The notes beneath the pieces are model-generated. The model had not been told where the DNA came from. It searched no databases and saw only the letters and a program-made list of their open reading frames with translations. Both the position numbers and the translations under genes were made by a program. 60,403 nt of DNA, from contig JAFQRY010000005.1 of the NCBI GenBank assembly GCA_017409845.1, positions 1 through 60,403 on the forward strand, given 5' to 3'. The DNA is from Clostridia bacterium (GTDB taxonomy: Bacteria; Bacillota; Clostridia; Oscillospirales; Acutalibacteraceae). Shown piece after piece: positions 1 to 60,403 of this stretch; positions within the stretch are counted from its first letter, which is position 1; each line of letters opens with the position of its first letter.

Positions 1-55
1 AAGACTCCGGCCTCTCACGCCGGCAACAGGGGTTCGAATCCCCTACGGGTCACCA
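1..55 (+). tRNA. tRNA-Glu (CTC), 5' end outside window
   Basis: Only the 3' part is present. The anticodon stem 7-11/19-23 closes a seven-base loop with CTC at 14-16. A TTCGAATC T-loop and an encoded CCA at 53-55 follow. Together with the 5S and tRNA-Asn it forms the usual tail of a Clostridia rRNA cluster. Confidence 0.93.
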
Positions 56-96
56 GAAAGAGAAGTTAATGCGTTAAAAGCGCATAACGATAAATA

Positions 97-214
<118 letters not shown>

Positions 215-225
215 TTTTTAATTTT

Positions 226-301
226 GCCTTAATAGCTCAGTCGGTAGAGCACGCGGCTGTTAACCGCGGTGTCACAGGTTCGAGTCCTGTTTGAGGCGCC
301 A
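226..301 (+). tRNA. tRNA-Asn (GTT)
   Basis: Complete cloverleaf. The acceptor stem pairs 226-232 with 291-297, the discriminator is G298 and CCA is encoded at 299-301. The anticodon stem 252-256/264-268 closes a loop with GTT at 259-261. A terminator follows directly. Pieces of this gene recur downstream at 394-406, 522-553 and 683-704. Confidence 0.96.
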
Positions 302-308
302 GAAAAAG

Positions 309-340
309 AGCAGTTCATGCAAAGCATGAGCTGCTTTTTT
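309..340 (+). terminator. Rho-independent terminator of the tRNA/5S cluster
   Basis: An 11-bp stem (309-319 with 325-335, one G-U pair) is followed by six T residues, 8 bases after the tRNA-Asn CCA. Confidence 0.85.
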
Positions 341-393
341 CTGTTACTTTCAGCATGATTTTAATCTATGACATTGTGACATTAACAACTCGT

Positions 394-553
394 CGCGGCT
401 GTTAACTGGCTCACGGGCCTGCGCTCGCTGTGCGAGATACAGCAGGTCCGTGAGCAGGAAGAAATAGGGAGTATCACGATGCGCTCCAAGCGAGTGAGAC
501 GACCATATTTCTGATCGTTGCTGTCACAGGTTCGAGTCCTGTTTGAGGCGCCA
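394..553 (+). repeat. Interrupted second copy of tRNA-Asn sequence
   Basis: Bases 394-406 repeat the anticodon arm (252-264), and 522-553 repeat the last 32 bases of tRNA-Asn (270-301) exactly, including CCA. Between them is unrelated sequence with a 14-bp near-perfect hairpin (409-422/442-455). No D-arm or 5' acceptor strand is present, so this is not a functional tRNA. It could be a tRNA remnant carrying an insertion, or the end of a small integrated unit that used the tRNA 3' end as its target. Confidence 0.8.
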
Positions 554-557
554 AGAA

Positions 558-591
558 ATACAGATACCCACTTGGGTGTCTGTATTTTTTT
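558..591 (+). terminator. Terminator after second tRNA-Asn 3' end
   Basis: A 13-bp stem (558-570/573-585) with one mismatch and a T tract, placed 4 bases after the CCA of the 522-553 copy. This mirrors the spacing after the intact tRNA. Confidence 0.8.
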
Positions 592-628
592 ATGTTTTGA
601 AAGGACTCGAAGGGGAGCGGGAGTGAAT

Positions 629-647
629 GACAGTCCGGTGGACTGTC
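629..647. repeat. Short perfect palindrome in tRNA-linked unit
   Basis: GACAGTCC and GGACTGTC flank a GGT loop inside the 554-704 unit, between the second and third tRNA-Asn 3' copies. It is GC-rich and has no reading frame of note. Confidence 0.7.
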
Positions 648-682
648 AGAGCCGCGACTGACCGAGGACCGCAGTCCGAGAG

Positions 683-704
683 TCGAGTCCTGTTTGAGGC
701 GCCA
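683..704 (+). repeat. Third copy of tRNA-Asn 3' end
   Basis: The last 22 bases of tRNA-Asn (280-301) recur exactly, CCA included. Upstream is GC-rich palindromic sequence, not a tRNA body. Confidence 0.85.
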
Positions 705-711
705 AAGCCTG

Positions 712-761
712 ATAATCCGAACCTTTTCTTTTTTCAGAATCGGTTCGGATTATTGTTTTTT
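712..761 (+). terminator. Terminator after third tRNA-Asn 3' end
   Basis: A 12-bp perfect stem (712-723/742-753) with an 18-base loop and a long T tract. It is the third terminator following a tRNA-Asn 3' end in this stretch. From here to the next gene at 937 I see nothing beyond AT-rich leader. Confidence 0.8.
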
Positions 762-936
762 TCTGATATTCATTTTCTTCTAAAAACGCAACGGAGCAGC
801 AAACAAGCTGCTCCATTTTCGTTTTTTCGATAATTCAAAAACAAAAATCAGATTTTTATAGACCATTTCTCCGACATAATCGTAATATAAGTGAAGGGTG
901 TTCCCATTCTATTTGTTCAAGATCGGAGGATTTCAG

Positions 937-2943
937 ATGAAAAAAATAATAATCAGGAAAATTTCGTTCATCCTTGCAGTTATTATGCCGGCAGTTTCTT
1001 TGTTGCAGTCCGATTTTTCAGTGCAGGCAGCAAGTGGTTTTTCGGTCGGCGATACAGTTGCCTTCGGTTCATATCCGCAGACTGAAATCACAGATGAAAA
1101 CCTGCTTGCAGAATTAAACTCACAGCCGCTGAACTGGATTTCTTATAATTATTATGCAGGCGACGGTAACGGAAACGAAGTTCCTCAGGATTTTATGAAA
1201 TATGCTGATCTGGAATATAACGGCAGCAGATACCGTGCAGTCAGGTTTACAAAGCACAGACTGAGAGCTGTAATCCATGACCCCTTTGATTATTCCGATG
1301 ATATGCAGCTTATAACAAAACAAGATGACTACGGCTATTTTGCAAATAATGTCTATTGGTTTGAGTTTGAGCCTCTGAAATGGAAGGTTCTTGATCCTGA
1401 TGACGGATTTTTGCTTTGTGAAAACGTGATTGATGCTCAGGCAATATCAAACACCATGTATGTAATATCCGATTCTTCTGACCGGGACGGAGATACATTT
1501 GCAACATCTTATTTCAAAGATAAAGACGGTACAATTTACCTCAATGATTATTCAAAGAGCAGTATGAGAGACTGGCTTAATGATGATTTTTATTATACGG
1601 CTTTTAATGAAGTGCAACGGGATAATATCAAGATATCTGAAATTGATAATACTGCCGGCGGTAAATATGCATTTGATACTTATAAATATTATAACTGAGA
1701 AACAACATATGATAAAGTTTTTCTGCCTTCATACTTTGAAATGATAAATACGGATTACGGGTTCAGCAGCGACCCGAGTGAGGATGATGAGGCAAGAAAA
1801 GCAAAAGCGACGGACTATGCAAAAATTCAGGGTGCATGGGCTGAAACGGACGCAAAGGATAAGAATTACGGCTATTCACTTTGGCTTCTGCGTACAGCAT
1901 TCAGCGAATCAAGATATGTCGATTATGTTTTTGAATCGGGAGCATGCTGGGCGTTTTCCATGGCTGAGTATATCGAAAAGGGAACCCGTCCCGCGATAAA
2001 ACTCAGCGATATGAGCCTGCATATCAAATGGAATGTTCACGGTCAGGAGCTTGTTCAGATTTATTCGCAGGGAGAAAAAATAGTGCCGCCGCCGACACCT
2101 GAAATGCAGGGATATGTTTCAACATGGAATGCTGAAATTCCTGAATTTATGCCTTCGGAAAGTCTTGAATTTACAGCAAGCTGGGCTGCAAGAACAGATA
2201 CAAAATACACGGTTAAAACCTTTACGATGAATGCCGACGGCAGCTACACCGAAAAAGCCGAAGTCTTAGAGGGAATGACAGGTGCACTTGCAAGAGCAAA
2301 ATATGATGTGCCTGAAAACTTTGTTTTCAACAGTGCGAAAAGCGTTCTGAGCGGAATGATCAAGGCGGATAATTCTCTTGTATTGAAGGTTTATCTGGAC
2401 AGAAAGAGATACTCACTGACAACAGTTATCGGTTCGGAAAGCAAGAAGGTCAGTTATTATCACGGTGCGGATATTCCCGAGCAGGCAACGCCGCAAAAGG
2501 ACGGATATAAATTTATATGCTGGTCGCCGTATATGCCGAAAATAATGCCTGCGGAGGATCTGACAGTTACGGCGGTTTTTCAAAAGCTTTACAGCGGAGT
2601 GAAAATCACGGTTGCGACACCAGAAAAAAGATATATTGAATACGGCGAGACTGTAACCTTGCATGCATATGTTACCGAAATGCCGGTAAATGCAAAAATC
2701 AAGTGGCGGATTGCCGAGGGCAACGGCGTGTCATTAGAGCCGTCACACTCCGGAAAACTGTGTCATGTCACCTCGGTATCGGACGGCAACTGTATTATCG
2801 AAGCATATGTTGCTGATGAATACGGCAATGCGATATATGATGAAAACGGAGTCAGGGTTTGCGACAGAGAGGGCATCAGCTCTGAGGTAAATCTGTGGAT
2901 GATAATTGTCAGATTTTTCAGAAACCTTTTCCGGATTGTATGA
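937..2943 (+). pseudogene. DUF6273/InlB-repeat surface protein, interrupted by in-frame TGA
   Basis: The start is the ATG at 937, behind GGAGG, and it gives a signal peptide. The reading frame stays open to 2943 apart from a TGA at 1696-1698 (codon 254). Translation on either side joins smoothly in the same frame: the first part holds a WLNDDFYYTAF segment, and the part after the stop begins ETTYDKVFLPSY. Both fit the DUF6273 pattern (..WLN..F...AF.. then ..TYDKVFLLS.. then a WLRS-like box). The C-terminal half has two InlB-type beta-grasp repeats (about 2020-2200 and 2400-2590), an Ig-like stretch and a hydrophobic C-terminal tail. It would be an exported cell-surface protein of about 668 residues. 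Nonsense mutation is the simplest reading; an ATG at 1741 could start a remnant without a signal peptide. Confidence 0.75.
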
Positions 2944-2981
2944 GCATGCAAGAGAGATAGCGGAAGTATAGTATAAAACAG

Positions 2982-3020
2982 ACCGAACCTTTTCTTTTTA
3001 CGGAAAGGGTTCGGTTTTTG
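2982..3020 (+). terminator. Rho-independent terminator
   Basis: The ACCGAACC arm pairs with GGTTCGGT across a T-rich loop, followed by TTTTTG. It lies between the DUF6273 gene and the esterase gene. Confidence 0.75.
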
Positions 3021-3074
3021 TTGATTATTGCCGCCCGATATGTTATGATTATAAAAAAAGCGAGGGGGATTTAT

Positions 3075-4256
3075 ATGAGTGAAAGATGGGTTCAGGCATG
3101 GGGTCAGGCACATTCGGCCTTGTCTTATTTTTACTACCCCTCGTGCCCCAAAACATACAGAATGGTGGTATGCTCGCCGATATCAGGAAAAAGCCTGCGT
3201 ATGGAATTATCAAACGAGTATGCCAAAAACGATGTTTATATCGGCGGAATAACTGCAGCGAAATGTGATAAAGACGGAAGTTTTACGGATAAATGTAAAA
3301 CTGTTTCCGTCAAAACAGAAAAAGCCTTTTGCATGAAAAAGGGTGAGGTTATAACAACAGACCCGATTGATTTTTCTGTTGAAACGGGAGAATATTTCTG
3401 CATCAGCATATATGTTGAAAAAGGTTCTCTCAGGAGCGGAAATCTGATTGACAGCGTTGAGCTAATAACTGTCAGGGGCGACGTCACCAAGGAAAGGTCT
3501 GTCACAAATCAGCGGAGAAAAAGGGATAAGGTCAGAGAGGTTGCTTCAAATCTTCTCAGAATGTATTTTCATAAGCCCATACCTCTTTTTCAATCGGTAG
3601 AGCTTCTCAACGATACGGGTGCGGGTGCAATAACCGTTTTCGGCGATTCGATAAGCCAGCAGGGTTATTGGACGAACGCTTTTGAAAAGCGTATCCGCAG
3701 CGAGTTCCCGGGAAGATATTCGGTTATCAATAAGTCGATTATGGGCAACAGAACCCTTCGTGATTTCAGCACACGCTTTTTCTGCAAAGGACTTTTCGGC
3801 ATCAGCGGACTTAACCGACTTGAGCGTGATGTTCTGAGTTATGAGGATACCGAATATGTGATTTATGCTTTGGGAACGAACGATTTCCTTCAGTATAACA
3901 CGATAGCTGCTCCCAAAAGTGAAAAGCCGACCGCGAAGGAGCATTTTGATGCCGTTGCGGGAATTTCGGATCTGCTTGAAAAGCACGGGAAGAAGCTTGT
4001 GGTTTTCAATGTTATGAATTTCGGCGAATGCATTGATTCAAGACCCGAAAAAGAAGCTATGGTCAAGGAATATAATGCTATGCTCAAAGAAAACGCAGAC
4101 AGATTTCATGCTGTTTATGACCAGGCGGAGCTGGTGCTAAATCCCGATAAGCCGCATTGCAGCAAAAAAGAATATCTCGGAAAAGACTACCTTCATCCCA
4201 ACAAAAAGGGCGGAAAGCTTGTTGCGGATAATGTAGAGCTTGATTGGTTCAGATAA
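3075..4256 (+). CDS. SGNH/GDSL-type hydrolase (esterase)
   Basis: About 393 residues from the ATG at 3075 (GAGGGGG upstream); an earlier in-frame ATG at 3018 overlaps the preceding terminator and was not used. The C-terminal half is an SGNH hydrolase: VFGDSISQQG (block I Ser, near residue 190), ALGTNDF (block III Asn, near 266) and DYLHPN (block V Asp/His, near 371). The N-terminal 180 residues form a beta-rich domain as in secreted or intracellular sugar esterases. No signal peptide is visible, so it is probably cytoplasmic. Carbohydrate deacylation is the likely role; the substrate cannot be told. It precedes a Gfo/Idh/MocA oxidoreductase by 26 bases and is probably co-transcribed. Confidence 0.85.
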   Translation: MSERWVQAWGQAHSALSYFYYPSCPKTYRMVVCSPISGKSLRMELSNEYAKNDVYIGGITAAKCDKDGSFTDKCKTVSVKTEKAFCMKKGEVITTDPIDFSVETGEYFCISIYVEKGSLRSGNLIDSVELITVRGDVTKERSVTNQRRKRDKVREVASNLLRMYFHKPIPLFQSVELLNDTGAGAITVFGDSISQQGYWTNAFEKRIRSEFPGRYSVINKSIMGNRTLRDFSTRFFCKGLFGISGLNRLERDVLSYEDTEYVIYALGTNDFLQYNTIAAPKSEKPTAKEHFDAVAGISDLLEKHGKKLVVFNVMNFGECIDSRPEKEAMVKEYNAMLKENADRFHAVYDQAELVLNPDKPHCSKKEYLGKDYLHPNKKGGKLVADNVELDWFR

Positions 4257-4282
4257 AAAATAATATATTAAGAGGTAAAACC

Positions 4283-5290
4283 ATGAAAAACAAACTCAGA
4301 GTTGCCAATATCGGCATGAAATTCGGCATGTGTCATGTCGAGGGAGCCATGAGCTACGGTGCGGAGATTGTTGCTATCTGTGACAGCAACGAGGAAAACC
4401 TTCGCTTCGCAGGCGAGAGATACGGTATTCCCGAAGAAAAAAGATTTACGGATTATAAGGATCTCCTTGACCGTGATGATATTGATATTGTTACCGTTGC
4501 AATTCCCGATCAGCAGCATGTGAAGGTGTCGTGCGACTTTCTGCGTGCAGGCAAGAATGTGCTTTGCGAAAAGCCGCTTGCCCTTACCCGTGAGGATATT
4601 GAGGAAATGATAAGGGTTGCGGATGAATCGGATGCAAAATTCATGGTCGGTCAGATTTGCAGATTTACTCCCGCTTTTGAAAAAACCAAAGAAATCATTG
4701 AAGCAGGCACAATCGGTGAGCTCTATTTCATCGAATCCGAATATGCTCACGACTACATGAAGCTTTGCGACGATTGGCGTGCAGACCCGCTCCGTCACGG
4801 TGTTATCGGCGGCGGATGTCATGCGGTTGACCTTATTCGCTGGCTTGCAGGCGACCCGAAGGAGGTTTTTGCCTACGGAACTCACAGACTTCTCCCGATG
4901 GTTGACTATGATGATGCAACAATTGCTATAATGAAATTCAACAAAAATCTTGCAGGCAAGGTTTTTGTTTCAACGGGCTGCAAGCGTGATTACACCATGC
5001 GTACCGTAATTTACGGCACAAAGGGAACGATAATCTGCGATAACACTTCTCCGACCATGACTCTTTTCACCGTGGATGAAGAAGGTGTAACAAAAGAGCC
5101 GCAAACGATTGAGGTTGAGGTCAACAATCATAATGCGGCAAGAGAATTTGAGGTTTTTGCAGATGCAATTCTCAACGATAAGCCCGTTATAACCGATGCA
5201 AGGGAGGGCGCAAAAACCGTTGAAGTCTGCCTTTCAATTGTTAATTCGGCAAAAACGGGAGAAAAGATCTGCCCCGATTACAGTTTTTAA
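4283..5290 (+). CDS. Gfo/Idh/MocA family NAD(P)-dependent oxidoreductase
   Basis: 335 residues from the ATG at 4283 (AGAGG upstream). An N-terminal Rossmann region is followed by the CEKPLALT box (family EKP lysine motif) and GGGCHAVDLIRWL (GxxxHxxD, family active-site His). Members oxidise or reduce hydroxyl groups of sugars, inositols or their derivatives. Pairing with the SGNH esterase suggests use of a modified sugar. Its TAA stop at 5288-5290 directly abuts the stop of the convergent deacetylase gene. Confidence 0.9.
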   Translation: MKNKLRVANIGMKFGMCHVEGAMSYGAEIVAICDSNEENLRFAGERYGIPEEKRFTDYKDLLDRDDIDIVTVAIPDQQHVKVSCDFLRAGKNVLCEKPLALTREDIEEMIRVADESDAKFMVGQICRFTPAFEKTKEIIEAGTIGELYFIESEYAHDYMKLCDDWRADPLRHGVIGGGCHAVDLIRWLAGDPKEVFAYGTHRLLPMVDYDDATIAIMKFNKNLAGKVFVSTGCKRDYTMRTVIYGTKGTIICDNTSPTMTLFTVDEEGVTKEPQTIEVEVNNHNAAREFEVFADAILNDKPVITDAREGAKTVEVCLSIVNSAKTGEKICPDYSF

Positions 5291-6229
5291 TTACATTTTA
5301 TAATCGCTCAATGCCCTGAACTCATATCCGTTTTCACGGGCATAGTCGATAATTCTTCCGAGAGCTTCGGCGTTGTCGGGCGAAACGGAATGAAGAAGAA
5401 TAATTGCTCCCGGGTGGAGCCGTGCGGTGACTGTGCTGAATGCATGGTCGCCGCCTTTTTGTGTGTTCACATCCCAATCGGCATAGGCACATGACCAGAA
5501 AACGCTTGTGTAGCCCATTGAGCCGACAAGCTCAAGTGCGTTTTCCGTGTAGCAGCCTTCGGGAAAGCGGAAAAACGGTGAGGTGTAGCCGAAAGCACTC
5601 CGCAGATAATTGTCGCATTCAAGAATCTCTTCCGCCATTCTCTGACGGTCAATTTCCGCAAAATTCGGATGCTTTGCTGAATGATTTCCCACGATATGCC
5701 CCTCGTTTATCATCCTTGCAATAAGGTCGGGCGAGGATTTTATGTGCTCCAGTGTGCAAAAAAAGGCGGCAGGCACTCTTTTTTCTTTAAGAGTGTCAAG
5801 AACCTTGTCGGTGCAGCCGTTTTCCCATCCGCAGTCAAACGTCAGATAAAGAACTTTTTCTGAAGATTTGTTGTCATAACATACGGCATTATATTTTTTT
5901 GATTCGAAAAATTTCTGAGTATTAACGGAATTCATATGGGGCACGGAGTTTTTTGCAACTCCGTAGCTGTGTTCGATTCTTTCGGTCGGCAGGTTTCGTT
6001 TGTTTTCGGGGTCGTTTACGGTGAATTCTGCAGAGGCAAGAATCGGTCTGCCCGTCAGCGGAGAGGTTTCAGCGGCTGCAGTTGAGGGGGCGGCGGAAAA
6101 AGTGACGGTGCGTTCATCCTCAACGGTGACGGGTGCATTCACATTGTTGTTTTCAAGAGTTTCTCTGCCCGTGCACGCCGTGAGCAGAAGAACGGCACAT
6201 AAAATCAATGAGATAAAAAGCTTGTTCAT
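5291..6229 (-). CDS. PdaA-like polysaccharide deacetylase lipoprotein
   Basis: About 312 residues from the ATG at 6229 (AAGGTG six bases upstream; a GTG three codons earlier was rejected). The N-terminus ends in LLTAC, a lipobox. The NodB/CE4 domain shows TFDCGWENG (motif 1), GHIVGNHSAKHPN (metal His-x-x-x-His), RFPEG (motif 3), an SCAYADWDV stretch and ILLHSVSPDNAEAL. These fit the PdaA group, which removes acetyl from N-acetylmuramic acid on the way to spore-cortex muramic-delta-lactam, better than chitin deacetylases. The second Asp of the usual TFDDG is Cys here. A role in cell wall or spore cortex is inferred. Confidence 0.87.
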   Translation of the reverse strand: MNKLFISLILCAVLLLTACTGRETLENNNVNAPVTVEDERTVTFSAAPSTAAAETSPLTGRPILASAEFTVNDPENKRNLPTERIEHSYGVAKNSVPHMNSVNTQKFFESKKYNAVCYDNKSSEKVLYLTFDCGWENGCTDKVLDTLKEKRVPAAFFCTLEHIKSSPDLIARMINEGHIVGNHSAKHPNFAEIDRQRMAEEILECDNYLRSAFGYTSPFFRFPEGCYTENALELVGSMGYTSVFWSCAYADWDVNTQKGGDHAFSTVTARLHPGAIILLHSVSPDNAEALGRIIDYARENGYEFRALSDYKM

Positions 6230-6372
6230 ATTTAACACCTTGTTTTATTTTTTCTTTTCATGTATATTATTAACTGAATAATTTTAAAAATTCTCAAATT
6301 TTTTTAAATCGTATGCAACAAAAAGCAACGATGATGACACTTATTAATTGAGAGTGGTTGGGAGGGTAGAGA

Positions 6373-6906
6373 TTGAGCGCTCAGATAAACGAACTTGTTG
6401 CTCGGGCAAAGAGCGGCAGTGCTGAAGCATTCGGCGAGCTTTATGAGCTTTATTATAAAGAAATGTATTGCTACGCCTGCTGTGTTACAGGCAGCGAGCT
6501 TCTTGCTCAGGATGCGGTTTCGGATGCGGTCCTTTCTGCTTTCAGACAGATACAATCACTCAAAAACGAAAAGGCGTTCAAGGGATGGATTTTCAAAATT
6601 CTTTGTGCCTCGTGTAAACGGTATTACACCGAAAACCAAAAAAAGAATTCCATGGTATATCTCGATGACGAAAACGGGGGATTCAACGAGCCCGCAAGCT
6701 TTGAAAGCGTTGAGCTTTCGGTCGAGCTTCGCCGTGCTCTTGACGGACTTTCCGCAGAAGAAAGAGAGATAGTCCTGCTCAGTGTTCTGGGCAATTACAG
6801 AAGCCACGAGATATCTGAAATTCTTGAAATTCCGCCGTCAACGGTGCGTTCAAAGCTCAGAAGGAGCCTGAAGAAGCTGCGTGATTTGCTCGGCGGAGAA
6901 TTTTAA
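6373..6906 (+). CDS. ECF-type RNA polymerase sigma factor
   Basis: 177 residues starting at TTG 6373, chosen because GGGAGGG lies just upstream and no ATG fits. Region 2 spans about residues 10-85 (ELYYKEMYCYACCVTG, DAVSDAVLSAFR), and region 4 about 115-172 (LDGLSAEEREIVLLSVLGN followed by a helix-turn-helix with SEILEIPPSTVRSKLRRS). The gene lies 20 bases before the membrane beta-propeller protein, which has the position and topology of its anti-sigma factor. Confidence 0.92.
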   Translation: MSAQINELVARAKSGSAEAFGELYELYYKEMYCYACCVTGSELLAQDAVSDAVLSAFRQIQSLKNEKAFKGWIFKILCASCKRYYTENQKKNSMVYLDDENGGFNEPASFESVELSVELRRALDGLSAEEREIVLLSVLGNYRSHEISEILEIPPSTVRSKLRRSLKKLRDLLGGEF

Positions 6907-6925
6907 AATGAAAGGAGGGTAACCG

Positions 6926-9016
6926 ATGAAGAAAAGCGATAAACAGATAATGGATATGCTTGAAAAAGAGCTGAAGGAAAGCGTTCAGACAGCCGATATT
7001 CCGCTCCGTCTGCAGAAAGAAAGCATGGTTGCGATGCTCAGGGATGCAGAGAAAACAGAAACGGATTTTTCAGATAAAACGGGGACAGCAACAAAATCAA
7101 AGAGCGGAAATGTTATTATTCTCCGCAGGCTGATGGCAACGGCTGCAATGCTTGCTCTTGTTGTTACGGGTACGCTTCTTATGCGAACCGGCGACGGTGT
7201 CAAGGTTGTTAAAACGGATTCATTTTATGAAGGCTATAAAAGTGCAAATCCCGTCATAAATGCTGAAAGCTACGAAGAGGTTGAAAAGGCGGTTGAAGAA
7301 ATTCTTGAAGGAAAAACAGAAAGCAGACCTGCCGAAAAAACCACAAAAAAGTCCGATAATGCCGGCAACCCCGGCAAAGCCCCGGAAGCAACCTCCGCAC
7401 AAGGCAAAGACAGCCTTCTTGAAGGCTACGGCGAGTATGTTGCGATTGCAAACGGAATTGTCGGCGGCATAATTGATGCGGCGGAGAAAAAGCACGCGGT
7501 CAACGAGCCTGACGGTGTTGCAACCTACGGTGATTTCAAGCCTGATATAGTCAAGAATGACGGCAGATATCTTTATATCACATCAACGGGCATAAATTCC
7601 GTGACGGGAGCGGCTGTTGAGCGGATAAAGATAGTGAAAACCGTTTACGGCGGCGGCCTTGAGGATGTTTCCGAAATAATTCTTTCAAGCAGCGAAAGTA
7701 AAGGAAATTTTGATGAATGCATTGAAATTTATCTTAAAAACAACTGCCTCACTGCGATTATGAAAAGGCATGAATACAGCGTTGCGGATTCTGTTTTTTA
7801 TGATAATGCTTCGACGGTTGCCGTTTCTTACGATATAACCAACCCGTATGCTCCGAAAAAAATAAGAGAGCATATTCAGGACGGCGAATATGTTTCGTCA
7901 AATCTTTATGAAAACAGACTTTGCCTTGTTACGGCAAAAACACTTCCCGATAACGCAGGTTCACGGGAGCTTATTCCGGGGTTCAGTGTTGACGGAGTCG
8001 AAAAGAAGCTCAGAGCCGAGGAGATTTTTATTGCAGTCAACGATCCCGAGGCATCCTATCTTTTTGTAACCGTTACCGATATTGCCGATTTTTCAAAGGA
8101 TGTCGGCTGTCTGGCTGTTCTCGGATGCGGAAATGAGATTTATTGCTCCTCATGTGCAATTGCGGTTGCAAGAGAGTTCGTTTCTCTTGAAGCGGACGAA
8201 AACAATAATCACAGCAGTCTTACGGAAATTTACCGTTTCAATATCAATGATACGGCAATTGACCTTTCGGGCTCATATATCGTTCAGGGCTCGCTGTCGG
8301 GCGGTGTTTCCGTTGACGAAAAAAGCGGTTACCTCAGGGCGATAACCACCGACAGCTCGGCAAGCTATGTTTATGTTCTTGACGAAAAAATGGCTTTCGT
8401 GAGCGGTCTTAAGGATATTTTTCCGGGCGAAAAAATTTCAAGCGTCAAGTTCATCGGCAGTAACGGATATGTTATCGTTGACGGCGAAGCCGACAAAACA
8501 ATGATAATTGATTTTTCTCAGCCTGCCATGCCTGAGGTTGCAGGTACGATTGAAGAAAAAGCGTTTTCGGATGATCTTTATGCAATATCGGAAAAGCTTC
8601 TTCTCGGAATGAGCGAGGATGAAGACGGGCTTGTAACGCTTACACTTTTTGATGTAAGTGACCCGTCGGCTCCGGTTACGGCGGCCGTATATTCGCTTGA
8701 AGAAAGCTGCCGCCCGGTTTCATCGTCAGACAGCAGAAGCGTTATGCTTGCATCTGAAGAAGAGCTTTTCGGCATTCCCGTGCTGAAATCCGATGTTGAA
8801 AACGGAACCGAAATCTCTGCATATGTTATCTTTGATGTATCAGACGGGAAAATCGTTCCGCTCGGCACCTATAACCATGATCTTTCCTATATCGGCGATG
8901 CTGCCGTAAGAGGAACGTTCATTGAAGATATTCTTTATACTGTTTCGGGAGAAAAGATTGTTTCTTTTGATATAATCTCCGAAGCAGGAAAACTGACGGA
9001 ATTTCCGCTCAATTAA
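6926..9016 (+). CDS. Membrane-anchored beta-propeller protein, probable anti-sigma partner
   Basis: 696 residues, GGAGGG upstream. A short charged cytoplasmic segment (1-65) is followed by one membrane span (about 67-87), a Lys/Glu/Pro-rich linker, then a large extracellular region that begins PDIVKNDGRYLYI. That is the signature of the 'C-terminal beta-propeller domain' secreted proteins (PF09826 type). The order sigma gene then membrane protein, with a cytoplasmic tail small enough to bind sigma, fits an anti-sigma with an extracellular sensor. A hairpin (9060-9085) follows the stop but lacks a T tract. Confidence 0.82.
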   Translation: MKKSDKQIMDMLEKELKESVQTADIPLRLQKESMVAMLRDAEKTETDFSDKTGTATKSKSGNVIILRRLMATAAMLALVVTGTLLMRTGDGVKVVKTDSFYEGYKSANPVINAESYEEVEKAVEEILEGKTESRPAEKTTKKSDNAGNPGKAPEATSAQGKDSLLEGYGEYVAIANGIVGGIIDAAEKKHAVNEPDGVATYGDFKPDIVKNDGRYLYITSTGINSVTGAAVERIKIVKTVYGGGLEDVSEIILSSSESKGNFDECIEIYLKNNCLTAIMKRHEYSVADSVFYDNASTVAVSYDITNPYAPKKIREHIQDGEYVSSNLYENRLCLVTAKTLPDNAGSRELIPGFSVDGVEKKLRAEEIFIAVNDPEASYLFVTVTDIADFSKDVGCLAVLGCGNEIYCSSCAIAVAREFVSLEADENNNHSSLTEIYRFNINDTAIDLSGSYIVQGSLSGGVSVDEKSGYLRAITTDSSASYVYVLDEKMAFVSGLKDIFPGEKISSVKFIGSNGYVIVDGEADKTMIIDFSQPAMPEVAGTIEEKAFSDDLYAISEKLLLGMSEDEDGLVTLTLFDVSDPSAPVTAAVYSLEESCRPVSSSDSRSVMLASEEELFGIPVLKSDVENGTEISAYVIFDVSDGKIVPLGTYNHDLSYIGDAAVRGTFIEDILYTVSGEKIVSFDIISEAGKLTEFPLN

Positions 9017-9059
9017 CCCGAATTTTTGGATGGACAGGGTAAGCGGAATTCTTATATAG

Positions 9060-9139
9060 CCGCATTCTTTGGGGAAAGAATGCGGCATGGGGACAAAAAA
9101 TGGTAGTGGGAGGCGTGTATGGGCACAATGCACGCCTCC
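9060..9139. other. Two intergenic hairpins
   Basis: CCGCATTCTTT/AAAGAATGCGG (9060-9085) and GGAGGCGTG/CACGCCTCC (9109-9139) lie between convergent genes. Neither has a clean T tract on the + strand. On the minus strand the second is followed at a distance by TTTTTT and may end the 59-residue gene. Confidence 0.45.
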
Positions 9140-9160
9140 GCAAACCCAAAAAATCATGCC

Positions 9161-9340
9161 TTAAAGGTCATCGGCATCCTGAACGGGATAAAAATCGTCA
9201 TAGGCGGTTCCCGTGTAGCTTCCGAGAACGTCGCTTTCGATTGTTTCCTCTTCGGGTCGGTCGTAATCCTTGCCGTTTTTACTGCCGAAATGCCATTGAG
9301 CTTTGTTGGTTTTATTTCTGTCAGGAAAAATAAAGGACAT
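9161..9340 (-). CDS. Small acidic protein of unknown function (59 aa)
   Basis: The start was placed at ATG 9340 because AAAGGAGC lies 8 bases upstream; the longer open frame to 9514 has no ribosome site and would cover the promoter of the next gene. The protein begins MSFIFPDRNKTNKAQWHFG and is rich in Asp, Glu and Tyr in its second half. There is no signal peptide or membrane span. I do not recognise the family. Confidence 0.65.
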   Translation of the reverse strand: MSFIFPDRNKTNKAQWHFGSKNGKDYDRPEEETIESDVLGSYTGTAYDDFYPVQDADDL

Positions 9341-9454
9341 TTTATTGCTCCTTTCATATAAATTCATATTTATTTTTGCATTATCAATCCGAAAAATGCA
9401 TATTATCAACAACAAATGCAGGAATTGATTTGCTTTTTTGGTAAATAAATTCGC

Positions 9455-9483
9455 TTGACAAACAAGCGTATAATGTGTAAAAT
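9455..9483 (+). promoter_or_regulatory. Sigma-A promoter of IPSTG surface protein, with overlapping inverted repeat
   Basis: TTGACA at 9455-9460, 17-base spacer, TAAAAT at 9478-9483. CGCTTG-ACAAA-CAAGCG (9452-9468) is an inverted repeat overlapping the -35 box and could be an operator. Confidence 0.7.
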
Positions 9484-9499
9484 TGATAATGCACTCAAA

Positions 9500-9513
9500 T
9501 GACCGTACGGTCA
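9500..9513. promoter_or_regulatory. Perfect 14-bp palindrome, TetR-operator-like
   Basis: TGACCGTACGGTCA lies about 10-25 bases after the expected transcription start and 30 bases before the surface-protein start codon. GACCGnnCGGTC palindromes are typical operators of TetR-family repressors. No TetR gene is present in the window, so the cognate repressor would act in trans. Confidence 0.6.
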
Positions 9514-9542
9514 AAAATAATTTTAAAGGATGGTATTAAGAA

Positions 9543-10004
9543 ATGAAAAAGACAGTTTCCATGCTCCTTGCTGTTCTTATGGCAGCAATCGCAGTATGCA
9601 CTTTCGGCGTTTCAGCTTTCGCAGATGAAACAACAGCCGCAGCAGCAAATGATGATCCCGTTGATAACTTCGTAACAGAAGCACCCACAACTGCAGCTCC
9701 CACTACTGCAGCAGCAACAACCGCAGCAGCAACAACTGCAGCTCCCACTACTGCAGCTCCTTCAACAACAAAGAGCATTGCTGAAAAGCAGAGCGAGCTT
9801 GATGCAGAAGCAACAGTAACCCGTGACCCCAGCAAGCACTACATTGAAGACGATGAAACAACTGCAGCTCCCGCAACAACAAAGAAGCCTGCTAAGGTTG
9901 AGTCAAACATCCCCTCAACAGGTTCAACAGTTGTTCCCGTTGTCGCTCTTCTTGCTCTTGCAGCAGGCACAGTAGCAGTTGTTAAAACAAAGAAGGAAGA
10001 CTAA
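9543..10004 (+). CDS. Thr/Ala/Pro-rich surface protein with IPSTG sorting signal
   Basis: 153 residues. The signal peptide (1-26) ends near VSAFA. Residues 30-80 are low complexity (repeats of TTAAPTT and TTAAA), likely an extended or glycosylated cell-wall stalk. The C-terminus has IPSTG, a hydrophobic stretch (VVPVVALLALAAGTVAVV) and a charged tail KTKKED. That is the layout of a sortase substrate with an LPxTG-like variant motif. No sortase gene is in the window. It has its own promoter and a strong terminator, so it is monocistronic. Confidence 0.8.
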   Translation: MKKTVSMLLAVLMAAIAVCTFGVSAFADETTAAAANDDPVDNFVTEAPTTAAPTTAAATTAAATTAAPTTAAPSTTKSIAEKQSELDAEATVTRDPSKHYIEDDETTAAPATTKKPAKVESNIPSTGSTVVPVVALLALAAGTVAVVKTKKED

Positions 10005-10028
10005 TTAAATAAGTCATACCGAAATCAA

Positions 10029-10059
10029 ACCGCCGTGGCTGATGCTCCGGCGGTTTTTT
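10029..10059 (+). terminator. Rho-independent terminator of surface-protein gene
   Basis: ACCGCCG (10029-10035) pairs with CGGCGGT (10048-10054), followed by a T tract. Confidence 0.85.
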
Positions 10060-10147
10060 GTCGGCTTTTGGGGGACAACGCAGAGCAAACGGACATTATT
10101 GACTCGGCTCCTTCGTCTTTGGGTTCCTTTCGGAAGGAGCTTAAACT

Positions 10148-10227
10148 TTTTTGCGGAGCAATTATATTTTTCGGAGCGAAGCGACCCTTAACTTTTCACT
10201 TTTCATTTTTCACTCTTCATTTGTTAA
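10148..10227 (+). repeat. Dispersed intergenic repeat, copy 1
   Basis: About 80 bases almost identical to 13611-13690: TTTTTGCGGAGCAATTATAT, then a GGAGCGAAGCGACCC core, then a run of TTTTCAC/TTTTCAT words ending in TTGTTAA. Both copies are preceded by a GGCTCC...GGAGC stem region. It is non-coding and lies just upstream of a gene promoter in both places. Confidence 0.85.
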
Positions 10228-10235
10228 CAAATGCA

Positions 10236-10273
10236 CCCTTGATTTTATTTGCATTATATGATAAAATCAAGGG
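10236..10273 (+). promoter_or_regulatory. Palindromic promoter immediately before mltG, possible leaderless start
   Basis: A 12-bp perfect inverted repeat (10236-10247 with 10262-10273). TTGATT (10239-10244) and TAAAAT (10262-10267) are 17 bases apart, one in each arm, so the palindrome is itself a promoter. Transcription would begin at about the ATG (10275), and no Shine-Dalgarno sits at a usable distance, which suggests a leaderless message. Confidence 0.55.
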
Positions 10274-10274
10274 C

Positions 10275-11108
10275 ATGAAAAATTATAATGTAATTATAAA
10301 AAGAATATTGTCAATCCTGCTTGCGGCGGTTATGCTGTCAGCGGTAACGGGATGCTCAATCGGCAATGCCGACCCGCCCGAAAGCACGGTATCAACAACT
10401 TCAAATGTTGTGAGGGTAACATTCCCCGAGGGTACATCGGTAAGCCAGATTGCTCTTCTTCTTGAAGAAAACGGAGTTTGCCCTGCTGCGGATTTCATGG
10501 CGGAGGCAAATAATCCGCTTAATCTCGAAGGGTTTCCCTTTGAAATACCCAATCCCGAAGAGCGTGCATTTTTGTTGGAGGGTTATATTTTTCCCGACAC
10601 TTATGAATTTTACCGCAACGAGAGTGCGTCGTCCGCAATAAAAAGATTTCTTAAAAACTCGGCTCAGAAGCTTACCGAAGAAATTACGGCACGGTGCACC
10701 GAGCTTGGTTTCACCCTTGACGAAATTCTGATTCTTGCTTCGATAATTCAGGAGGAGGCGGGCGACCCTTCCGAAATGGGCAAGGTTTCATCCGTTCTTC
10801 ACAACCGACTTGAAAGCAGCTCATTCCCCAAGCTTCAATGCGATGTTGCTACCTTCTATCTCAGGGATTATGTGAAGCCCTATGTTGACGAAACGAGATA
10901 TGAAGTCCTTGTGGAGCTTTATAATACTTATAACTGCGAGGGGCTGCCTGCAGGTCCGATAACAAACAGCGGAATTGATGCGGTCATGGCGGCACTTTAT
11001 CCCGATGATACGGATTATTATTTCTTTGTCACAGATAATGACGGAGTTTATCATTATGCCGAAACATGGGACGAGCATGTTGAAAACTGCGATAAGGCAG
11101 GTCTCTGA
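10275..11108 (+). CDS. mltG: Endolytic murein transglycosylase MltG-like lipoprotein
   Basis: 277 residues from ATG 10275. The signal sequence ends in AVTGC, a lipobox, so the protein is lipid-anchored, whereas most MltG proteins have an N-terminal membrane helix. The YceG domain shows LEGYIFPDTYEF, ILASIIQEEAG (catalytic Glu), VLHNRL and LPAGPITNSG. The enzyme cuts nascent glycan strands at the membrane and so limits peptidoglycan chain length. It is shorter than typical members (about 340 or more residues), the loss being on the N-terminal side. A small leucine-rich lipoprotein follows 24 bases later and may be co-transcribed. Confidence 0.88.
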   Translation: MKNYNVIIKRILSILLAAVMLSAVTGCSIGNADPPESTVSTTSNVVRVTFPEGTSVSQIALLLEENGVCPAADFMAEANNPLNLEGFPFEIPNPEERAFLLEGYIFPDTYEFYRNESASSAIKRFLKNSAQKLTEEITARCTELGFTLDEILILASIIQEEAGDPSEMGKVSSVLHNRLESSSFPKLQCDVATFYLRDYVKPYVDETRYEVLVELYNTYNCEGLPAGPITNSGIDAVMAALYPDDTDYYFFVTDNDGVYHYAETWDEHVENCDKAGL

Positions 11109-11132
11109 TAAAAAACCGAAAGGAAGCTTACT

Positions 11133-11738
11133 ATGAAAAAAATTATTTCAGTTATTCTTGCTCTTGCAACGGTTATGATGCTTTTTGCTTCATGTGCCGT
11201 AAATAAAGATAAGGTTATCGTTTCGGGTAACTATACATATGTTGCCCTTGAGGATAACACCGCGAAAATCACCGCCTACAGCAGCTCGGAAAACCTTCTC
11301 GAGCTTGAAATCCCTTCGTCAATTGACGATATGACCGTTACCGTTATCGGTTCGGGCGCATTCAGCGGAGTTCAGACGATCGGTGCAGTTACTCTCCCCG
11401 ACACAATCACTCTTATCGAGGAAAACGCTTTCAAGGGCAGCTCGATCAAAAAGGCATATATGCACAGATGCTCGGCACTTACCGAAATTCAGCCCTTTGC
11501 ATTCTCAGAATGCCCTGAGCTTGTTCAGGCTACTCTTCCGAGAAGCCTTGAAACAATCGGCGAAAGAGCCTTCCATTACTGCGGAAAGCTTAAGGTTGTC
11601 AATTTCAGCGGCGATACGGCAAATATCCATGAATTTGCATTTGATGCATCGCCCGAAGTCAAGATTTATGCAAAAGCAGATGCAAAGAATGTTATCGCAT
11701 TTGCGGAAAACTACGGAATCGAGCTTTCAAAATCATAA
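11133..11738 (+). CDS. Small leucine-rich-repeat (BspA-type) lipoprotein
   Basis: 201 residues, GAAAGGAAG upstream. The N-terminus ends LFASC (lipobox). Residues about 60-180 are LRR_5-type repeats of the form 'aFsgv..i..vtLPdtit.Ieenaf'. Such proteins are surface-exposed scaffolds. A terminator follows. Confidence 0.85.
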   Translation: MKKIISVILALATVMMLFASCAVNKDKVIVSGNYTYVALEDNTAKITAYSSSENLLELEIPSSIDDMTVTVIGSGAFSGVQTIGAVTLPDTITLIEENAFKGSSIKKAYMHRCSALTEIQPFAFSECPELVQATLPRSLETIGERAFHYCGKLKVVNFSGDTANIHEFAFDASPEVKIYAKADAKNVIAFAENYGIELSKS

Positions 11739-11746
11739 AAGAAACG

Positions 11747-11778
11747 GAGCTGTTCACTGAACAGCTCCATATTTTTAA
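11747..11778 (+). terminator. Rho-independent terminator between convergent genes
   Basis: GGAGCTGTTC (11747-11756) pairs with GAACAGCTCC (11760-11769), then ATATTTTT. It overlaps the stop codon of the convergent galactosidase gene. Confidence 0.8.
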
Positions 11779-13493
11779 TCTATAAATATAATTCCCGAGG
11801 TCGGCACATTGATTTCTTCAATCGGTGTGCCGATTTTTCCTTCTGAAATCACTTTGCCCGTGCAGCTGACAACCTTATAATTTTTGCCGCATGCATCCTT
11901 GATGATAAGTGAGCTGTGCATGGAGGCATTGATTGCAGCCGCTTTTTCTGTTGCCGCAGCAACAACGGGATTGGTGAACGAAAGCGTAACGGACTTGTTT
12001 CCGAGGGTTGAGCAGGCGGTGCTGTAGTTTGATTCAGGATTTTTTGCGGTCAGTCTGCCGTCAAGAAGAACATCTCTCCATTCCTTCCAGAAAGAAATGT
12101 AGAATTTCAGCATTTCATAGTGTTCCTTCGGGAGCTTATCAATACGCATCGAAACCTGAGGAACGCCGAAAATAATGCTTGCAAACTGTAAAGCGGCGTT
12201 TTCAGGAGTGTCGTCGGGATTCCACATAATCATATCTGAATGCACGGCGGTTTTGCCCGAGGTCAGGCGAAGATTGATAATACCGATGCGGTTTCTGAGT
12301 GCGTCACACGGGCAGTCGCCTACACGGAGCATGTTGCCGTATTTGCGGATTGAAGGGCCAACATATGATTGACGGAATTCAATCATAATATCGGGATTGA
12401 TTGCGATAAGCGAAGCCTTTATTTCGCTCATAAGAGCGTGAATTGCATCTTCGAGCGACTGATAATCACGCTTTTCGTCATGCTCAAGAGATTTGCCTTT
12501 GAGAATAAATGAATCAATGAAATCGAGCTTCAGACCGTCAAGATTCCACTCCTCAACCGCTTTTTTATAAATCGAAACAAGATATTTGCGAACCTTTTTA
12601 TATCTCGGATCAAGACCGAAAAAGGTTTTGTCATCGCCCGAACCTTCGAGAAACATCCCCTCAAATTCCTTGAATTTTTCTGTGTATTTGCCCATAAACG
12701 GCACTGAATACCAGAGGATAACCTTCATGCCGATATCGTGTATTTTTTCAACAAGCTCAGCCATATCGCCTATTTTTTGGGGAGCAACCTGCCAGTCGCC
12801 GCAGTAGGCATAGCCTCTGCTGTTGTTGTCGGTCTGCCAGCCGTCGTCGATAATAACGGTTTCAAGACCGATTTCCTTTGAAGCCTTGCACTCTTTGATA
12901 ATTTCGTCTTTATCAAGCATCTGATGGAAGCTGTACCAAAGCGAATCCATAGGCATTTTTGCACTTTCGGGCACACGGGCAGGCTTATATCCGCATTCAT
13001 TTTCCCACCAGTCGGCGGTGTCATAAATGCTGTCGTAAAACGGGATTTCACGCATATCGAGTCTTACCGTTGCGGTGTAGCGGTCGGTCTGTGCCGTGGG
13101 CTTTGTGAAAAATTCGATTTCACAGTCGAGCAAAGCGTTTTCCTCGCAGATGCCCGTCCTTATGCTTATGGGAGTGTCAACATCCGAAACGGCGATGCAG
13201 AGCTTATTGCTGCCTTCGTTTGAGATGATTGACTGCACGGGCATCCATGACGCAAGGCGTGACTGAAGGGTGAGCTTGCTCCAGTCAACCGCAAGGGTGT
13301 GGATGTTGAGCAGGGACGGATTCCATGTGGAGTAACAGCCTGCCGCACTGAAAAACCACCTTATAAAAAACGGCTCCGGGATTTCGGGCGAGGGCAAGGT
13401 CATATCAACGGTGAGATAAAGAATGTCACCGATTTTGTTTTCGGTAAGGCTGAATGAGGCGCTTTTATTTCCGCCTGAAATTGTGAATTTCAT
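11775..13493 (-). CDS. Alpha-galactosidase-like glycoside hydrolase (GH36 type)
   Basis: 572 residues, AAAGGAC upstream. The central TIM barrel (about 180-480) shows VIIDDGWQTD, GMKVILWYSVPF, LDGLKLDFIDSF (nucleophile Asp) and RVGDCPCD (acid/base Asp region), as in GH36 and the melibiase clan. There is no signal peptide, so it acts inside the cell on imported oligosaccharides. The gene stands alone on the minus strand, with its promoter probably in the intergenic region that also carries repeat copy 2. Family assignment is firm, exact linkage specificity is not. Confidence 0.87.
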   Translation of the reverse strand: MKFTISGGNKSASFSLTENKIGDILYLTVDMTLPSPEIPEPFFIRWFFSAAGCYSTWNPSLLNIHTLAVDWSKLTLQSRLASWMPVQSIISNEGSNKLCIAVSDVDTPISIRTGICEENALLDCEIEFFTKPTAQTDRYTATVRLDMREIPFYDSIYDTADWWENECGYKPARVPESAKMPMDSLWYSFHQMLDKDEIIKECKASKEIGLETVIIDDGWQTDNNSRGYAYCGDWQVAPQKIGDMAELVEKIHDIGMKVILWYSVPFMGKYTEKFKEFEGMFLEGSGDDKTFFGLDPRYKKVRKYLVSIYKKAVEEWNLDGLKLDFIDSFILKGKSLEHDEKRDYQSLEDAIHALMSEIKASLIAINPDIMIEFRQSYVGPSIRKYGNMLRVGDCPCDALRNRIGIINLRLTSGKTAVHSDMIMWNPDDTPENAALQFASIIFGVPQVSMRIDKLPKEHYEMLKFYISFWKEWRDVLLDGRLTAKNPESNYSTACSTLGNKSVTLSFTNPVVAAATEKAAAINASMHSSLIIKDACGKNYKVVSCTGKVISEGKIGTPIEEINVPTSGIIFID

Positions 13494-13610
13494 AACAAAA
13501 GTCCTTTCGTTTAAGGATGAGTTGATTATATTTTTATCAGCATTTGGTTTTTGCTGTTTCGGCTCCCTCTTGAGGGAGCTGTCACGGAGTGACTGAGGGA
13601 GTTTAAGCGA

Positions 13611-13690
13611 TTTTTGCGGAGCAATTATATTTTTCGGAGCGAAGCGACCCTTAACTTTTCACTTTTCATTTTTCGCTCTTCACTTGTTAA
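13611..13690 (+). repeat. Dispersed intergenic repeat, copy 2
   Basis: Near-identical to 10148-10227. Here it is preceded by a hairpin-rich segment (13561-13600, GGCTCCCTC.. and ..GAGGGAG words around GTCACGGAGTGAC). It fills much of the 301-base gap between the galactosidase and ybaK-like genes. Confidence 0.85.
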
Positions 13691-13734
13691 TCAAAGTATA
13701 CTATTTTTAATCCGTTAAATCAATACCGTTTGTC

Positions 13735-13763
13735 TTTACTTTCAGGATTGTTTGTTGTATAAT
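13735..13763 (+). promoter_or_regulatory. Sigma-A promoter of ybaK-like gene
   Basis: TTTACT (13735-13740), 17-base spacer, TATAAT (13758-13763), 31 bases before the start codon. Confidence 0.7.
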
Positions 13764-13794
13764 TCGGGTATATTCAATATTACGGAGGCGGACT

Positions 13795-14262
13795 ATGGCA
13801 TTCTCAAAAGCAAAAGAGCACCTTGAAAAATACGGCATGGGCGGCAGGGTTATGGAATTTGATGTTTCATCTGCAACCGTGGGGGAAGCGGCAAAGGCGG
13901 TCGGAAGCAGTGAGGGCGAAATTGCAAAAACTCTTTCGTTTATCGTTGATGAAAAGCCGATTCTTATTGTTGTTGCGGGTGACTGCAAGATAGATAACGC
14001 AAAATACAAGGCGTATTTTCATGCAAAAGCAAAAATGATTCCGTTTGAAGCTGTTGAAGAATTAATCGGTCATGCCGTCGGCGGAGTCTGCCCCTTCGGG
14101 ATAAATGAAGGTGTTGAGGTTTATCTTGATGAGTCGCTCAAAAGATTTGAGATTGTTTATCCCGCCTGCGGAAGCTCAAACAGTGCGGTGAAGCTCAACA
14201 TCGAAGAGCTTGAAAAAACATCTGAATTCAAGTGCTGGATTGATGTTTGTAAAATGATGTGA
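13795..14262 (+). CDS. YbaK/EbsC-type aminoacyl-tRNA deacylase
   Basis: 155 residues, CGGAGGCGG upstream. It has the YbaK/ProX domain: TLSFIVDEKPILIVVAGD with the conserved Lys-Thr ahead of it, and GGVCPFG near residue 100. Members hydrolyse mischarged tRNA, such as Cys-tRNA(Pro) or Ala-tRNA(Pro), in the cytoplasm. It is monocistronic, with its own promoter and terminator. Substrate preference cannot be told from sequence by eye. Confidence 0.9.
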   Translation: MAFSKAKEHLEKYGMGGRVMEFDVSSATVGEAAKAVGSSEGEIAKTLSFIVDEKPILIVVAGDCKIDNAKYKAYFHAKAKMIPFEAVEELIGHAVGGVCPFGINEGVEVYLDESLKRFEIVYPACGSSNSAVKLNIEELEKTSEFKCWIDVCKMM

Positions 14263-14267
14263 ACATA

Positions 14268-14301
14268 ATACGGCGGTTCAATGGAATCGCCGTATTTTTT
14301 T
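14268..14301 (+). terminator. Rho-independent terminator
   Basis: ATACGGCG (14268-14275) pairs with CGCCGTAT (14288-14295), followed by a T tract. Confidence 0.85.
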
Positions 14302-14346
14302 ATACCTGCTCCCTTAAAATTTTACGGTTATTTCAATAATTATTCA

Positions 14347-14375
14347 TTGCCATAGAAAATAACTCGTGATATAAT
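14347..14375 (+). promoter_or_regulatory. Sigma-A promoter of uxuA cluster
   Basis: TTGCCA (14347-14352), 17-base spacer, TATAAT (14370-14375). Confidence 0.75.
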
Positions 14376-14418
14376 TTGAATGTATCAATGCAAAAGATTT
14401 AATCAGGAGGAAAAAAAC

Positions 14419-15465
14419 ATGAAAATGTCATTCCGCTGGTATGGCGAATCAGATCCCATTTCGCTCGAATATATCCGTCAGATTCCCAATATGAGAAGCA
14501 TAGTAAGTGCGGTTTATGATGTTAAGCCCGGTGAAGTCTGGCCCGAAGAAAGCCTTGCAAAAATGAAAAAGCAGTGTGATGATAACGGCCTTGTTTTTGA
14601 TGTTGTTGAGTCAATTCCCGTGCATGAGGATATCAAGCTCGGCAGGGGCGAGGTTGATAAGCTTATTGATGTTTATTGCGAAAATATCCGCCGCTGTGCA
14701 AAATACGGCGTTAAGTGCGTAACATATAATTTTATGCCCGTTTTTGACTGGACACGCACTCAGCTTGATAAAAAAGCTCCCGACGGCTCAACAAGCCTTG
14801 TTATGTATTGGGAGCAGATGAAGGGTCTTGACCCTCTCAAGGATGATATCCACCTTCCCGGCTGGGATTCAAGCTACACCCAGGATGAGGTCCGTGAGCT
14901 TATCAATGCCTACGGTGAAATCGGCGAAGAAGGTCTCTGGAAAAATCTTGAAAAGTTCCTCAAAAAGGTTATTCCCGTTGCCGAGGAATGCGGCGTGAGA
15001 ATGGCAATTCATCCCGACGACCCCCCGTATCCCATTTTCGGCATTCCCAGAATCATCACCAACGAAGAAAATCTTGACAGAATGCTTGCAATCGTTGACT
15101 CTCCCGCAAACAGCCTTTGCCTTTGCACGGGTTCACTCGGCTGTGCCGCATCAAACGATGTTGTTGCAATGGTGCGTAAATACAGTGCGGCAGACAGAAT
15201 TGCATTCATGCACATAAGAAACATCCTTATCATGCCTGACGGCAGTTTTGAAGAAAGCGGACATCTTTCAAAGTGCGGCAGCCTTGATATGTATGAGGTT
15301 ACGAAGGCACTTGTTGAAACAGGCTTTGACGGCTATGTAAGACCCGACCACGGCAGAATGATCTGGGGTGAAACGGGCAAACCCGGTTACGGACTCTATG
15401 ACCGTGCACTCGGTGCAGCCTATATCAACGGACTTTTTGAGGCTTGCGAGAAGGCTGATGCGTAA
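14419..15465 (+). CDS. uxuA: Mannonate dehydratase
   Basis: 348 residues from ATG 14419, behind AGGAGG; an upstream in-frame ATG at 14380 overlaps the promoter. Full-length UxuA match: MKMSFRWYG start, VESIPVHEDIKLG, YNFMPVFDWTRT, MAIHPDDPP, LCLCTGSLG, FMHIRNI and DGYVRPDHGRMIWGE. It dehydrates D-mannonate to 2-keto-3-deoxygluconate in the cytoplasm. With the downstream eda and kdgK genes it makes the last three steps of hexuronate breakdown (glucuronate to pyruvate plus glyceraldehyde-3-phosphate). The upstream isomerase and reductase (uxaC, uxuB) are not in the window. Confidence 0.96.
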   Translation: MKMSFRWYGESDPISLEYIRQIPNMRSIVSAVYDVKPGEVWPEESLAKMKKQCDDNGLVFDVVESIPVHEDIKLGRGEVDKLIDVYCENIRRCAKYGVKCVTYNFMPVFDWTRTQLDKKAPDGSTSLVMYWEQMKGLDPLKDDIHLPGWDSSYTQDEVRELINAYGEIGEEGLWKNLEKFLKKVIPVAEECGVRMAIHPDDPPYPIFGIPRIITNEENLDRMLAIVDSPANSLCLCTGSLGCAASNDVVAMVRKYSAADRIAFMHIRNILIMPDGSFEESGHLSKCGSLDMYEVTKALVETGFDGYVRPDHGRMIWGETGKPGYGLYDRALGAAYINGLFEACEKADA

Positions 15466-15482
15466 TTAAAGAGGTGTTGGGA

Positions 15483-15686
15483 ATGTCGAAATACTATTTT
15501 GCAATAAGAATGGCGTTGTGTAGTTTCGGCTCAGTGCTTGTTTGTATATCTCTTGTCTACTGCAAAATGACCGGATACAAGAATATCGGTGACGGGTTCC
15601 CTTACTTTTTAGTGCTTTTTGCGGTTATTGCTTTAGTTTTCGGAATAACAGCAATTATACTGTTTAAAAGAGCAAAGAAGAAATAA
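15483..15686 (+). CDS. Small two-span membrane protein
   Basis: 67 residues from ATG 15483 (AAAGAGGTG seven bases upstream; GTG 15474 is less likely). Two hydrophobic helices (about 8-25 and 42-60) are followed by a KRAKKK tail. No known family is recognised. It lies inside the uronate cluster, 17 bases after uxuA, so is probably co-transcribed, but nothing shows a role in that pathway. Confidence 0.6.
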   Translation: MSKYYFAIRMALCSFGSVLVCISLVYCKMTGYKNIGDGFPYFLVLFAVIALVFGITAIILFKRAKKK

Positions 15687-15758
15687 GTAGGGCGGCTTGC
15701 CCACAAGCCGCCGCAGGTAACAACGGTTTTTCGGCGGGATGAGGGCATCCCGCCCTAC
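15687..15758. repeat. REP-like double palindrome
   Basis: Two GC-rich hairpins (15691-15712 and 15733-15754) lie in opposite orientation, bounded by GTAGGGCGG and its inverse CCGCCCTAC. The right-hand half matches the single elements at 22887-22915 and 60186-60211 (core GTAGGGCGGGATG). It sits between the small membrane protein gene and eda. Confidence 0.8.
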
Positions 15759-15787
15759 ACTATAAAAAATAACTCAGGAGAATTTTT

Positions 15788-16429
15788 ATGAATCAGATTT
15801 CAGAAAAAATAATGTCAATCGGCGTTGTGCCGGTTATTAAGTTGAATAACCCCGAGAGAGATTCCGTTGCTCTTGCAAAGGCTCTCGTTGAAGGCGGAGT
15901 ACCCGTTGCAGAGGTAACCTTCCGTGCAGCAGGTGCGGCAACCGCAATAAAGCTTATGAGCGAAAATGTTCCCGAAATGCTCGTCGGTGCAGGCACGGTG
16001 CTCACAACCGCACAGGTTGATGAAGCAATCGCCGCAGGTGCAAAATTCATTGTAACTCCCGGTCTTGATGAAGAAATTGTTAAGTATTGCCAGAGCAAGG
16101 ATGTTCCCATCTATGCAGGCTGCACCACTCCCACCGACTATCACACAGCTTACAGACTCGGTCTTGATGTGCTTAAATTCTTCCCTGCAGAGCAGAGCGG
16201 CGGTCTTGCAAAAATCAAGGCAATGAGTGCTCCCTTCCCTATGTTCAAGGTTATGCCTACGGGCGGTATTTCGCTTAAGAATCTCGGCGAATATCTTTCA
16301 TGCCCCGTTATTGCGGCTTGCGGCGGCTCATATATGGTAACCGCAGACCTCATTGACAATCAGAAGTGGGATGAAATCATCGACCTTTGCAAGCAGTCGG
16401 TTGAAATTGTTAAGGAGGCAAGAAAATAA
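15788..16429 (+). CDS. eda: KDPG/KHG aldolase
   Basis: 213 residues, AGGAG upstream. A small TIM-barrel class I aldolase: EVTFR (catalytic Glu), VGAGTVLT, GCTTPTDY, DVLKFFPAE (Schiff-base Lys) and MPTGGISL. It splits 2-keto-3-deoxy-6-phosphogluconate to pyruvate and glyceraldehyde-3-phosphate. Its stop overlaps the kdgK start (TAATG), showing translational coupling. Confidence 0.95.
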   Translation: MNQISEKIMSIGVVPVIKLNNPERDSVALAKALVEGGVPVAEVTFRAAGAATAIKLMSENVPEMLVGAGTVLTTAQVDEAIAAGAKFIVTPGLDEEIVKYCQSKDVPIYAGCTTPTDYHTAYRLGLDVLKFFPAEQSGGLAKIKAMSAPFPMFKVMPTGGISLKNLGEYLSCPVIAACGGSYMVTADLIDNQKWDEIIDLCKQSVEIVKEARK

Positions 16430-17451
16430 TGGCAAGAGTAGTAACCTTCGGCGAAATCATGCTTCGCCTTGCACCCAACGGATATTACCGTTTCTTTCAG
16501 GATGACCAGCTTCAGGCTACCTTCGGCGGCGGTGAAGCGAATGTTTCCGTTTCACTTGCAAACTACGGCTTTGATTCCGCATTCGTAACAAAGCTTCCTG
16601 CCCATGCAATCGGTCAGGCGGCTGTAAATTCACTCCGCTATTTCGGCGTTGACACCTCAAAAATTGTCAGAGGCGGCGACAGAGTAGGTATTTATTTTCT
16701 TGAAAAGGGTGCATCGCAGAGAGGCAGCGTGTGCATCTATGACAGAGCACATTCCGCAATTCAGGAAGCAGACCCTTCGGATTTCGACTGGGATGCAATC
16801 TTTGAAGGTGCAGACTGGTTCCATTTCACGGGAATCACTCCCGCACTCGGTGCAAATCTTGTTGAAATCTGCAAGCAGGCTTGTGTTGCCGCAAAGGCAA
16901 AGGGTGTTAAGATTTCCTGCGACCTCAACTACAGAGGCAAGCTCTGGACAAGAGCAGAGGCAAGAGAGGCTATGAGCGAGCTTTGCAAATATGTTGATGT
17001 CTGCATCTCAAACGAAGAGGATGCAAAGGATGTTTTCGGCATCGAGGCTGAAAACACAGATATTTACGGCGGCAAGCTCAATAAAGAGGGCTATAAGTCA
17101 GTTGCAAAGCAGCTTGCTGATAAGTTCGGCTTTGAAAAGGTTGCGATTACTCTCAGAACATCAATTTCAGCAAGTGACAACGACTGGGCAGGCATGCTTT
17201 ATGACGGTGAAAATTATTGCTTCTCGAAGGAATATCACCTTCATATTGTTGACCGTGTAGGCGGCGGCGACAGCTTCGGCGGCGGACTTATTTATGCTCT
17301 TCTTTCGGGCAAGGATACTCAGGAAGCAATCGAGTTTGCGGTTGCGGCTTCGGCACTCAAGCATTCTGTTGAGGGCGACTTCAACAGAGTCAGCGTTGCA
17401 GAGGTTGAAAAGCTCGCAGGCGGCGACGGCTCAGGCAGAGTTCAGAGATAA
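16429..17451 (+). CDS. kdgK: 2-keto-3-deoxygluconate kinase (PfkB family)
   Basis: 340 residues, coupled to eda by a one-base overlap. PfkB marks are FGGGEANVSVSLANYG, the SCDLNYRGKLW stretch seen in KdgK proteins, and DRVGGGDSFGGG (anion hole and catalytic Asp). It phosphorylates the UxuA product to give the Eda substrate. It is the last gene of the cluster and is followed by a 20-bp-stem terminator. Confidence 0.94.
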   Translation: MARVVTFGEIMLRLAPNGYYRFFQDDQLQATFGGGEANVSVSLANYGFDSAFVTKLPAHAIGQAAVNSLRYFGVDTSKIVRGGDRVGIYFLEKGASQRGSVCIYDRAHSAIQEADPSDFDWDAIFEGADWFHFTGITPALGANLVEICKQACVAAKAKGVKISCDLNYRGKLWTRAEAREAMSELCKYVDVCISNEEDAKDVFGIEAENTDIYGGKLNKEGYKSVAKQLADKFGFEKVAITLRTSISASDNDWAGMLYDGENYCFSKEYHLHIVDRVGGGDSFGGGLIYALLSGKDTQEAIEFAVAASALKHSVEGDFNRVSVAEVEKLAGGDGSGRVQR

Positions 17452-17464
17452 AAAGGTTAAAATC

Positions 17465-17515
17465 AATGCCCCGTGAAAAAATGCAACGCATTTTTTCACG
17501 GGGCATTATAATTTT
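17465..17515. terminator. Bidirectional terminator
   Basis: A perfect 20-bp stem (17465-17484/17488-17507) contains A/T runs on both sides, so it can end kdgK on + and the 112-residue gene on -. Confidence 0.85.
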
Positions 17516-17516
17516 A

Positions 17517-17855
17517 TTATTCAACAACCATATATCCCATCGGGAATGGCTCTACCTCGGGTGAATCCGTCAAAGTTTTGAGCACGAGATAAAATGTGAA
17601 ATCCATCGGCTTTTTGCCGTTTCTCGTCATCCAGTCACTCAGGTGATAGCTGCTTTTGAGCAACGAAATCAAATCTCCGTTTTCGTCCGAAAATGACTGA
17701 GTGTGAATGTAATCAAAATCAGGCAGGGGATAAACAGAAGCATAGTCGTCAATGCTTTCGCCGTGCGGAAGGGTCATGCCGATATCGTTTTTCATTCTCC
17801 ATCGGAGAAACCTTATTTTGAATTCGGCTTCGCTGAGAATTTCTGAATCTGTCAT
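17517..17855 (-). CDS. Conserved hypothetical protein (112 aa)
   Basis: The start ATG overlaps the stop of the upstream phosphotransferase gene (ATGA), so it is translationally coupled to it. The protein is acidic and soluble, with aromatic-rich segments (FDYIHTQSF, MDFTFYLVLK). I do not recognise a family. It is the third and last gene of a minus-strand operon with a CBM9-like protein and a sugar-kinase-like protein. Confidence 0.7.
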   Translation of the reverse strand: MTDSEILSEAEFKIRFLRWRMKNDIGMTLPHGESIDDYASVYPLPDFDYIHTQSFSDENGDLISLLKSSYHLSDWMTRNGKKPMDFTFYLVLKTLTDSPEVEPFPMGYMVVE

Positions 17856-18979
17856 TTTTCTATTCCGAGCTCACGGCAGCATTCCGCAACAACTTCCTGC
17901 ATCTGAGCCATTTTCTTTTCCATATCCGCAACAAGGGCAAACTGGGTGCGGCTTCTGACAAGGTTATGCTCGGGATAGGCTGTTTTGAAATAAACGTCAC
18001 CGTTGATGTAGTCGCCGAGAAAACGCATTCCGCATTCAAGGGTCATAAGCTTTGAAGAGAATGCAAGCTGATTGATTTCTTCTTTGGTAAGGCTTTCGCC
18101 TGCGGCGGAAAGATAGCCGTAAGCATATGCCTTGAAATATTCGAGGCTGAGAGAAACCTTTGAAACATCCTTTTCGTCCTCTGCGGCTGTGTTTGCACCG
18201 AAACGGATGCTGTCGCCGAAATCATAGAGCGAAAGTCCGGGCATAACGGTGTCAAGGTCAACAACACAGATGCCTTCGCCTGTTTCGTTGTCAAACATAA
18301 CGTTGTTGAGCTTTGTGTCGTTATGAGTAACTCTCAGAGGAAGCTTTCCTTCGGCAACAAGGTCGAGGAGCACGGAGCAATCCTTTTCACGGGCAAGCAC
18401 AAATTCGGTTTCTTCCCTGCAAAGCTCTGCTCTGCCCGAAAGATTATCGGTAACTGCCTTTTTGAAGTCGGCAAATCTTGAAACCGTGTTGTGGAAATTG
18501 GGGATTGTTTCCGTCAGGGAGTCAATGGGATAATCCGCAAGCATATTCTGGAATTTTCCGAATGCCTTTGCCGCCTTGCAGAAGGTTTCTGCACAGTCAA
18601 CACTCTGGCAGGAATGGGTGTCATAAATAAAGTTGTAGCATCTCCAGCATCTGCCCTCGCCGTCAAGATAATAGGGCTTGCCGTCTGCGGTGGGGATAAC
18701 GGTGAGGCATTCTCTTTTGATGTCGCCGCCGTTTTCGGTAACCTTGTTTTTGAGGAAAGCTGTAACACCCATAACATTTTTCATAAGACCGTCATAATCC
18801 TTGAAAACATAGGTGTTGATTTCCTGAACAAGATATCTGTTGAGAGTGCCGTCTGCATCACGGAAATCGAATTTATAGGTGTTGTTGATGTGTCCGTCGT
18901 GAAGCTGAGTTGAGCTTTCAAATTCGCCCTCGAAGCTGAATGCACCGAGAAGCTCTTTTATATTGCTGAGATTATCCAT
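17852..18979 (-). CDS. APH-fold phosphotransferase, N-acetylhexosamine 1-kinase-like
   Basis: 375 residues from ATG 18979; an ATG three codons earlier sits too close to AAAGG. Choline/aminoglycoside-kinase fold: RVTHNDTKLNNVMFD (Brenner box, catalytic Asp), VVDLDTVMPG (metal-binding Asp) and YDFGDSIRFGAN. The LDTVMPG..DFGD run resembles NahK-type kinases, which make N-acetylhexosamine 1-phosphate for mucin or milk glycan salvage. Five bases separate it from the upstream CBM9-like gene. Sugar kinase is more likely than antibiotic resistance given the neighbours. Confidence 0.82.
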   Translation of the reverse strand: MDNLSNIKELLGAFSFEGEFESSTQLHDGHINNTYKFDFRDADGTLNRYLVQEINTYVFKDYDGLMKNVMGVTAFLKNKVTENGGDIKRECLTVIPTADGKPYYLDGEGRCWRCYNFIYDTHSCQSVDCAETFCKAAKAFGKFQNMLADYPIDSLTETIPNFHNTVSRFADFKKAVTDNLSGRAELCREETEFVLAREKDCSVLLDLVAEGKLPLRVTHNDTKLNNVMFDNETGEGICVVDLDTVMPGLSLYDFGDSIRFGANTAAEDEKDVSKVSLSLEYFKAYAYGYLSAAGESLTKEEINQLAFSSKLMTLECGMRFLGDYINGDVYFKTAYPEHNLVRSRTQFALVADMEKKMAQMQEVVAECCRELGIEK

Positions 18980-18984
18980 TGTAA

Positions 18985-19605
18985 TCATGCCTTTCTGAAT
19001 ATGATATCACCGAAAAATTCGGGTCTGTGGAAGTCGGGATTTTCGGTTCTGACGGGGAAATGCGAGCCGTAATGCGGAAGCTTTGTGCTGTCGCCGCATT
19101 TATAGAAATTGCCTTTTATTGTTGTTTCACAAACGGAAAAATCCGTCTGATAGAGTTCTGAAATGAATTTTTCGGAGAGAACGATTTCGTATCCCCATGC
19201 TTTTTTGCCGTCTTCTTCAATTGCCATGGGATGAATGACGGGCTCAAGAGAGGTCAGCTCTTTGATAAAAACTCTGTCATTGCGGCAGGTGCCGATCTGC
19301 GAAAGATAAACGCCCTTGGGATTGACCTCAAAATTAATGTAGCGGTCATCGCCTGCAACGGGCATAAGAAAAAGCTCAAGGCAGCTGTCGGTGTAAACAG
19401 GGTCATCACGCTTTGTGCATTCGCAGCGGATGTCCTCCTCAAACGACCATAAAAGAGCGTGGATTCCTTTGCCCTCAACCGCAAACATTGAAGCATAGCT
19501 TTCGGGCTTGCAGCCGTTGACATCCCACATGAATGAGTCAATCGCCGCAACCGGAAAATCCTTTGCCTCTGCGGCTGAGCTGAATATCGGAGCAATGTAT
19601 TCCAG
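18985..19605 (-). CDS. CBM9/DOMON-like carbohydrate-binding protein with probable CTG start
   Basis: The first in-frame ATG is at 19530, but the frame is open upstream, coding LEYIAPIFSSAAEAKDFPVA, and GGAGGG lies exactly six bases before a CTG at 19603-19605. No ATG, GTG or TTG fits, so I place the start at the CTG (206 residues). The body matches the family 9 carbohydrate-binding-like fold (WDVNGCKPESYASMFAV, SCLELFLMPV, YINFEVNPKGVYLSQIG, GYEIVLSEKFI). There is no signal peptide. It is the first gene of a three-gene operon with a sugar-kinase-like protein. If the CTG is wrong, the protein starts at 19530 without a ribosome site. Confidence 0.72.
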   Translation of the reverse strand: MEYIAPIFSSAAEAKDFPVAAIDSFMWDVNGCKPESYASMFAVEGKGIHALLWSFEEDIRCECTKRDDPVYTDSCLELFLMPVAGDDRYINFEVNPKGVYLSQIGTCRNDRVFIKELTSLEPVIHPMAIEEDGKKAWGYEIVLSEKFISELYQTDFSVCETTIKGNFYKCGDSTKLPHYGSHFPVRTENPDFHRPEFFGDIIFRKA

Positions 19606-19667
19606 AATTATCCCTCCGTGATTTCATTATTAGATTATTATACATTAATACAAAAGAATAGTCAATA

Positions 19668-19700
19668 AATAAAAACGGGTACGGCAAAACCGTACCCGTT
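19668..19700 (-). terminator. Rho-independent terminator of ackA
   Basis: AACGGGTACGG (19674-19684) pairs with CCGTACCCGTT (19690-19700). On the minus strand the stem runs into TTTTTATTTATT. Confidence 0.88.
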
Positions 19701-19712
19701 AATTTTATATGA

Positions 19713-20918
19713 TTACATAGCCTCAACGATAGCCTTTGTATCTCTTGCGATAACAAGCTCTTCGTTAGTGGGAAGAACATAAACCTTAACCTTTGAATTT
19801 GCGGTTGAGATTTCGCCTTCCTTGCCTCTTCTCATGATTTCGTTTGCTTCTGCATCAAGCTCAACGCCGAGGTAGCCGAGGTTGTTACATACATCTGCAC
19901 GAAGGTCAATTGTGTTTTCACCGATACCGCCTGTGAATACGATAGCGTCAACACCGTTCATGGCTGCAACATAGCTGCCGATGAGCTTGCGTACCTGATA
20001 CTTCTGGATGCTTCTTGCGAGGTGTGCTCTTTCGTTGCCGTTTGCTTCTGCAGCGGAAACGTCTCTGTCGTCACTGCCTACGCCCGAAATGCCGAGAACG
20101 CCCGACTGCTTGTTGAGGATTGTGTCGGTTTCTGCGGGAGTCCAGCCTTCCTTCTGCTGAAGGTAGGTGATAACCGAGGGGTCAACCGCACCGCAGCGTG
20201 TGCCCATGATGAAGCCGTCAAGCGGAGTAAGACCCATGCTGGTGTCGATGCACTTGCCGCCCTTGACAGCGGTGATTGATGAACCGTTGCCGAGATGGCA
20301 GGTAACAATCTTGAGGTCTTCGATATTCTTGCCCATAACCTCTGCACATCTTGCGCTTACAAAGCGGTGTGATGTGCCGTGGAAGCCGTAGCGGCGAACC
20401 TGATACTTCTCATAATATTCATAGGGGATGGGGAAAATATATGCTTCGGGGGGCATTGTTGAATGGAATGCGTTATCAAAAACAACAACCTGGGGAAGCT
20501 CTGCACCGAAAACGTCGATACATGCTCTGATACCCTGAATGTGTGCGGGATTGTGGAGGGGAGCAAGGTCGCAAAGGCTTTCGATGCCTTCAATAACCTT
20601 TTCCGTAACAAGGGTGCTTTCCTTGAAAAGAGCACCGCCCTGAACGATTCTGTGACCGATAGCGGAAATTTCGCTCAGGTCGTCAATAACCTTTGATGCA
20701 CCTTCGGTAAGAGCCTTTTTAACCTGAAGGAAAGCTTCGGTGTGGTTTGCCATGAAAACGGGAGTTTCAAATTTTTCGCCGTTTGCAGAACCGCCGATAA
20801 AGCTTGTTTCGTTACCGATTTTTTCACAGTTGCCTTTTGCGAGAACAGTTTCGTTTTCCATATCAAAAAGCTGATACTTGAGCGATGAACTGCCGCAGTT
20901 AATAACAAGAATTTTCAT
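19713..20918 (-). CDS. ackA: Acetate kinase
   Basis: 401 residues from ATG 20918, behind AGGAGTG; the open frame upstream of this is not conserved. Family marks: MKILVINCGSSSLKYQ, GHRIVQGG, FDNAFHSTMP, RRYGFHGTSH, TCHLGNGSS, GLTPLDGFIMGTR and FTGGIGEN. It makes ATP from acetyl phosphate in the last step of fermentative acetate formation. pta is not adjacent. It is divergent from tmcAL, whose product also handles acetate. Confidence 0.97.
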   Translation of the reverse strand: MKILVINCGSSSLKYQLFDMENETVLAKGNCEKIGNETSFIGGSANGEKFETPVFMANHTEAFLQVKKALTEGASKVIDDLSEISAIGHRIVQGGALFKESTLVTEKVIEGIESLCDLAPLHNPAHIQGIRACIDVFGAELPQVVVFDNAFHSTMPPEAYIFPIPYEYYEKYQVRRYGFHGTSHRFVSARCAEVMGKNIEDLKIVTCHLGNGSSITAVKGGKCIDTSMGLTPLDGFIMGTRCGAVDPSVITYLQQKEGWTPAETDTILNKQSGVLGISGVGSDDRDVSAAEANGNERAHLARSIQKYQVRKLIGSYVAAMNGVDAIVFTGGIGENTIDLRADVCNNLGYLGVELDAEANEIMRRGKEGEISTANSKVKVYVLPTNEELVIARDTKAIVEAM

Positions 20919-20970
20919 TTTAACACTCCTAATAGTGATTATTTGCTTGATTTTAGTCCTACAAATGTAT

Positions 20971-20999
20971 ATTATATACCTATCGGATAATTTTTTCAA
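20971..20999 (-). promoter_or_regulatory. Sigma-A promoter of ackA
   Basis: On the minus strand: TTGAAA (20994-20999), 17-base spacer, TATAAT (20971-20976). Confidence 0.8.
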
Positions 21000-21020
21000 G
21001 TATTATTTAAGGAGAAGACG

Positions 21021-22190
21021 ATGAAGGTTGCAGGCATTATAGCTGAATATAATCCGTTTCACTCGGGGCATGCGTATCTTGCACAAAAAGCAAAAGAAAA
21101 CGGTGCGACCCATGTTGTTGCAGTTATGAGCGGAAGCTTCGTGCAGAGAGGTGCACCTGCTGCCTTTGAGCATTCCGTGAGAACAAAGGCGGCTCTTATG
21201 AACGGAATTGATCTTGTTTTGCAGCTGCCTGCGGTTTATGCCGTTTCCCCCGCACAGAGCTTTGCAAGGGCAGGTGCGGAAATATTTGACGGCACGGGCT
21301 TTGTTGATGAGCTTGTTTTCGGCAGCGAATGCGGAGATATTGCAAAAATCGTTTCGGCTGCTGATGCTCTTGAAAATGACAGCCTGAAGCCTCTGCTTGA
21401 CGAAGAGCTGAAAAAGGGTCTTTCCTTTGCTGCTGCAAGGGAAAACGCCCTCAGAAAAATCAGCCCCGACAGTGCCGATATAATCAAAAGCCCGAATAAT
21501 ATTCTCGGCGTTGAGTATGTGTCTGCTTTGAAAAAGCTGAAAAGCAGGATAATTCCCGTCACCTTCGGCAGGGTCGGTGCGGAGCACGATTCCCATGACA
21601 CCGAAGAAAATATTGCTTCCGCTTCTTATATCAGAGAGCTTCTGAAGGGCGGAGAGTGGAAAAATTTCGTTCCTGAAAACACGGTTGAGCTATATGAAAA
21701 AGCTGATATCGCAGACATAAAAAATATAGAAAATGCAATCCTTTATAAGATACGCACCGCCGATGCTGCAGACCTTTCAAATGCACCCGATATCAGCGAG
21801 GGAATTGAAAACAGAATTATCTCTGCGGCAAAAGAAGCAAAAAGTCTTTCAGAGCTTTATTCTTTCGCAAAAACCAAAAGATATTCACACGCAAGAATAA
21901 GAAGAATAATTCTGAATTATTTTCTCGGAATTACGGCGGAGGATTTATCCCTGCCCGTGCCGTATATAAGAGTTACGGGCTTTAGCGAAAAAGGTGCGGA
22001 GCTTATCAGAATGGCAAAGGGAACCGCATCCCTGCCCGTTATCACGAAAGCGGCGGATATTGCTTCTCTCGGCGAAAACGCACAGCGTATTTTTGCTCTC
22101 GAATGCACCGCAGGGGATGTTTTTGCACTTTGCTTTGATGATATCCGACCATGCGGAGAAGAAAAGAAATTCAGACCGGTAATATTATAA
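21021..22190 (+). CDS. tmcAL: tRNA(Met) cytidine acetate ligase (YlbM family)
   Basis: 389 residues, AAGGAG upstream. The N-terminal nucleotidyltransferase fold has GIIAEYNPFHSGHAYL (HxGH ATP site), AVMSGSFVQRG and FGSECGD; later SPNNILGVEY and RIRRIILN are typical. The family activates acetate with ATP and acetylates C34 of elongator tRNA(Met). The divergent neighbour acetate kinase sets cellular acetyl phosphate and acetate, so the pairing is functionally sensible and common in Firmicutes. Confidence 0.93.
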   Translation: MKVAGIIAEYNPFHSGHAYLAQKAKENGATHVVAVMSGSFVQRGAPAAFEHSVRTKAALMNGIDLVLQLPAVYAVSPAQSFARAGAEIFDGTGFVDELVFGSECGDIAKIVSAADALENDSLKPLLDEELKKGLSFAAARENALRKISPDSADIIKSPNNILGVEYVSALKKLKSRIIPVTFGRVGAEHDSHDTEENIASASYIRELLKGGEWKNFVPENTVELYEKADIADIKNIENAILYKIRTADAADLSNAPDISEGIENRIISAAKEAKSLSELYSFAKTKRYSHARIRRIILNYFLGITAEDLSLPVPYIRVTGFSEKGAELIRMAKGTASLPVITKAADIASLGENAQRIFALECTAGDVFALCFDDIRPCGEEKKFRPVIL

Positions 22191-22198
22191 ACAAAAAA

Positions 22199-22230
22199 CG
22201 ACGGACAAGCTTGATGCTGTCCGCCGTTTT
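22199..22230. terminator. Bidirectional terminator
   Basis: CGACGGACAAGC pairs imperfectly with GCTGTCCGCCG, followed by TTTTT on + and by TTTTTT on -, between two convergent genes. Confidence 0.75.
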
Positions 22231-22238
22231 TCAGTATC

Positions 22239-22733
22239 TCAGAATTCTTCAACAAGCATGGGCTCCGAGTAGCCGTTATATGCTGCGATATAGCTGTCTG
22301 CTTCTTTCTTTGTTATGTATGACTGATAAAGCGTGATGAGGCAGGGAAGAACGGGAACGTAGAGAGAAGCCATCATAAATGCAACGCCGCCCATTACACA
22401 GAAAATGAGGTCAACGGGGAAAATGGGGATGAGGAACCATGTGATTTTGCAGCACTTGCCGAAATACTTAAGATAGCTGATGTTTGTGCAGATGAGCATT
22501 GCGGCAATGCCGATAACAACAAGCCAGCCGAGAATATCTTCTGCAGTCGTACCTTCAACACCTGAGCCGTAAATGAGCCATGCGATTGAGGTTACGAGGG
22601 ATATTGCTCCGCAGATGAGCTTGAATCTGATTTTCTTGCCTTCTTTTTCGGCAACCTGCTTTGCCTGGTTGAGGCTTACGAATTCAGCACCCTTTTCGAA
22701 CATTGTTTCCTTGGTTTTTGTTTTCTTTGACAT
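22239..22733 (-). CDS. Four-span membrane protein under an ECF promoter
   Basis: 164 residues, AAAGGAG upstream. A charged N-terminal 35 residues is followed by four hydrophobic helices (about 37-55, 66-85, 93-112, 115-138) and an acidic tail. No family is recognised. Its upstream region carries an ECF promoter nearly identical to that of the sigma-factor operon at 27009, so it is the best candidate for a regulon member of that sigma factor. Confidence 0.75.
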   Translation of the reverse strand: MSKKTKTKETMFEKGAEFVSLNQAKQVAEKEGKKIRFKLICGAISLVTSIAWLIYGSGVEGTTAEDILGWLVVIGIAAMLICTNISYLKYFGKCCKITWFLIPIFPVDLIFCVMGGVAFMMASLYVPVLPCLITLYQSYITKKEADSYIAAYNGYSEPMLVEEF

Positions 22734-22799
22734 AATCTTTTTCTCCTTTAATGAGTAATTTTTTGCAAGGATTCAATCTCTTCCTTGCCTTTTCACCCA

Positions 22800-22827
22800 T
22801 TAGACGAGGGAGTTTTGATTTCGGTTC
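22800..22827 (-). promoter_or_regulatory. ECF-sigma promoter (regulon copy)
   Basis: On the minus strand: GAACC (22823-22827), 16-base spacer, CGTCTAA (22800-22806). The flanks AATGAACCGA and CGTCTAA(T/C)GGGTGAAA match the promoter at 27030-27057. Confidence 0.85.
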
Positions 22828-22886
22828 ATTATTTTTTAAAAAAATTTTTTCGATGAAAAATGAATAATGAAAAAATAAATGTTTGT

Positions 22887-22915
22887 GCGTAGGGCGGGAT
22901 GCCCACATCCCGCCG
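22887..22915. repeat. REP-like palindrome
   Basis: GTAGGGCGGGATG followed by CCCACATCCCGCC; the same core is found at 15733-15758 (inverted) and 60186-60211. Confidence 0.8.
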
Positions 22916-22957
22916 TTTTTAACGAAAAATCCATGGATGAAATATGAATCGGTTTGC

Positions 22958-22990
22958 AAAAAACCACGCCCCGACTGCGGTCGGGGCGTG
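22958..22990 (-). terminator. Rho-independent terminator of BspA-like gene
   Basis: CACGCCCCGAC/GTCGGGGCGTG stem (22965-22990), running into GGTTTTTTGC on the minus strand. Confidence 0.85.
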
Positions 22991-23003
22991 ATTCAAGATT
23001 ATA

Positions 23004-25136
23004 TCAATACCAAAGGAAACCGAGGAGGAGAATTCTGATAATCCATTGCCACCATGCATATGAAACGGTGACATCGAATGAAGTTGTTGCACCTTCATAT
23101 TCAACGGTAACGGTCTGAGTGCCTGCTTTTGTGTTGTCAAAGCCTGTAACCTTCATTTTTGAGATGTCGGTTACGGTTTCTGTTGTACCGTCGGAATATG
23201 TAACGGTGAGTGCAAGACCCGAAAGGTCAAGATTTTCGATTCTGTAGGTGTATGATGCTTTTGCGGGGGCAGAAGCGATTGCGATTGATGAAACGGTTTT
23301 TATATTTCCTTTATAATTTATCACCAAAGCAAAGGGACTGAAATTGTCTGCCCATATATAAACATATCCGTTCTTTACTTCAATATTACCGTTTCCTTCT
23401 ATGAAAAATTCCGGTTTATTGTTGTCTGATCTGTTGTGAATCACCATAAAAAGCTTGGGGTTGGCTTTTTCGTACTCTTTCGGGATCGGGAAACCGATTT
23501 TTACCTTTTTACCGTTTGCAGGCTGAATTTCACCAATGCGATTTTGACTGTCATCAACGGAATAGAATTTTATCTCATAGAAAAATATATCATCGCTTTC
23601 ATTTGCATATCCTCTGAAAGCTTCTTTGTAATCATCCTTTGATTTGGTTATAACCTCAAAATCTATATTTCCGTCATAATCAAAACAACCGTTTTCGTAG
23701 GAATAGGTTATGTTTGTTGCGGTGTCTGTTCCTTTTACGGATTCATCTGTTTCAAGATCTTCGCCGTCATGACCCGTGCAGACCTTGAAATCAATTCTGT
23801 TGTTTTCTGCATACGTTTTTGCATAGCAATCCTCTGTTGTTGAACAGATATAAGCCGTTGTTTGTTCAAAAGCATACTCGCCGATTGATGTTACGTTTGA
23901 ATTAATATGAACATATTCAAGAGCGGCACAAGAAAAGAATGCACCGTAGCCGATGCTTGTTACACTGTCAGGGATTTCATATTCTGTTTTTGTGCTGCCG
24001 GCAGGGTATTGAATTAATTCTGTTTTATCTTTATTAAACAATGCACCGTATTCGTCGATTGAATATGACGGGTTTGCCGTATCAACAGTTATGCTTGTGA
24101 GCGAGGGGCATTCGGAGAATGCACCGATTCCGATGCTTGTTACGCTGTTAGGGATTGTTACGCTTGTGAGAGAGGAACATACACAGAATGCATAACTCTC
24201 AATGGTTGTTATGCTTTCGGGGATTGTTACGTTGGAGAGAGAAACACATTCAGAGAACGCACCGACTCCGATACTTGTTACAGTAGCAGGTATTGTTATA
24301 CTTTCCAGAGAAGCACAACCATAGAATGTAGTGGATTCTATGCTTGTTATACCATCAGGGATTGTTATATTTGTGAGATAAATGCAACGATAGAATGCAC
24401 CATAGTTAATGCTTGTTATACTGCCAGGAATATCATAACTTGTTCTTTTGTTGCCGGCAGGATATTGAATCAACTCTGTTTTATCTTTATTGAACAATAC
24501 GCCGTATTCATCGCTTGAATATATCTCGTTTTCCGAATCAACCATTATATTTGCAAGTGATGTTAAATAGCCTGAAAATGCACTGTTATCAATGCTTGTT
24601 ACGCTGTCGGGGATTGTTACGCTTGTAAGCGAGGAACAGTCAGAGAACGCACCGACTCCAATGCTTGTTACGCTGTCAGGAATATCATAACTTGTTCTTT
24701 TGTTGCCGACAGGATATTGAATCAACTCCGTTTTATCTTTATTAAACAACGCACCGTATTCGTCGCTTGAATATGCCGTGTTTTCCGAATCAACAGTTAT
24801 GTTTGTGATTGAGGGGCACTCGCTAAACGAAAATTTTCCGATGCTTGTTACACCGCTTCCGATAGTTGCCGTTTTAATAATGGAACGGTAATTATACCAT
24901 GGAGTTGAAAACGTGTTAGTCCAATTTGTCATATCACCCGTACCGCTTATAACAAGCTCACCGTTTTCGGGGTTAAGTGTCCACGTGAGATTTTCACCGC
25001 AGGTGCCTGAATATGCTGCTTCTTCGGCGTTTGCGGTAATTGCCAAAGAATTATCTTTTGTGAGCTGAGCCATGGGGATATATGACAAGGTCATAATTGC
25101 AATAAGTAATATTGAAATTGTACGCTTTAATTTCAT
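23004..25136 (-). CDS. BspA-type leucine-rich-repeat surface protein with Ig-like domain
   Basis: 710 residues, GAAAGGAAG upstream. A signal peptide is followed by a start module (GTCGENLTWTLNPENGELVISGTG) common in LRR_5 proteins. About ten LRR_5 repeats follow (SLTSVTIPDSVTSI, IGVGAFSEC), in which a YSSDEYGALFNKDKTELIQYP block recurs three times. Then come a beta-rich region with DYKEAFRGYAN, a bacterial Ig-like domain (ALTVTYSDGTTETVTD) and a C-terminal tail WWQWIIRILLLGFLWY. Exported, likely host- or substrate-facing. It is 20 bases after the sigma gene, so part of the ECF operon. The aromatic tail recalls a membrane anchor rather than an LPxTG signal. Confidence 0.85.
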   Translation of the reverse strand: MKLKRTISILLIAIMTLSYIPMAQLTKDNSLAITANAEEAAYSGTCGENLTWTLNPENGELVISGTGDMTNWTNTFSTPWYNYRSIIKTATIGSGVTSIGKFSFSECPSITNITVDSENTAYSSDEYGALFNKDKTELIQYPVGNKRTSYDIPDSVTSIGVGAFSDCSSLTSVTIPDSVTSIDNSAFSGYLTSLANIMVDSENEIYSSDEYGVLFNKDKTELIQYPAGNKRTSYDIPGSITSINYGAFYRCIYLTNITIPDGITSIESTTFYGCASLESITIPATVTSIGVGAFSECVSLSNVTIPESITTIESYAFCVCSSLTSVTIPNSVTSIGIGAFSECPSLTSITVDTANPSYSIDEYGALFNKDKTELIQYPAGSTKTEYEIPDSVTSIGYGAFFSCAALEYVHINSNVTSIGEYAFEQTTAYICSTTEDCYAKTYAENNRIDFKVCTGHDGEDLETDESVKGTDTATNITYSYENGCFDYDGNIDFEVITKSKDDYKEAFRGYANESDDIFFYEIKFYSVDDSQNRIGEIQPANGKKVKIGFPIPKEYEKANPKLFMVIHNRSDNNKPEFFIEGNGNIEVKNGYVYIWADNFSPFALVINYKGNIKTVSSIAIASAPAKASYTYRIENLDLSGLALTVTYSDGTTETVTDISKMKVTGFDNTKAGTQTVTVEYEGATTSFDVTVSYAWWQWIIRILLLGFLWY

Positions 25137-25156
25137 TGTTTTTTCTTCCTTTCATG

Positions 25157-26782
25157 TTATCTGCACGTTACCTCGAAGGTGTATGTTTCATTTGCAACCG
25201 CTGAGTTTGTTCCTTCACCTGAATCAACGATGACTATGGAATAACCATGGGTCTCTTTCATATGGTTTCTTATATAATCCTCATCAATTTTTGTTCCTGC
25301 AGCAACAGGAAATTCTATTGTTGTAGAATATTGAGAGCCTTCTTCTTTGGAAATAATAATTATTTTTGCTTCACCTATGGGTTCCGTCGCTATTGATGTG
25401 GTAGTATAAACAGCCGGTTTTGTTGTAGTCGTCGCAGGCTTTGTTGTCGCCGCTTTCGTTGTTGTAACCTTTTTGGTGGTGGTAACCTTCTTGGTTGTTG
25501 TTTCCTTTTCGGTAGTTGTTGCCTTCGTCGTTGTTGCTTTTTCTGTTGTTGTCTGTTTCGCAGCGGTGGTTGAGTTATCTGTGGTTGAAGGCTGCTGCTT
25601 TTTTGTTGTTGTGGCTTTTTGCTTTTTGGTTGTTGTCTGTTTAGCGGAGGTTGATGCCGTTTTGGCAGCCGTTGTGTTCTGACTGCTTCCTGCTGTTGTT
25701 GATTTTTCCGCCGCCGTGCTGCCACCTGCGGTTGATTCATTATCCGTCAGCTCCGTTGCTTCGGAGAATTCAACCGACCCCAACGCCTCAATTGCAAGCG
25801 TTGTTTCAAAGCTCGGCGAGGTTGTGTATTCTTCCGTGTAAGCGGTTGTCGGGATATCATCCTTTTTATCGTCGTTAACAACCGTAACCACTCCGACCGT
25901 TCCGCCTGCAACTACCGCTGCTACGGAAACGCCTGCAATAACCTTCTGTGCAACGGTCAGTGCCGCTATTTTTGCCGCTATACCCGTACCCGTTGCTGTT
26001 GCAGTTGCTGCACCTGTGCTGACTGCCGCTGATGCGGTTGCCGTTGCTGTGCCTGCAGCTGCGGCACCTGCCGCCGTGCCTGCCTGAGCAATGCTGATTT
26101 TTGCAAGCACGCTTGCGGATGCACCCGAACCGACAAACGATTCCGAAGCCGCATCCGACATAAAGCGGAATGCCCAGATAATAACGCCGATGGGAGCAAC
26201 GCTGTAAGCAGAGGTAATTCCTCTTTTTGCGAATTTATCCTTCAGATCCTTACGTGCGGAAAACAGTCTTGTTTTGACCGTGCCCTCAGGAATTTCAAGA
26301 GTTTCTGCAATTTCGCCTACGCTGAGCTCTTCAAAATACATCATCAGCACGCAGGCACGCTTTTCCTCGCTCAGCTCATCGAGCACCTCCATAACCGCTT
26401 TCTGCAATTCGGTCTGGTCAAGGTTTTCTTCGGGGCTGAAGCTTGTGTCCTCATCGGGTAATGCTTCAAAAATCTCTTTTTCCTCTTCAGCTGCAAAAAG
26501 GGACGGCTTTTTCTTTTTGAGAAAATCCTTGCTCTTGTTGGCAACAATCTGATTGAGCCAGCTTGAAAAGCTTTCGGGCTTATCGAGCTCATTGATTTTT
26601 GAAAGTGCTTTTATATAGCTTTCCTGAAGGATGTCTTCGGCATCCTGACTGTTTTTTGTGAATTCAAGAGCAACAAAATATGCTCTGTCGCTTGTCAGCT
26701 TGTAAAGCTCATCAAAAGCGGAATTATCTCCGCTCTGAATTTTTGCCACAAGCTCTGCTATCCTCTGTTTATCGACTTCCAT
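25157..26782 (-). CDS. ECF sigma factor fused to membrane span and Thr-rich extracellular tail
   Basis: 541 residues from ATG 26782 (AAGGAGGAAAT). Residues about 10-90 are sigma region 2 (DELYKLTSDRAYFVALEF, DAEDILQESYIKALSKI), and 125-190 region 4 (SVGEIAETLEIPEGTVKTRLFSARKDL). An Ala/Thr-rich stretch follows, then a membrane helix (about 280-302), then a Thr/Lys-rich low-complexity stalk (repeats such as TTKKVTTTKKV) and a folded C-terminal module of about 70 residues. The sigma domain would be cytoplasmic and tethered to the membrane, with its own outside sensor. Most ECF factors are soluble, so release by proteolysis or action at the membrane must be supposed. Its gene starts inside the end of the 83-residue gene and has an ECF promoter upstream, which suggests autoregulation. 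Confidence 0.87.
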   Translation of the reverse strand: MEVDKQRIAELVAKIQSGDNSAFDELYKLTSDRAYFVALEFTKNSQDAEDILQESYIKALSKINELDKPESFSSWLNQIVANKSKDFLKKKKPSLFAAEEEKEIFEALPDEDTSFSPEENLDQTELQKAVMEVLDELSEEKRACVLMMYFEELSVGEIAETLEIPEGTVKTRLFSARKDLKDKFAKRGITSAYSVAPIGVIIWAFRFMSDAASESFVGSGASASVLAKISIAQAGTAAGAAAAGTATATASAAVSTGAATATATGTGIAAKIAALTVAQKVIAGVSVAAVVAGGTVGVVTVVNDDKKDDIPTTAYTEEYTTSPSFETTLAIEALGSVEFSEATELTDNESTAGGSTAAEKSTTAGSSQNTTAAKTASTSAKQTTTKKQKATTTKKQQPSTTDNSTTAAKQTTTEKATTTKATTTEKETTTKKVTTTKKVTTTKAATTKPATTTTKPAVYTTTSIATEPIGEAKIIIISKEEGSQYSTTIEFPVAAGTKIDEDYIRNHMKETHGYSIVIVDSGEGTNSAVANETYTFEVTCR

Positions 26783-27009
26783 ATTTCCTCCTTGGCGTTT
26801 TTTTCGCAATTAAGATACTCAATGCCTCTGCGTATTCCTTTTTTCAGGTAGTTGCAGGGCTCGTCAAATTTCTCGGCATAAATCATCACGGGGTCGTCAT
26901 CGGGAGTTACAAGCTCCGTGATTACGGTTTTTCTTTCTTCGCAAACCGAGATATCAAGCGAGTGAATGCTGTCAAGCATTACTCTTTTTTTCGTTGAACC
27001 GACATTCAT
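26758..27009 (-). CDS. Small protein at head of ECF operon (83 aa)
   Basis: Start at ATG 27009, with GGAGGAGGG six bases upstream. The last 25 bases overlap the sigma-factor gene. Acidic and soluble, with no membrane span or signal; PDDDPVMIYAEKFDEPCNYLKKGIRRG is distinctive but not a family I know. Position before a sigma factor could mean a regulator or anti-sigma, but nothing in the sequence shows it. Confidence 0.7.
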   Translation of the reverse strand: MNVGSTKKRVMLDSIHSLDISVCEERKTVITELVTPDDDPVMIYAEKFDEPCNYLKKGIRRGIEYLNCEKNAKEEIWKSINRG

Positions 27010-27029
27010 TTCCCTCCTCCTTTCACCCG

Positions 27030-27057
27030 TTAGACGAGCGGAAATAAAAATCGGTTC
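27030..27057 (-). promoter_or_regulatory. ECF-sigma promoter (autoregulatory copy)
   Basis: On the minus strand: GAACC (27053-27057), 16-base spacer, CGTCTAA (27030-27036), then GGGTGAAAGGAGG leading directly into the ribosome site of the 83-residue gene. GAAC...CGTCTAA is the classic ECF promoter form. Confidence 0.87.
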
Positions 27058-27262
27058 ATTGAAATTCAAAAAAATTTTAAAAATTTTTTGTTTTACATGT
27101 TTTTGTTATGTTCAACCGCTTCTGCGGTTCTATTTTCGGGGGTGCAGGTTTTTAAACAATAAAATTCCCTTGCGGAATTCAGTATATCACAGACAGTCGG
27201 ATTTCTCAATATATGCAGAAAAATAAAAATGCCCGTGTGGTATCTGATTATCCGATGATTTG

Positions 27263-27291
27263 TTGACAGTAAAATCCGCCTGTGATATGAT
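27263..27291 (+). promoter_or_regulatory. Possible sigma-A promoter
   Basis: TTGACA, 17-base spacer, TATGAT. It lies before the glyoxalase remnant and the beta-helix gene and may serve the latter. The rest of 27058-27310 is AT-rich with no gene that I can support. Confidence 0.55.
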
Positions 27292-27310
27292 ATATTTTGC
27301 TAAGATAAGC

Positions 27311-27439
27311 CTGAATTTGACGGAGAAATGTTATGAGATTGAATATGTGAATCATCTTATGACACACAGTTGAGGGCAACGAGCAATCAGATTCTACGAT
27401 TTTGACGGTAACTTGATTGAAGTGGGGACACCGGTGTAA
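27311..27439 (+). pseudogene. Remnant of a VOC/glyoxalase-family protein
   Basis: The frame reads YEIEYVNHLMTHS, then TGA (27371-27373), then GQRAIRFYDFDGNLIEVGTPV and TAA. The last part is the C-terminal strand of the vicinal-oxygen-chelate fold (RFYDPDGNxIEVGE), and the TGA falls where family members have Trp (..WGQR). The N-terminal two thirds are gone. Confidence 0.75.
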
Positions 27440-27495
27440 TCAACAATTTTCAATATGTCGAACAGACGGATAAATATATTTGTAGGATAAAAGCT

Positions 27496-28761
27496 ATGAT
27501 TAACGCTAACGAATACGGTTTTTTGCCTGAAAACAACGCATATCAAAACTCCGAAGCTCTTCAGAAAGCGATTGACGGCGGCGGAGCAATTGAAATTACC
27601 GCTGCGGGTATTTATAAAATTTCCGAGCAAATCGAAATCGGCGATAACACAAAGCTTGTGTTCCGTGAAGGAGTTATTCTTCAGCGTGAAGCGAGCGTGA
27701 CAGGCATTAACGGCAATGCATTTATCAATAAAGGTGCACTTAACGGCGAATATAACCGAAACATCGAAATTATCGGTCTGCATCTTGAATGTAACGGTAT
27801 TGAAAGCAACGACTTTGGTGTTGACAGCCGTATTGCAGGTTTGCGTGCACAGGTTGCGATGATTTATGTTGAAAACTTGAAAATTGACGGCTTTGAGTGT
27901 CACGGCTTGCTCGAAAAGGACTATGCAATTCAGGTCAGTGCATTCAAAAACATTGTGCTTAACGATTTATATATAACAGGTAACAAAGACGGGGTTCATC
28001 TCGGCTGGGGCGACGGATTTGTTATCAGTAACGGCAGGTTCCGCACATTCGATGACCCCATAGCACTCAATGCTTTTGATTATGCCACCTCAAACACTCA
28101 CATAGGCTGGATTGAAAACGGAATAATCGAAAACTGTGTTGATCTTGACGATAATACAACAACGGGATTTTTCTGCAGAATTCTTGGCGGTGCATGGTGC
28201 AGATGGCAAAAAGGCATGCAGGTTCAGCACTCGGATACCGTTGCGGTTAACGGCAAAACATACCGTGTTCTGATGAATCCGAAAGACGGGAAGCTTTATA
28301 CTTCATATACACCGCCCGGCCACGAAAAGGGAATTGCGGAATATGACGGTATTAACTGGGTTGTTGTGCGAAATACGGAAGAATTGGACTGCGGTTGCCG
28401 TAACATAACAATACGGAATTGCTCACTTCAGAAAAGGCGTGACACGGGAATTGCGATAAGTCTTAATTATGACACCTATGCACGAAGCTGTTATCCCGGC
28501 TGCGTTTGCGTTCCGCAAAGCGGAATCACACTTGATAACATCGTTCTTGAAAATGATGTGGACATTCTGCTGCATTCAACTTATCCTTCGGAGAACATAA
28601 CGCTTAAAAACATGGATTTCAAAAGCTCAAAGCTTTGCTTTGATACCGTATTGCAAGCAGACGGTGTAATCTATCCTGAGGTTAAGATAAAAACAGAAAA
28701 TGTTGTTTTTAATGATAACACTATACAAGCTACCCCGAAGCATCCGATAAAAATGATGTAA
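27496..28761 (+). CDS. Right-handed beta-helix (pectin-lyase/GH28-like) protein
   Basis: 421 residues. The start at ATG 27496 has only a weak AGGAT site. The start resembles the GH28/pectate-lyase entry strand (GGGAIEITAAGIYKI), followed by stacked short beta-turn repeats (NIEIIGLHLECNGIES, NIVLNDLYITGNKDGVHLGWGDGFVISNG, NITIRNCSLQKRRDTGIA). There is no signal peptide, so it is cytoplasmic if complete. A role on uronate-containing or other glycans is likely, catalysis is not proven. It would fit the uronate pathway encoded at 14.4-17.4 kb. Confidence 0.8.
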   Translation: MINANEYGFLPENNAYQNSEALQKAIDGGGAIEITAAGIYKISEQIEIGDNTKLVFREGVILQREASVTGINGNAFINKGALNGEYNRNIEIIGLHLECNGIESNDFGVDSRIAGLRAQVAMIYVENLKIDGFECHGLLEKDYAIQVSAFKNIVLNDLYITGNKDGVHLGWGDGFVISNGRFRTFDDPIALNAFDYATSNTHIGWIENGIIENCVDLDDNTTTGFFCRILGGAWCRWQKGMQVQHSDTVAVNGKTYRVLMNPKDGKLYTSYTPPGHEKGIAEYDGINWVVVRNTEELDCGCRNITIRNCSLQKRRDTGIAISLNYDTYARSCYPGCVCVPQSGITLDNIVLENDVDILLHSTYPSENITLKNMDFKSSKLCFDTVLQADGVIYPEVKIKTENVVFNDNTIQATPKHPIKMM

Positions 28762-28864
28762 AAGCAATATGGCTTTATGAAAAAGTGCATAATTGAGCTG
28801 CGTCGTATCGCCTCAGGTTGTGAAAAAGTCAGCTCATTAAATAAAAATTTGCAGAGGTAATATT

Positions 28865-29182
28865 ATGATTACATATTCGATAATTATGTTTTTGACAGCG
28901 GTACTTTTTGGTGTGCTTGGTGTTGCGATATATCGGGGAAAAACCAATTTGATTCATGATTATCATCAAACAAACATTACCGATAAATCCGCATACGGAA
29001 AATCTTTTGGAAAAGCTATGTTTGTTATCTCAACGGCACTTTTGCTCAGCGGCATAGTAAGTCTGTTGGGAGATTCGGAAAAGATTACCTTGATTGCGGT
29101 TGCAGTATTAATTGTTGGATTGATAATAGGATTTATCTGCATTTTTTGCGTGCAGAAAAAATATAATAACGGTATTTTTTAA
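28865..29182 (+). CDS. DUF3784-type membrane protein
   Basis: 105 residues, CAGAGG upstream. Three hydrophobic helices (2-24, 49-68, 75-97) with a DYHQTNITDKSAYGKSFGKA loop between the first and second, as in DUF3784 proteins. Function unknown. Confidence 0.75.
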   Translation: MITYSIIMFLTAVLFGVLGVAIYRGKTNLIHDYHQTNITDKSAYGKSFGKAMFVISTALLLSGIVSLLGDSEKITLIAVAVLIVGLIIGFICIFCVQKKYNNGIF

Positions 29183-29231
29183 TTGATAAATTCCGATTCG
29201 CATAGAAACTTAAAGACAGGAAGAATGGATT

Positions 29232-29579
29232 ATGAGTGGATTTGAAATGTTTTTGGTCCGCAGTATAACAGCGGTCATGCTGTTTTTTATGACTCTGACA
29301 AACAGCATTACGGGGGTGGGAACAATTATGAAGAAGCCAGCTGATATCAACGGCAAAACCAACGTTGAGAAGAACAGCGACGGAGTTTTTGCTAAAACAG
29401 GCGAAGCTGAAATCCGTTATGAGGGCAACAAACTGATGCTTAAAGTTTCAAAAACTCTTGTTGGCTCCGCTGACGGATTCACCTTTAAATGGGCAGACAA
29501 TTATATTGAAAATGATGTGAATTCATTCTATACAAAGGGTGATGCCGCCCCTTACGGCAGACTTTGCTATCGTTATTAA
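29232..29579 (+). CDS. Hypothetical protein with one membrane span and a beta-type C-terminal motif
   Basis: 115 residues from ATG 29232. A hydrophobic N-terminal stretch (about 8-30) is followed by EIRYEGNKLMLKVSKTL and FKWADNYIENDVNSFYTKGDAAPYGRLCYRY. The last motif is like the C-terminal end of larger clostridial carbohydrate-active or surface proteins, so this may be a leftover C-terminal piece of one. It lies just outside the left repeat of the rpsI island. Confidence 0.5.
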   Translation: MSGFEMFLVRSITAVMLFFMTLTNSITGVGTIMKKPADINGKTNVEKNSDGVFAKTGEAEIRYEGNKLMLKVSKTLVGSADGFTFKWADNYIENDVNSFYTKGDAAPYGRLCYRY

Positions 29580-29622
29580 ACACGTTTTTTGAAAGTGAAT
29601 TTTATATTGAAATAAAAAAGAA

Positions 29623-29650
29623 CCCTTGGAATCGGCTGATTCCAAGGGTT
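29623..29650 (-). terminator. Original rpsI terminator, now separated from rpsI by the island
   Basis: CCCTTGGAATC/GATTCCAAGGG stem, running into TTCTTTTTTATTTC on the minus strand. It is adjacent to the left 55-bp repeat. Confidence 0.75.
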
Positions 29651-29692
29651 TTCGATAATCCCCATTCGGGATAAATTATCTCTTTGAGAACT
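29638..29692. repeat. Left 55-bp direct repeat of rpsI 3' end (attachment-site-like)
   Basis: Identical over 55 bases to 38170-38224, which contains the last five codons and stop of rpsI plus downstream sequence. Here no rpsI body is attached: the minus strand reads only TLKFSKR-stop. This is the expected leftover of integration at the rpsI 3' end. Confidence 0.88.
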
Positions 29693-29721
29693 TGAGTGTG
29701 ATTAAAGCATCTTGTTTTTGC

Positions 29722-29824
29722 TTGTCATAACTTGCCGTAATCTGTAAAATCGCTCAGATTGACATTGACAAACGGGCAAAAAGTCAATAAAAAGGCATTT
29801 GTCGTAACTTGCCGCAGTTTGTAA
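29722..29824. repeat. Pair of 26-bp repeats inside left island end
   Basis: 29722-29747 and 29799-29824 share TTGTC(A/G)TAACTTGCCG and the following bases (22 of 26), 77 bases apart. They sit 30-130 bases inside the left att-like repeat, the place of recombinase arm-type sites. Confidence 0.7.
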
Positions 29825-29854
29825 CCGACCCCGAAAAAGTTCAAATATCCTGAC

Positions 29855-29878
29855 TTATTGACAAAATATTGACATTTT
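29855..29878. repeat. 24-bp repeat inside left island end
   Basis: TTATTGACAAAATATTGACA plus TTTT, identical to 38098-38121 inside the other end. It contains a TTGACA doublet. The 302-base gap 29580-29881 holds only these repeats, the terminator and the att-like core. Confidence 0.85.
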
Positions 29879-29881
29879 CAA

Positions 29882-30739
29882 TCAATCAGCAAGTGTGTAT
29901 CTTGTAAGATTGCAGCTTTGGCGGCGTGCACCTCTGTCGAGAACGCAGAAAACAGGTTCGCCGTTTTCGTCGGCATAGACAGTCATGCCTTCAGCCTCGA
30001 TCTCTGCGCCGACATTTCTTGTGAATGCTGCCTGAACGTCACCGCTTTCAACATCAACGCAGTAAATATGCTTATTGCCGTCCAGTTCATCGCAGGACAT
30101 ATAAAGCTTGCCGCCAAACATTTCAGCACCCTGAACTCTGTCTACGGGCTGTGAAAGAGGAGTGGTTTTAACAAGCTCTAAGGTGTCGAGGTCGAAAACG
30201 TTGAGAACAGTTGCGTTTGTCCATTCGGCGGTGTAAATATAATTCTTCTCGGCATCCACCGCACACCACGGCACGCCTTCCGTGTGAAGCTCATAGGGAA
30301 GAGGATAATATTTACCCGTATATTTCAGCGTTTCAGCATCGTAGAGAACAATGCACGAACGCTCATAATCGGGGCCGTCTTCAACGGCTGCATAAACAAT
30401 TCCGTCGTGGCAGCTCAGACCGCCGATGTGGTCATAGCCCATATCTTCAAGCTCATCGGGGATTGCATTTGTGGTAATGAGAAAAATCTCGCCCGTTTCA
30501 ATATCAGCCTTACCCAGATTCTTTTTGCCGCTGAAATAGAAATATTCGCCGTCATTTGTAACGCCCTGCGAGGTCATATGTTGATCATACAAAACATAGG
30601 TGGTCTTTGAAATGACCTCAGCCCCCACGGGTGCAGGGGTATCTTTTTCGTCAGCACCGACAACAAGCATCATAATTGCGGATATCAGTGCAACGCACTT
30701 TTTAAAAATAACATAAATCGTACCGAATGTAGCAGTCAT
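29882..30739 (-). CDS. Secreted or anchored beta-propeller-like protein
   Basis: 285 residues, TTGGAGATG upstream. One N-terminal hydrophobic helix (about 10-28) is followed by repeating blocks typical of propeller blades: GVTNDGEYFYFSGKKNLGKADIETGEI, GGLSCHDGIVYAAVEDG, CAVDAEKNYIYTAEWTNATVLNVFDLDTLEL and AEMFGGKLYMSCDELDG. About five to six blades can be seen. Function unknown; no enzyme motif. First gene inside the left island end. Confidence 0.75.
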   Translation of the reverse strand: MTATFGTIYVIFKKCVALISAIMMLVVGADEKDTPAPVGAEVISKTTYVLYDQHMTSQGVTNDGEYFYFSGKKNLGKADIETGEIFLITTNAIPDELEDMGYDHIGGLSCHDGIVYAAVEDGPDYERSCIVLYDAETLKYTGKYYPLPYELHTEGVPWCAVDAEKNYIYTAEWTNATVLNVFDLDTLELVKTTPLSQPVDRVQGAEMFGGKLYMSCDELDGNKHIYCVDVESGDVQAAFTRNVGAEIEAEGMTVYADENGEPVFCVLDRGARRQSCNLTRYTLAD

Positions 30740-30941
30740 AAAAGCATCTCCAATAATTTTTTACCATTATATACCCAAAATAAAAGCTTGTCAAACATTC
30801 AAATTCAAAATAAAAGTGCGCTCCGTCCAATAGCGAATAATTCACGAGTTTTACAAAAATATAAGCGAATATTTGAATTATATTACAAAAAAATGAGCGA
30901 ATAATTCCGAAAACACGCAAAAACATGAGGCAACGCGAATG

Positions 30942-30970
30942 TTGACATCGGGTTCTGACAGAATTATAAT
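30942..30970 (+). promoter_or_regulatory. Consensus sigma-A promoter of nitroreductase
   Basis: TTGACA (30942-30947), 17-base spacer, TATAAT (30965-30970): a perfect match in both boxes and spacing. Confidence 0.88.
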
Positions 30971-31000
30971 TATCCTATACAGAAATAAAGGAGAAAAGCT

Positions 31001-31531
31001 ATGAACACATTTGATAATCTTTTCAGCAGAAGATCAATCCGTACATATAACGGCGAAAACATAACGGAATCCGAACTCAATTTGATTCTCAAAGCAGCTT
31101 ACGCATCACCTGTCGGCAGAGCACTTTTTGACACGCTGAACATCACGGTTATCAGCAACCGTGAGTTTCTGAACAAGTGGGAAGACTACTGCGAAAATCA
31201 GACCGAACACAGGCCCTTCTACGGCGCACCGACTGTTATTCTTGTTTCATCGCTCATTCCCTCAACAGACCTTAAAAGCGTTAATGTCAACTTCTCAAAC
31301 GCTGCAATTCTTGTTCAGAATATGGCAATCGCCGCCACCGAACTTGGCATAGGCTCCTGCCACATCTGGGGTGCAGTCAGATTTCTCAACGATAATGAGG
31401 AGCTTCTGAAAGAACTCAACCTCCCCGAAGGGATGGTTCCCTGCTGTGCAATCATTCTCGGTCAAACAGACGAGAAATATGAACTCCGTGATATCCCCGA
31501 AAACAAAATCAAAACCAATTTCATTAAATAA
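31001..31531 (+). CDS. Nitroreductase-family flavoprotein
   Basis: 176 residues, AAAGGAG upstream. FSRRSIRTYNGENITESELN is the family's FMN-binding start (RRSxRxY), with a later AAILVQNMAIAATELGIGSCHIWG. It would form an FMN-dependent homodimer reducing nitro-aromatics, quinones or other acceptors with NAD(P)H. It lies in the rpsI island and is driven by a consensus promoter. Confidence 0.92.
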   Translation: MNTFDNLFSRRSIRTYNGENITESELNLILKAAYASPVGRALFDTLNITVISNREFLNKWEDYCENQTEHRPFYGAPTVILVSSLIPSTDLKSVNVNFSNAAILVQNMAIAATELGIGSCHIWGAVRFLNDNEELLKELNLPEGMVPCCAIILGQTDEKYELRDIPENKIKTNFIK

Positions 31532-31537
31532 ACACAA

Positions 31538-31568
31538 ATGCTCCGCAGAGATTTTCTGTGGAGCATTT
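31538..31568 (+). terminator. Rho-independent terminator of nitroreductase
   Basis: ATGCTCCGCAGAG pairs with TCTGTGGAGCAT, followed by TTTATG. Confidence 0.7.
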
Positions 31569-31606
31569 TATGTCATGACCCTCGAAACGAAAGGAGGACG
31601 GAACTA

Positions 31607-31867
31607 TCATATGAATGTGTCGTGTGTAAATTTTGCGCCTAAACGAAAACCGGAAACGAAAGAATCGGTGAGGCTTCGGCTTGTGAATTCAATGTATTTG
31701 TCCGTGTATTTCAGAAACAACGCTTTTTCATCACCTGTCAGCTTATCTGAAATCTGCTTTTCAAGCTCGGTCAGATCATTAAGTTTCCTCTTCAATTCCG
31801 CACCGAATTCAGGACTATACGACTGAGGCTCAAGGTTGCCATAATATAAATCTTCTATAAATCCCAT
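31607..31867 (-). CDS. DUF6809-like small protein (86 aa)
   Basis: Start at ATG 31867, behind CGGAGAT. Begins MGFIEDLYYGNLEPQ, then helical ELKRKLNDLTELEKQISDKLT and EFTSRSLTDSFVSGFRLGAKF. This is a small helical family seen around mobile elements and phages of Clostridia. No function known. Confidence 0.7.
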   Translation of the reverse strand: MGFIEDLYYGNLEPQSYSPEFGAELKRKLNDLTELEKQISDKLTGDEKALFLKYTDKYIEFTSRSLTDSFVSGFRLGAKFTHDTFI

Positions 31868-32033
31868 ATAATCTCCGTTCCGATAATTAATGTTTCTTCT
31901 GTAGAATATTATATCGAATTTCATCGCTCACGTCACGTTTCAAAGCGCACAATCTTTAACGCGAATTCAGCATTATGGCCTCTGTAGCGCACAAAAACTT
32001 CACACAAACAGAAACCTCTTAAGTTGTGGATTA

Positions 32034-33203
32034 TTAAGCGAACTGAAAAACTTTTCTGAAAGTTGTATCGTCTGACTTTTCAAGAATGCCACACAACACA
32101 AGTTGGTTCAATCCTGCTTTCAATTCAAAATCAACATCCTCAATTTCTGGATATGTAGCTTGAATAGACTGTTTATACGCCAAAATATCTAACAATGAGA
32201 ATTTCTCTTTTTTTATCGCATTTACTATATTGAAAACCATTCTTTCCGTTCCTTCTATGTTATCTATACTGTTCTTTACAAACATTTTACGCTTAGAATG
32301 ATTTTCTTTTGTTAAATATGCAAAAGTAACTCGATAACCGTCAAAATCATCTGTTCTTGTGCGAACAAAAACACCTTCGATATTTTTTGATTTTAATGCA
32401 TTGGTTATGTAGTTTTTATCCAAAATAGATGGCTTTTTGCCTGTTAAAGCTTCAATTGCATTGAATATTTCTTTGGGTGTACCATGACCGCCAAGATAAT
32501 TAACAGCTTTAATAACATTATCAAATCTATCTGTTCCAGTTGTTCTAACATTATTAATTCTATTGCTTTCTTTTTCGATTTCTATTTCTTTTTCGCGTTT
32601 GATAACGAAACTTTTAATTTTGTCTTTTATAAACTCGTCATCACAGGCGTCGAACAAATATATACCACACAATGCGTTCGTATATTGAATGGTTTCGTTA
32701 AAAAGATTTCTATCTGCTTTGCGAGAGGTTTCTTCCTTAAACTCAAACAAAGCCTCAAAGAACAAAGATAAAATTCTATCGCTGTTTGACCAGTTTGAAC
32801 CAAAAAGTGTGAAGCCATATCCGTTCAGGTCATTGGCCATATAGTCAAGTATAGCAAAATTGTTATCAAAGTTTTTCGAGAAAGTTTTGCGCCCATACCA
32901 CCACAAGCGAGATACACCATTAATTAGATAGTTTCTTGTCGCTTTAAGAAAATAATTGTTTAGAATTTTTTGTTCATCTAAATTATTGCCCCATCGTTTT
33001 TGCATGTATTCATAAAAAACCGTATGGCACAAGCCTGCCCATAAGCGTTCATCAGAAGCGAAACTGTCATTTAAGTCCTTCATTTTCGAGTAAAGCAACT
33101 TTATGTTAAAAATATCCATTGAAGCTGGCTTGTTGTCATCGATTTGAAGTTCAAAATCTTCAAAATCCAAATCTGGAACTTCAACAAACGGTTTAGCTCC
33201 CAT
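32034..33203 (-). CDS. DUF6339-like protein, partner of Dam methylase
   Basis: 389 residues as an open frame from ATG 33203. That ATG directly follows GGAG with no spacing, so it is a poor start; see the separate entry on 33204-33328. DERLWAGLCHTVFYEYMQKRW and LWWYGRKTF are like DUF6339 proteins, which are found beside methyltransferases and other defence genes. A helical middle follows, then a C-terminal region with GGHGTPKEIFNAIEALTGKKPS (winged-helix-like) and a final 80 residues of unknown type. It is probably transcribed with the upstream dam gene (24 bases if the true start is 33328). It could be the effector half of a modification-based defence unit; that is inference. Confidence 0.65.
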   Translation of the reverse strand: MGAKPFVEVPDLDFEDFELQIDDNKPASMDIFNIKLLYSKMKDLNDSFASDERLWAGLCHTVFYEYMQKRWGNNLDEQKILNNYFLKATRNYLINGVSRLWWYGRKTFSKNFDNNFAILDYMANDLNGYGFTLFGSNWSNSDRILSLFFEALFEFKEETSRKADRNLFNETIQYTNALCGIYLFDACDDEFIKDKIKSFVIKREKEIEIEKESNRINNVRTTGTDRFDNVIKAVNYLGGHGTPKEIFNAIEALTGKKPSILDKNYITNALKSKNIEGVFVRTRTDDFDGYRVTFAYLTKENHSKRKMFVKNSIDNIEGTERMVFNIVNAIKKEKFSLLDILAYKQSIQATYPEIEDVDFELKAGLNQLVLCGILEKSDDTTFRKVFQFA

Positions 33204-33328
33204 CTCCTTTTTTAACCAAACTTCCGGGTTCTCTCCGTCAACATAATAATGAACAAGTTTATTTAAATTCTTTTTTACATAATGTCAAGACTTTCACTAA
33301 CAAAATCATTTTCTTTGTGCTGAAACAT
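33204..33328 (-). other. Frameshifted N-terminus of the DUF6339-like gene
   Basis: ATG 33328 has a good GAGGAG site 24 bases after the dam stop and codes MFQHKENDFVSESLDIM, then TAA. In the -1 frame from that point the sequence continues KKNLNKLVHYYVDGENPEVWLKKEMGA.., straight into the main frame. The switch falls at ATGT followed by six A residues (around 33271-33280). A one-base loss, a sequencing error in the A run, or programmed slippage would each explain it. Confidence 0.65.
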
Positions 33329-33351
33329 ATAAGCTCCTCTTCTTTCGATGA

Positions 33352-34329
33352 TTAATAATTTGTTATTAGAAGATGCTCTGCGTCTCTACTATTTCTATTA
33401 TAAAAATTAACGCTATACTTCTTATCAAAGCATTTGATGTTAAACCCCAAATCATTATACAAATTGTAAATGAAGTCAGTGTTTTTTATTACAATCATTA
33501 TTTTTGCAGGTATTTGGCTTAATTGATAAGCTAACCTAATTTGTTCATCTTGGTCAAAGGTTTTTCCATCATAATCACTAAACTCGCTATCATAGGGAGG
33601 ATCCACAAAAATAAAATCTTCATCATTAAATTTAAATCGTTTTAAAAAAACGCCGAAATCCTCATTGTATATGTTGGCCTTTTCGATTGTATATCCTTTA
33701 ATAAGTTCTATTTTTGCATCAAAATTTTTGGAATTATAACTGCTCCCACCATACGGAACATTAAAATTTCCCGTCGATGAAAACCTAAACATTGACGAAT
33801 AGCAAAACTCGCGCAAGAAATAGTATGCAATTGCTACAACTATGGCATCATTTTTCTCTTTGTTGTAAATATGCCTAATCGTATAATAAAATGCCGCTTT
33901 AACACAAGTCGTTGCAATTTGCTCTGTCTCTATTTTAACACCCTTACCTTCCAGCTTTTTTAACTTTTTGTATTTTCTGTTTGTTTCATTTGCTTTATAA
34001 TCCAGAAAAATCGAGTTAATGTTCGGGTTGGAGGATATAAACGAAAAATCAACCGAAGCAAAATTGTCCGCAGTTAAATTCTTCCAAGTTTCATTAAGCT
34101 GACATAGCTTGTTTAAAAATTTTTCATCGTGTTTTTGAATAAACAAGTAAAGCTTGATTAAATCACGCGAGGCATCATTTATGAATGACCTCGATATTTC
34201 CAAATCAAAGAACACGGAGCCCCCGCCAACAAACGGCTCAAAATATCTTTTAATTACAGGAGGTTTATTATTATTAATGATCTTTAATTCTTTTGCTTTT
34301 CCTCCAGGATATTTTACAAAAGTCTTCAT
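33352..34329 (-). CDS. Dam-family DNA adenine N6-methyltransferase (class D12)
   Basis: 325 residues. Begins KTFVKYPGGKAKEL (AdoMet-site PGGK), then YFEPFVGGGSVFFDL (motif I) and EDFIFVDPPYDSEF (DPPY catalytic motif). This gives the alpha-group order of Dam and DpnM enzymes, usually GATC-specific. No cognate restriction endonuclease is recognised next to it; the DUF6339-like protein takes that place. AT-rich codon use differs from the host genes outside the island. Confidence 0.92.
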   Translation of the reverse strand: MKTFVKYPGGKAKELKIINNNKPPVIKRYFEPFVGGGSVFFDLEISRSFINDASRDLIKLYLFIQKHDEKFLNKLCQLNETWKNLTADNFASVDFSFISSNPNINSIFLDYKANETNRKYKKLKKLEGKGVKIETEQIATTCVKAAFYYTIRHIYNKEKNDAIVVAIAYYFLREFCYSSMFRFSSTGNFNVPYGGSSYNSKNFDAKIELIKGYTIEKANIYNEDFGVFLKRFKFNDEDFIFVDPPYDSEFSDYDGKTFDQDEQIRLAYQLSQIPAKIMIVIKNTDFIYNLYNDLGFNIKCFDKKYSVNFYNRNSRDAEHLLITNY

Positions 34330-34481
34330 TTACTATAGTCCTTTCGTCAACAAAAACTTACACATATACTTAATTAGCACACTTTAACCTTTACCCAATG
34401 AGATATAATCATCTGTTGCCCATATGACATTCTTGCAGTTTTGCCTTTGAGCAAAATCGCAAGAATTTTCACCAATTTGGT

Positions 34482-34943
34482 TTATTTTTCCAACACCGCC
34501 AGATACTCATCCAGTCTTTCGTTGACGTATTCTGCGATGAGGGCGGTCATTTTTGATGCGTCGTTATCACGGTAATAGGCATCAAACGCTTCGTAATAAC
34601 GCTTGCGGTCTGTGAACTTGACGTTAATCGGCGGATAGCCGTTGCGGATGAGGTCAAGGTTCAGAATGAGCCTGCCTGTTCTGCCGTTGCCGTCGATAAA
34701 GGGGTGTATGCCCTCAAATTCAAGGTGGAAACGGGCAATTCGCTCGATGATATTCATTGTTTCGGCACGCTTGTTGTTTTCAATTATAAGACCTTCCATC
34801 GCAGGCTGAACCATATACGGCTGAAGAGGCTCTGTATAAGCACCCATAATGCGAACGGGGATTCTACGGAAAACGCCCTTATCTTCGGGTCTGTTTATCA
34901 GAACAAGGGAGTGGATGTTTTTGATTAAAGATCTTTTAAACAA
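34482..34943 (-). pseudogene. Fic-domain protein, 5' truncated
   Basis: 153 residues from a TTG at 34943 without a ribosome site; a TAA lies two codons upstream. The core Fic motif HPFIDGNGRTGR is intact, with RIPVRIMGAYTEPLQPYMV before it, as in Fic_N-type proteins. The N-terminal 80-100 residues of such proteins, including the region upstream of the flap, are missing. Fic proteins AMPylate target proteins. Likely a remnant; it might still be expressed from an unseen start. Confidence 0.7.
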
Positions 34944-35071
34944 TCTTTAAGTTTAATGGTAGTGTTTCAAATAATATGACAGTCTAAATTTAAAACCACA
35001 GGTTCGGTTTAATCGCCGAATCTGTGGTTTTACTGTATCTGTTGTCAAAAACGGAAATGTAAAATTATATT

Positions 35072-35126
35072 ATTGTCAAGTAAATTTTGTTTTTACTTGA
35101 CAATGATTAATGTTTATGCGTATAAT
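35072..35126 (+). promoter_or_regulatory. AbiE promoter with overlapping 13-bp palindrome operator
   Basis: ATTGTCAAGTAAA (35072-35084) and its perfect inverse (35092-35104) flank a 7-base loop. The right arm contains the -35 box TTGACA (35097-35102); TATAAT follows at 35121-35126 after 18 bases. AbiEi antitoxins are known to bind inverted repeats over their own promoter, so this is the likely operator. Confidence 0.85.
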
Positions 35127-35160
35127 AATAACAGAGAAAAGTGTTAGGAGGTGTATAAAA

Positions 35161-35868
35161 ATGAAAAGTAATCCGGTTGTAAAAAATGCTCTTGGAGAGT
35201 TTAGAGAAAATGAATTGATTATAGCAAGCAAGTTATATAAAGAAAAATTATCAGAGCAAATCAGCGAAGCAGCGTACTACAAAACCTTACAACGAATGTG
35301 CGAATCAGGTGAACTTGTGAAAGTTGCAAAAGGCACATATCATTTTCCAAAAGCAAGCAAATACGGGATTGTACCACTTTCAGAAAAAGAAATTGTTGCA
35401 GCATTTACCCAAAATGAAACCGGAACAATTATCGGTTATTCATTGTACAACGCATTGAACCTGACAACACAAATATCAAAAACTGTAACCGTTATGTCTT
35501 CTGAACTTGAAGGTTTAACAAAATCAATACGAAATGTTGTTGTTCATCAGATGCCTTTAGAATTTTCAAAAGAGATAACAAGTATGATCCATGGTTTAGA
35601 AGTTTTGCAAAATTTTAATACAATACAAGATATTAATTATTCTGCGTTTTTAAAATTTTCAGAAGAATTGGCATTTTCGTTCGATGCTCAGGCATTCGAA
35701 GAAATAATCTCAACCAAAAGCTATAAAAAATCCACCATATCATTTTTTGAAAACATTTTAAATTACTATGGGGTACAAAACAATCTAAAAAAACATTTAT
35801 CTTCTCTTTCGGAATATAAGCATCCCAGAATGGAGGAATTATATGAAACTGCACGAGTTTTCGGATGA
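35161..35868 (+). CDS. abiEi: AbiEi-type antitoxin / transcriptional repressor
   Basis: 235 residues from ATG 35161, behind TAGGAGGTG. N-terminal winged helix (FRENELIIASKLYKEKLSEQISEAAYYKTLQRMCESGELVKVAKGTYHFP), then the AbiEi C-terminal domain (IIGYSLYNALNLTTQISKTVTVM). It neutralises the AbiEii nucleotidyltransferase toxin and represses the operon through the palindrome at 35072-35104. Its last 26 bases overlap abiEii. Confidence 0.87.
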   Translation: MKSNPVVKNALGEFRENELIIASKLYKEKLSEQISEAAYYKTLQRMCESGELVKVAKGTYHFPKASKYGIVPLSEKEIVAAFTQNETGTIIGYSLYNALNLTTQISKTVTVMSSELEGLTKSIRNVVVHQMPLEFSKEITSMIHGLEVLQNFNTIQDINYSAFLKFSEELAFSFDAQAFEEIISTKSYKKSTISFFENILNYYGVQNNLKKHLSSLSEYKHPRMEELYETARVFG

Positions 35869-36775
35869 ATTTAAAGATTTGATATCGATTGTCGCTAACG
35901 ACAAACATTTACCTGAATCAGCTATAGAACGAGATTATTATATAGTTTTAATGTTAATGAATTTAGCAAACAGTGAGTATGCAGAAAAGTGTGTGTTCAA
36001 AGGCGGAACATCTTTGAGTAAGTGTTACCCCGGATCTATCGAGCGTTTTTCTGAAGATATAGACTTGACATTCCTTGGTATGGATGAGAGCGACAAAGTT
36101 TGCGATAAGACTATTAAAAAAATAGAAAAAGTTATGACTGTTGGTGCTGAAACCGAAAAAATTGATGCCGAACGCTCAAATCGAAGCAAGAGCATGCTGG
36201 TTTGGTTTGGTGATAAATCAAACCGTGTTAAACTTGAAATCGGCAGCAGCGTTCGTCCTGATCCCTATTCCCCCAAAAAGCTTAAAACTTATATTCATGA
36301 ATTTCTCGAGGAGCACAACGGCACGGAAGATATAGCAAAATACGAGCTTCAGGAGGTTGCTCTGAATGTTTTAAATATTGAGCGAACATTTGTTGATAAG
36401 ATTATGTCTGTAAAACGACACGCTATCTGCGGGACTATCCAGAAAAAAGTGCGTCACATTTATGACGTTACAAGGTTATTCTACATGCCGGAAATCACTG
36501 CTTTTCTTCAGGACAAAGATGAATTGAAGCGATTGATTAACATCACAAAGCTAACAGATTCTTTTTATCTTGAAAAGCGTCCTGTAAGCCAAGATTATAA
36601 CCCTATCGGTGCATATGATTTTGAATCGTGGAAGCATTATCTTGATGATCAGGTTCGAACAACTTATGAAAAACTTCACGAAGAGTTACTTTATACAGAT
36701 GAACGGCAAAACTTTGATGATGCCTTGAGTGCGTTTGTTGCGATTAATGAAATATTAATAAGTATAGGTGAGTAA
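35843..36775 (+). CDS. abiEii: AbiEii/AbiGii-type nucleotidyltransferase toxin
   Basis: 310 residues, TGGAGGAATT upstream. The DNA polymerase-beta-like fold shows FKGGTSLSKCYPGSIERFSEDIDLTF (GGTSL...SEDIDL metal and nucleotide motif), and later VDKIMSVKRHAICG. AbiEii-type toxins stop growth by adding nucleotides to tRNA and give abortive-infection phage defence. All visible catalytic motifs are intact. Confidence 0.92.
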   Translation: MKLHEFSDEFKDLISIVANDKHLPESAIERDYYIVLMLMNLANSEYAEKCVFKGGTSLSKCYPGSIERFSEDIDLTFLGMDESDKVCDKTIKKIEKVMTVGAETEKIDAERSNRSKSMLVWFGDKSNRVKLEIGSSVRPDPYSPKKLKTYIHEFLEEHNGTEDIAKYELQEVALNVLNIERTFVDKIMSVKRHAICGTIQKKVRHIYDVTRLFYMPEITAFLQDKDELKRLINITKLTDSFYLEKRPVSQDYNPIGAYDFESWKHYLDDQVRTTYEKLHEELLYTDERQNFDDALSAFVAINEILISIGE

Positions 36776-36790
36776 CAAAGGGTTAAGGAA

Positions 36791-38014
36791 GTGAATTTAT
36801 TGATAAACATTAACAACAAAAGTTGGGAAAAATTGCGTTTTTCCGATATTGAAAAGGTGTTGTCAGGTTCAGATGATGAAACTTTCTTTTTTGAATTTAA
36901 AAACGACAACGAATCACCATCAAAGTTAATAAAAGAGATATCGGCATTTTCCAACACATATGGCGGTTATATTTTTTTAGGAATAAATGACGATAAAACC
37001 GTTGGGGGATGCAAGCAATGGACCGAACAACGGATTCATACAACTATTCACGACAGCATAACACCTATTCCTGATTTCGATGTAAAAAAATTCAAATCGA
37101 ACGGAAAATTTGTTTTTGTAATAAAAATTAACGAAGGTTCTCTTCCGCCTTATATTACAAATAAGGGTCAAATCTACGAAAGAGTTTCATCGGGTTCATT
37201 TCCGATTAAGGATTCGGCGAAGCTTACACAATTGTATCACAAAAGGGAAGATCAGCTGAAGAGAATCAAAAATAAGATCGAGCTTGAAAATATAGATACA
37301 ACAGGATCGTTTCCCAATAATCTTTGTGGATATCTTGATGTAGGTGTGTCTGTTGCTCGCTCGGAATATACCGAACTTCAAAAAAATTTTTATTCTATAG
37401 ACTTGAAACCAATTGCCGATTATTTAAAAACCGCAGTTAAAGAATTTAGCATATCAAGGTTAGCACACTCATACCTCATTACATTAGGTAGACTATCTGC
37501 ATCGGATCATAACGGTAATGAAATCAAGTTAAATGCAGGTATACAAAATTTTATTGAAATCATGAGTGATGGTAGTGTAAAATTCAGAATTGTTTTGCAT
37601 AGTGATCCTGATGATGTACAAGCTGATATTACGGGGCTTATATATTTTAGAGATGTATTTAAAAATGTTTATTCGAAGCTCTTCGGAGACAATCTTTCCA
37701 AAATTTTTGTGTATGCACATAAATATGAACAACTGACAGTTATAAAACAATTCAGACCGTTTTACAGTTTGGGAGATGACGATACTCCTGAAGACAAAGC
37801 ATTGTATGCGAAATATCTTATCAATCACCAAGAAAAATATGGGGATAATCTTATCGTCTTAGGTGGTCGATACCCGAAGAACGATTATTTGTTAATCGAT
37901 AAAAGATATTTAAACAATTATAAAATTAAATTCAACACCAAAAACATAATCAATGAAATATTTTTATCACAGTTTACCAATTTAGGATATATTGATCGTA
38001 TGGCTGTCGATTAA
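36791..38014 (+). CDS. AlbA_2/Schlafen-type putative nucleic-acid-binding ATPase
   Basis: 407 residues from GTG 36791. AAGGA is adjacent, so the TTG at 36800 is an alternative start with better spacing. N-terminal AlbA_2 domain: ETFFFEFKNDNESPSKLIKEISAFSNTYGGYIFLGINDDKTVGG, IYERVSSGSFPIKDS. A long C-terminal part without familiar motifs follows. AlbA_2 proteins occur as regulators and in phage defence (Schlafen-like RNases). It follows abiEii by 15 bases on the same strand, so may be a third gene of the unit. A terminator follows. Confidence 0.83.
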   Translation: MNLLININNKSWEKLRFSDIEKVLSGSDDETFFFEFKNDNESPSKLIKEISAFSNTYGGYIFLGINDDKTVGGCKQWTEQRIHTTIHDSITPIPDFDVKKFKSNGKFVFVIKINEGSLPPYITNKGQIYERVSSGSFPIKDSAKLTQLYHKREDQLKRIKNKIELENIDTTGSFPNNLCGYLDVGVSVARSEYTELQKNFYSIDLKPIADYLKTAVKEFSISRLAHSYLITLGRLSASDHNGNEIKLNAGIQNFIEIMSDGSVKFRIVLHSDPDDVQADITGLIYFRDVFKNVYSKLFGDNLSKIFVYAHKYEQLTVIKQFRPFYSLGDDDTPEDKALYAKYLINHQEKYGDNLIVLGGRYPKNDYLLIDKRYLNNYKIKFNTKNIINEIFLSQFTNLGYIDRMAVD

Positions 38015-38063
38015 AATTTTGACATATAGTAAAAGGGTTAATGGAACCTGACCGAAAATATAT

Positions 38064-38093
38064 AAACACAGGAAGCGTTTCCTGTGTTTTTTC
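38064..38093 (+). terminator. Terminator of AbiE/AlbA_2 unit
   Basis: ACACAGGAA pairs with TTCCTGTGT, followed by TTTTTTC. Confidence 0.8.
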
Positions 38094-38097
38094 TTAA

Positions 38098-38121
38098 TTA
38101 TTGACAAAATATTGACATTTT
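38098..38121. repeat. 24-bp repeat inside right island end
   Basis: Identical to 29855-29878 and in the same orientation. It lies 48 bases inside the right 55-bp repeat. Confidence 0.85.
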
Positions 38122-38169
38122 GGATTTTGAAATTATTCTGAAAAAGAAATGAACCCTTGGAACCGTTGA

Positions 38170-38224
38170 GATTCCAAGGGTTTTCGATAATCCCCATTCG
38201 GGATAAATTATCTCTTTGAGAACT
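38170..38224. repeat. Right 55-bp direct repeat (rpsI 3' end, attachment-site-like)
   Basis: Covers the last five codons and stop of rpsI and 38 bases beyond. Perfect match to 29638-29692. A second, less perfect terminator stem (CCCTTGGAA/TTCCAAGGG) sits at its outer edge. Confidence 0.88.
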
Positions 38225-38606
38225 GGGGTGCACGACGTGCGCCTTTGAGACCGTACTTCTTTCTTTCCTTCATTCTGGGGTCTCTGGTAAGGAAACCTGC
38301 CTTCTTGAGGGCGGGACGAAGATTTTCGTCATACTGAAGAAGTGCTCGTGCGATACCGTGACGGATAGCACCTGCCTGGCCTGTTACACCGCCGCCGCCT
38401 ACACGGCAGATGATGTCAAACTTCTCAGCTGTGTCTGTGAGAGCGAGAGGCTGACGAACGATGAGCTTAAGTGTTTCAAGACCGAAATAATCATCAATTT
38501 CTCTGTCGTTGATGATGATCTTACCTGTGCCTGCATATACACGAACTCGTGCTACTGAGCTCTTTCTGCGGCCTGTGCCGTAGAAATAAGGATTTGATTC
38601 GTACAT
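38208..38606 (-). CDS. rpsI: 30S ribosomal protein S9
   Basis: 132 residues, GGGAGG upstream. [15 protein letters not shown]-type start ([15 protein letters not shown]), [56 protein letters not shown]. The C-terminal SKR tail enters the decoding centre. Second gene of the rplM-rpsI operon. The gene is intact although its 3' end is the apparent integration point of the 8.5-kb island. Confidence 0.98.
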
Positions 38607-38625
38607 TATTTATAGCCTCCCTTTC

Positions 38626-39054
38626 TTAAAATTCCCATACTTCGGGCTTCTGAGCTGCATGAGTGTGTTCTGCACCCTTGAATACACGAAGTCTGGTGAG
38701 AGCCTTGCGGCCGATAACTGTGTCGGGAACCATGCCCTTAACAGCGAGTGTCATTGCGAAATCAGCTCTGGTCTTCATAAGAGTGCTGTATTTAACCTCT
38801 TTAAGATGACCGATATAGCCTGTGTGATGATAGTACATTTTCTGGTCGAGCTTGTTGCCTGTGAGAACTGCTTTCTCAGCGTTGATGATGATTACATGAT
38901 CGCCGCAGTCTGCATGAGGAGTGAAGATGGGCTTATGCTTGCCGCGAAGAAGTCTTGCTGCTTCAACTGCAACCTTACCCATGGGCTTACCTGCTGCATC
39001 GATCACATACCACTTACGGGTGATATCGCCCGCTTTAGGCATATAAGTAGACAT
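38626..39054 (-). CDS. rplM: 50S ribosomal protein L13
   Basis: 142 residues from ATG 39054, behind CGGAGG. RKWYVIDAAGKPMGKVAVEAARLLRGKHKP, VIIINAEKAVLTGNKLDQKMYYHHTGYIG and VKGMVPDTVIGRKALTRLRVFKGAEHTHAAQKPE are full-length L13. It starts the rplM-rpsI operon; a promoter lies 36 bases upstream. Confidence 0.98.
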   Translation of the reverse strand: MSTYMPKAGDITRKWYVIDAAGKPMGKVAVEAARLLRGKHKPIFTPHADCGDHVIIINAEKAVLTGNKLDQKMYYHHTGYIGHLKEVKYSTLMKTRADFAMTLAVKGMVPDTVIGRKALTRLRVFKGAEHTHAAQKPEVWEF

Positions 39055-39089
39055 AACATTTCCTCCGTTTAATTTTTTCGTGCCTGCAT

Positions 39090-39118
39090 ATATTATCATA
39101 AGGTTCCGATTTTGTCAA
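39090..39118 (-). promoter_or_regulatory. Sigma-A promoter of rplM-rpsI
   Basis: On the minus strand: TTGACA (39113-39118), 17-base spacer, TAATAT (39090-39095). Confidence 0.78.
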
Positions 39119-39299
39119 CAGGTTTTTTTGAATTTTTTAATTTACATTTAGCAATCTCTCGTTTCCTCGTTTTTTCTCTTGTTTTCATAGCAAAAGCTCA
39201 CTTGCGATTTTTAAAAAATGTTTGTTCTTTGTTGCAGAAAATGAAAAAAGATGGTCGGCGCGGTTGAGAAAAAACGCTGCAGACTCAATCGACGGGTTA

Positions 39300-39327
39300 T
39301 TGAAATACGGTATGACGGATGTATAAT
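39300..39327 (+). promoter_or_regulatory. Sigma-A promoter of XRE regulator
   Basis: TTGAAA (39300-39305), 16-base spacer, TATAAT (39322-39327). Between this and the rplM promoter (39119-39299) I see only AT-rich, featureless sequence. Confidence 0.7.
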
Positions 39328-39372
39328 GTAAATAAAGAGCTCTGAATCGACAAATAAAGGAGAATACATATA

Positions 39373-39903
39373 ATGATTAATATTAATAAAGTGGGTGCAC
39401 AGATTGCGGCACTAAGAAAAGCAAGGGGACTTACTCAGGCTGAGCTCGGTGAGAGGCTGAACGTTTCTTTTCAGGCTGTCAGTAAATGGGAAAGGGCGGA
39501 GGCTCTGCCCGATATCGGTCTGCTTGTTGACCTTGCGGGGATTCTCGGAACCTCGGTTGACAATATACTCACGGGCGGAGAAAAAATTCTGAGCTACAGA
39601 GGAAAAATTACCGTTTCGGATATGAGAGAGGGGATTGCGTGCATTGAAAAATGCGGCAGGCTTCTCGGAAGGGATAATCTTATTTACCGCTGTGCGGTTG
39701 AAGGTATCAACGAGGGTATGAATACCGATATTGAAGAAAGCTTTACGAATGATTATATTTTTGAATGCTTTGTTGCAGAGGCAATAATTCAGAGTCTCAA
39801 AGCGGGCTCTTATATCGACCTGACGGATGTGAAAAACGGTTTTAGGCATAAGCATTTCAGAGATATTGTTATGAATTATGCGGAAAGCTACGGGATGAAA
39901 TGA
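39373..39903 (+). CDS. XRE-family transcriptional regulator
   Basis: 176 residues, AAAGGAG upstream. N-terminal helix-turn-helix (IAALRKARGLTQAELGERLNVSFQAVSKWERAEALPDIGLLVDLAGILGTSVDNIL), the form typical of Clostridia 'SQAVSKWE' regulators. The C-terminal 100 residues are helical and unassigned (ligand or oligomer domain). It is monocistronic, with promoter and terminator. Target unknown. Confidence 0.9.
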   Translation: MININKVGAQIAALRKARGLTQAELGERLNVSFQAVSKWERAEALPDIGLLVDLAGILGTSVDNILTGGEKILSYRGKITVSDMREGIACIEKCGRLLGRDNLIYRCAVEGINEGMNTDIEESFTNDYIFECFVAEAIIQSLKAGSYIDLTDVKNGFRHKHFRDIVMNYAESYGMK

Positions 39904-39936
39904 GCAACGGGGCATCAAAAGATGCCCCGTTGCTCA
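39902..39936. terminator. Strong terminator hairpin between convergent genes
   Basis: A perfect 15-bp stem (GAGCAACGGGGCATC/GATGCCCCGTTGCTC) with an AAAA loop, beginning at the XRE stop codon. Confidence 0.8.
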
Positions 39937-39953
39937 TTTATAATAATATTGTA

Positions 39954-41453
39954 TCAGAACGGATTGAAAAGTCTGTCAAAGGTGATGGGATTATATCCGA
40001 GAGCGAAATATTTGAAAATCCAGATAACGGGATTCACTCTGAAGAAAACAAGGTCAACAACCGTAACAAGCTTTCTGAGGAACCAGGGAAGGTCATAAAC
40101 TGTTTCGGGAACCTCAACGGGCTCGAATTCTTCGCCTTCAACATTGAGGACGAACGGCTGTGAATAGCAGATGCCGTTTTCGCCTGTTATGTAAAATCTT
40201 ACATAGAGATAAGGCTCGTCAAGAAGCTCGGAATGAAGGTCGAGAGTTGCTGTGCCGCTTGTGATGTTGCTTTCGCGAAGGATAACATTGCAGTCCGAAA
40301 CCCATGTGATCTCGTTAAAGTTTGTGCCTTCGATTGTGATGGTGTCTTTTTCGTTGTCAACGGTAACGCGGGTTACCATCGGAGTGTTGTCGAGAAGATA
40401 GCTCTTGCTGTCTTCAACCTCTTTTTCAACGAAATCGGGCATTTCCTTCATTCCGTTGAGTTCAACGCCGTTTGAATAGTGAGAGATTGAGAAGAATTCG
40501 CCATTTTCAAGGCAGGTGCGGAAGCCTTCAACGGTAAGCTCAGGCATGAGCGACATTGTGTATGCATCGTTGATTGATCTTTCGTTATGCGAATCCGCAA
40601 AAGAGTTAGCCCAGGGCACAACGCCGTTGGGAATTGTTTTCTGAAGAATCTGGTCATAGAGAATTCGGTCGCAGCGTGTGTGAGCATCGGTTGCACTGTT
40701 GATGCCCATACCGAGGCTTGAGCCTTTATAGTCTATGAAAAGGCGTGCGAATTTTGTTGCATAGTAATCGTCGACAGGCATGCCGACATATTTTTCGCTG
40801 TCTTTATCTGTGTAAACATATTCGCCTACATGGGAAAGCATTGAGATACCGCCGGCTTCCTTGACGCCTCTGGAGGGCGTTTCGTAGTCGCCGAAAACAC
40901 CTGCAAGACCCTGACCGTATTCTGCATAATAGCCCGTCAGATGGCAGTCTGCAACGGGAGTTGCCATGTTGAGCTCAATGCCGAGAGGAATATCAATCAT
41001 TCCGTTTTTATGGGTTCTTGTTTCGGAAGGTGCGGTGCCGTTGAGATACTGATGATAGAGCTCATCGCTTATGGGAATAACGGGCTCGTTCTTTGTTCTT
41101 TCTTTTTTGATGAGTCTCATAAGAGGAACGAGCTCGGGCTCTTTGTTCCAGCCTCTGTTGAGAGTACCGTGGTCTGTAAGAGCGACGATGTCGAAGTTGA
41201 GATCGTAATGCTTCTGAACGAATTCATCAATTTTAAGGAAACCGTCGCTTGCGGTTGTGTGGCAATGGAGCTGGGTTTTGTAAACGCCCCAGTTATCCCA
41301 GTCAACACGGGCATACGGGTCTGTGATTTTGTAGTCCTTTCCGGATACGGGAGCATCCGAAGGAGTGGAAATATCTGAAGGTGTGGCACTCATTCCGAGC
41401 ATGGGCATAACCATGAGTGCGGCGAGAAGGATTGCCGTTATTTTTTTGAGCAT
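39954..41453 (-). CDS. Exported PHP-domain phosphoesterase-like protein
   Basis: 499 residues from ATG 41453, behind AAAGGGG. The signal peptide (LLAALMVMPMLGMSA) is followed by a PHP domain: YKTQLHCHTTASDGFLKIDEFVQKHYDLNFDIVALTDHGT (HxH and DH metal motifs), IPLGIELNM and ISMLSHVGEYV. A beta-sandwich near residues 350-430 follows, then a hydrophobic, aromatic C-terminal segment (VVDLVFFRVNPVIWIFKYFALGYNP) likely to sit in the membrane. PHP enzymes are metal phosphoesterases and are usually cytoplasmic, so export is uncommon. Substrate unknown. Confidence 0.83.
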   Translation of the reverse strand: MLKKITAILLAALMVMPMLGMSATPSDISTPSDAPVSGKDYKITDPYARVDWDNWGVYKTQLHCHTTASDGFLKIDEFVQKHYDLNFDIVALTDHGTLNRGWNKEPELVPLMRLIKKERTKNEPVIPISDELYHQYLNGTAPSETRTHKNGMIDIPLGIELNMATPVADCHLTGYYAEYGQGLAGVFGDYETPSRGVKEAGGISMLSHVGEYVYTDKDSEKYVGMPVDDYYATKFARLFIDYKGSSLGMGINSATDAHTRCDRILYDQILQKTIPNGVVPWANSFADSHNERSINDAYTMSLMPELTVEGFRTCLENGEFFSISHYSNGVELNGMKEMPDFVEKEVEDSKSYLLDNTPMVTRVTVDNEKDTITIEGTNFNEITWVSDCNVILRESNITSGTATLDLHSELLDEPYLYVRFYITGENGICYSQPFVLNVEGEEFEPVEVPETVYDLPWFLRKLVTVVDLVFFRVNPVIWIFKYFALGYNPITFDRLFNPF

Positions 41454-41481
41454 AATGCATACCCCTTTCTTTAATGTCATA

Positions 41482-41511
41482 ATTATATACCATGCATTGA
41501 GAAAAAATCAA
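41482..41511 (-). promoter_or_regulatory. Probable promoter of the PHP-domain gene
   Basis: On the minus strand: TTGATT (41506-41511), 18-base spacer, TATAAT (41482-41487). Confidence 0.55.
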
Positions 41512-41592
41512 GCGAAAATGCATAAAAATTATATATACAATGTCACTTTTTTGTGATATAATCATAAAGAACAACAATCCAGGGAGGAAATT

Positions 41593-42087
41593 ATGAAAGA
41601 AATTGACATAAGAGAAATAAAGAAAAGTGCCGTTGAGCTTATCTCTGACGGCTGGGGACTTGTAACGGCAGGCGGCGAAGAAAAATTCAACACAATGACC
41701 GTAAGCTGGGGCGCAATCGGCGAAATCTGGGGCAAGGATGCGGCGTTCATTTTTATCCGTCCTCAGCGATACACCTATGAGTTCCTTGAAAAAAACGATA
41801 TTTTTACTCTCACATTCTACGGCGAGGAATTCAGGGATGCTCTGCGTATCTGCGGCTCAAAAAGCGGCAGGGATATCAACAAGGCGGAGGTCTGCGGTCT
41901 GACACCCGTATTCACCGACGGCGGCGTGACCTTTGAACAGGCGGAATATACTCTCGTGTGCCGCAAAATGGCTTCGCAGTTTATCGACCCCGCAGGCTTT
42001 GAGGATGCTTCAATCGAAAATAACTATGCCGACAAAGACTATCACAAGGTCTATATCGGCGAAATTATAAAAGTTTATAAAAAATAA
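41593..42087 (+). CDS. Flavin-reductase-like FMN-binding protein
   Basis: 164 residues, GGAGG upstream. Split-barrel FMN-binding fold: GWGLVTAGGEEKFNTMTVSWGAIGEIWGKDAAFIFIRPQRYTYEFLEKNDIFTLTFYG, and ending HKVYIGEIIKVYKK. Family members bind FMN and reduce flavins or act as small redox proteins. Single gene. Confidence 0.88.
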   Translation: MKEIDIREIKKSAVELISDGWGLVTAGGEEKFNTMTVSWGAIGEIWGKDAAFIFIRPQRYTYEFLEKNDIFTLTFYGEEFRDALRICGSKSGRDINKAEVCGLTPVFTDGGVTFEQAEYTLVCRKMASQFIDPAGFEDASIENNYADKDYHKVYIGEIIKVYKK

Positions 42088-42094
42088 AATTTTT

Positions 42095-42124
42095 TGTCAC
42101 CTTTTGCCCTTCTTTTCCGTTTAT
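42095..42124 (+). promoter_or_regulatory. Putative ECF promoter inside an inverted repeat
   Basis: TGTCACC (42095-42101), 16-base spacer, CGTTTAT (42118-42124), upstream of the ECF operon at 42156. The arms CACCTTTTG-CCCTTC (42098-42112) and GAAGGG-ACAAAAGGTG (42130-42145) form an imperfect inverted repeat spanning the -10 region. Confidence 0.6.
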
Positions 42125-42155
42125 CTTATGAAGGGACAAAAGGTGGTTTGATTTT

Positions 42156-42539
42156 ATGAAGAAAATATTTCTGATTATCGCCTTTATTGCTGTGTCGGCA
42201 GGATTTATCGCCTGGAGTGTTTGTCGGATTTATTATGATCCCGATAAATATACAGATGCGGCGGTTTATTATAACGGCACTTTGCTGGAATATAAAAACC
42301 TTGTTGCACGCAAAAATGATGATACGGGACTACGGCTTGAATATATCGGCACGGTTGATTCGGTTGCACCCGACACGGAATTACCTGACTCCGATTTTGA
42401 ATGCAGCAGCAAAGCTTTTCTGTGTGCAAAGCTTTACACGGATGATTACGGCAGATATTATCTTTGCCGCAGCAACGGTGATTTGCTTATGCTTCAAAAC
42501 ATCATAAAAAACAATTACGCATTACCAATTCCTGATTAA
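42156..42539 (+). CDS. Single-span membrane protein of unknown function, head of ECF operon
   Basis: 127 residues. One N-terminal helix (3-24), then an extracytoplasmic acidic domain (DAAVYYNGTLLEYKNLVARKNDD, LRLEYIGTVDSV). No family recognised. It lies 17 bases before a sigma-factor gene and shares its promoter. Confidence 0.75.
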   Translation: MKKIFLIIAFIAVSAGFIAWSVCRIYYDPDKYTDAAVYYNGTLLEYKNLVARKNDDTGLRLEYIGTVDSVAPDTELPDSDFECSSKAFLCAKLYTDDYGRYYLCRSNGDLLMLQNIIKNNYALPIPD

Positions 42540-42556
42540 AGAGAGGGGGCGGTTGT

Positions 42557-43048
42557 TTGCCCGATAAGAAGAAAAAAATCCCTCCCGATGCCGGAAGGGC
42601 GGTGGAGGAATACGGCAACAGCCTTTACCGTCTGTGCTCGGTTATGACGGGTAACAGGGAGGATGCTCAGGATGCCGTTCAGGATTGCTTTCTGAGATAC
42701 ATAACCAAGGCACCCGATTTCAGCGATTATGAGCACGAAAAGGCGTGGCTGATAAGAGTTGCGTCAAACATATGCCATGATATTCTGAGAAGCAGAAGGC
42801 GGACAAGCTTCGTCAGCCTTGACGAAATCCGCAATCTCGGCACAAGCGAGGATAATGCGCAAATCCTCGGTCTGCTGATATCGCTTGAAGAAAAATACAG
42901 AATAGTCATGCATCTTCACTATGTTGAGGGCTATAAAACAGACGAGCTTTCGGCTCTGCTCGGCATATCCTCTGCGGCGGTCAAAAAGCGTTTGCAGAGA
43001 GGAAGAGAGGCATTGCGTGAAATCTATGAAAAGGAGGCGAGGCAATGA
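42557..43048 (+). CDS. ECF-type RNA polymerase sigma factor
   Basis: 163 residues from TTG 42557, with GAGAGGGGG nearby. Region 2: YGNSLYRLCSVMTGNREDAQDAVQDCFLRYITKAPDF, EKAWLIRVASNICHDILRSRRR. Region 4: LLISLEEKYRIVMHLHYVEGYKTDELSALLGISSAAVKKRLQRGREALR. ATGA overlap with the next gene. A putative ECF promoter precedes the operon, consistent with autoregulation. Confidence 0.92.
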   Translation: MPDKKKKIPPDAGRAVEEYGNSLYRLCSVMTGNREDAQDAVQDCFLRYITKAPDFSDYEHEKAWLIRVASNICHDILRSRRRTSFVSLDEIRNLGTSEDNAQILGLLISLEEKYRIVMHLHYVEGYKTDELSALLGISSAAVKKRLQRGREALREIYEKEARQ

Positions 43049-43806
43049 CTGATTTTGACAAGCTCAGGGAAGCAGCTGAGGAAATAAAGCTTGACGATTT
43101 GCAGAAGCAGCGGATTCTTGAAGCCTGCAAGGGCAAAAAACGAAGAAGAATAAATTATACTGCGGTTGCGGGAATCGCGGCGGCACTTATCGTGACGGTT
43201 GTTGTCTTTTCTCCCGGATTTCTTATGAAAGCAAAGGAAGCGGACAGTGCGGTTAACGAAGCGGCGGTTGAGGATTACCATGCCGCAGATCAGGAAATGC
43301 AGGTCATTCTTTCGGACGGTGCTTATTCACAGCATTCGGCGGAAAGCGGCAACGGCAGTGCGGATAACAAATACGCTTATACCGCCGGTGTGTGCACAGA
43401 TATTATATTTGAAGCAGGAGGCTTCCGCAGCATTTATTCAATCATTCCGCAGAGCTTTATAAACCTTGTTGACCGTGACGAATATGATTTATGGGTATCG
43501 GATGTGTCGGCTGAAAACGGCATGGCGATTGTTCAGTTCAAGGATTATTTCGGTATTTCGCAGGAAGCCTTTGATGAGGCAAACAAAAGCTATGCAAAAT
43601 ATATAAGCGGGCTTTATGGGGTAATGCCTCTTTATTGCACAACGGTTGAGGAAAACGAAAAATATGAGATATTCAGAACGGACCTGATATATTCCTCCGA
43701 CCGTGAGGCGGTTGATGAATATTACAGAGCTTTTACGGAATTTCCCGAGGGCACCGTGCATTCGTCGCCTGCGGAGATTATAGTTCCCGAAGAGTATTAC
43801 AAATAA
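43045..43806 (+). CDS. Single-span anti-sigma-factor-like protein
   Basis: 253 residues, coupled to the sigma gene by an ATGA overlap with GGAGG upstream. A cytoplasmic segment (1-36) rich in Lys and Glu, one helix (about 37-57), then an extracytoplasmic domain with EYDLWVSDVSAENGMAIVQFKDYFGIS. Position and topology fit an anti-sigma factor; the outside domain is not one I recognise. Confidence 0.78.
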   Translation: MTDFDKLREAAEEIKLDDLQKQRILEACKGKKRRRINYTAVAGIAAALIVTVVVFSPGFLMKAKEADSAVNEAAVEDYHAADQEMQVILSDGAYSQHSAESGNGSADNKYAYTAGVCTDIIFEAGGFRSIYSIIPQSFINLVDRDEYDLWVSDVSAENGMAIVQFKDYFGISQEAFDEANKSYAKYISGLYGVMPLYCTTVEENEKYEIFRTDLIYSSDREAVDEYYRAFTEFPEGTVHSSPAEIIVPEEYYK

Positions 43807-43810
43807 AAAA

Positions 43811-43836
43811 GAGCGGACTTCCGTCCGCCCTTATAT
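43811..43836. terminator. Terminator between convergent genes
   Basis: GAGCGGAC/GTCCGCCC stem with an A tract before and a T-rich tail after, usable in both directions. Confidence 0.65.
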
Positions 43837-43838
43837 AA

Positions 43839-44345
43839 TTATTCAACTATGGAAATACCTAAATCTGCATAACGAGGGTCTGAGAAAATTTCATAAATCT
43901 CGTCGTAGGTGGTTTCTTTTTCGGCATTAAAATCTCTTTCAAAAGCAATCATTCTTGCTTCGGGGTCATCAATGATTTTCTTTCTGCTTTTATCGCTTTT
44001 TGAGCCGTTTGATTTGATGTAGTACGCATCAATATCATCAAAGAAATAGTAGTCAACAATCTTTTTGCATATGTTCTTTTTGTTCATAACATAGACCTGA
44101 TAATGGTCCTCTGCTCTTTTAAGAACAAGCTGCTTTTTCTTTTCTGATTTGCCGATATCTTCGATGCTTTTGATGATTTTTTCTTCTCTTTCGGTTTCTG
44201 CCTGAATCGAAGATGCGATTTGCATGGAATATTCGGCTTCAACCTCGGAAACACGCTCAGCGGTTGTCTGGTTGTTTTTCATCTTGCAGGATGCAAGAGA
44301 AAAAAGCGTTGCAAATGCAGCGAGAACTGCCAGTATTTTCTTCAT
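43839..44345 (-). CDS. Lipoprotein of unknown function
   Basis: 168 residues from ATG 44345, behind GGAGGG. The signal ends LFSLASC (lipobox). The remainder is strongly charged and helical (EAEYSMQIASSIQAETEREEKIIKSIEDIGKSEKKKQ), then YYFFDDIDAYYIKSNGSKSDKSRKKI. No family is recognised; likely a coiled-coil-rich surface lipoprotein. Confidence 0.75.
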   Translation of the reverse strand: MKKILAVLAAFATLFSLASCKMKNNQTTAERVSEVEAEYSMQIASSIQAETEREEKIIKSIEDIGKSEKKKQLVLKRAEDHYQVYVMNKKNICKKIVDYYFFDDIDAYYIKSNGSKSDKSRKKIIDDPEARMIAFERDFNAEKETTYDEIYEIFSDPRYADLGISIVE

Positions 44346-44477
44346 AGAGATTCCCTCCGTAATTTCTTTTCTATATATATTAGTGCCACAAAATCGGATA
44401 AATGTCAATGACTTTGCAGAAATTTAACATTTCCGCAAATCAGATATAACAGTTAAAAATAAAGAAAGGTGATTGAA

Positions 44478-45392
44478 ATGAAAAAACTTTTTGCGGTTGC
44501 ACTTTGTGTCATGTTAATGCTTTCGTTTGCGGCGTGTGCCAAAAGTGCGGATTCCGAGGCTATGATTGAAAACGGTGCATATGTTGTTGAGGACAGTGCC
44601 GAATTATATTCTGCAGATGTCAGTGCAGGCGGCGACCTGAAATACACCGCCGATTCATCAACGGCACAGTCTGCAGCGGGAGAAGCACCTTCGGAGAAAA
44701 CACAGGAAAAAATCATCAAAACCGTTGATCTTTCAATCCAGACAAAGGAATATGAGGCATATATTGCCGCAATGACGGCAAATGTCAGCTCGCTCGGCGG
44801 TTATGTTGAGAATGCGACTAACCATATGGGTACTTACTATTCCTCAAATACAAACAGAAATTCAACCTACGTTGTCAGAATTCCTGCGGATAAGCTCGAT
44901 GCTTTTCTCGCGGGTGCTGAAGAAAAGGGTAAGATAGTCCGCAAAACCGAAAGCCAGAAGAATGTCACTCTTGAATATGTTGACCTTGAAAGCCGCATAA
45001 ACGCTTACAAAACAGAGAGAACAACGCTTACGGGTCTTCTCGAAAAAGCGGAATCGCTTGAAAATGTGCTTTCTATTCAGGAAAGACTTTCGGAAGTCAA
45101 TTATGAAATCGAAACCTACACCGCACAGCTCAGAGTGCTCGAAAACAGAGTCAGCTACAGCACGGTCACGCTTGAAATAAACGAGGTTGAGCGTGTCACG
45201 GAAGAAAAGCCGACCATCGGCAGCAGAATAAAGAACACCTTCCTTGATAATGTTGATGAGCTTATCGAATGGCTCGGCGATTTTGTTGTTAACTTTATAG
45301 GCGGACTCCCCATTCTGCTTCCCGCAGCGGCTGTTATTATTGCGGTTATTCTTATTCTCAGAAAGATAATCAGAAAACGCAGAAATAAATAA
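44478..45392 (+). CDS. DUF4349 lipoprotein
   Basis: 304 residues from ATG 44478, behind GAAAGGTG. Lipobox LSFAAC. DUF4349 pattern: KIIKTVDLSIQTKEYEAYIAAMTANVSSLGGYVENA, STYVVRIPADKLDAFLAGAEEKGKIVRKTESQKNVTLEYVDLESRINAYKTERTTLTGLLEKAESLENVLSIQERLSEVNYEIE (coiled coil), then a C-terminal membrane helix (ILLPAAAVIIAVILIL) with a KIIRKRRNK tail. Anchored at both ends, outside the cell. Function unknown. Confidence 0.9.
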   Translation: MKKLFAVALCVMLMLSFAACAKSADSEAMIENGAYVVEDSAELYSADVSAGGDLKYTADSSTAQSAAGEAPSEKTQEKIIKTVDLSIQTKEYEAYIAAMTANVSSLGGYVENATNHMGTYYSSNTNRNSTYVVRIPADKLDAFLAGAEEKGKIVRKTESQKNVTLEYVDLESRINAYKTERTTLTGLLEKAESLENVLSIQERLSEVNYEIETYTAQLRVLENRVSYSTVTLEINEVERVTEEKPTIGSRIKNTFLDNVDELIEWLGDFVVNFIGGLPILLPAAAVIIAVILILRKIIRKRRNK

Positions 45393-45403
45393 AAAACATG
45401 CAC

Positions 45404-45450
45404 ATATCACACTCCGGAAGCACTGTTTTCGGAGTGTGATATATTTTTAT
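45404..45450 (+). terminator. Rho-independent terminator
   Basis: ATATCACACTCCG pairs with CGGAGTGTGATAT over a 13-base loop, followed by ATTTTTATTTT. Confidence 0.85.
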
Positions 45451-45538
45451 TTTATTTTTCTTATAAAGAAAATATTATAATACTATTTTTGATATCATAA
45501 TATATTGGAGAAATACAGAACGATCGGAGTGAGTATTT

Positions 45539-47716
45539 TTGGCAAAAACTCTCGTTTTGACCGAAAAGCCTTCCGTTGCAAGAGATATTGCCCGTGTTCT
45601 CGGCTGCAAGAAAAACGGCAACGGCTGCATAATCGGCGATAAATATATAATCACCTGGGCTCTGGGACATCTTGTTACCCTTGCTGACCCCGAAGCCTAT
45701 GATAATAAATACAAAACCTGGCGTATGGAAGACCTTCCCATGCTGCCCGAAAGAATGAAGCTTGTTGTTATCGGTCAGACCTCGAAGCAGTTCAGGGCTG
45801 TGAGTTCATTCCTCGGTTCATCCGAGGTTGATAAGGTCGTTATTGCAACCGATGCAGGCCGTGAGGGAGAGCTTGTTGCACGCTGGATAATTCAGAAGGC
45901 AAACTGCAGAAAGCCCATGCTCCGTCTGTGGATTTCGTCACAGACCGACAAGGCAATCCGTGAGGGCTTTGCTTCGCTGAAGCCTGCCTCGCAGTATGAT
46001 AATCTTTATCGCAGTGCACAGTGCCGTGCGGAGGCTGACTGGCTTATAGGTCTGAATGTCAGCCGTGCTTTGACCTGCAAGCACAATGCACAGCTTTCGG
46101 CAGGCAGAGTGCAGACACCGACTCTTGCAATGATTGTCAAAAGAGAAGAAGAAATCCTGAAATTCAGACCGAAGGATTATTTTACCGTCAAGGCTGATTT
46201 TGACGGCTTCTCTGCAATATATAAAGACAGAAACAACCAGGCAAGATTTTTTGATGCCGCTCAGGCACAGAAGATTGCCGATGATGTCAGGGGCAAGAGG
46301 GGAGTTATTTCCGAGGTTAAGAAGGTTTATAAATTCAAGGCTCCTCCTGCCGCATACGATCTTACTGAGCTTCAGAGAGATGCCAACAAAAAATACGGCT
46401 ACTCCGCAAAGCAGACTCTTTCGCTCATGCAGAGTCTTTATGAAACCCACAAGCTTCTCACATATCCGAGAACGGATTCACGCTATATAACAAAGGATGT
46501 TGCCGCAACGCTTCCCGAGCGACTGCGTGCAATTGCCGTCGGACCCTACAAGGATTTCGCAAATGCCGTTCTGAGAGCAAAGCCGGTTCCGACAAAATAT
46601 ATAGTCAACGATGCGAAGGTTACGGACCACCATGCGATTATTCCCACCGAGCAATATGTTGACCTCAACAAGCTCACAAGGGAAGAACGCCATATTTATG
46701 ACCTTGTTGTGCGTCGCTTCATTGCCGTGCTCAGTGCACCGTTTGAATATGACGAAATGCAGGTTACAATAACAATCGGCAGCCATAAGTTCTACACCAA
46801 AGGACAGTCTGTAAAATCGGCGGGCTGGAAAGCACTCTATGATTCAACGCTTGCCGATGACGATGACGGTGATGACGATATCGGCTCGCAGCGTTTGCCT
46901 GCTCTTTCTCAGGGCGCACCCGTATTTCCGAACGGTGTGCGTATCTGTGCAGGCAAAACCTCTCCGCCGTCAAGATACACGGAAGCAACCCTTCTTTCAG
47001 CAATGGAAAATCCGACGGGTCAGGTTGATGACGGCTCTCTGAAGGATGCACTCAAAACCGCAGGCGGTCTGGGCACTCCCGCAACAAGAGCCGATATAAT
47101 TGAAAAGCTTTTTGATTCCTTCTGCGTTGAACGCAGGGGCAAGGAAATATTCCCCACTTCAAAAGGAAAACAGCTTATTGATATCGTTCCTCCCGACCTC
47201 AAATCCGCGGAGCTTACCGCAAGATGGGAGCAGAGGCTTTCGCTTATTGCAAAGGGTGGAGCGGACAGCAGAAAATTTATTTCCGAAATGCGTGATTATG
47301 CACGCTCGCTTGTCAGCTCCGTCAAAACGAGTGACTCAAAATACAAGCACGATAACATGACCCGTGAGCCCTGCCCCGAGTGCGGAAAATATCTGCTTGA
47401 GGTCAACGGCAAAAAAGGCAAGATGCTTGTTTGTCAGGACAGGGAATGCGGCTATCGCAAGAGCGTAACCGTTATAACCAATGCCAGATGTCCCGAATGC
47501 CACAAAAAGCTTGAAATGAGGGGCGAAGGCGATAAAAAAGCATTTTTCTGCGTCTGCGGATACAGAGAAAAGCTTTCCGATTTTGAAAAAAGAAAAGAAA
47601 GTGCAGGTGCAGGTAAAAGGGATGTTGCAAAATACATGCAGCAGCAGTCGAAGCAGAAGGCTTCGAGCAATCCTCTTGCCGACCAGCTTGCAAAATGGAT
47701 GGAGGAAAACAAATGA
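45539..47716 (+). CDS. topB: DNA topoisomerase III (type IA)
   Basis: 725 residues from TTG 45539, behind GGAGTG. N-terminal Toprim (LVLTEKPSVARDIARVL, ATDAGREGELVARWI), SAGRVQTPTLAMI, YETHKLLTYPRTDSRYI (active-site Tyr), ATLLSAMENP, GLGTPATRADIIEKL, and C-terminal zinc-ribbon pairs (CPECGKYLLEV...CQDRECGYRK, CPECHKK). It decatenates and relaxes single-stranded DNA. It is much longer than plasmid-type versions but typical of Clostridia. First gene of an operon with overlapping successors (ATGA). Confidence 0.94.
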   Translation: MAKTLVLTEKPSVARDIARVLGCKKNGNGCIIGDKYIITWALGHLVTLADPEAYDNKYKTWRMEDLPMLPERMKLVVIGQTSKQFRAVSSFLGSSEVDKVVIATDAGREGELVARWIIQKANCRKPMLRLWISSQTDKAIREGFASLKPASQYDNLYRSAQCRAEADWLIGLNVSRALTCKHNAQLSAGRVQTPTLAMIVKREEEILKFRPKDYFTVKADFDGFSAIYKDRNNQARFFDAAQAQKIADDVRGKRGVISEVKKVYKFKAPPAAYDLTELQRDANKKYGYSAKQTLSLMQSLYETHKLLTYPRTDSRYITKDVAATLPERLRAIAVGPYKDFANAVLRAKPVPTKYIVNDAKVTDHHAIIPTEQYVDLNKLTREERHIYDLVVRRFIAVLSAPFEYDEMQVTITIGSHKFYTKGQSVKSAGWKALYDSTLADDDDGDDDIGSQRLPALSQGAPVFPNGVRICAGKTSPPSRYTEATLLSAMENPTGQVDDGSLKDALKTAGGLGTPATRADIIEKLFDSFCVERRGKEIFPTSKGKQLIDIVPPDLKSAELTARWEQRLSLIAKGGADSRKFISEMRDYARSLVSSVKTSDSKYKHDNMTREPCPECGKYLLEVNGKKGKMLVCQDRECGYRKSVTVITNARCPECHKKLEMRGEGDKKAFFCVCGYREKLSDFEKRKESAGAGKRDVAKYMQQQSKQKASSNPLADQLAKWMEENK

Positions 47717-49335
47717 GGCGTTTTCTTTCCGTGATTTGTGCGTTGGCGATGGTAATTTCGCTCGCTTCGTGTTCAAACAGAGGCGATAACGGAACTATTC
47801 TTTATTCGCTCGCAAAATCACCCTCAACCCTTGACCCTCAGTATACAAGCGAAACCGAGGCTCAGATTATTATCAATAATGTTTTTGAAGGACTTGTCAG
47901 GCTTTCCGCCGAAGGCGAAATCATTCCGGGCATTGCACAGACCTGGACCGTTTCTCCCGACGGTCTGACCTATACCTTCAGTCTGAAGCCCGGCACGGAA
48001 TGGTATTGCCCGATTGCCATGAAGGGTGAATTCGGCGAAGAATTCTATAATAAGTTTTCAAAAGAAACGGTAAAGGCAGAGGATTTTGTTTTTGCAATGA
48101 AGCGTGCCGTGTCGCCCGAAACGGATTCGCCGGGTGCACACCGTCTTTTTGTTATTGAAAATGCAGCCGAAATCCATGCGGGCTATGCCGATATTTCTTC
48201 TCTCGGAGTAACCGCACCTGATGATAACACGCTTATCATCAGGCTCACGGAAGCGTGCCCCGATTTTCTTGAAAGGCTGACCGAGAGTGTATTCATGCCC
48301 TGCAACGAAGAATTTTTCAACGCAACGGGCGGCAGATACGGTCTGAGCCATAAGCATATGCTCTGCAACGGTCCGTTTTATGTAAGCTCATGGGATTTTG
48401 AAACCACGCTTACCATAAGACGCAACAATTACTATGCAGGCAAGCAGACGGTTATGCCGTCACTTGTCAACTTTGATTTTGATTATAATGCGGAAACTGT
48501 CGGCAATGATATTTCTCTCGGCAATGTCAGTGCGGCATTTCTTCCGCCGGATACTCCTGTTCCCGAAAATGCAACCGTAGTCAAAAACAACCCCAATTCC
48601 GTTTTCGGCTTTGTTTTTAACTGTTCGGATTCATTTCTGAGGAACGCAAATCTCAGAATTGCACTCGGCAGTGCGATAGACCGTGGCCTTTTTGCACAAG
48701 TTCCCGATAATGCGGAGCCTATGGAAGGCTTTATTCCGAAAAGCTGTACGGCAGGCAGCCTTAATTACCGTGATGCGGTTGGTGACCGCACTCCGGGGAT
48801 AAATTATGATACCGCAGCGGCAAAGACCTTCTGGCAAACGGCTCTTTCCGAGCTCGGCACCGATAAAATTCAGCTCACCGTGCTCTGCCCCGAAACGCTT
48901 GATTCCGCAGTCAGAAATCAGCTTCAGATATGGCAGAAAACAATGGGCATAGGTCTTGCCGTGACAATCGAAAACAAAACTCCCTATGAAATCCGTTCCG
49001 CAGTCAGAAGCGGAAACTATCAGATTGCCCTGACGGGAATTGAATCTGCCTACGGAAGTGCGGTTGATTTTCTTTCATCCTTTGAAAACGGGGGAGTGTT
49101 CCGTTTTTCGGGAGACGATTACGGCATGATTATTGACCGCCTTATGACCGTCAGGAGCGATGAAGAGCTTCTCGGCGGCTGCTACACGGCGGAAAATTAT
49201 ATTCTTCAGCAGGCGATATGCTATCCTCTCTATTCGCGTTCAAGCTGCTTTGTGACTGCAGATGATATAGAAGGAATATCCGTTTTTGATTCCGAAAGCG
49301 ATATCTGCTTTATCGGCACAAAGAGGTTTGATTGA
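47713..49335 (+). CDS. Oligopeptide-type ABC transporter substrate-binding lipoprotein
   Basis: 540 residues; ATGA overlap with topB. Lipobox ISLASC. SBP family 5 pattern: SPSTLDPQYTSETEAQIIINNVFEGLVRLSAEGEIIPGIAQTWTVSPDGLTYTFSLKPGTEW, VKAEDFVFAMKRAVSP, HMLCNGPFYVSSWD, LRIALGSAIDRGLF. It binds peptides or similar solutes outside the membrane. No permease or ATPase genes are adjacent, so it would work with a transporter encoded elsewhere or act as a receptor. Confidence 0.92.
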   Translation: MRRFLSVICALAMVISLASCSNRGDNGTILYSLAKSPSTLDPQYTSETEAQIIINNVFEGLVRLSAEGEIIPGIAQTWTVSPDGLTYTFSLKPGTEWYCPIAMKGEFGEEFYNKFSKETVKAEDFVFAMKRAVSPETDSPGAHRLFVIENAAEIHAGYADISSLGVTAPDDNTLIIRLTEACPDFLERLTESVFMPCNEEFFNATGGRYGLSHKHMLCNGPFYVSSWDFETTLTIRRNNYYAGKQTVMPSLVNFDFDYNAETVGNDISLGNVSAAFLPPDTPVPENATVVKNNPNSVFGFVFNCSDSFLRNANLRIALGSAIDRGLFAQVPDNAEPMEGFIPKSCTAGSLNYRDAVGDRTPGINYDTAAAKTFWQTALSELGTDKIQLTVLCPETLDSAVRNQLQIWQKTMGIGLAVTIENKTPYEIRSAVRSGNYQIALTGIESAYGSAVDFLSSFENGGVFRFSGDDYGMIIDRLMTVRSDEELLGGCYTAENYILQQAICYPLYSRSSCFVTADDIEGISVFDSESDICFIGTKRFD

Positions 49336-49763
49336 TGAAAAAGAAGATTTTTGCCGCGTTTTCATGGGCTGCGGTTGCGGTCTGCATGGGAATTATCTTT
49401 TTCCTTTCCGCTCAGAACGGAACGGAGTCGGGCGACACAAGCCACTGGCTTCTTGAGCTGCTCAGTCTTCCCGTGAGCGAAGCTTTTCTTCGCAATGCCG
49501 CTCATTTTCTTGAATTCACGGGTCTTGCGGTGCTGCTTTTCAATGCGTTTTATCAGACCTGCGGAAAGAAAAAACCGTTTTTATCTTTTGCAATTGCCTC
49601 GGCGTATGCCGCAACGGATGAAATTCACCAGCTTTTTGTTGAGGGGCGTGCATGCACCTTCTCCGATTGGCTGACCGATTCCTGCGGTGCATTGACGGGC
49701 GTTATTGCGGCTTGTTTACTGATTAAAATTTTCTCTTGTATCAAAAGGGGGAAAACAAATTGA
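49335..49763 (+). CDS. VanZ-family membrane protein
   Basis: 142 residues from ATG 49335 (TGATG overlap with the preceding stop). Four helices. VanZ marks: FFLSAQNG (SxQ), RNAAHFLEFTGLAVLLFNA and YAATDEIHQLFVEGRACTFSDWLTDSCGALTG. Family members are linked to glycopeptide resistance or cell-wall and lipid traits; actual function here unknown. Confidence 0.9.
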   Translation: MKKKIFAAFSWAAVAVCMGIIFFLSAQNGTESGDTSHWLLELLSLPVSEAFLRNAAHFLEFTGLAVLLFNAFYQTCGKKKPFLSFAIASAYAATDEIHQLFVEGRACTFSDWLTDSCGALTGVIAACLLIKIFSCIKRGKTN

Positions 49764-51052
49764 CAGACAGCGAAAAAATTATGATTGCAGGCTGTGCGGC
49801 GGGTGCCGCGGCGGCAACCGTACCAGCCGTTTACGGCTATATCAAAGCAACCGCAGCGGCAAAGCCTATTGCGGACACGGATTTTCTGCATGCAGAAAAT
49901 GCCTCATTCGTTAACGAAAACGGCATCACTGCCGCTCTCAGGGGAATAAATCTCAACGATGATATTTTTTATTTTGCCAAGGCGGATGTGGAGTCCTCGG
50001 GAGGCTATGATGTTTTTTATGCCCTCGAAAAGCGTTTCGGCAGCTATGGTGCACGTCAGCTTGCTCTTAAATACTATGAAAATTTCATAACCCCCTCCGA
50101 CATAAAGCTTATAAAAAAGCTCGGTGCAAACTGTGTCAGAATTCCTCTGAGATATAAGTATCTTTGCAAAAAAGACAGCTGCAGGGATGATATTGATTTT
50201 GAAAAACTCGATACCCTTATCGGAAAATGCAGAAAAGCGGGGCTTTATGTTATTCTCGAGCTTCATTCCGCTCCCGGATATCAGAATACGGATTCGGCAT
50301 GCGGCAGCAGCGATAAAAGCATTCTTTTTGAATCGGGAAAAGAAGGCTTTGAGGCACGCAACGCAACCATAAGATTCTGGCTTCAGGTTGCATCGCATTA
50401 CAAAGACGAGCCGACCGTTGCGGCATATGACCTTCTCAACAGACCGCTCAGCAGAATTGCCGATTGGGAAAGCAGGGTTGATACCCTCAACAAATTCTAT
50501 AAAAGACTTATCAAGGCGATACGCACGGTTGACGAAAGACATATAATCATCACGGAGGCGGCGGGCACGCCCGATACGCTTCCCGACTCAACGGATATTC
50601 AGAATATCGCATACGGATTTTATTCGCATTTCCGCACAAGCTTTGAAACCGATGCGCTTCTCAGACATGTCCGTAAATATAAAAACAGCGGAATTCCGTG
50701 CATTGTCTGTAAAATAAGGGCGGAAGAAAATCTTGCGGCTTCCCTGACCGCACTCAATGATGTCGGAGCATCCTGGCTTATCGGTGACTACAAAGGCTCG
50801 GGGCTTAAATCTGCGTTTGTTTTCGGCGGAAGTGCTCCTGAAGCAGACCTTGATCTTGACAGCTATGATGTCATTGGCGAAAAATGGTCAAAGCCGCTTG
50901 CTACAAAGAATTTCACGGAGAATACGGAAATGACCGCCGTGCTTAAGGATGCATTCAGATACGGCTCCGTGACTGTTCTCCCCGAAGGAAAAACGAAGAA
51001 AAAACCGCAGATAAAAGTCAGAATCGGCTCAAAGCTGATTGTAGGTGAATAA
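49760..51052 (+). CDS. GH5-like protein lacking both catalytic glutamates (pseudo-glycosidase)
   Basis: 430 residues from TTG 49760 (TTGA overlap with VanZ, AAAGGGGG upstream). One N-terminal hydrophobic helix, then a GH5/cellulase-type barrel: LRGINLNDD, IKKLGANCVRIPLRYKYL, GLYVILELHSAPGYQNT, EPTVAAYDLLNRP. In GH5 the acid/base motif is LNEP; here Arg 228 replaces that Glu. The nucleophile region expected as a VGEFG-type strand reads CIVCKIRAEEN, with no Glu at the aligned place. The fold is kept but hydrolysis is unlikely; a binding or scaffold role is inferred. Last gene of the topB operon. Confidence 0.8.
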   Translation: MTDSEKIMIAGCAAGAAAATVPAVYGYIKATAAAKPIADTDFLHAENASFVNENGITAALRGINLNDDIFYFAKADVESSGGYDVFYALEKRFGSYGARQLALKYYENFITPSDIKLIKKLGANCVRIPLRYKYLCKKDSCRDDIDFEKLDTLIGKCRKAGLYVILELHSAPGYQNTDSACGSSDKSILFESGKEGFEARNATIRFWLQVASHYKDEPTVAAYDLLNRPLSRIADWESRVDTLNKFYKRLIKAIRTVDERHIIITEAAGTPDTLPDSTDIQNIAYGFYSHFRTSFETDALLRHVRKYKNSGIPCIVCKIRAEENLAASLTALNDVGASWLIGDYKGSGLKSAFVFGGSAPEADLDLDSYDVIGEKWSKPLATKNFTENTEMTAVLKDAFRYGSVTVLPEGKTKKKPQIKVRIGSKLIVGE

Positions 51053-51054
51053 AA

Positions 51055-51088
51055 AACCGACGGGACGGCGTTTGCCGTCCTGTTTTTT
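51055..51088 (+). terminator. Rho-independent terminator of topB operon
   Basis: A GACGGGACGGC/GCCGTCCTGTT-type stem with a GTTT loop, followed by TTTTTAT. Confidence 0.8.
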
Positions 51089-51099
51089 ATCGGAATATA

Positions 51100-51166
51100 T
51101 CAAAAATTACAAAAAACATGTCAAAAATTACATTTTTTACAAAAGGCTGAATTTTTGCGTTATCAT
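51100..51166 (+). promoter_or_regulatory. LytTR-type direct repeats and promoter of the 25-residue peptide, copy 1
   Basis: TCAAAAATTACA occurs at 51100-51111 and again at 51121-51132, a 21-bp period, which puts both on the same DNA face. A TATCAT -10 box is at 51161-51166, with no -35 box at 17 bases, as for activator-dependent promoters. Two direct repeats with about 12-bp spacers upstream of a weak promoter is the layout of LytTR-regulator sites. A LytTR regulator is encoded at 53857. The same arrangement recurs at 60266-60332. Confidence 0.75.
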
Positions 51167-51225
51167 GCAGATGTCAACGGGGAACACCACCCGAAAAACA
51201 AACAATGAAAATGAGGTAATGAAAA

Positions 51226-51303
51226 ATGGTAACAGTAGCAACAACAGCAATCATTTGTGTAGCAGCAGTAATGGCAGTCGCAATCGTCTGCAGAGCATTT
51301 TAA
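51226..51303 (+). CDS. 25-residue hydrophobic peptide
   Basis: ATG 51226 behind GAGGTAATG. It begins MVTVATTAII and ends AVAIVCRAF, a single predicted membrane helix with two Cys and one Arg near the end. The same leader, ribosome site and first codons (ATGGTAACAGT) recur at 60393, which supports this start and frame over a longer overlapping frame. It could be a small membrane regulator, a signal or bacteriocin-like peptide for the ABC exporter, or a leader peptide. It is too small for family assignment. Confidence 0.65.
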   Translation: MVTVATTAIICVAAVMAVAIVCRAF

Positions 51304-51326
51304 TTGAGAAGGAAGGGGTAATCATT

Positions 51327-51689
51327 ATGAAAAAGATAGTAACAATAGTTCTTGTAATCGCAGTAATCGCAGGTGTGATTTCCTACGGCGTTGATGAGCT
51401 TTCTTCGGATAACAGCTATAATAATTATTATGTCCATGACACATACGATACGCATGACACACACGACACATACGGTTCATATGGCTCATATGATTATTAC
51501 GAAAGCTATATACCGCAGTCATATAACTGCATTCTGTGCAACAACACCGGCAAGGTTTCATGTAACTATTGCTACGGCATGGGCTATAAAATGATTGATG
51601 CTCCCAACTACGGCGGCGGCTATAAACCTTCGGAAAAGGTTGACTGTGCTTATTGTGTTGACGGCGAAGCGGACTGCACTCTTTGCTGA
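51327..51689 (+). CDS. Membrane-anchored protein with DnaJ-like CxxC zinc motifs
   Basis: 120 residues from ATG 51327, behind GGAAGGGG. One N-terminal helix (about 4-21), an unusual linker of repeated HDTYDTHDTHDTYGSYGSY, then four CxxC pairs (CILC, CNYC, CAYC, CTLC), the first two with NTGKVSCNYCYGMGY resembling the CxxCxGxG cysteine repeats of DnaJ. The metal site would lie outside the membrane unless inverted. It follows the 25-residue peptide by 23 bases and is likely co-transcribed. His/Asp-rich linker plus Cys pairs suggest metal binding; function unknown. Confidence 0.72.
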   Translation: MKKIVTIVLVIAVIAGVISYGVDELSSDNSYNNYYVHDTYDTHDTHDTYGSYGSYDYYESYIPQSYNCILCNNTGKVSCNYCYGMGYKMIDAPNYGGGYKPSEKVDCAYCVDGEADCTLC

Positions 51690-51713
51690 GCACATTTTAA
51701 TAAACGGAGGGTG

Positions 51714-51757
51714 AGAAACCGGAGACGCTCTGGCGGGCGTTCTTCGGTTCTTTTTTG
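51714..51757 (+). terminator. Probable terminator
   Basis: GAAACCGGAGACGC pairs imperfectly with GGCGTTCTTCGGTTC, followed by TTTTTTG. Confidence 0.65.
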
Positions 51758-51788
51758 AGATTTTTATTCTCTTCTTTTTCTGCTTTCG

Positions 51789-51817
51789 TTGACAAATTGC
51801 GATTTGCAAATTATAAT
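51789..51817 (+). promoter_or_regulatory. Consensus sigma-A promoter of ABC/LytTR/FHA/kinase operon
   Basis: TTGACA (51789-51794), 17-base spacer, TATAAT (51812-51817), perfect in both boxes. A 110-base leader follows to the ATPase start. Confidence 0.87.
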
Positions 51818-51927
51818 GTATATAATTATAAATTAATGATACTTTTTATTACAAAATGTTGCTCGGTAAATACATCCGTAACATGTTTGCGGCTTGTGAG
51901 TAAATGGAGTTGTGAAAGGAAAAAACT

Positions 51928-52653
51928 ATGATATCGGTTTCCGGCGTTTCAAAATCCTTCGGCAAAAGTAAAATCATCAAGGATATTTCCTTTGTTGCCG
52001 AAGCAGGAAAAATAACGGGTCTTATCGGTGCAAACGGCTCGGGCAAAACAACAACGATGAGACTCATTTCAACCATTTTAAAGCCCGATTGCGGAAGCAT
52101 TCTTGTTGACGGTGCAGATGCCGTCAATGACCCTTCGGGTGCAAGAAAAAATCTCGGCGTACTTTTCGGCGGCGATGTTTCGCTCTATAACAGACTTTCC
52201 GCATGGGAAAACATCATGTATTTTGCGAAGCTTCAGGGCATGAGCGACGAAGAAGCGGAGCAGAGAATTAAAATTCTTTCTAATCTTCTTGATATGGATA
52301 AATTTCTTTTCAAGCGCGTGACGGGATTTTCGAGAGGTATGCGTCAGAAGGTTTCGTTTGCAAAATCAATAGTACACAATCCTTCTGTGATTTTGCTTGA
52401 TGAGCCCTCGACGGGTCTTGATATTTACAGCATAAGAGATGTGCAGGATTTCATTCTTACCTGCAAGGAGCAGGAAAAAACCGTTCTTGTTTCAACCCAC
52501 AATATGCACGAAATCGAGCGTCTGTGCGATAATCTTGTTATTATCGCCGATGGCAGAATAGTCAGAAACGGAACAAAAGAAGAAATCCTCAGAAATGAAG
52601 GAACAGATGATGTTATGGAAATGTTCTTTAAAATTGCGGAGGGCTCAGACTGA
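51928..52653 (+). CDS. ABC transporter ATPase, NatA type
   Basis: 241 residues, GAAAGGAAAA upstream. Walker A GANGSGKTT, Q-loop region GVLFGGDVSLYNRLSAWENI, signature FSRGMRQK, Walker B VILLDEPSTGLD and H-loop STHNMHE. It resembles NatA of Na+ or small-molecule/peptide efflux ABC-2 systems. TGATG overlap with the permease gene. Confidence 0.93.
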   Translation: MISVSGVSKSFGKSKIIKDISFVAEAGKITGLIGANGSGKTTTMRLISTILKPDCGSILVDGADAVNDPSGARKNLGVLFGGDVSLYNRLSAWENIMYFAKLQGMSDEEAEQRIKILSNLLDMDKFLFKRVTGFSRGMRQKVSFAKSIVHNPSVILLDEPSTGLDIYSIRDVQDFILTCKEQEKTVLVSTHNMHEIERLCDNLVIIADGRIVRNGTKEEILRNEGTDDVMEMFFKIAEGSD

Positions 52654-53834
52654 TGTTTAATGATTACATATTGATTCTCAAAAAAGAGCTGACGGATATT
52701 TTCAGGGACCGACGCAGTATAGTTACTCTGTTTATTCCCGTTCTGCTTTTTCCGCTGATGTATTTCTTTATGGGTACTCAGCTCAGCGGAGGAAATCTGA
52801 CAGAGAATATTCCCTGCATTGTTGACTGCAGAACCGACGGGGATCGCGAGCTTTACGAAGCGATATTTGACGGCACGAACATGATTGAAGAGGTTGATAT
52901 TCAGGAAGATAAATATACCGACCTCAAAAAAGGCGGAGTTTACGGAATTATCGAAATCGACAACGGAAAAATCACCGTTGTTTTCAATCAGAATTCAACC
53001 AAAACGCTCACTTCGATGAGCCTTATAAACGAAAGAGTTGTTCTTTTTTCAAATTCTCTTTTTCAGCAGTCGTTGGTTGACCAGGATGTTGATTTTGAAG
53101 CACTCGACTCTCTTGACTATAACGGTGCAATGACCGACCTTTCGGAGATTATATCCGATACGGGCAATTCAATGATGGCTTCAATTGCACCGATGATGCT
53201 TGTAATGGTGATAATGAGCGGCGGTGTTTCCGTTGCGGTTGACCTTTTTGCAGGCGAAAAGGAAAAGGGAACCTTTGAAAGCCTTCTGACAACTCAGGTA
53301 AGCCGACTGGCTCTGCTTATGGCGAAGTTCACGGCAATACTTATTATCAGCCTTATGAGCATGGTTCTTTCAATTGCGGCTTATGTCATTTCTTTCAAGC
53401 TTAACCCCTCGGCACTGGGCATGTATACGGGAAATCTCAATGCCGATGCAAGCGACCTGCAGATTATAACGCTTCCGCAGGTGCTTCAGGTGCTCCTCGT
53501 ATGCTTTGCACTTTCGGTTTTTGCCGTTTCGGTAATGACCTTCATAGGAATAAATGCCAAAACGGTAAAGGAAGCACAGTCACAGTCGAGCATGATAACG
53601 ATTATCCCCACACTTCTGAGCGGACTTACAATGTTTATGGACAGTGCAAACATAAGTGATGCATCAATGCTTATTCCCGTTTTCAACACAATCGCATCAA
53701 TAAAAATGGTTTTTCTCGGAACGGTTCAGCCGCTTCATATTGTTTTATCAACCGTGTCGTGTCTTGCATACTCGGGCGTGCTGTGGTTCCTGTGCGTAAG
53801 AATGCTCAACAGCGAAAAGCTTCTCAGAGGATAA
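52653..53834 (+). CDS. ABC-2 type permease, NatB-like
   Basis: 393 residues, translationally coupled to the ATPase. First helix about 22-40 (SIVTLFIPVLLFPLMYFFMG), then an extracellular domain of about 130 residues, then five further helices from about residue 175 (SMMASIAPMMLVMVIMSGGVSVAVDLFAGEKEKGTFESLLT). The EKEKGT(F/L)ESLL box is typical of NatB/ABC-2 exporters. Substrate unknown; the neighbouring peptide genes make peptide export one option. Confidence 0.9.
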   Translation: MFNDYILILKKELTDIFRDRRSIVTLFIPVLLFPLMYFFMGTQLSGGNLTENIPCIVDCRTDGDRELYEAIFDGTNMIEEVDIQEDKYTDLKKGGVYGIIEIDNGKITVVFNQNSTKTLTSMSLINERVVLFSNSLFQQSLVDQDVDFEALDSLDYNGAMTDLSEIISDTGNSMMASIAPMMLVMVIMSGGVSVAVDLFAGEKEKGTFESLLTTQVSRLALLMAKFTAILIISLMSMVLSIAAYVISFKLNPSALGMYTGNLNADASDLQIITLPQVLQVLLVCFALSVFAVSVMTFIGINAKTVKEAQSQSSMITIIPTLLSGLTMFMDSANISDASMLIPVFNTIASIKMVFLGTVQPLHIVLSTVSCLAYSGVLWFLCVRMLNSEKLLRG

Positions 53835-53856
53835 AAATTTTCCGAGGTGTTATTAA

Positions 53857-54573
53857 GTGTTAAAAATTGCTGTGTTTGATCTTGAACAAAGTGCAGAAAA
53901 ATTTGAGGATGTGCTGGTCAATATCCTTTTCGACAAATGCGAATTCGGATTTGAAGCCTACACCAATCCCAAGGAAGCACTTGAAATTGATTTTAAAAAT
54001 GATTTTGACTTCGATATTGTTTTTATCGAAATCAACTCCCAGAGATTTCCCGGAATAGAAGTAGCAAAAAGAATCCGAGAAAGCGGCAACATCAAATCCG
54101 AAATCATCTTTGTTTCCGATGACGATTCGTTTGCACTTTACGGCTATAAGCTGAAGGTGTTTGATTATCTGCTCAAGCCCATTCCGATAAAAACAATCGC
54201 AGAAACTCTTGACAGATATTTTTGTTACTTTGAATCGGATGACGATAATTATTTTTCTTTTAAGGTTTCGGGTTCGATTCAGAAGCTGCGTCTTGATGAT
54301 ATTTTCTATTTCACGAGCAACGGCAGAAAATGCATTGTTGTCAACAAAAGGGCAGACTGCGAATTTTATTCGAAGCTTGACGAAATAGAAGCTCAGCTTG
54401 ATGCCGATGAATTCATCAGGGTGCACCAGAGCTATATAGTCAACATACGCTGCATAAAAAGCCTGACCAAAGACGGGCTGACAATGAATAACGGTTTGTT
54501 TGTGCCCGTAAGTCAGCGAAGGCACGCCGAAGTCAAAAGCAAATTTATGAAATATCTCGAAATTGAAGAATAG
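53857..54573 (+). CDS. LytTR-family response regulator with Glu at the phospho-acceptor site
   Basis: 238 residues from GTG 53857, behind GAGGTG. Receiver domain 1-120: KIAVFDLE, DFDIVFIEINSQRFPGIEVAKRIR, IIFVSDDD, VFDYLLKPIP. The usual acceptor Asp (..FLDI..) is Glu 58, while the conserved Lys 107 is kept, so the receiver may be locked in an active-like state. LytTR DNA-binding domain 130-235: FSFKVSGSIQKLRLDDIFYFTSNGRKCIVV, FIRVHQSYIVNIRCIKSL. No histidine kinase is nearby. The direct repeats at 51100 and 60266 are its likely targets. Confidence 0.88.
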   Translation: MLKIAVFDLEQSAEKFEDVLVNILFDKCEFGFEAYTNPKEALEIDFKNDFDFDIVFIEINSQRFPGIEVAKRIRESGNIKSEIIFVSDDDSFALYGYKLKVFDYLLKPIPIKTIAETLDRYFCYFESDDDNYFSFKVSGSIQKLRLDDIFYFTSNGRKCIVVNKRADCEFYSKLDEIEAQLDADEFIRVHQSYIVNIRCIKSLTKDGLTMNNGLFVPVSQRRHAEVKSKFMKYLEIEE

Positions 54574-54586
54574 GAGACCGGAAGAT

Positions 54587-55282
54587 ATGAAAGAGGTTAA
54601 AAGACTTATAAGATGCGATAACGGACATTTTTTTGACGGCGGAAAATATGATGAATGTCCTCATTGCAACAATAAAAAGACGCCTGAAATCACAGTTTTC
54701 GTGCCCGAAGCGAAGAATGAAAAAGATTATAATGAAAGCAAATATAATTACGGCGGACCTTTATATAATCCTCCTGAAGCTTCTGCAGATGATCCGGAGG
54801 ATACCGTCAGCAAAATCACCGAAGAAGAAAAGAAGCCCGAGCCTGCGATAAAAGCGGCTCCCAGATTCTATGAAGAAAAGCCTTCAAACGGACACACCGT
54901 TCATTATTTCCAGAAGGCACTCGGAACCGAACCCGTTGTAGGTTGGCTTGTTTGTGTTGAAGGAATACATTCGGGCGAGGATTTTAAAATCAAGAGCGGA
55001 CGCAACTTCATAGGCAGATCGGGTGATATGAATATCAGCCTCAGCGGCGACAGAACCGTTTCGAGGGATAAGCACGCCATCCTTACCTATGACCCCAGAA
55101 GCAACACCTTTGTTATTCAGCCCGGCGAATCTGCTGAGCTTACCTACCTTAACAACGAAGCTGTGCTTGTGCCTACAAAGCTCAAGCTTAACGACAGAAT
55201 TGCTCTGGGCGAAACCGAGCTTATATTTGTGCCTTTCTGCTCCGACGATTTCAGCTGGGAGAAGCAGAAGCACGAAAACTGA
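54587..55282 (+). CDS. Zinc-ribbon/FHA-domain protein
   Basis: 231 residues from ATG 54587, behind AGGAG. N-terminal single zinc ribbon (RCDNGHFFDGGKYDECPHC), acidic Pro-rich linker (about 25-110), then an FHA domain (GRNFIGRSGDMNISLSGDRTVSRDKHAILTYDPRSNTFVIQPGES) with the phosphothreonine-binding GR...S..H pattern. It would read phosphorylation by the downstream kinase. Cytoplasmic. Spaced 13 bases after the LytTR gene. Confidence 0.87.
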   Translation: MKEVKRLIRCDNGHFFDGGKYDECPHCNNKKTPEITVFVPEAKNEKDYNESKYNYGGPLYNPPEASADDPEDTVSKITEEEKKPEPAIKAAPRFYEEKPSNGHTVHYFQKALGTEPVVGWLVCVEGIHSGEDFKIKSGRNFIGRSGDMNISLSGDRTVSRDKHAILTYDPRSNTFVIQPGESAELTYLNNEAVLVPTKLKLNDRIALGETELIFVPFCSDDFSWEKQKHEN

Positions 55283-55297
55283 TTATGGAGAGATACT

Positions 55298-55642
55298 ATG
55301 AAAATATTTAAAAAATCGGGAGATACCTTTGTTGGTTCGATAATGGGCCTGAGCGGCACATATGCGGATGCAATTTTCAGAATCGACCCCGATGAAAATA
55401 TAACCATCGGGCGTGACCCGAAAACCTCTCAGATTGTTGTTGATGAGGGCTGCGAGCTTGTCAGCAGAACTCATTGCACCGTCAGAGGCAATGCCAGAAC
55501 TGGTCAGTACAGCGTTATAGACCATTCAAAAAACGGAACCTTCGTTAACGGAGAAAGACTTCCGTGCGGAGTGATGGTTTCCGTGCCGAGAGGGTCGGTT
55601 TTATATATCGGCGACAGACAGAATTCCTTCAGACTTAATTGA
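55298..55642 (+). CDS. Stand-alone FHA-domain protein
   Basis: 114 residues, GGAGAG upstream. Nearly the whole protein is an FHA domain: ITIGRDPKTSQIVVDEGCELVSRTHCTVRGNARTGQYSVIDHSKNGTFVNGERL, with all key residues (GR, S-R-T-H, N-G-T-F-V-N). It binds phosphothreonine peptides. Located between the first FHA gene and the pseudokinase gene. Confidence 0.92.
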   Translation: MKIFKKSGDTFVGSIMGLSGTYADAIFRIDPDENITIGRDPKTSQIVVDEGCELVSRTHCTVRGNARTGQYSVIDHSKNGTFVNGERLPCGVMVSVPRGSVLYIGDRQNSFRLN

Positions 55643-55665
55643 TTTCCGGGAGATGACATTCTTAA

Positions 55666-56751
55666 ATGAACTATGATAATCTTTGCATGTCCTGTTTCCG
55701 TGAGGCGGGCGATGAAATCTGCAAATACTGCGGATATGTTGAACCGGAAAAGAGAAGAAGCTCTCTGCTGCCTGCAAGAACTCTGCTTAACTCACGCTAT
55801 CTCGTAGGAGAGGTTACGGGTGTTGATAAATCCGTGGTTGAATATAAAGCATGGGATACCGTTAACAACTGCATGGTGGAAATTCAGGAGTATTATCCGA
55901 GAGGAATTGCTTCCAGGGATTCGGGCTCTCTTGATGTGACTGTCACATCGCAGGATGACCGCGATTCCTATAAAAAGAATATCCGCACCATCAGAACGAA
56001 TGCGGTTAAAATGCAGTCTTTTTCGGGCTCGCCCTATATTGTCAACATATTCGACTGCTTTGAGAGCTATAACACCGTTTATATCGTCAAGGAATATATC
56101 GAAGGCATGCTTCTGAGCGATTTTATTGAATCATACGGCGGAAAGGTTGATACGGAGACGGCGGTTTCCATAGCTGTTCCCGTGCTTGAGGGGCTTTCTC
56201 AGCTTCATAAGGCGGGGCTCGTTCACCGTGCAATATCTCCGAAAAGTATCATTATAACCACCGACAATGAAATAAAAATCAGCAATTTCCGTTTCCTCAA
56301 GGATGCATCGCCTTATAAAGACGAAAACATGACGGTTCATTTTTCGATAGGCTTTGCACCTCCCGAGCAATATAAAACGAGAAGCAAGCAGGGTGCCTTT
56401 TCTGACATATATTCGGTCGGTGCCGTTCTTTATAAAATGCTTACTGGCGACAGACCCGATGATGCACTCGAGAGAATGAGTGCGGATAATCTTGTTTCAC
56501 CCAAAAGTCTTAATCCCGATATTCCCGACAGCGTGAGCATATCGGTTATGAAGGCACTCAACATGACTCCTGAGCTTCGCTTCAAAACAGCGGCGGACTT
56601 CAAAAACTGTCTTCTCGAAAAGAAAGAAGTTGTTGATGTTGACAGCGAGCTTATAAACATGAAAACAAAAAAATTCAACAACACCACGATAGCTCTTCTT
56701 GCTCTTGTGGTTGCTGTTGCAGGTATCATTATATATTTTCTTTTGGATTAA
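55666..56751 (+). CDS. Zinc-ribbon pseudokinase with C-terminal membrane anchor
   Basis: 361 residues. Zinc ribbon Cys 7, 10, 19, 22; kinase-like domain about 40-310; C-terminal helix 340-360. Compared with the downstream kinase at matching residue numbers, the ATP-site Lys 74 is Gln (VEIQEYYP against VAVKEFFP), HRD 187-189 is HRA, DFG 207-209 is NFR, and the glycine loop is lost (GEVTGVDKSV). All catalytic residues are gone but the fold is kept (FAPPEQYKTRSKQGAFSDIYSVGAVLYKMLTG). It may be an allosteric partner or decoy of the active kinase. The start ATG has only a distant GGGAGA. Confidence 0.88.
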   Translation: MNYDNLCMSCFREAGDEICKYCGYVEPEKRRSSLLPARTLLNSRYLVGEVTGVDKSVVEYKAWDTVNNCMVEIQEYYPRGIASRDSGSLDVTVTSQDDRDSYKKNIRTIRTNAVKMQSFSGSPYIVNIFDCFESYNTVYIVKEYIEGMLLSDFIESYGGKVDTETAVSIAVPVLEGLSQLHKAGLVHRAISPKSIIITTDNEIKISNFRFLKDASPYKDENMTVHFSIGFAPPEQYKTRSKQGAFSDIYSVGAVLYKMLTGDRPDDALERMSADNLVSPKSLNPDIPDSVSISVMKALNMTPELRFKTAADFKNCLLEKKEVVDVDSELINMKTKKFNNTTIALLALVVAVAGIIIYFLLD

Positions 56752-56776
56752 TCCTTCAATATGAGGAGTTGATTAA

Positions 56777-59700
56777 ATGCAGCGTTGTTTCGGTTGCATG
56801 AGAGAATTCGGAAAGCAGTATGAGGTTTGTCCGCATTGTGGATATGTTGTGGGTACTGCCCCGAAAATAAAAAGCCATCTGTTCTGCGGAACGGTTTTGT
56901 CGGGCAGATATATGCTCGGCAAGGTGCTCGGTCACGGCGGCTTCGGCATCACATATATTGCGTGGGATAAAAAGCTCAACAGGCCCGTTGCGGTCAAGGA
57001 GTTTTTTCCGAATGCACTTTCAACGAGAAGTGAGGGCGAAACCCATGTTTCGTGCTATGACGATAAAGCATCAAAATTCTTCCGTGACGGTGTGAGAAAG
57101 ATGCTTGATGAGGGAAACCGTCTTTCAAAGTTCACAAACAACGAAAATATAGTTGATGTTTATGACTGCTTTGAGGAAAACAATACCGCCTATATCGTCA
57201 TGGAATATCTTGACGGAAAGGACCTGAAAAAGTATCTTGAAGAAAACGGAGGAAGGCTTGCACCCGAAAAAACGGTTGAAATTATCATGCCCGTGCTCAA
57301 TGCACTTGAAGATATGCACGATGAAAAGCTTATTCACCGTGACATATCGCCCGATAACATTTTTCTTTGCAAAAAGGGCGGTGTGAAGCTGCTTGATTTC
57401 GGTTCGGCAAGACTTGCGGTTGAGGACAGCGATAAAAGTCTTTCCGTTATGATAAAAAGGGGATATGCACCCAAAGAGCAGTATGCAAGCCGCTCGAAGC
57501 AGGGACCGTGGACGGATATTTATGCCGTGTGTGCAACGCTTTATAAAATGATAACCGGAGCACTTCCGACCGAAAGTATAGAGAGGGATGAAGAACCTCT
57601 CAGAAGATTTTCGGAATTCGGCATCAGGGATTGTAATGCTCTCGAAAAGGTTGTATTCAAAGGCCTCGAGGTCGATTATGCCGACAGATTCCGGTCTGTT
57701 TCCGAGCTCAGAGAGGCATTGAACAGCTCGATAGGCAATGTTTCCGTGCCTGCACCTGCAGATTCCGGAAAAAAGCAGGAGCCCTCAAAAAAAGCGGATA
57801 TACCTCCTGTTCAGGTGAAAAACATCATTCCCGAAGCACCTCCAAAGCCGAAAAAGAAAATCAATATAAAAGCGATAATCGCCGCTGTTGCCGCAGTTGC
57901 GGTTGTTGTCGGTGCGGCTTTTGCAATTAAAGCGATTAAAATAAAGGTTGATTCGGAGAATGGTGCAGGAACAACGACATCCAGCCCCACCAAGGTTGAG
58001 GAGCAGGGACTTTTAACGGGAATGAATAACGAGGCGAGTGAGGAAATGATTGCAGAAGCTTATGAAGCGTATGCTGCATATATTGCACCTTTCAGCGGCA
58101 AGGATAAAGACGGCAACAGCAAAATATCGGATGCATATGTTGTTGATCTTGATAAAAATAAAATTCCCGAGGTGATTTTTACATATTACGGTTCACACAA
58201 TATGTATATTCTTTCATACGGTGAAAACGATGGCTTGAGTGTTATTTCTCCGGTTTTGCATTCCTCAACACCTGCCGAGGTTTATTTCTCAGAGGATAAC
58301 GGCATTTTATATTACACCGATTCGGGTCATAATCAAGGCACGGCATGGTATCACGAGGGCGTATGCCTCAAAGCGACCGAAGAGGGCTTTGAAACGGTCG
58401 GAACTGTTTCGGGCGATGCGTGGGATAATGTGTCGGAAGAAATATGGCAGGATGATGACCTTTTCACAAAAACAGATAAGCAATATGACGAAGCTTTTGA
58501 AAAAAGCATGAAGGAGCTTATCGGTGACGGTGAGTATACCGATTTCTTTGATGTATGCGAAAGCGAGAATGCCGAAGAATATCTTGAAGAAAAGCTTTCT
58601 GCTGATTTTAACGAAAAGAAGAATGAGTATACACAGTTCAAACAAACTGCTGTTTCGGCACTCGGAGAAGAGCCCTTGTCAATCCTTGTTGACGACTACG
58701 ACAGAAACGGCACCTACGAAGCTTTTGCGGTTGTAGGCGAAAAAAGCGAATATGCCGAGAATCTTCGTGTGGGACGAGTATGGTTTATTTCCGATAAAGC
58801 AGAGGCATCAGCGGTTTCTGAAGAAAATTATTATTGGATTGATGAAAAACTTGAGTGCCAATATAATACTTATTATCAGATCCATGTTGATGCAGGTTCA
58901 TGGTCGCCATCGGAAGTCTGGATGGTCAACGGAAGCAAATGTGAAGAAATTACTGTTTTCAACGAAAACGGCGTTGAGTATTTTGAAAAAAAATCGGTCA
59001 ACGGATATTCAAATTCCATTGTTGCGAAGGCAAGCAGATTTGATGCTTTTCTGACAGATGTTTATGATATTGACAGCGGGAGTCGTCACACTCACAAACC
59101 TTATTTCTTTTATGACACTCCTGACGGAATCAAAGAATACGGCGGAATTGAAATAACAAAAGCTCAGTTTGAAGCTCTCGGTGGAACTTATTATGTTGAT
59201 TTGATAGAAAGCAGCGGCTGCACGATTCACAGTGTATATGCCCGAGATAATGGAATAATCAATGTCAATTATTATGAAAATGACGGCGAAGATAGTTTCA
59301 TTTGTGATTATATAAATCTTAAAATAACAAGCAATGGTGTTTATGCAATCAGTTATGAGCTTTGGGCTGCCGCTACCCCATATACAATAGAAGAACGTGA
59401 AAGTGGTACAGGAATTTATGAAGCAGCCGCCGTTCCCGAGATTGCAACATATCCTGAGAATTATGAGTCAGGTTCAACATCAAAAGAAGCTGAAACTCAG
59501 CCCGTTTCAAACGATGCATGGAAAGAGGCATATCTTAATGTGTTGAGGAATGAAGCTCCGAAAAGCGAAAGAAGAACAGGGGAATACAGATTTTCTCTTG
59601 GCTATGTGAACAATGATGATATTCCCGAGCTTTTCATTTCGGAGGGCGGTGCACATGCTTACGGTGTTGAGGTTTATACATATCATAACGGAAAAGCTGT

Positions 59701-60052
59701 AATGTTGTGCAGTGACGGAGAATTCGGTTCTATCGGATATATGGAACGAAAGGGTTATATCTGTGGCTCGTATACAGGTATGGGAACAACAAGTGCACGT
59801 ATTTATGAAATGAAGAACGGAGAAGCAGAGATTATTTATACTCTTTATGATGATTCCGGAGCTGTTCCCGAGGGCGGAGATGTTGTTCGCACAATCAATG
59901 ATGTCAATGCTTCCGAAAAAGAAATCAATGAGTTCTCTGAAAAATATTTCGGAGATAACACAACATATTTCGGTTATGAAAGCGAAACCAATCCGGGCTA
60001 TGAACCCACCGAAGAAAACTATAAAAAGTATATAACCGATTTTGAAGGATGA
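56777..60052 (+). CDS. Zinc-ribbon transmembrane Ser/Thr protein kinase with extracellular sensor
   Basis: 1091 residues, GAGGAG upstream. Zinc ribbon Cys 4, 7, 18, 21; kinase domain 43-320 with GHGGFG (52-57), VAVKE (Lys 74), HRDISPDN (187-194), DFGSA (207) and YAPKEQYASRSKQGPWTDIYAV, so active. A Pro/Lys-rich linker leads to a membrane helix (about 364-386). The extracellular part of about 700 residues has at least three modules with an Asp-rich turn then IPE: DLDKNKIPEV, DYDRNGTYEA and NNDDIPELF, perhaps calcium-binding repeats. This is the PknB-like layout with an unusual sensor. It would phosphorylate ligands of the two FHA proteins. Confidence 0.92.
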   Translation: MQRCFGCMREFGKQYEVCPHCGYVVGTAPKIKSHLFCGTVLSGRYMLGKVLGHGGFGITYIAWDKKLNRPVAVKEFFPNALSTRSEGETHVSCYDDKASKFFRDGVRKMLDEGNRLSKFTNNENIVDVYDCFEENNTAYIVMEYLDGKDLKKYLEENGGRLAPEKTVEIIMPVLNALEDMHDEKLIHRDISPDNIFLCKKGGVKLLDFGSARLAVEDSDKSLSVMIKRGYAPKEQYASRSKQGPWTDIYAVCATLYKMITGALPTESIERDEEPLRRFSEFGIRDCNALEKVVFKGLEVDYADRFRSVSELREALNSSIGNVSVPAPADSGKKQEPSKKADIPPVQVKNIIPEAPPKPKKKINIKAIIAAVAAVAVVVGAAFAIKAIKIKVDSENGAGTTTSSPTKVEEQGLLTGMNNEASEEMIAEAYEAYAAYIAPFSGKDKDGNSKISDAYVVDLDKNKIPEVIFTYYGSHNMYILSYGENDGLSVISPVLHSSTPAEVYFSEDNGILYYTDSGHNQGTAWYHEGVCLKATEEGFETVGTVSGDAWDNVSEEIWQDDDLFTKTDKQYDEAFEKSMKELIGDGEYTDFFDVCESENAEEYLEEKLSADFNEKKNEYTQFKQTAVSALGEEPLSILVDDYDRNGTYEAFAVVGEKSEYAENLRVGRVWFISDKAEASAVSEENYYWIDEKLECQYNTYYQIHVDAGSWSPSEVWMVNGSKCEEITVFNENGVEYFEKKSVNGYSNSIVAKASRFDAFLTDVYDIDSGSRHTHKPYFFYDTPDGIKEYGGIEITKAQFEALGGTYYVDLIESSGCTIHSVYARDNGIINVNYYENDGEDSFICDYINLKITSNGVYAISYELWAAATPYTIEERESGTGIYEAAAVPEIATYPENYESGSTSKEAETQPVSNDAWKEAYLNVLRNEAPKSERRTGEYRFSLGYVNNDDIPELFISEGGAHAYGVEVYTYHNGKAVMLCSDGEFGSIGYMERKGYICGSYTGMGTTSARIYEMKNGEAEIIYTLYDDSGAVPEGGDVVRTINDVNASEKEINEFSEKYFGDNTTYFGYESETNPGYEPTEENYKKYITDFEG

Positions 60053-60055
60053 AAA

Positions 60056-60088
60056 ACGGGCTGTCGTATAAAGACAGCCCGTTTTTTG
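60056..60088 (+). terminator. Rho-independent terminator of kinase operon
   Basis: AAACGGGCTGTC pairs with GACAGCCCGTTT, followed by TTTTG. Confidence 0.88.
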
Positions 60089-60120
60089 ACTGTCGATAAA
60101 ACAAAAACCAAACTGAAACA

Positions 60121-60211
60121 CCGTAGGGGACGACCTCAGTGCCGTCCCGTTCCTGCTTAGCCGATTATATAAAATGTGCAACTATGCGTAGGGCGGGATG
60201 CCTTCATCCTG
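60121..60211. repeat. REP-like palindromes
   Basis: Two GC-rich elements: CCGTAGGGGACGACC with GTGCCGTCCCG (60120-60150), and GTAGGGCGGGATG with a degenerate inverse CATCCTG (60186-60211). The second shares its core with 15733-15758 and 22887-22915. Confidence 0.7.
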
Positions 60212-60265
60212 ATGCGTGTATTTTCGCTCATTCAGCCCTTTTTCTCAACGTTTTTAAAAAACACA

Positions 60266-60332
60266 TCAAAAATTACAAAAAACATGTCAAAAATTACATT
60301 TCGCACAAAAGATGAAAAAATTGCGTTATTAT
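60266..60332 (+). promoter_or_regulatory. LytTR-type direct repeats and promoter, copy 2
   Basis: TCAAAAATTACA at 60266-60277 and 60287-60298, again with a 21-bp period, and a TATTAT -10 box at 60327-60332. The stretch 60266-60403 is a close copy of 51100-51236, including a GTCAAC(A/G)GGGAACACCACC leader segment. Confidence 0.78.
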
Positions 60333-60392
60333 ACAGATGTCAACAGGGAACACCACCTGAAACAAATAAACTTTGAAAATGAGGTAGAGAAA

Positions 60393-60403
60393 ATGGTAAC
60401 AGT
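60393..60403 (+). CDS. Start of a second hydrophobic-peptide gene, cut by window end
   Basis: ATGGTAACAGT behind GAGGTAGAG is identical to the first 11 bases of the 51226 gene and has the same leader. The rest lies outside the window. Confidence 0.55.

Follow-up and report, generated by a model that had tools for sequence, protein, structure and literature searches.

A LytTR Regulator with a Glu-Bearing Pseudo-Receiver beside FHA and Ser/Thr Kinase Genes, and Its Predicted Tiny-Peptide Regulon

Organization and Conservation of the Locus

The window, the whole 60,403-nucleotide stretch of Clostridia DNA analysed here, is one complete contig, and all the features described lie on its + strand. 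The first is a LytTR-type direct repeat, two 12-mers with a 21-bp period (51100..51132) located 5' of the first peptide gene; our promoter model R1 matches it at E 1.3e-21, although it was itself an R1 training sequence. A -10 element, TATCAT (51161..51166), follows at a spacing from the box that is constant in an alignment of 15 promoters, with no consensus -35 element visible by eye. The 5' leader (51167..51200) contains a short hairpin, CGGG...CCCG, with CAGG...CCTG in several other copies; an Rfam scan of positions 40000-60403 gave no matches at gathering scores. The peptide gene (51226..51303) is preceded by a Shine-Dalgarno-like sequence and encodes a hydrophobic, single-TM peptide of 25 residues. 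The peptide family is under purifying selection and has no Pfam family: none of five peptides scanned scored above the cut-off, the one weak match being to DUF1072 (E 0.12). The next gene (51327..51689), which probably shares the peptide's transcript, encodes a 120-residue protein with a hydrophobic N-terminal segment and four CxxC pairs, for which we found no Pfam match and no counterpart in the compared loci.

A sigma-70-type consensus promoter, read from the sequence as TTGACA-17-TATAAT (51789..51817), precedes the seven-gene block. Every gene of the original prediction is present in the order given, and Pfam searches identified the seven behind this promoter. The block begins with a NatA-like ABC ATPase (51928..52653; ABC_tran; 79-90% identity in four other loci) and a NatB-like ABC-2 permease (52653..53834; ABC2_membrane_3; 49-79% identity in four other loci). 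Next come the LytTR regulator (53857..54573; Response_reg and LytTR), FHA protein a (FHAa; 54587..55282; FHA), which has a Cys-rich N-terminus, and FHA protein b (FHAb; 55298..55642; FHA). The last two genes encode a pseudokinase with a hydrophobic C-terminal segment recognized by eye (55666..56751; Pkinase) and a Ser/Thr kinase (56777..60052; Pkinase) consisting of a Cys-rich N-terminus, a kinase domain, one TM segment and an outer domain of ~690 residues. Beyond them lie a second LytTR-type direct repeat (60266..60298; R1 E 3.7e-23, also a training sequence) and another peptide gene of which just the beginning, ATGGTAACAGT (60393..60403), lies inside the window, the contig end that interrupts the second leader cutting off the rest. 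The predicted duplication of the peptide leaders was borne out, with 103 nt at 51094 and 60260 being 84% identical.

Eight loci were retrieved in the search for orthologs, and L051 and L052 were discarded as weak partial matches. LytTR, FHAa and FHAb are linked in all seven orthologous loci, and the complete order NatA-NatB-LytTR-FHAa-FHAb-pseudokinase-kinase is found in five of these, four of them with a PP2C phosphatase. A PP2C gene adjoins in 5/7 loci, that is, in five of the six outside the window. The window block has none, the only PP2C match for it being at C29:77369 (48%). The same genome has a separate WXG100 cluster with PP2C, FHA and kinase genes at C29. A Type VII secretion locus was considered for the window and rejected, as no WXG100 gene is present among the 10 window proteins scanned. 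The neighbourhood, on whose conservation the original prediction depended, is kept, and judged by gene order the block is a conserved unit. The draft genomes G008 and G549 retain LytTR and the two FHA proteins, and they have peptides driven by the box. In neither did we find NatB at E<=1e-20 or a kinase match of pseudokinase size, and in G008 (88% complete) there was no close kinase, only a single 33% match at E<=1e-40. NatAB, the pseudokinase and the close kinase are therefore not obligatory.

The Pseudo-Receiver and Its Neighbours

The regulator is assigned to its family by a LytTR domain match (PF04397) of 76 bits against a cut-off of 22.6. In its receiver, Glu58 replaces the phospho-Asp; this column holds Glu in 7/7 system receivers vs Asp in 18/18 other LytTR regulators. 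A second acidic residue, Asp in all 18 of the others, is lost in all seven. In the predicted structure, usable only for about residues 1-89 (mean pLDDT 53.5), Glu58 closes the third strand, the position expected of the acceptor Asp. The protein departs from a classical response regulator in two ways: it has no acceptor Asp, and a Pfam scan of 10 window proteins revealed no histidine kinase partner in its operon. There is no invariant Thr in the receiver-LytTR linker of the system proteins, where we take Thr128 of ComE, presumably also a LytTR-type regulator, to lie.

The pseudokinase is without the beta-3 Lys, the HRD Asp and DFG, all three of which are present in the neighbouring kinase, and its catalytic motifs are missing in 5/5 orthologs. 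The active-kinase motifs (VAVK, HRD, DFG) occur in the window kinase and in the other system kinases wherever that stretch is present. The AlphaFold model of the kinase outer domain is poor (pLDDT 43). FHAb retains its phosphothreonine-binding residues in 9/9 aligned rows; FHAa retains Arg and Ser/His in nine of 10 rows, and the first Asn-Gly of its FHA motif is missing in all 10.

Judged by the DNA-binding domain, the closest LytTR relatives with an Asp-bearing receiver come from genus g216. Their LytTR domains are 35-43% identical to that of the system, vs 20-30% for 18 other regulators; their receivers are no nearer to the system receiver than those of other regulators. Three of four g216 genomes have a similar box before the operon, and in G484 the box and the LytTR gene are on different contigs. 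These diverged matches were rejected as system members, being Asp-bearing and located beside histidine-kinase genes. They belong to AgrA-type LytTR two-component systems (operons L091, L093, L094) that have a similar DNA-binding domain and nearly the same box as our system but differ in having their own Asp (4/4) and an adjoining histidine kinase gene, identified by its GHKL domain in L091 and by position and size in L093 and L094. Because the closest Asp-bearing relatives combine nearly the same box with a histidine-kinase partner, the regulator's input seems, on sequence comparison, to have been swapped away from a histidine kinase.

Promoter Model, Predicted Regulon and Tiny Peptides

Each leader contains TCAAAAATTACA-N9-TCAAAAATTACA, a pattern that occurs seven times in the 2.53-Mb source genome and not once when read backwards; at a looser score, window shuffling of 259 kb of loci, repeated five times, produced no instance of it. 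The repeat period is 21 bp in the 15 aligned promoters, and the second repeat starts 40 bp upstream of the -10 element. R1, trained partly on the same genomes that were later scored, returned 30 sites at E<=1e-3 when run on five genomes with this LytTR, seven of the sites being in the source genome, and nothing below E 0.03 in six same-genus genomes without it. Among 398 genomes of the family, matches below 1e-7 were confined to the four ortholog-bearing genomes, an absence elsewhere that is limited because the scan took ten first-look candidates per genome through strict filters. Of the 394 family genomes without the close ortholog, 19 have weaker R1 matches, at E 3e-7 to 1e-3. One of the four ortholog-bearing genomes, G719, contributed no sequence to R1 and has seven sites with a best E of 1.6e-18.

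Half of the 30 sites (15) sit before peptide genes, two of which run into a contig end after 11 nt. Another 11 precede genes that by eye encode secreted, lipo- or membrane proteins, one precedes a lone kinase, two precede the NatA operon and one has no gene; there is no gene behind the strong box C6. The regulon predicted from these sites combines tiny transmembrane peptides with kinases and with proteins that are secreted or are lipoproteins. The co-occurrence of promoter and LytTR across genomes supports the originally predicted control of the peptides by LytTR; that LytTR binds the box, and that it activates rather than represses, we infer. That prediction had overlooked the pseudo-receiver and the LytTR boxes, and likewise the regulon across the genome and the PP2C gene that is absent from the window block but present at five of the six other loci.

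The list for the source genome has 14 complete copies of the peptide gene, that of the window included, and the family comprises membrane peptides of 22-29 residues. Peptides were listed by their first four letters, a length of 21-30 and a hydrophobicity >1.2; small ORFs failing these limits were left out (one each in L137 and L048 and a 38-residue one in L045), as was locus L124, a repeat of L049. At contig ends (L132/L135; C1, C3), a single copy may have been counted twice. The proposal that the exporter handles the peptides is weakened by G008 and G549, in which NatB is unmatched at E<=1e-20 and box-driven peptides are present. That two of five peptide-bearing genomes are without NatB argues against NatAB as an obligatory peptide handler in general, and the roles of both peptides and NatAB are putative.

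A Candidate Pathway and Its Alternatives

We assign a probability of roughly 0.6 to the reading that these genes constitute a LytTR cell-envelope pathway without a His-to-Asp relay, driven by Ser/Thr kinase and FHA proteins and regulating the box operons. An outside signal would be sensed by transmembrane Ser/Thr kinases, whose outer domains vary, and these kinases would phosphorylate Thr on themselves, the membrane-anchored pseudokinase and/or the LytTR protein, and PP2C would undo this phosphorylation. The FHA proteins would read the phosphothreonines, and the LytTR protein would thereby be held or released. On paired repeats of 21-bp period, it would turn on operons for tiny transmembrane peptides and secreted or lipoproteins and, as a feed-forward, further kinases. 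The relay from kinase and FHA proteins to LytTR was part of the original prediction; synteny, the loss of the phospho-Asp and the linked PP2C gene support it indirectly, while the signalling itself stays conjectural. Counting against the pathway are the genomes without NatB, a pseudokinase or a close kinase, the missing Asn-Gly of FHAa, the lack of an invariant linker Thr, the weaker R1 matches in genomes without the close ortholog, the separate contigs of box and LytTR gene in G484, and the strong box C6 with no gene after it. We hold more tentatively, at a little under even odds, that a histidine-kinase phosphorelay gave way to an input through Ser/Thr kinase, pseudokinase and FHA readers, which would make this a dedicated, operon-encoded Hanks-kinase-to-pseudo-receiver transcription system with its own tiny-peptide regulon, a new kind of bacterial signalling system.

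It is unlikely that LytTR is instead constitutively active, with Glu as a phosphate mimic, and held at the membrane by an FHA/pseudokinase assembly, a signal altering only its sequestration or dose with no LytTR phosphorylation. The model would be the LytTR Regulatory Systems (LRS), such as HdrRM and BrsRM of Streptococcus mutans, described in a passage of PMC6193735 as having regulators without the receiver Asp, direct repeats mostly spaced by 12 bp, a membrane inhibitor and, in some cases, a linked ABC transporter. The lost Asp, the fitting spacing of the direct repeats (21-bp period in the 15 aligned promoters), and the pseudokinase with a hydrophobic C-terminus in 5/7 loci are consistent with this. 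However, the receiver fold is retained here with its Glu, two of seven loci are without the pseudokinase, and no LRS-type inhibitor gene follows LytTR; the FHA genes come next in 7/7 loci, with FHA, kinase and PP2C genes standing in place of a dedicated membrane inhibitor.

We are equally doubtful that the peptides are transmembrane partners tuning the kinases, like small membrane-protein regulators of sensors. A peptide gene lies immediately 5' of a kinase gene in L037, L038 and L125, but in most of the other peptide loci examined no kinase gene follows. Somewhat less likely again are secreted, membrane-active peptides of the PSM or bacteriocin type, which NatAB would export and whose production kinase signalling would trigger. 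They would account for the many copies of short, leaderless hydrophobic peptides, with LytTR-type boxes ahead and an adjoining ABC-2 exporter. PSMs are amphipathic, charged helical peptides; here, all 31 distinct peptides, from a list picked partly for hydrophobicity, have only 0-2 charges and a hydrophobic moment <=0.32, values that lend no support to PSM-like amphipathic peptides, and the genomes without NatB also argue against export. It is improbable that a redox switch operates instead, with pseudo-receivers joined into a dimer by a disulfide at their conserved Cys28, as in HP1021-type regulators, and with the kinase genes as bystanders: all seven system proteins have Cys28, none of the 18 others does, and its place 19 residues past position 9 matches the Cys at DD+19 of redox-regulated regulators (a passage of the pseudo-receiver review PMC12632262), but the diverged G759 protein, also beside FHA and PP2C genes, does not have it, and the 7/7 FHA linkage would go unexplained.

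The kinase/FHA-driven pathway that we favour has partial precedents. In Streptococcus pneumoniae, the Ser/Thr kinase StkP acts on a LytTR-type response regulator, phosphorylating ComE at Thr128; ComE differs in also having a histidine kinase, ComD, and the abstract mentions no FHA proteins (PMC6010298). In Mycobacterium tuberculosis, the membrane pseudokinase MviN is phosphorylated by the Ser/Thr kinase PknB and recruits the FHA protein FhaA, but the target is peptidoglycan synthesis and the passage names no LytTR regulator (PMC12599244). A further related system, PknF-Rv1747 of the same species, joins a Ser/Thr kinase and an FHA-domain ABC transporter in a two-gene operon; its FHA domains, however, are within the transporter, and the opening lines of the abstracts mention no LytTR or peptide genes (PMC3908365, PMC5549992). 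Our literature search found no paper joining LytTR with an FHA domain, and none of the papers listed by wider searches is about such a system.

What appears to be new here, from the sequence comparisons, is the Glu pseudo-receiver, a fixed promoter that tracks this LytTR, the predicted regulon and the likely input swap. Likely input genes, a defined predicted DNA site, and relatives that retain the Asp and have almost the same site can be set beside the regulator, so the question of pseudo-receiver input becomes open to tests with purified parts. The system belongs to uncultured gut bacteria, and we did not find such gene-switch wiring described in the literature searched. If the reading is true, Hanks-type kinases would gain a dedicated transcription factor, and a family of membrane peptides of 22-29 residues would get an assigned regulator.

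The seven-gene block and its conservation

The gene list of the original prediction was borne out by sequence reading and Pfam: NatA, NatB, LytTR, FHAa, FHAb, pseudokinase and kinase genes occupy 51928-60052, behind a perfect TTGACA-17-TATAAT promoter (51789-51817). A separate promoter at 51100, upstream of the block, precedes a peptide gene (25 aa) and the gene of a CxxC protein (51327-51689); the Cys pairs of the latter are DnaJ-like, and neither the loci compared nor the Pfam and NCBIfam families yielded a match for it. Downstream of the block lies a second copy of the peptide promoter (60266), and the contig stops within its peptide gene. The window equals one whole contig and, because four contig ends of its own genome (C1, C3, C21 and C34) fall within the peptide-promoter repeat, its sequence probably continues into another peptide locus. 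On C1, a peptide locus of that sort terminates in a kinase gene.

Among 36 same-genus relatives a single LytTR ortholog was found (genome G008, 78% identity); the remaining matches reached at most 31%. A genome-collection scan with LytTR returned 8 loci, of which 6 hold orthologs (65-78%); their genomes are all metagenome-assembled and are titled Clostridia, Oscillospiraceae or Ruminococcaceae; four of these six contigs come from genomes G008, G549, G719 and G512, and roe deer or goat gut samples are named in the titles of three records of the ortholog scan. With a LytTR profile, an ortholog was detected in 1 of 394 genomes sampled across the order and in 4 of 398 sampled family genomes, the latter along with five diverged matches.

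The order LytTR-FHAa-FHAb is kept in all seven loci (the window and six orthologs), and NatA, NatB, pseudokinase and kinase surround it in five (the window, L047, L048, L049 and L050). In L047-L050 a PP2C gene separates pseudokinase from kinase, and in L045 one lies 3' of FHAb; none adjoins the block in the window or at L046, and the closest PP2C of the window's genome (48%) is inside a WXG100 cluster elsewhere. Judging orthology by size and score, we found no pseudokinase-sized match in G008 or G549, and G008 has a single kinase match at E<=1e-40, with 33% identity and a size similar to that of a kinase that is degenerate in the window's genome. It had been proposed that the kinase senses an outside signal, the FHA proteins relay it, and LytTR switches on peptides handled by the exporter. 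As a working model, the outline of kinase, FHA, LytTR and peptide survives; the exporter's part does not hold as a general rule, since G008 and G549 both lack a NatB match at E<=1e-20. From these gaps, the minimal core common to all is therefore LytTR, two FHA proteins and peptides driven by boxes, which are LytTR-type paired direct repeats.

Box promoters and the predicted regulon

Fifteen promoters align nearly without gaps from the box through the leader, and their second repeat begins 40 bp upstream of the -10. The gap between repeats is that of known LytTR sites, which mostly have 12 bp between 9-bp repeats (PMC6193735). A relaxed score gave 18 boxes in 259 kb of loci (including one locus counted twice and one overlapping frame); five window-shuffled copies, which had passed a small pre-filter, gave 0.

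R1, a sequence-only promoter model, was trained on sites from the window's genome, G008, G549, G512, L048 and L050, and on none from G719. With 150 candidates scored per genome in 12 chosen genomes, it found sites at E<=1e-3 in the window's genome (7), G008 (4), G512 (10), G549 (2), G719 (7) and G759 (1), and none in six same-genus genomes without LytTR, where the best value was 0.0365. In 398 family genomes, under stricter filters and with ten candidates scored per genome, 23 had a match at E<=1e-3. All matches below 1e-7 were in the four ortholog-bearing genomes; those in the remaining 19 were weaker, the best two (3.2e-7 and 1.1e-6) both in genus g216. The predicted action of LytTR at the box is strongly supported by co-occurrence.

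Of the 30 R1 sites in the window's genome, G008, G512, G549 and G719, 15 precede peptide genes (two cut by contig ends), followed by a kinase at two sites and by a subtilase-LRR protein at one. The others precede secreted, lipo- or membrane proteins (11, classified by eye), a kinase alone (1), the NatA operon (2) or nothing (1). On contig C76 of G719 (L135:1014-4269), a box promoter leads into a tiny peptide gene, behind which a secreted subtilase of 1026 aa carrying leucine-rich repeats is encoded. The peptide list, pre-selected on first letters, length and hydrophobicity, holds 42 genes, 31 distinct, encoding 22-29 aa with 0-2 charges. Translation of these genes and selection on them are indicated by nonsynonymous/synonymous ratios of 0.06-0.45 (four groups) and by Shine-Dalgarno-like sequences. 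Most of 21 leaders fold into a short hairpin whose copies exchange G-C for A-U; little or no hairpin is seen in L045, L046, L049c, L132 and, as cut, L134.

The interval from LytTR box to -10, the place of the -35, is filled in one sub-group of genomes by a near-perfect inverted repeat, ACAACCCGC...GCGGGTTGT (L048:1510-1570; L049:287-347, minus strand; L049:5641-5700; L049:7905-7965; L050:7561-7620). The repeat is possibly the site of a second regulator. An exact LytTR box with a -10 also faces the metK end at L043:5662 (C6:62630-62661 of the window's genome, minus strand). No gene lies directly behind it; a decayed locus and an unannotated RNA are candidate readings.

Kinases and FHA readers

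Lys, HRD Asp and intact DFG are all gone in the five pseudokinases and are kept in the system kinases wherever the stretch is present; two further kinase-like proteins of the window's genome (L076:7962 and L078) lack these motifs. Of 19 kinase rows, 18 have a predicted hydrophobic segment; the row without one is a G759 kinase. The outer domains vary: when the other kinases and the regulon proteins, 32 in all, were compared with that of the window kinase, 3 matched at E<=1e-3, one of them a regulon lipoprotein. The regulon lipoprotein at L136:985-1722 (G719, C84) has a domain that matches the window kinase at 34% identity across 119 residues, in the later part of the outer domain, and the two proteins appear to have a sensor domain in common.

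The binding residues of FHAb are retained in 9/9 rows; FHAa keeps Arg and Ser/His in 9/10, and its first Asn-Gly is absent in 10/10. Elsewhere in the window's genome (L076:1029-18412; C29:75028-92411) WXG100 proteins are clustered with two PP2C genes, with four kinases that are likewise of the Cys-rich type, and with an FHA protein whose identity to the domain of FHAa is 45%. This cluster would be a sister module of kinases and FHA protein, close to genes for type VII secretion.

A pseudo-receiver and its proposed input

At the acceptor column (window residue 58) all seven system LytTR proteins carry Glu, and all have lost the second acidic residue of the receiver, whereas 18/18 other LytTR regulators from the same-genus relative search have Asp at both positions. 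Ser/Thr87 and Lys107 are retained in the system receivers. Because of both acidic changes, ordinary histidine-to-aspartate transfer to the system LytTR would not be expected. Cys28 is present in 7/7 system proteins and in 0/18 of the others.

Four g216 genomes have a LytTR match. In three of them (G651, G749 and G706), the box precedes an operon with an Asp-bearing LytTR regulator and then a histidine-kinase gene, the kinase domain being confirmed in one operon; in the fourth, G484, box and LytTR gene are on different contigs. Identity to the window protein is 35-43% for the LytTR domains of g216 (20-30% for the 18 others, 44% for G759) and 24-28% for their receivers (others, 15-30%). Since the box is similar and the LytTR domain closer, while the receivers are no closer and g216 has the Asp and a histidine kinase, we read the two sets of regulators as having a common output and an exchanged input. 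In the tree, which carries a warning of joined long branches, the seven system proteins group with G759 (99/98), and g216 is not placed firmly.

The G759 protein, one of the five diverged family matches (36%), has Asn at the acceptor position and lies among FHA, PP2C and kinase genes, within a larger cluster of FHA, PP2C, kinase and von Willebrand-domain genes (L090:244-9778). A weak box (R1 E 0.0046) is sited between its LytTR and PP2C genes.

The proposed step from kinase and FHA proteins to LytTR is suggested by synteny, by the loss of the acceptor and by the precedents StkP-ComE (PMC6010298) and PknB-MviN-FhaA (PMC12599244). No paper joining 'LytTR' with 'FHA domain' was found in the literature searched, and the main text of a pseudo-receiver review (PMC12632262) contains neither 'LytTR' nor 'FHA'. 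The components are of known families and the pathway is a new arrangement of them; the bold case would be that this proposed control of the cell envelope is a new kind of system.
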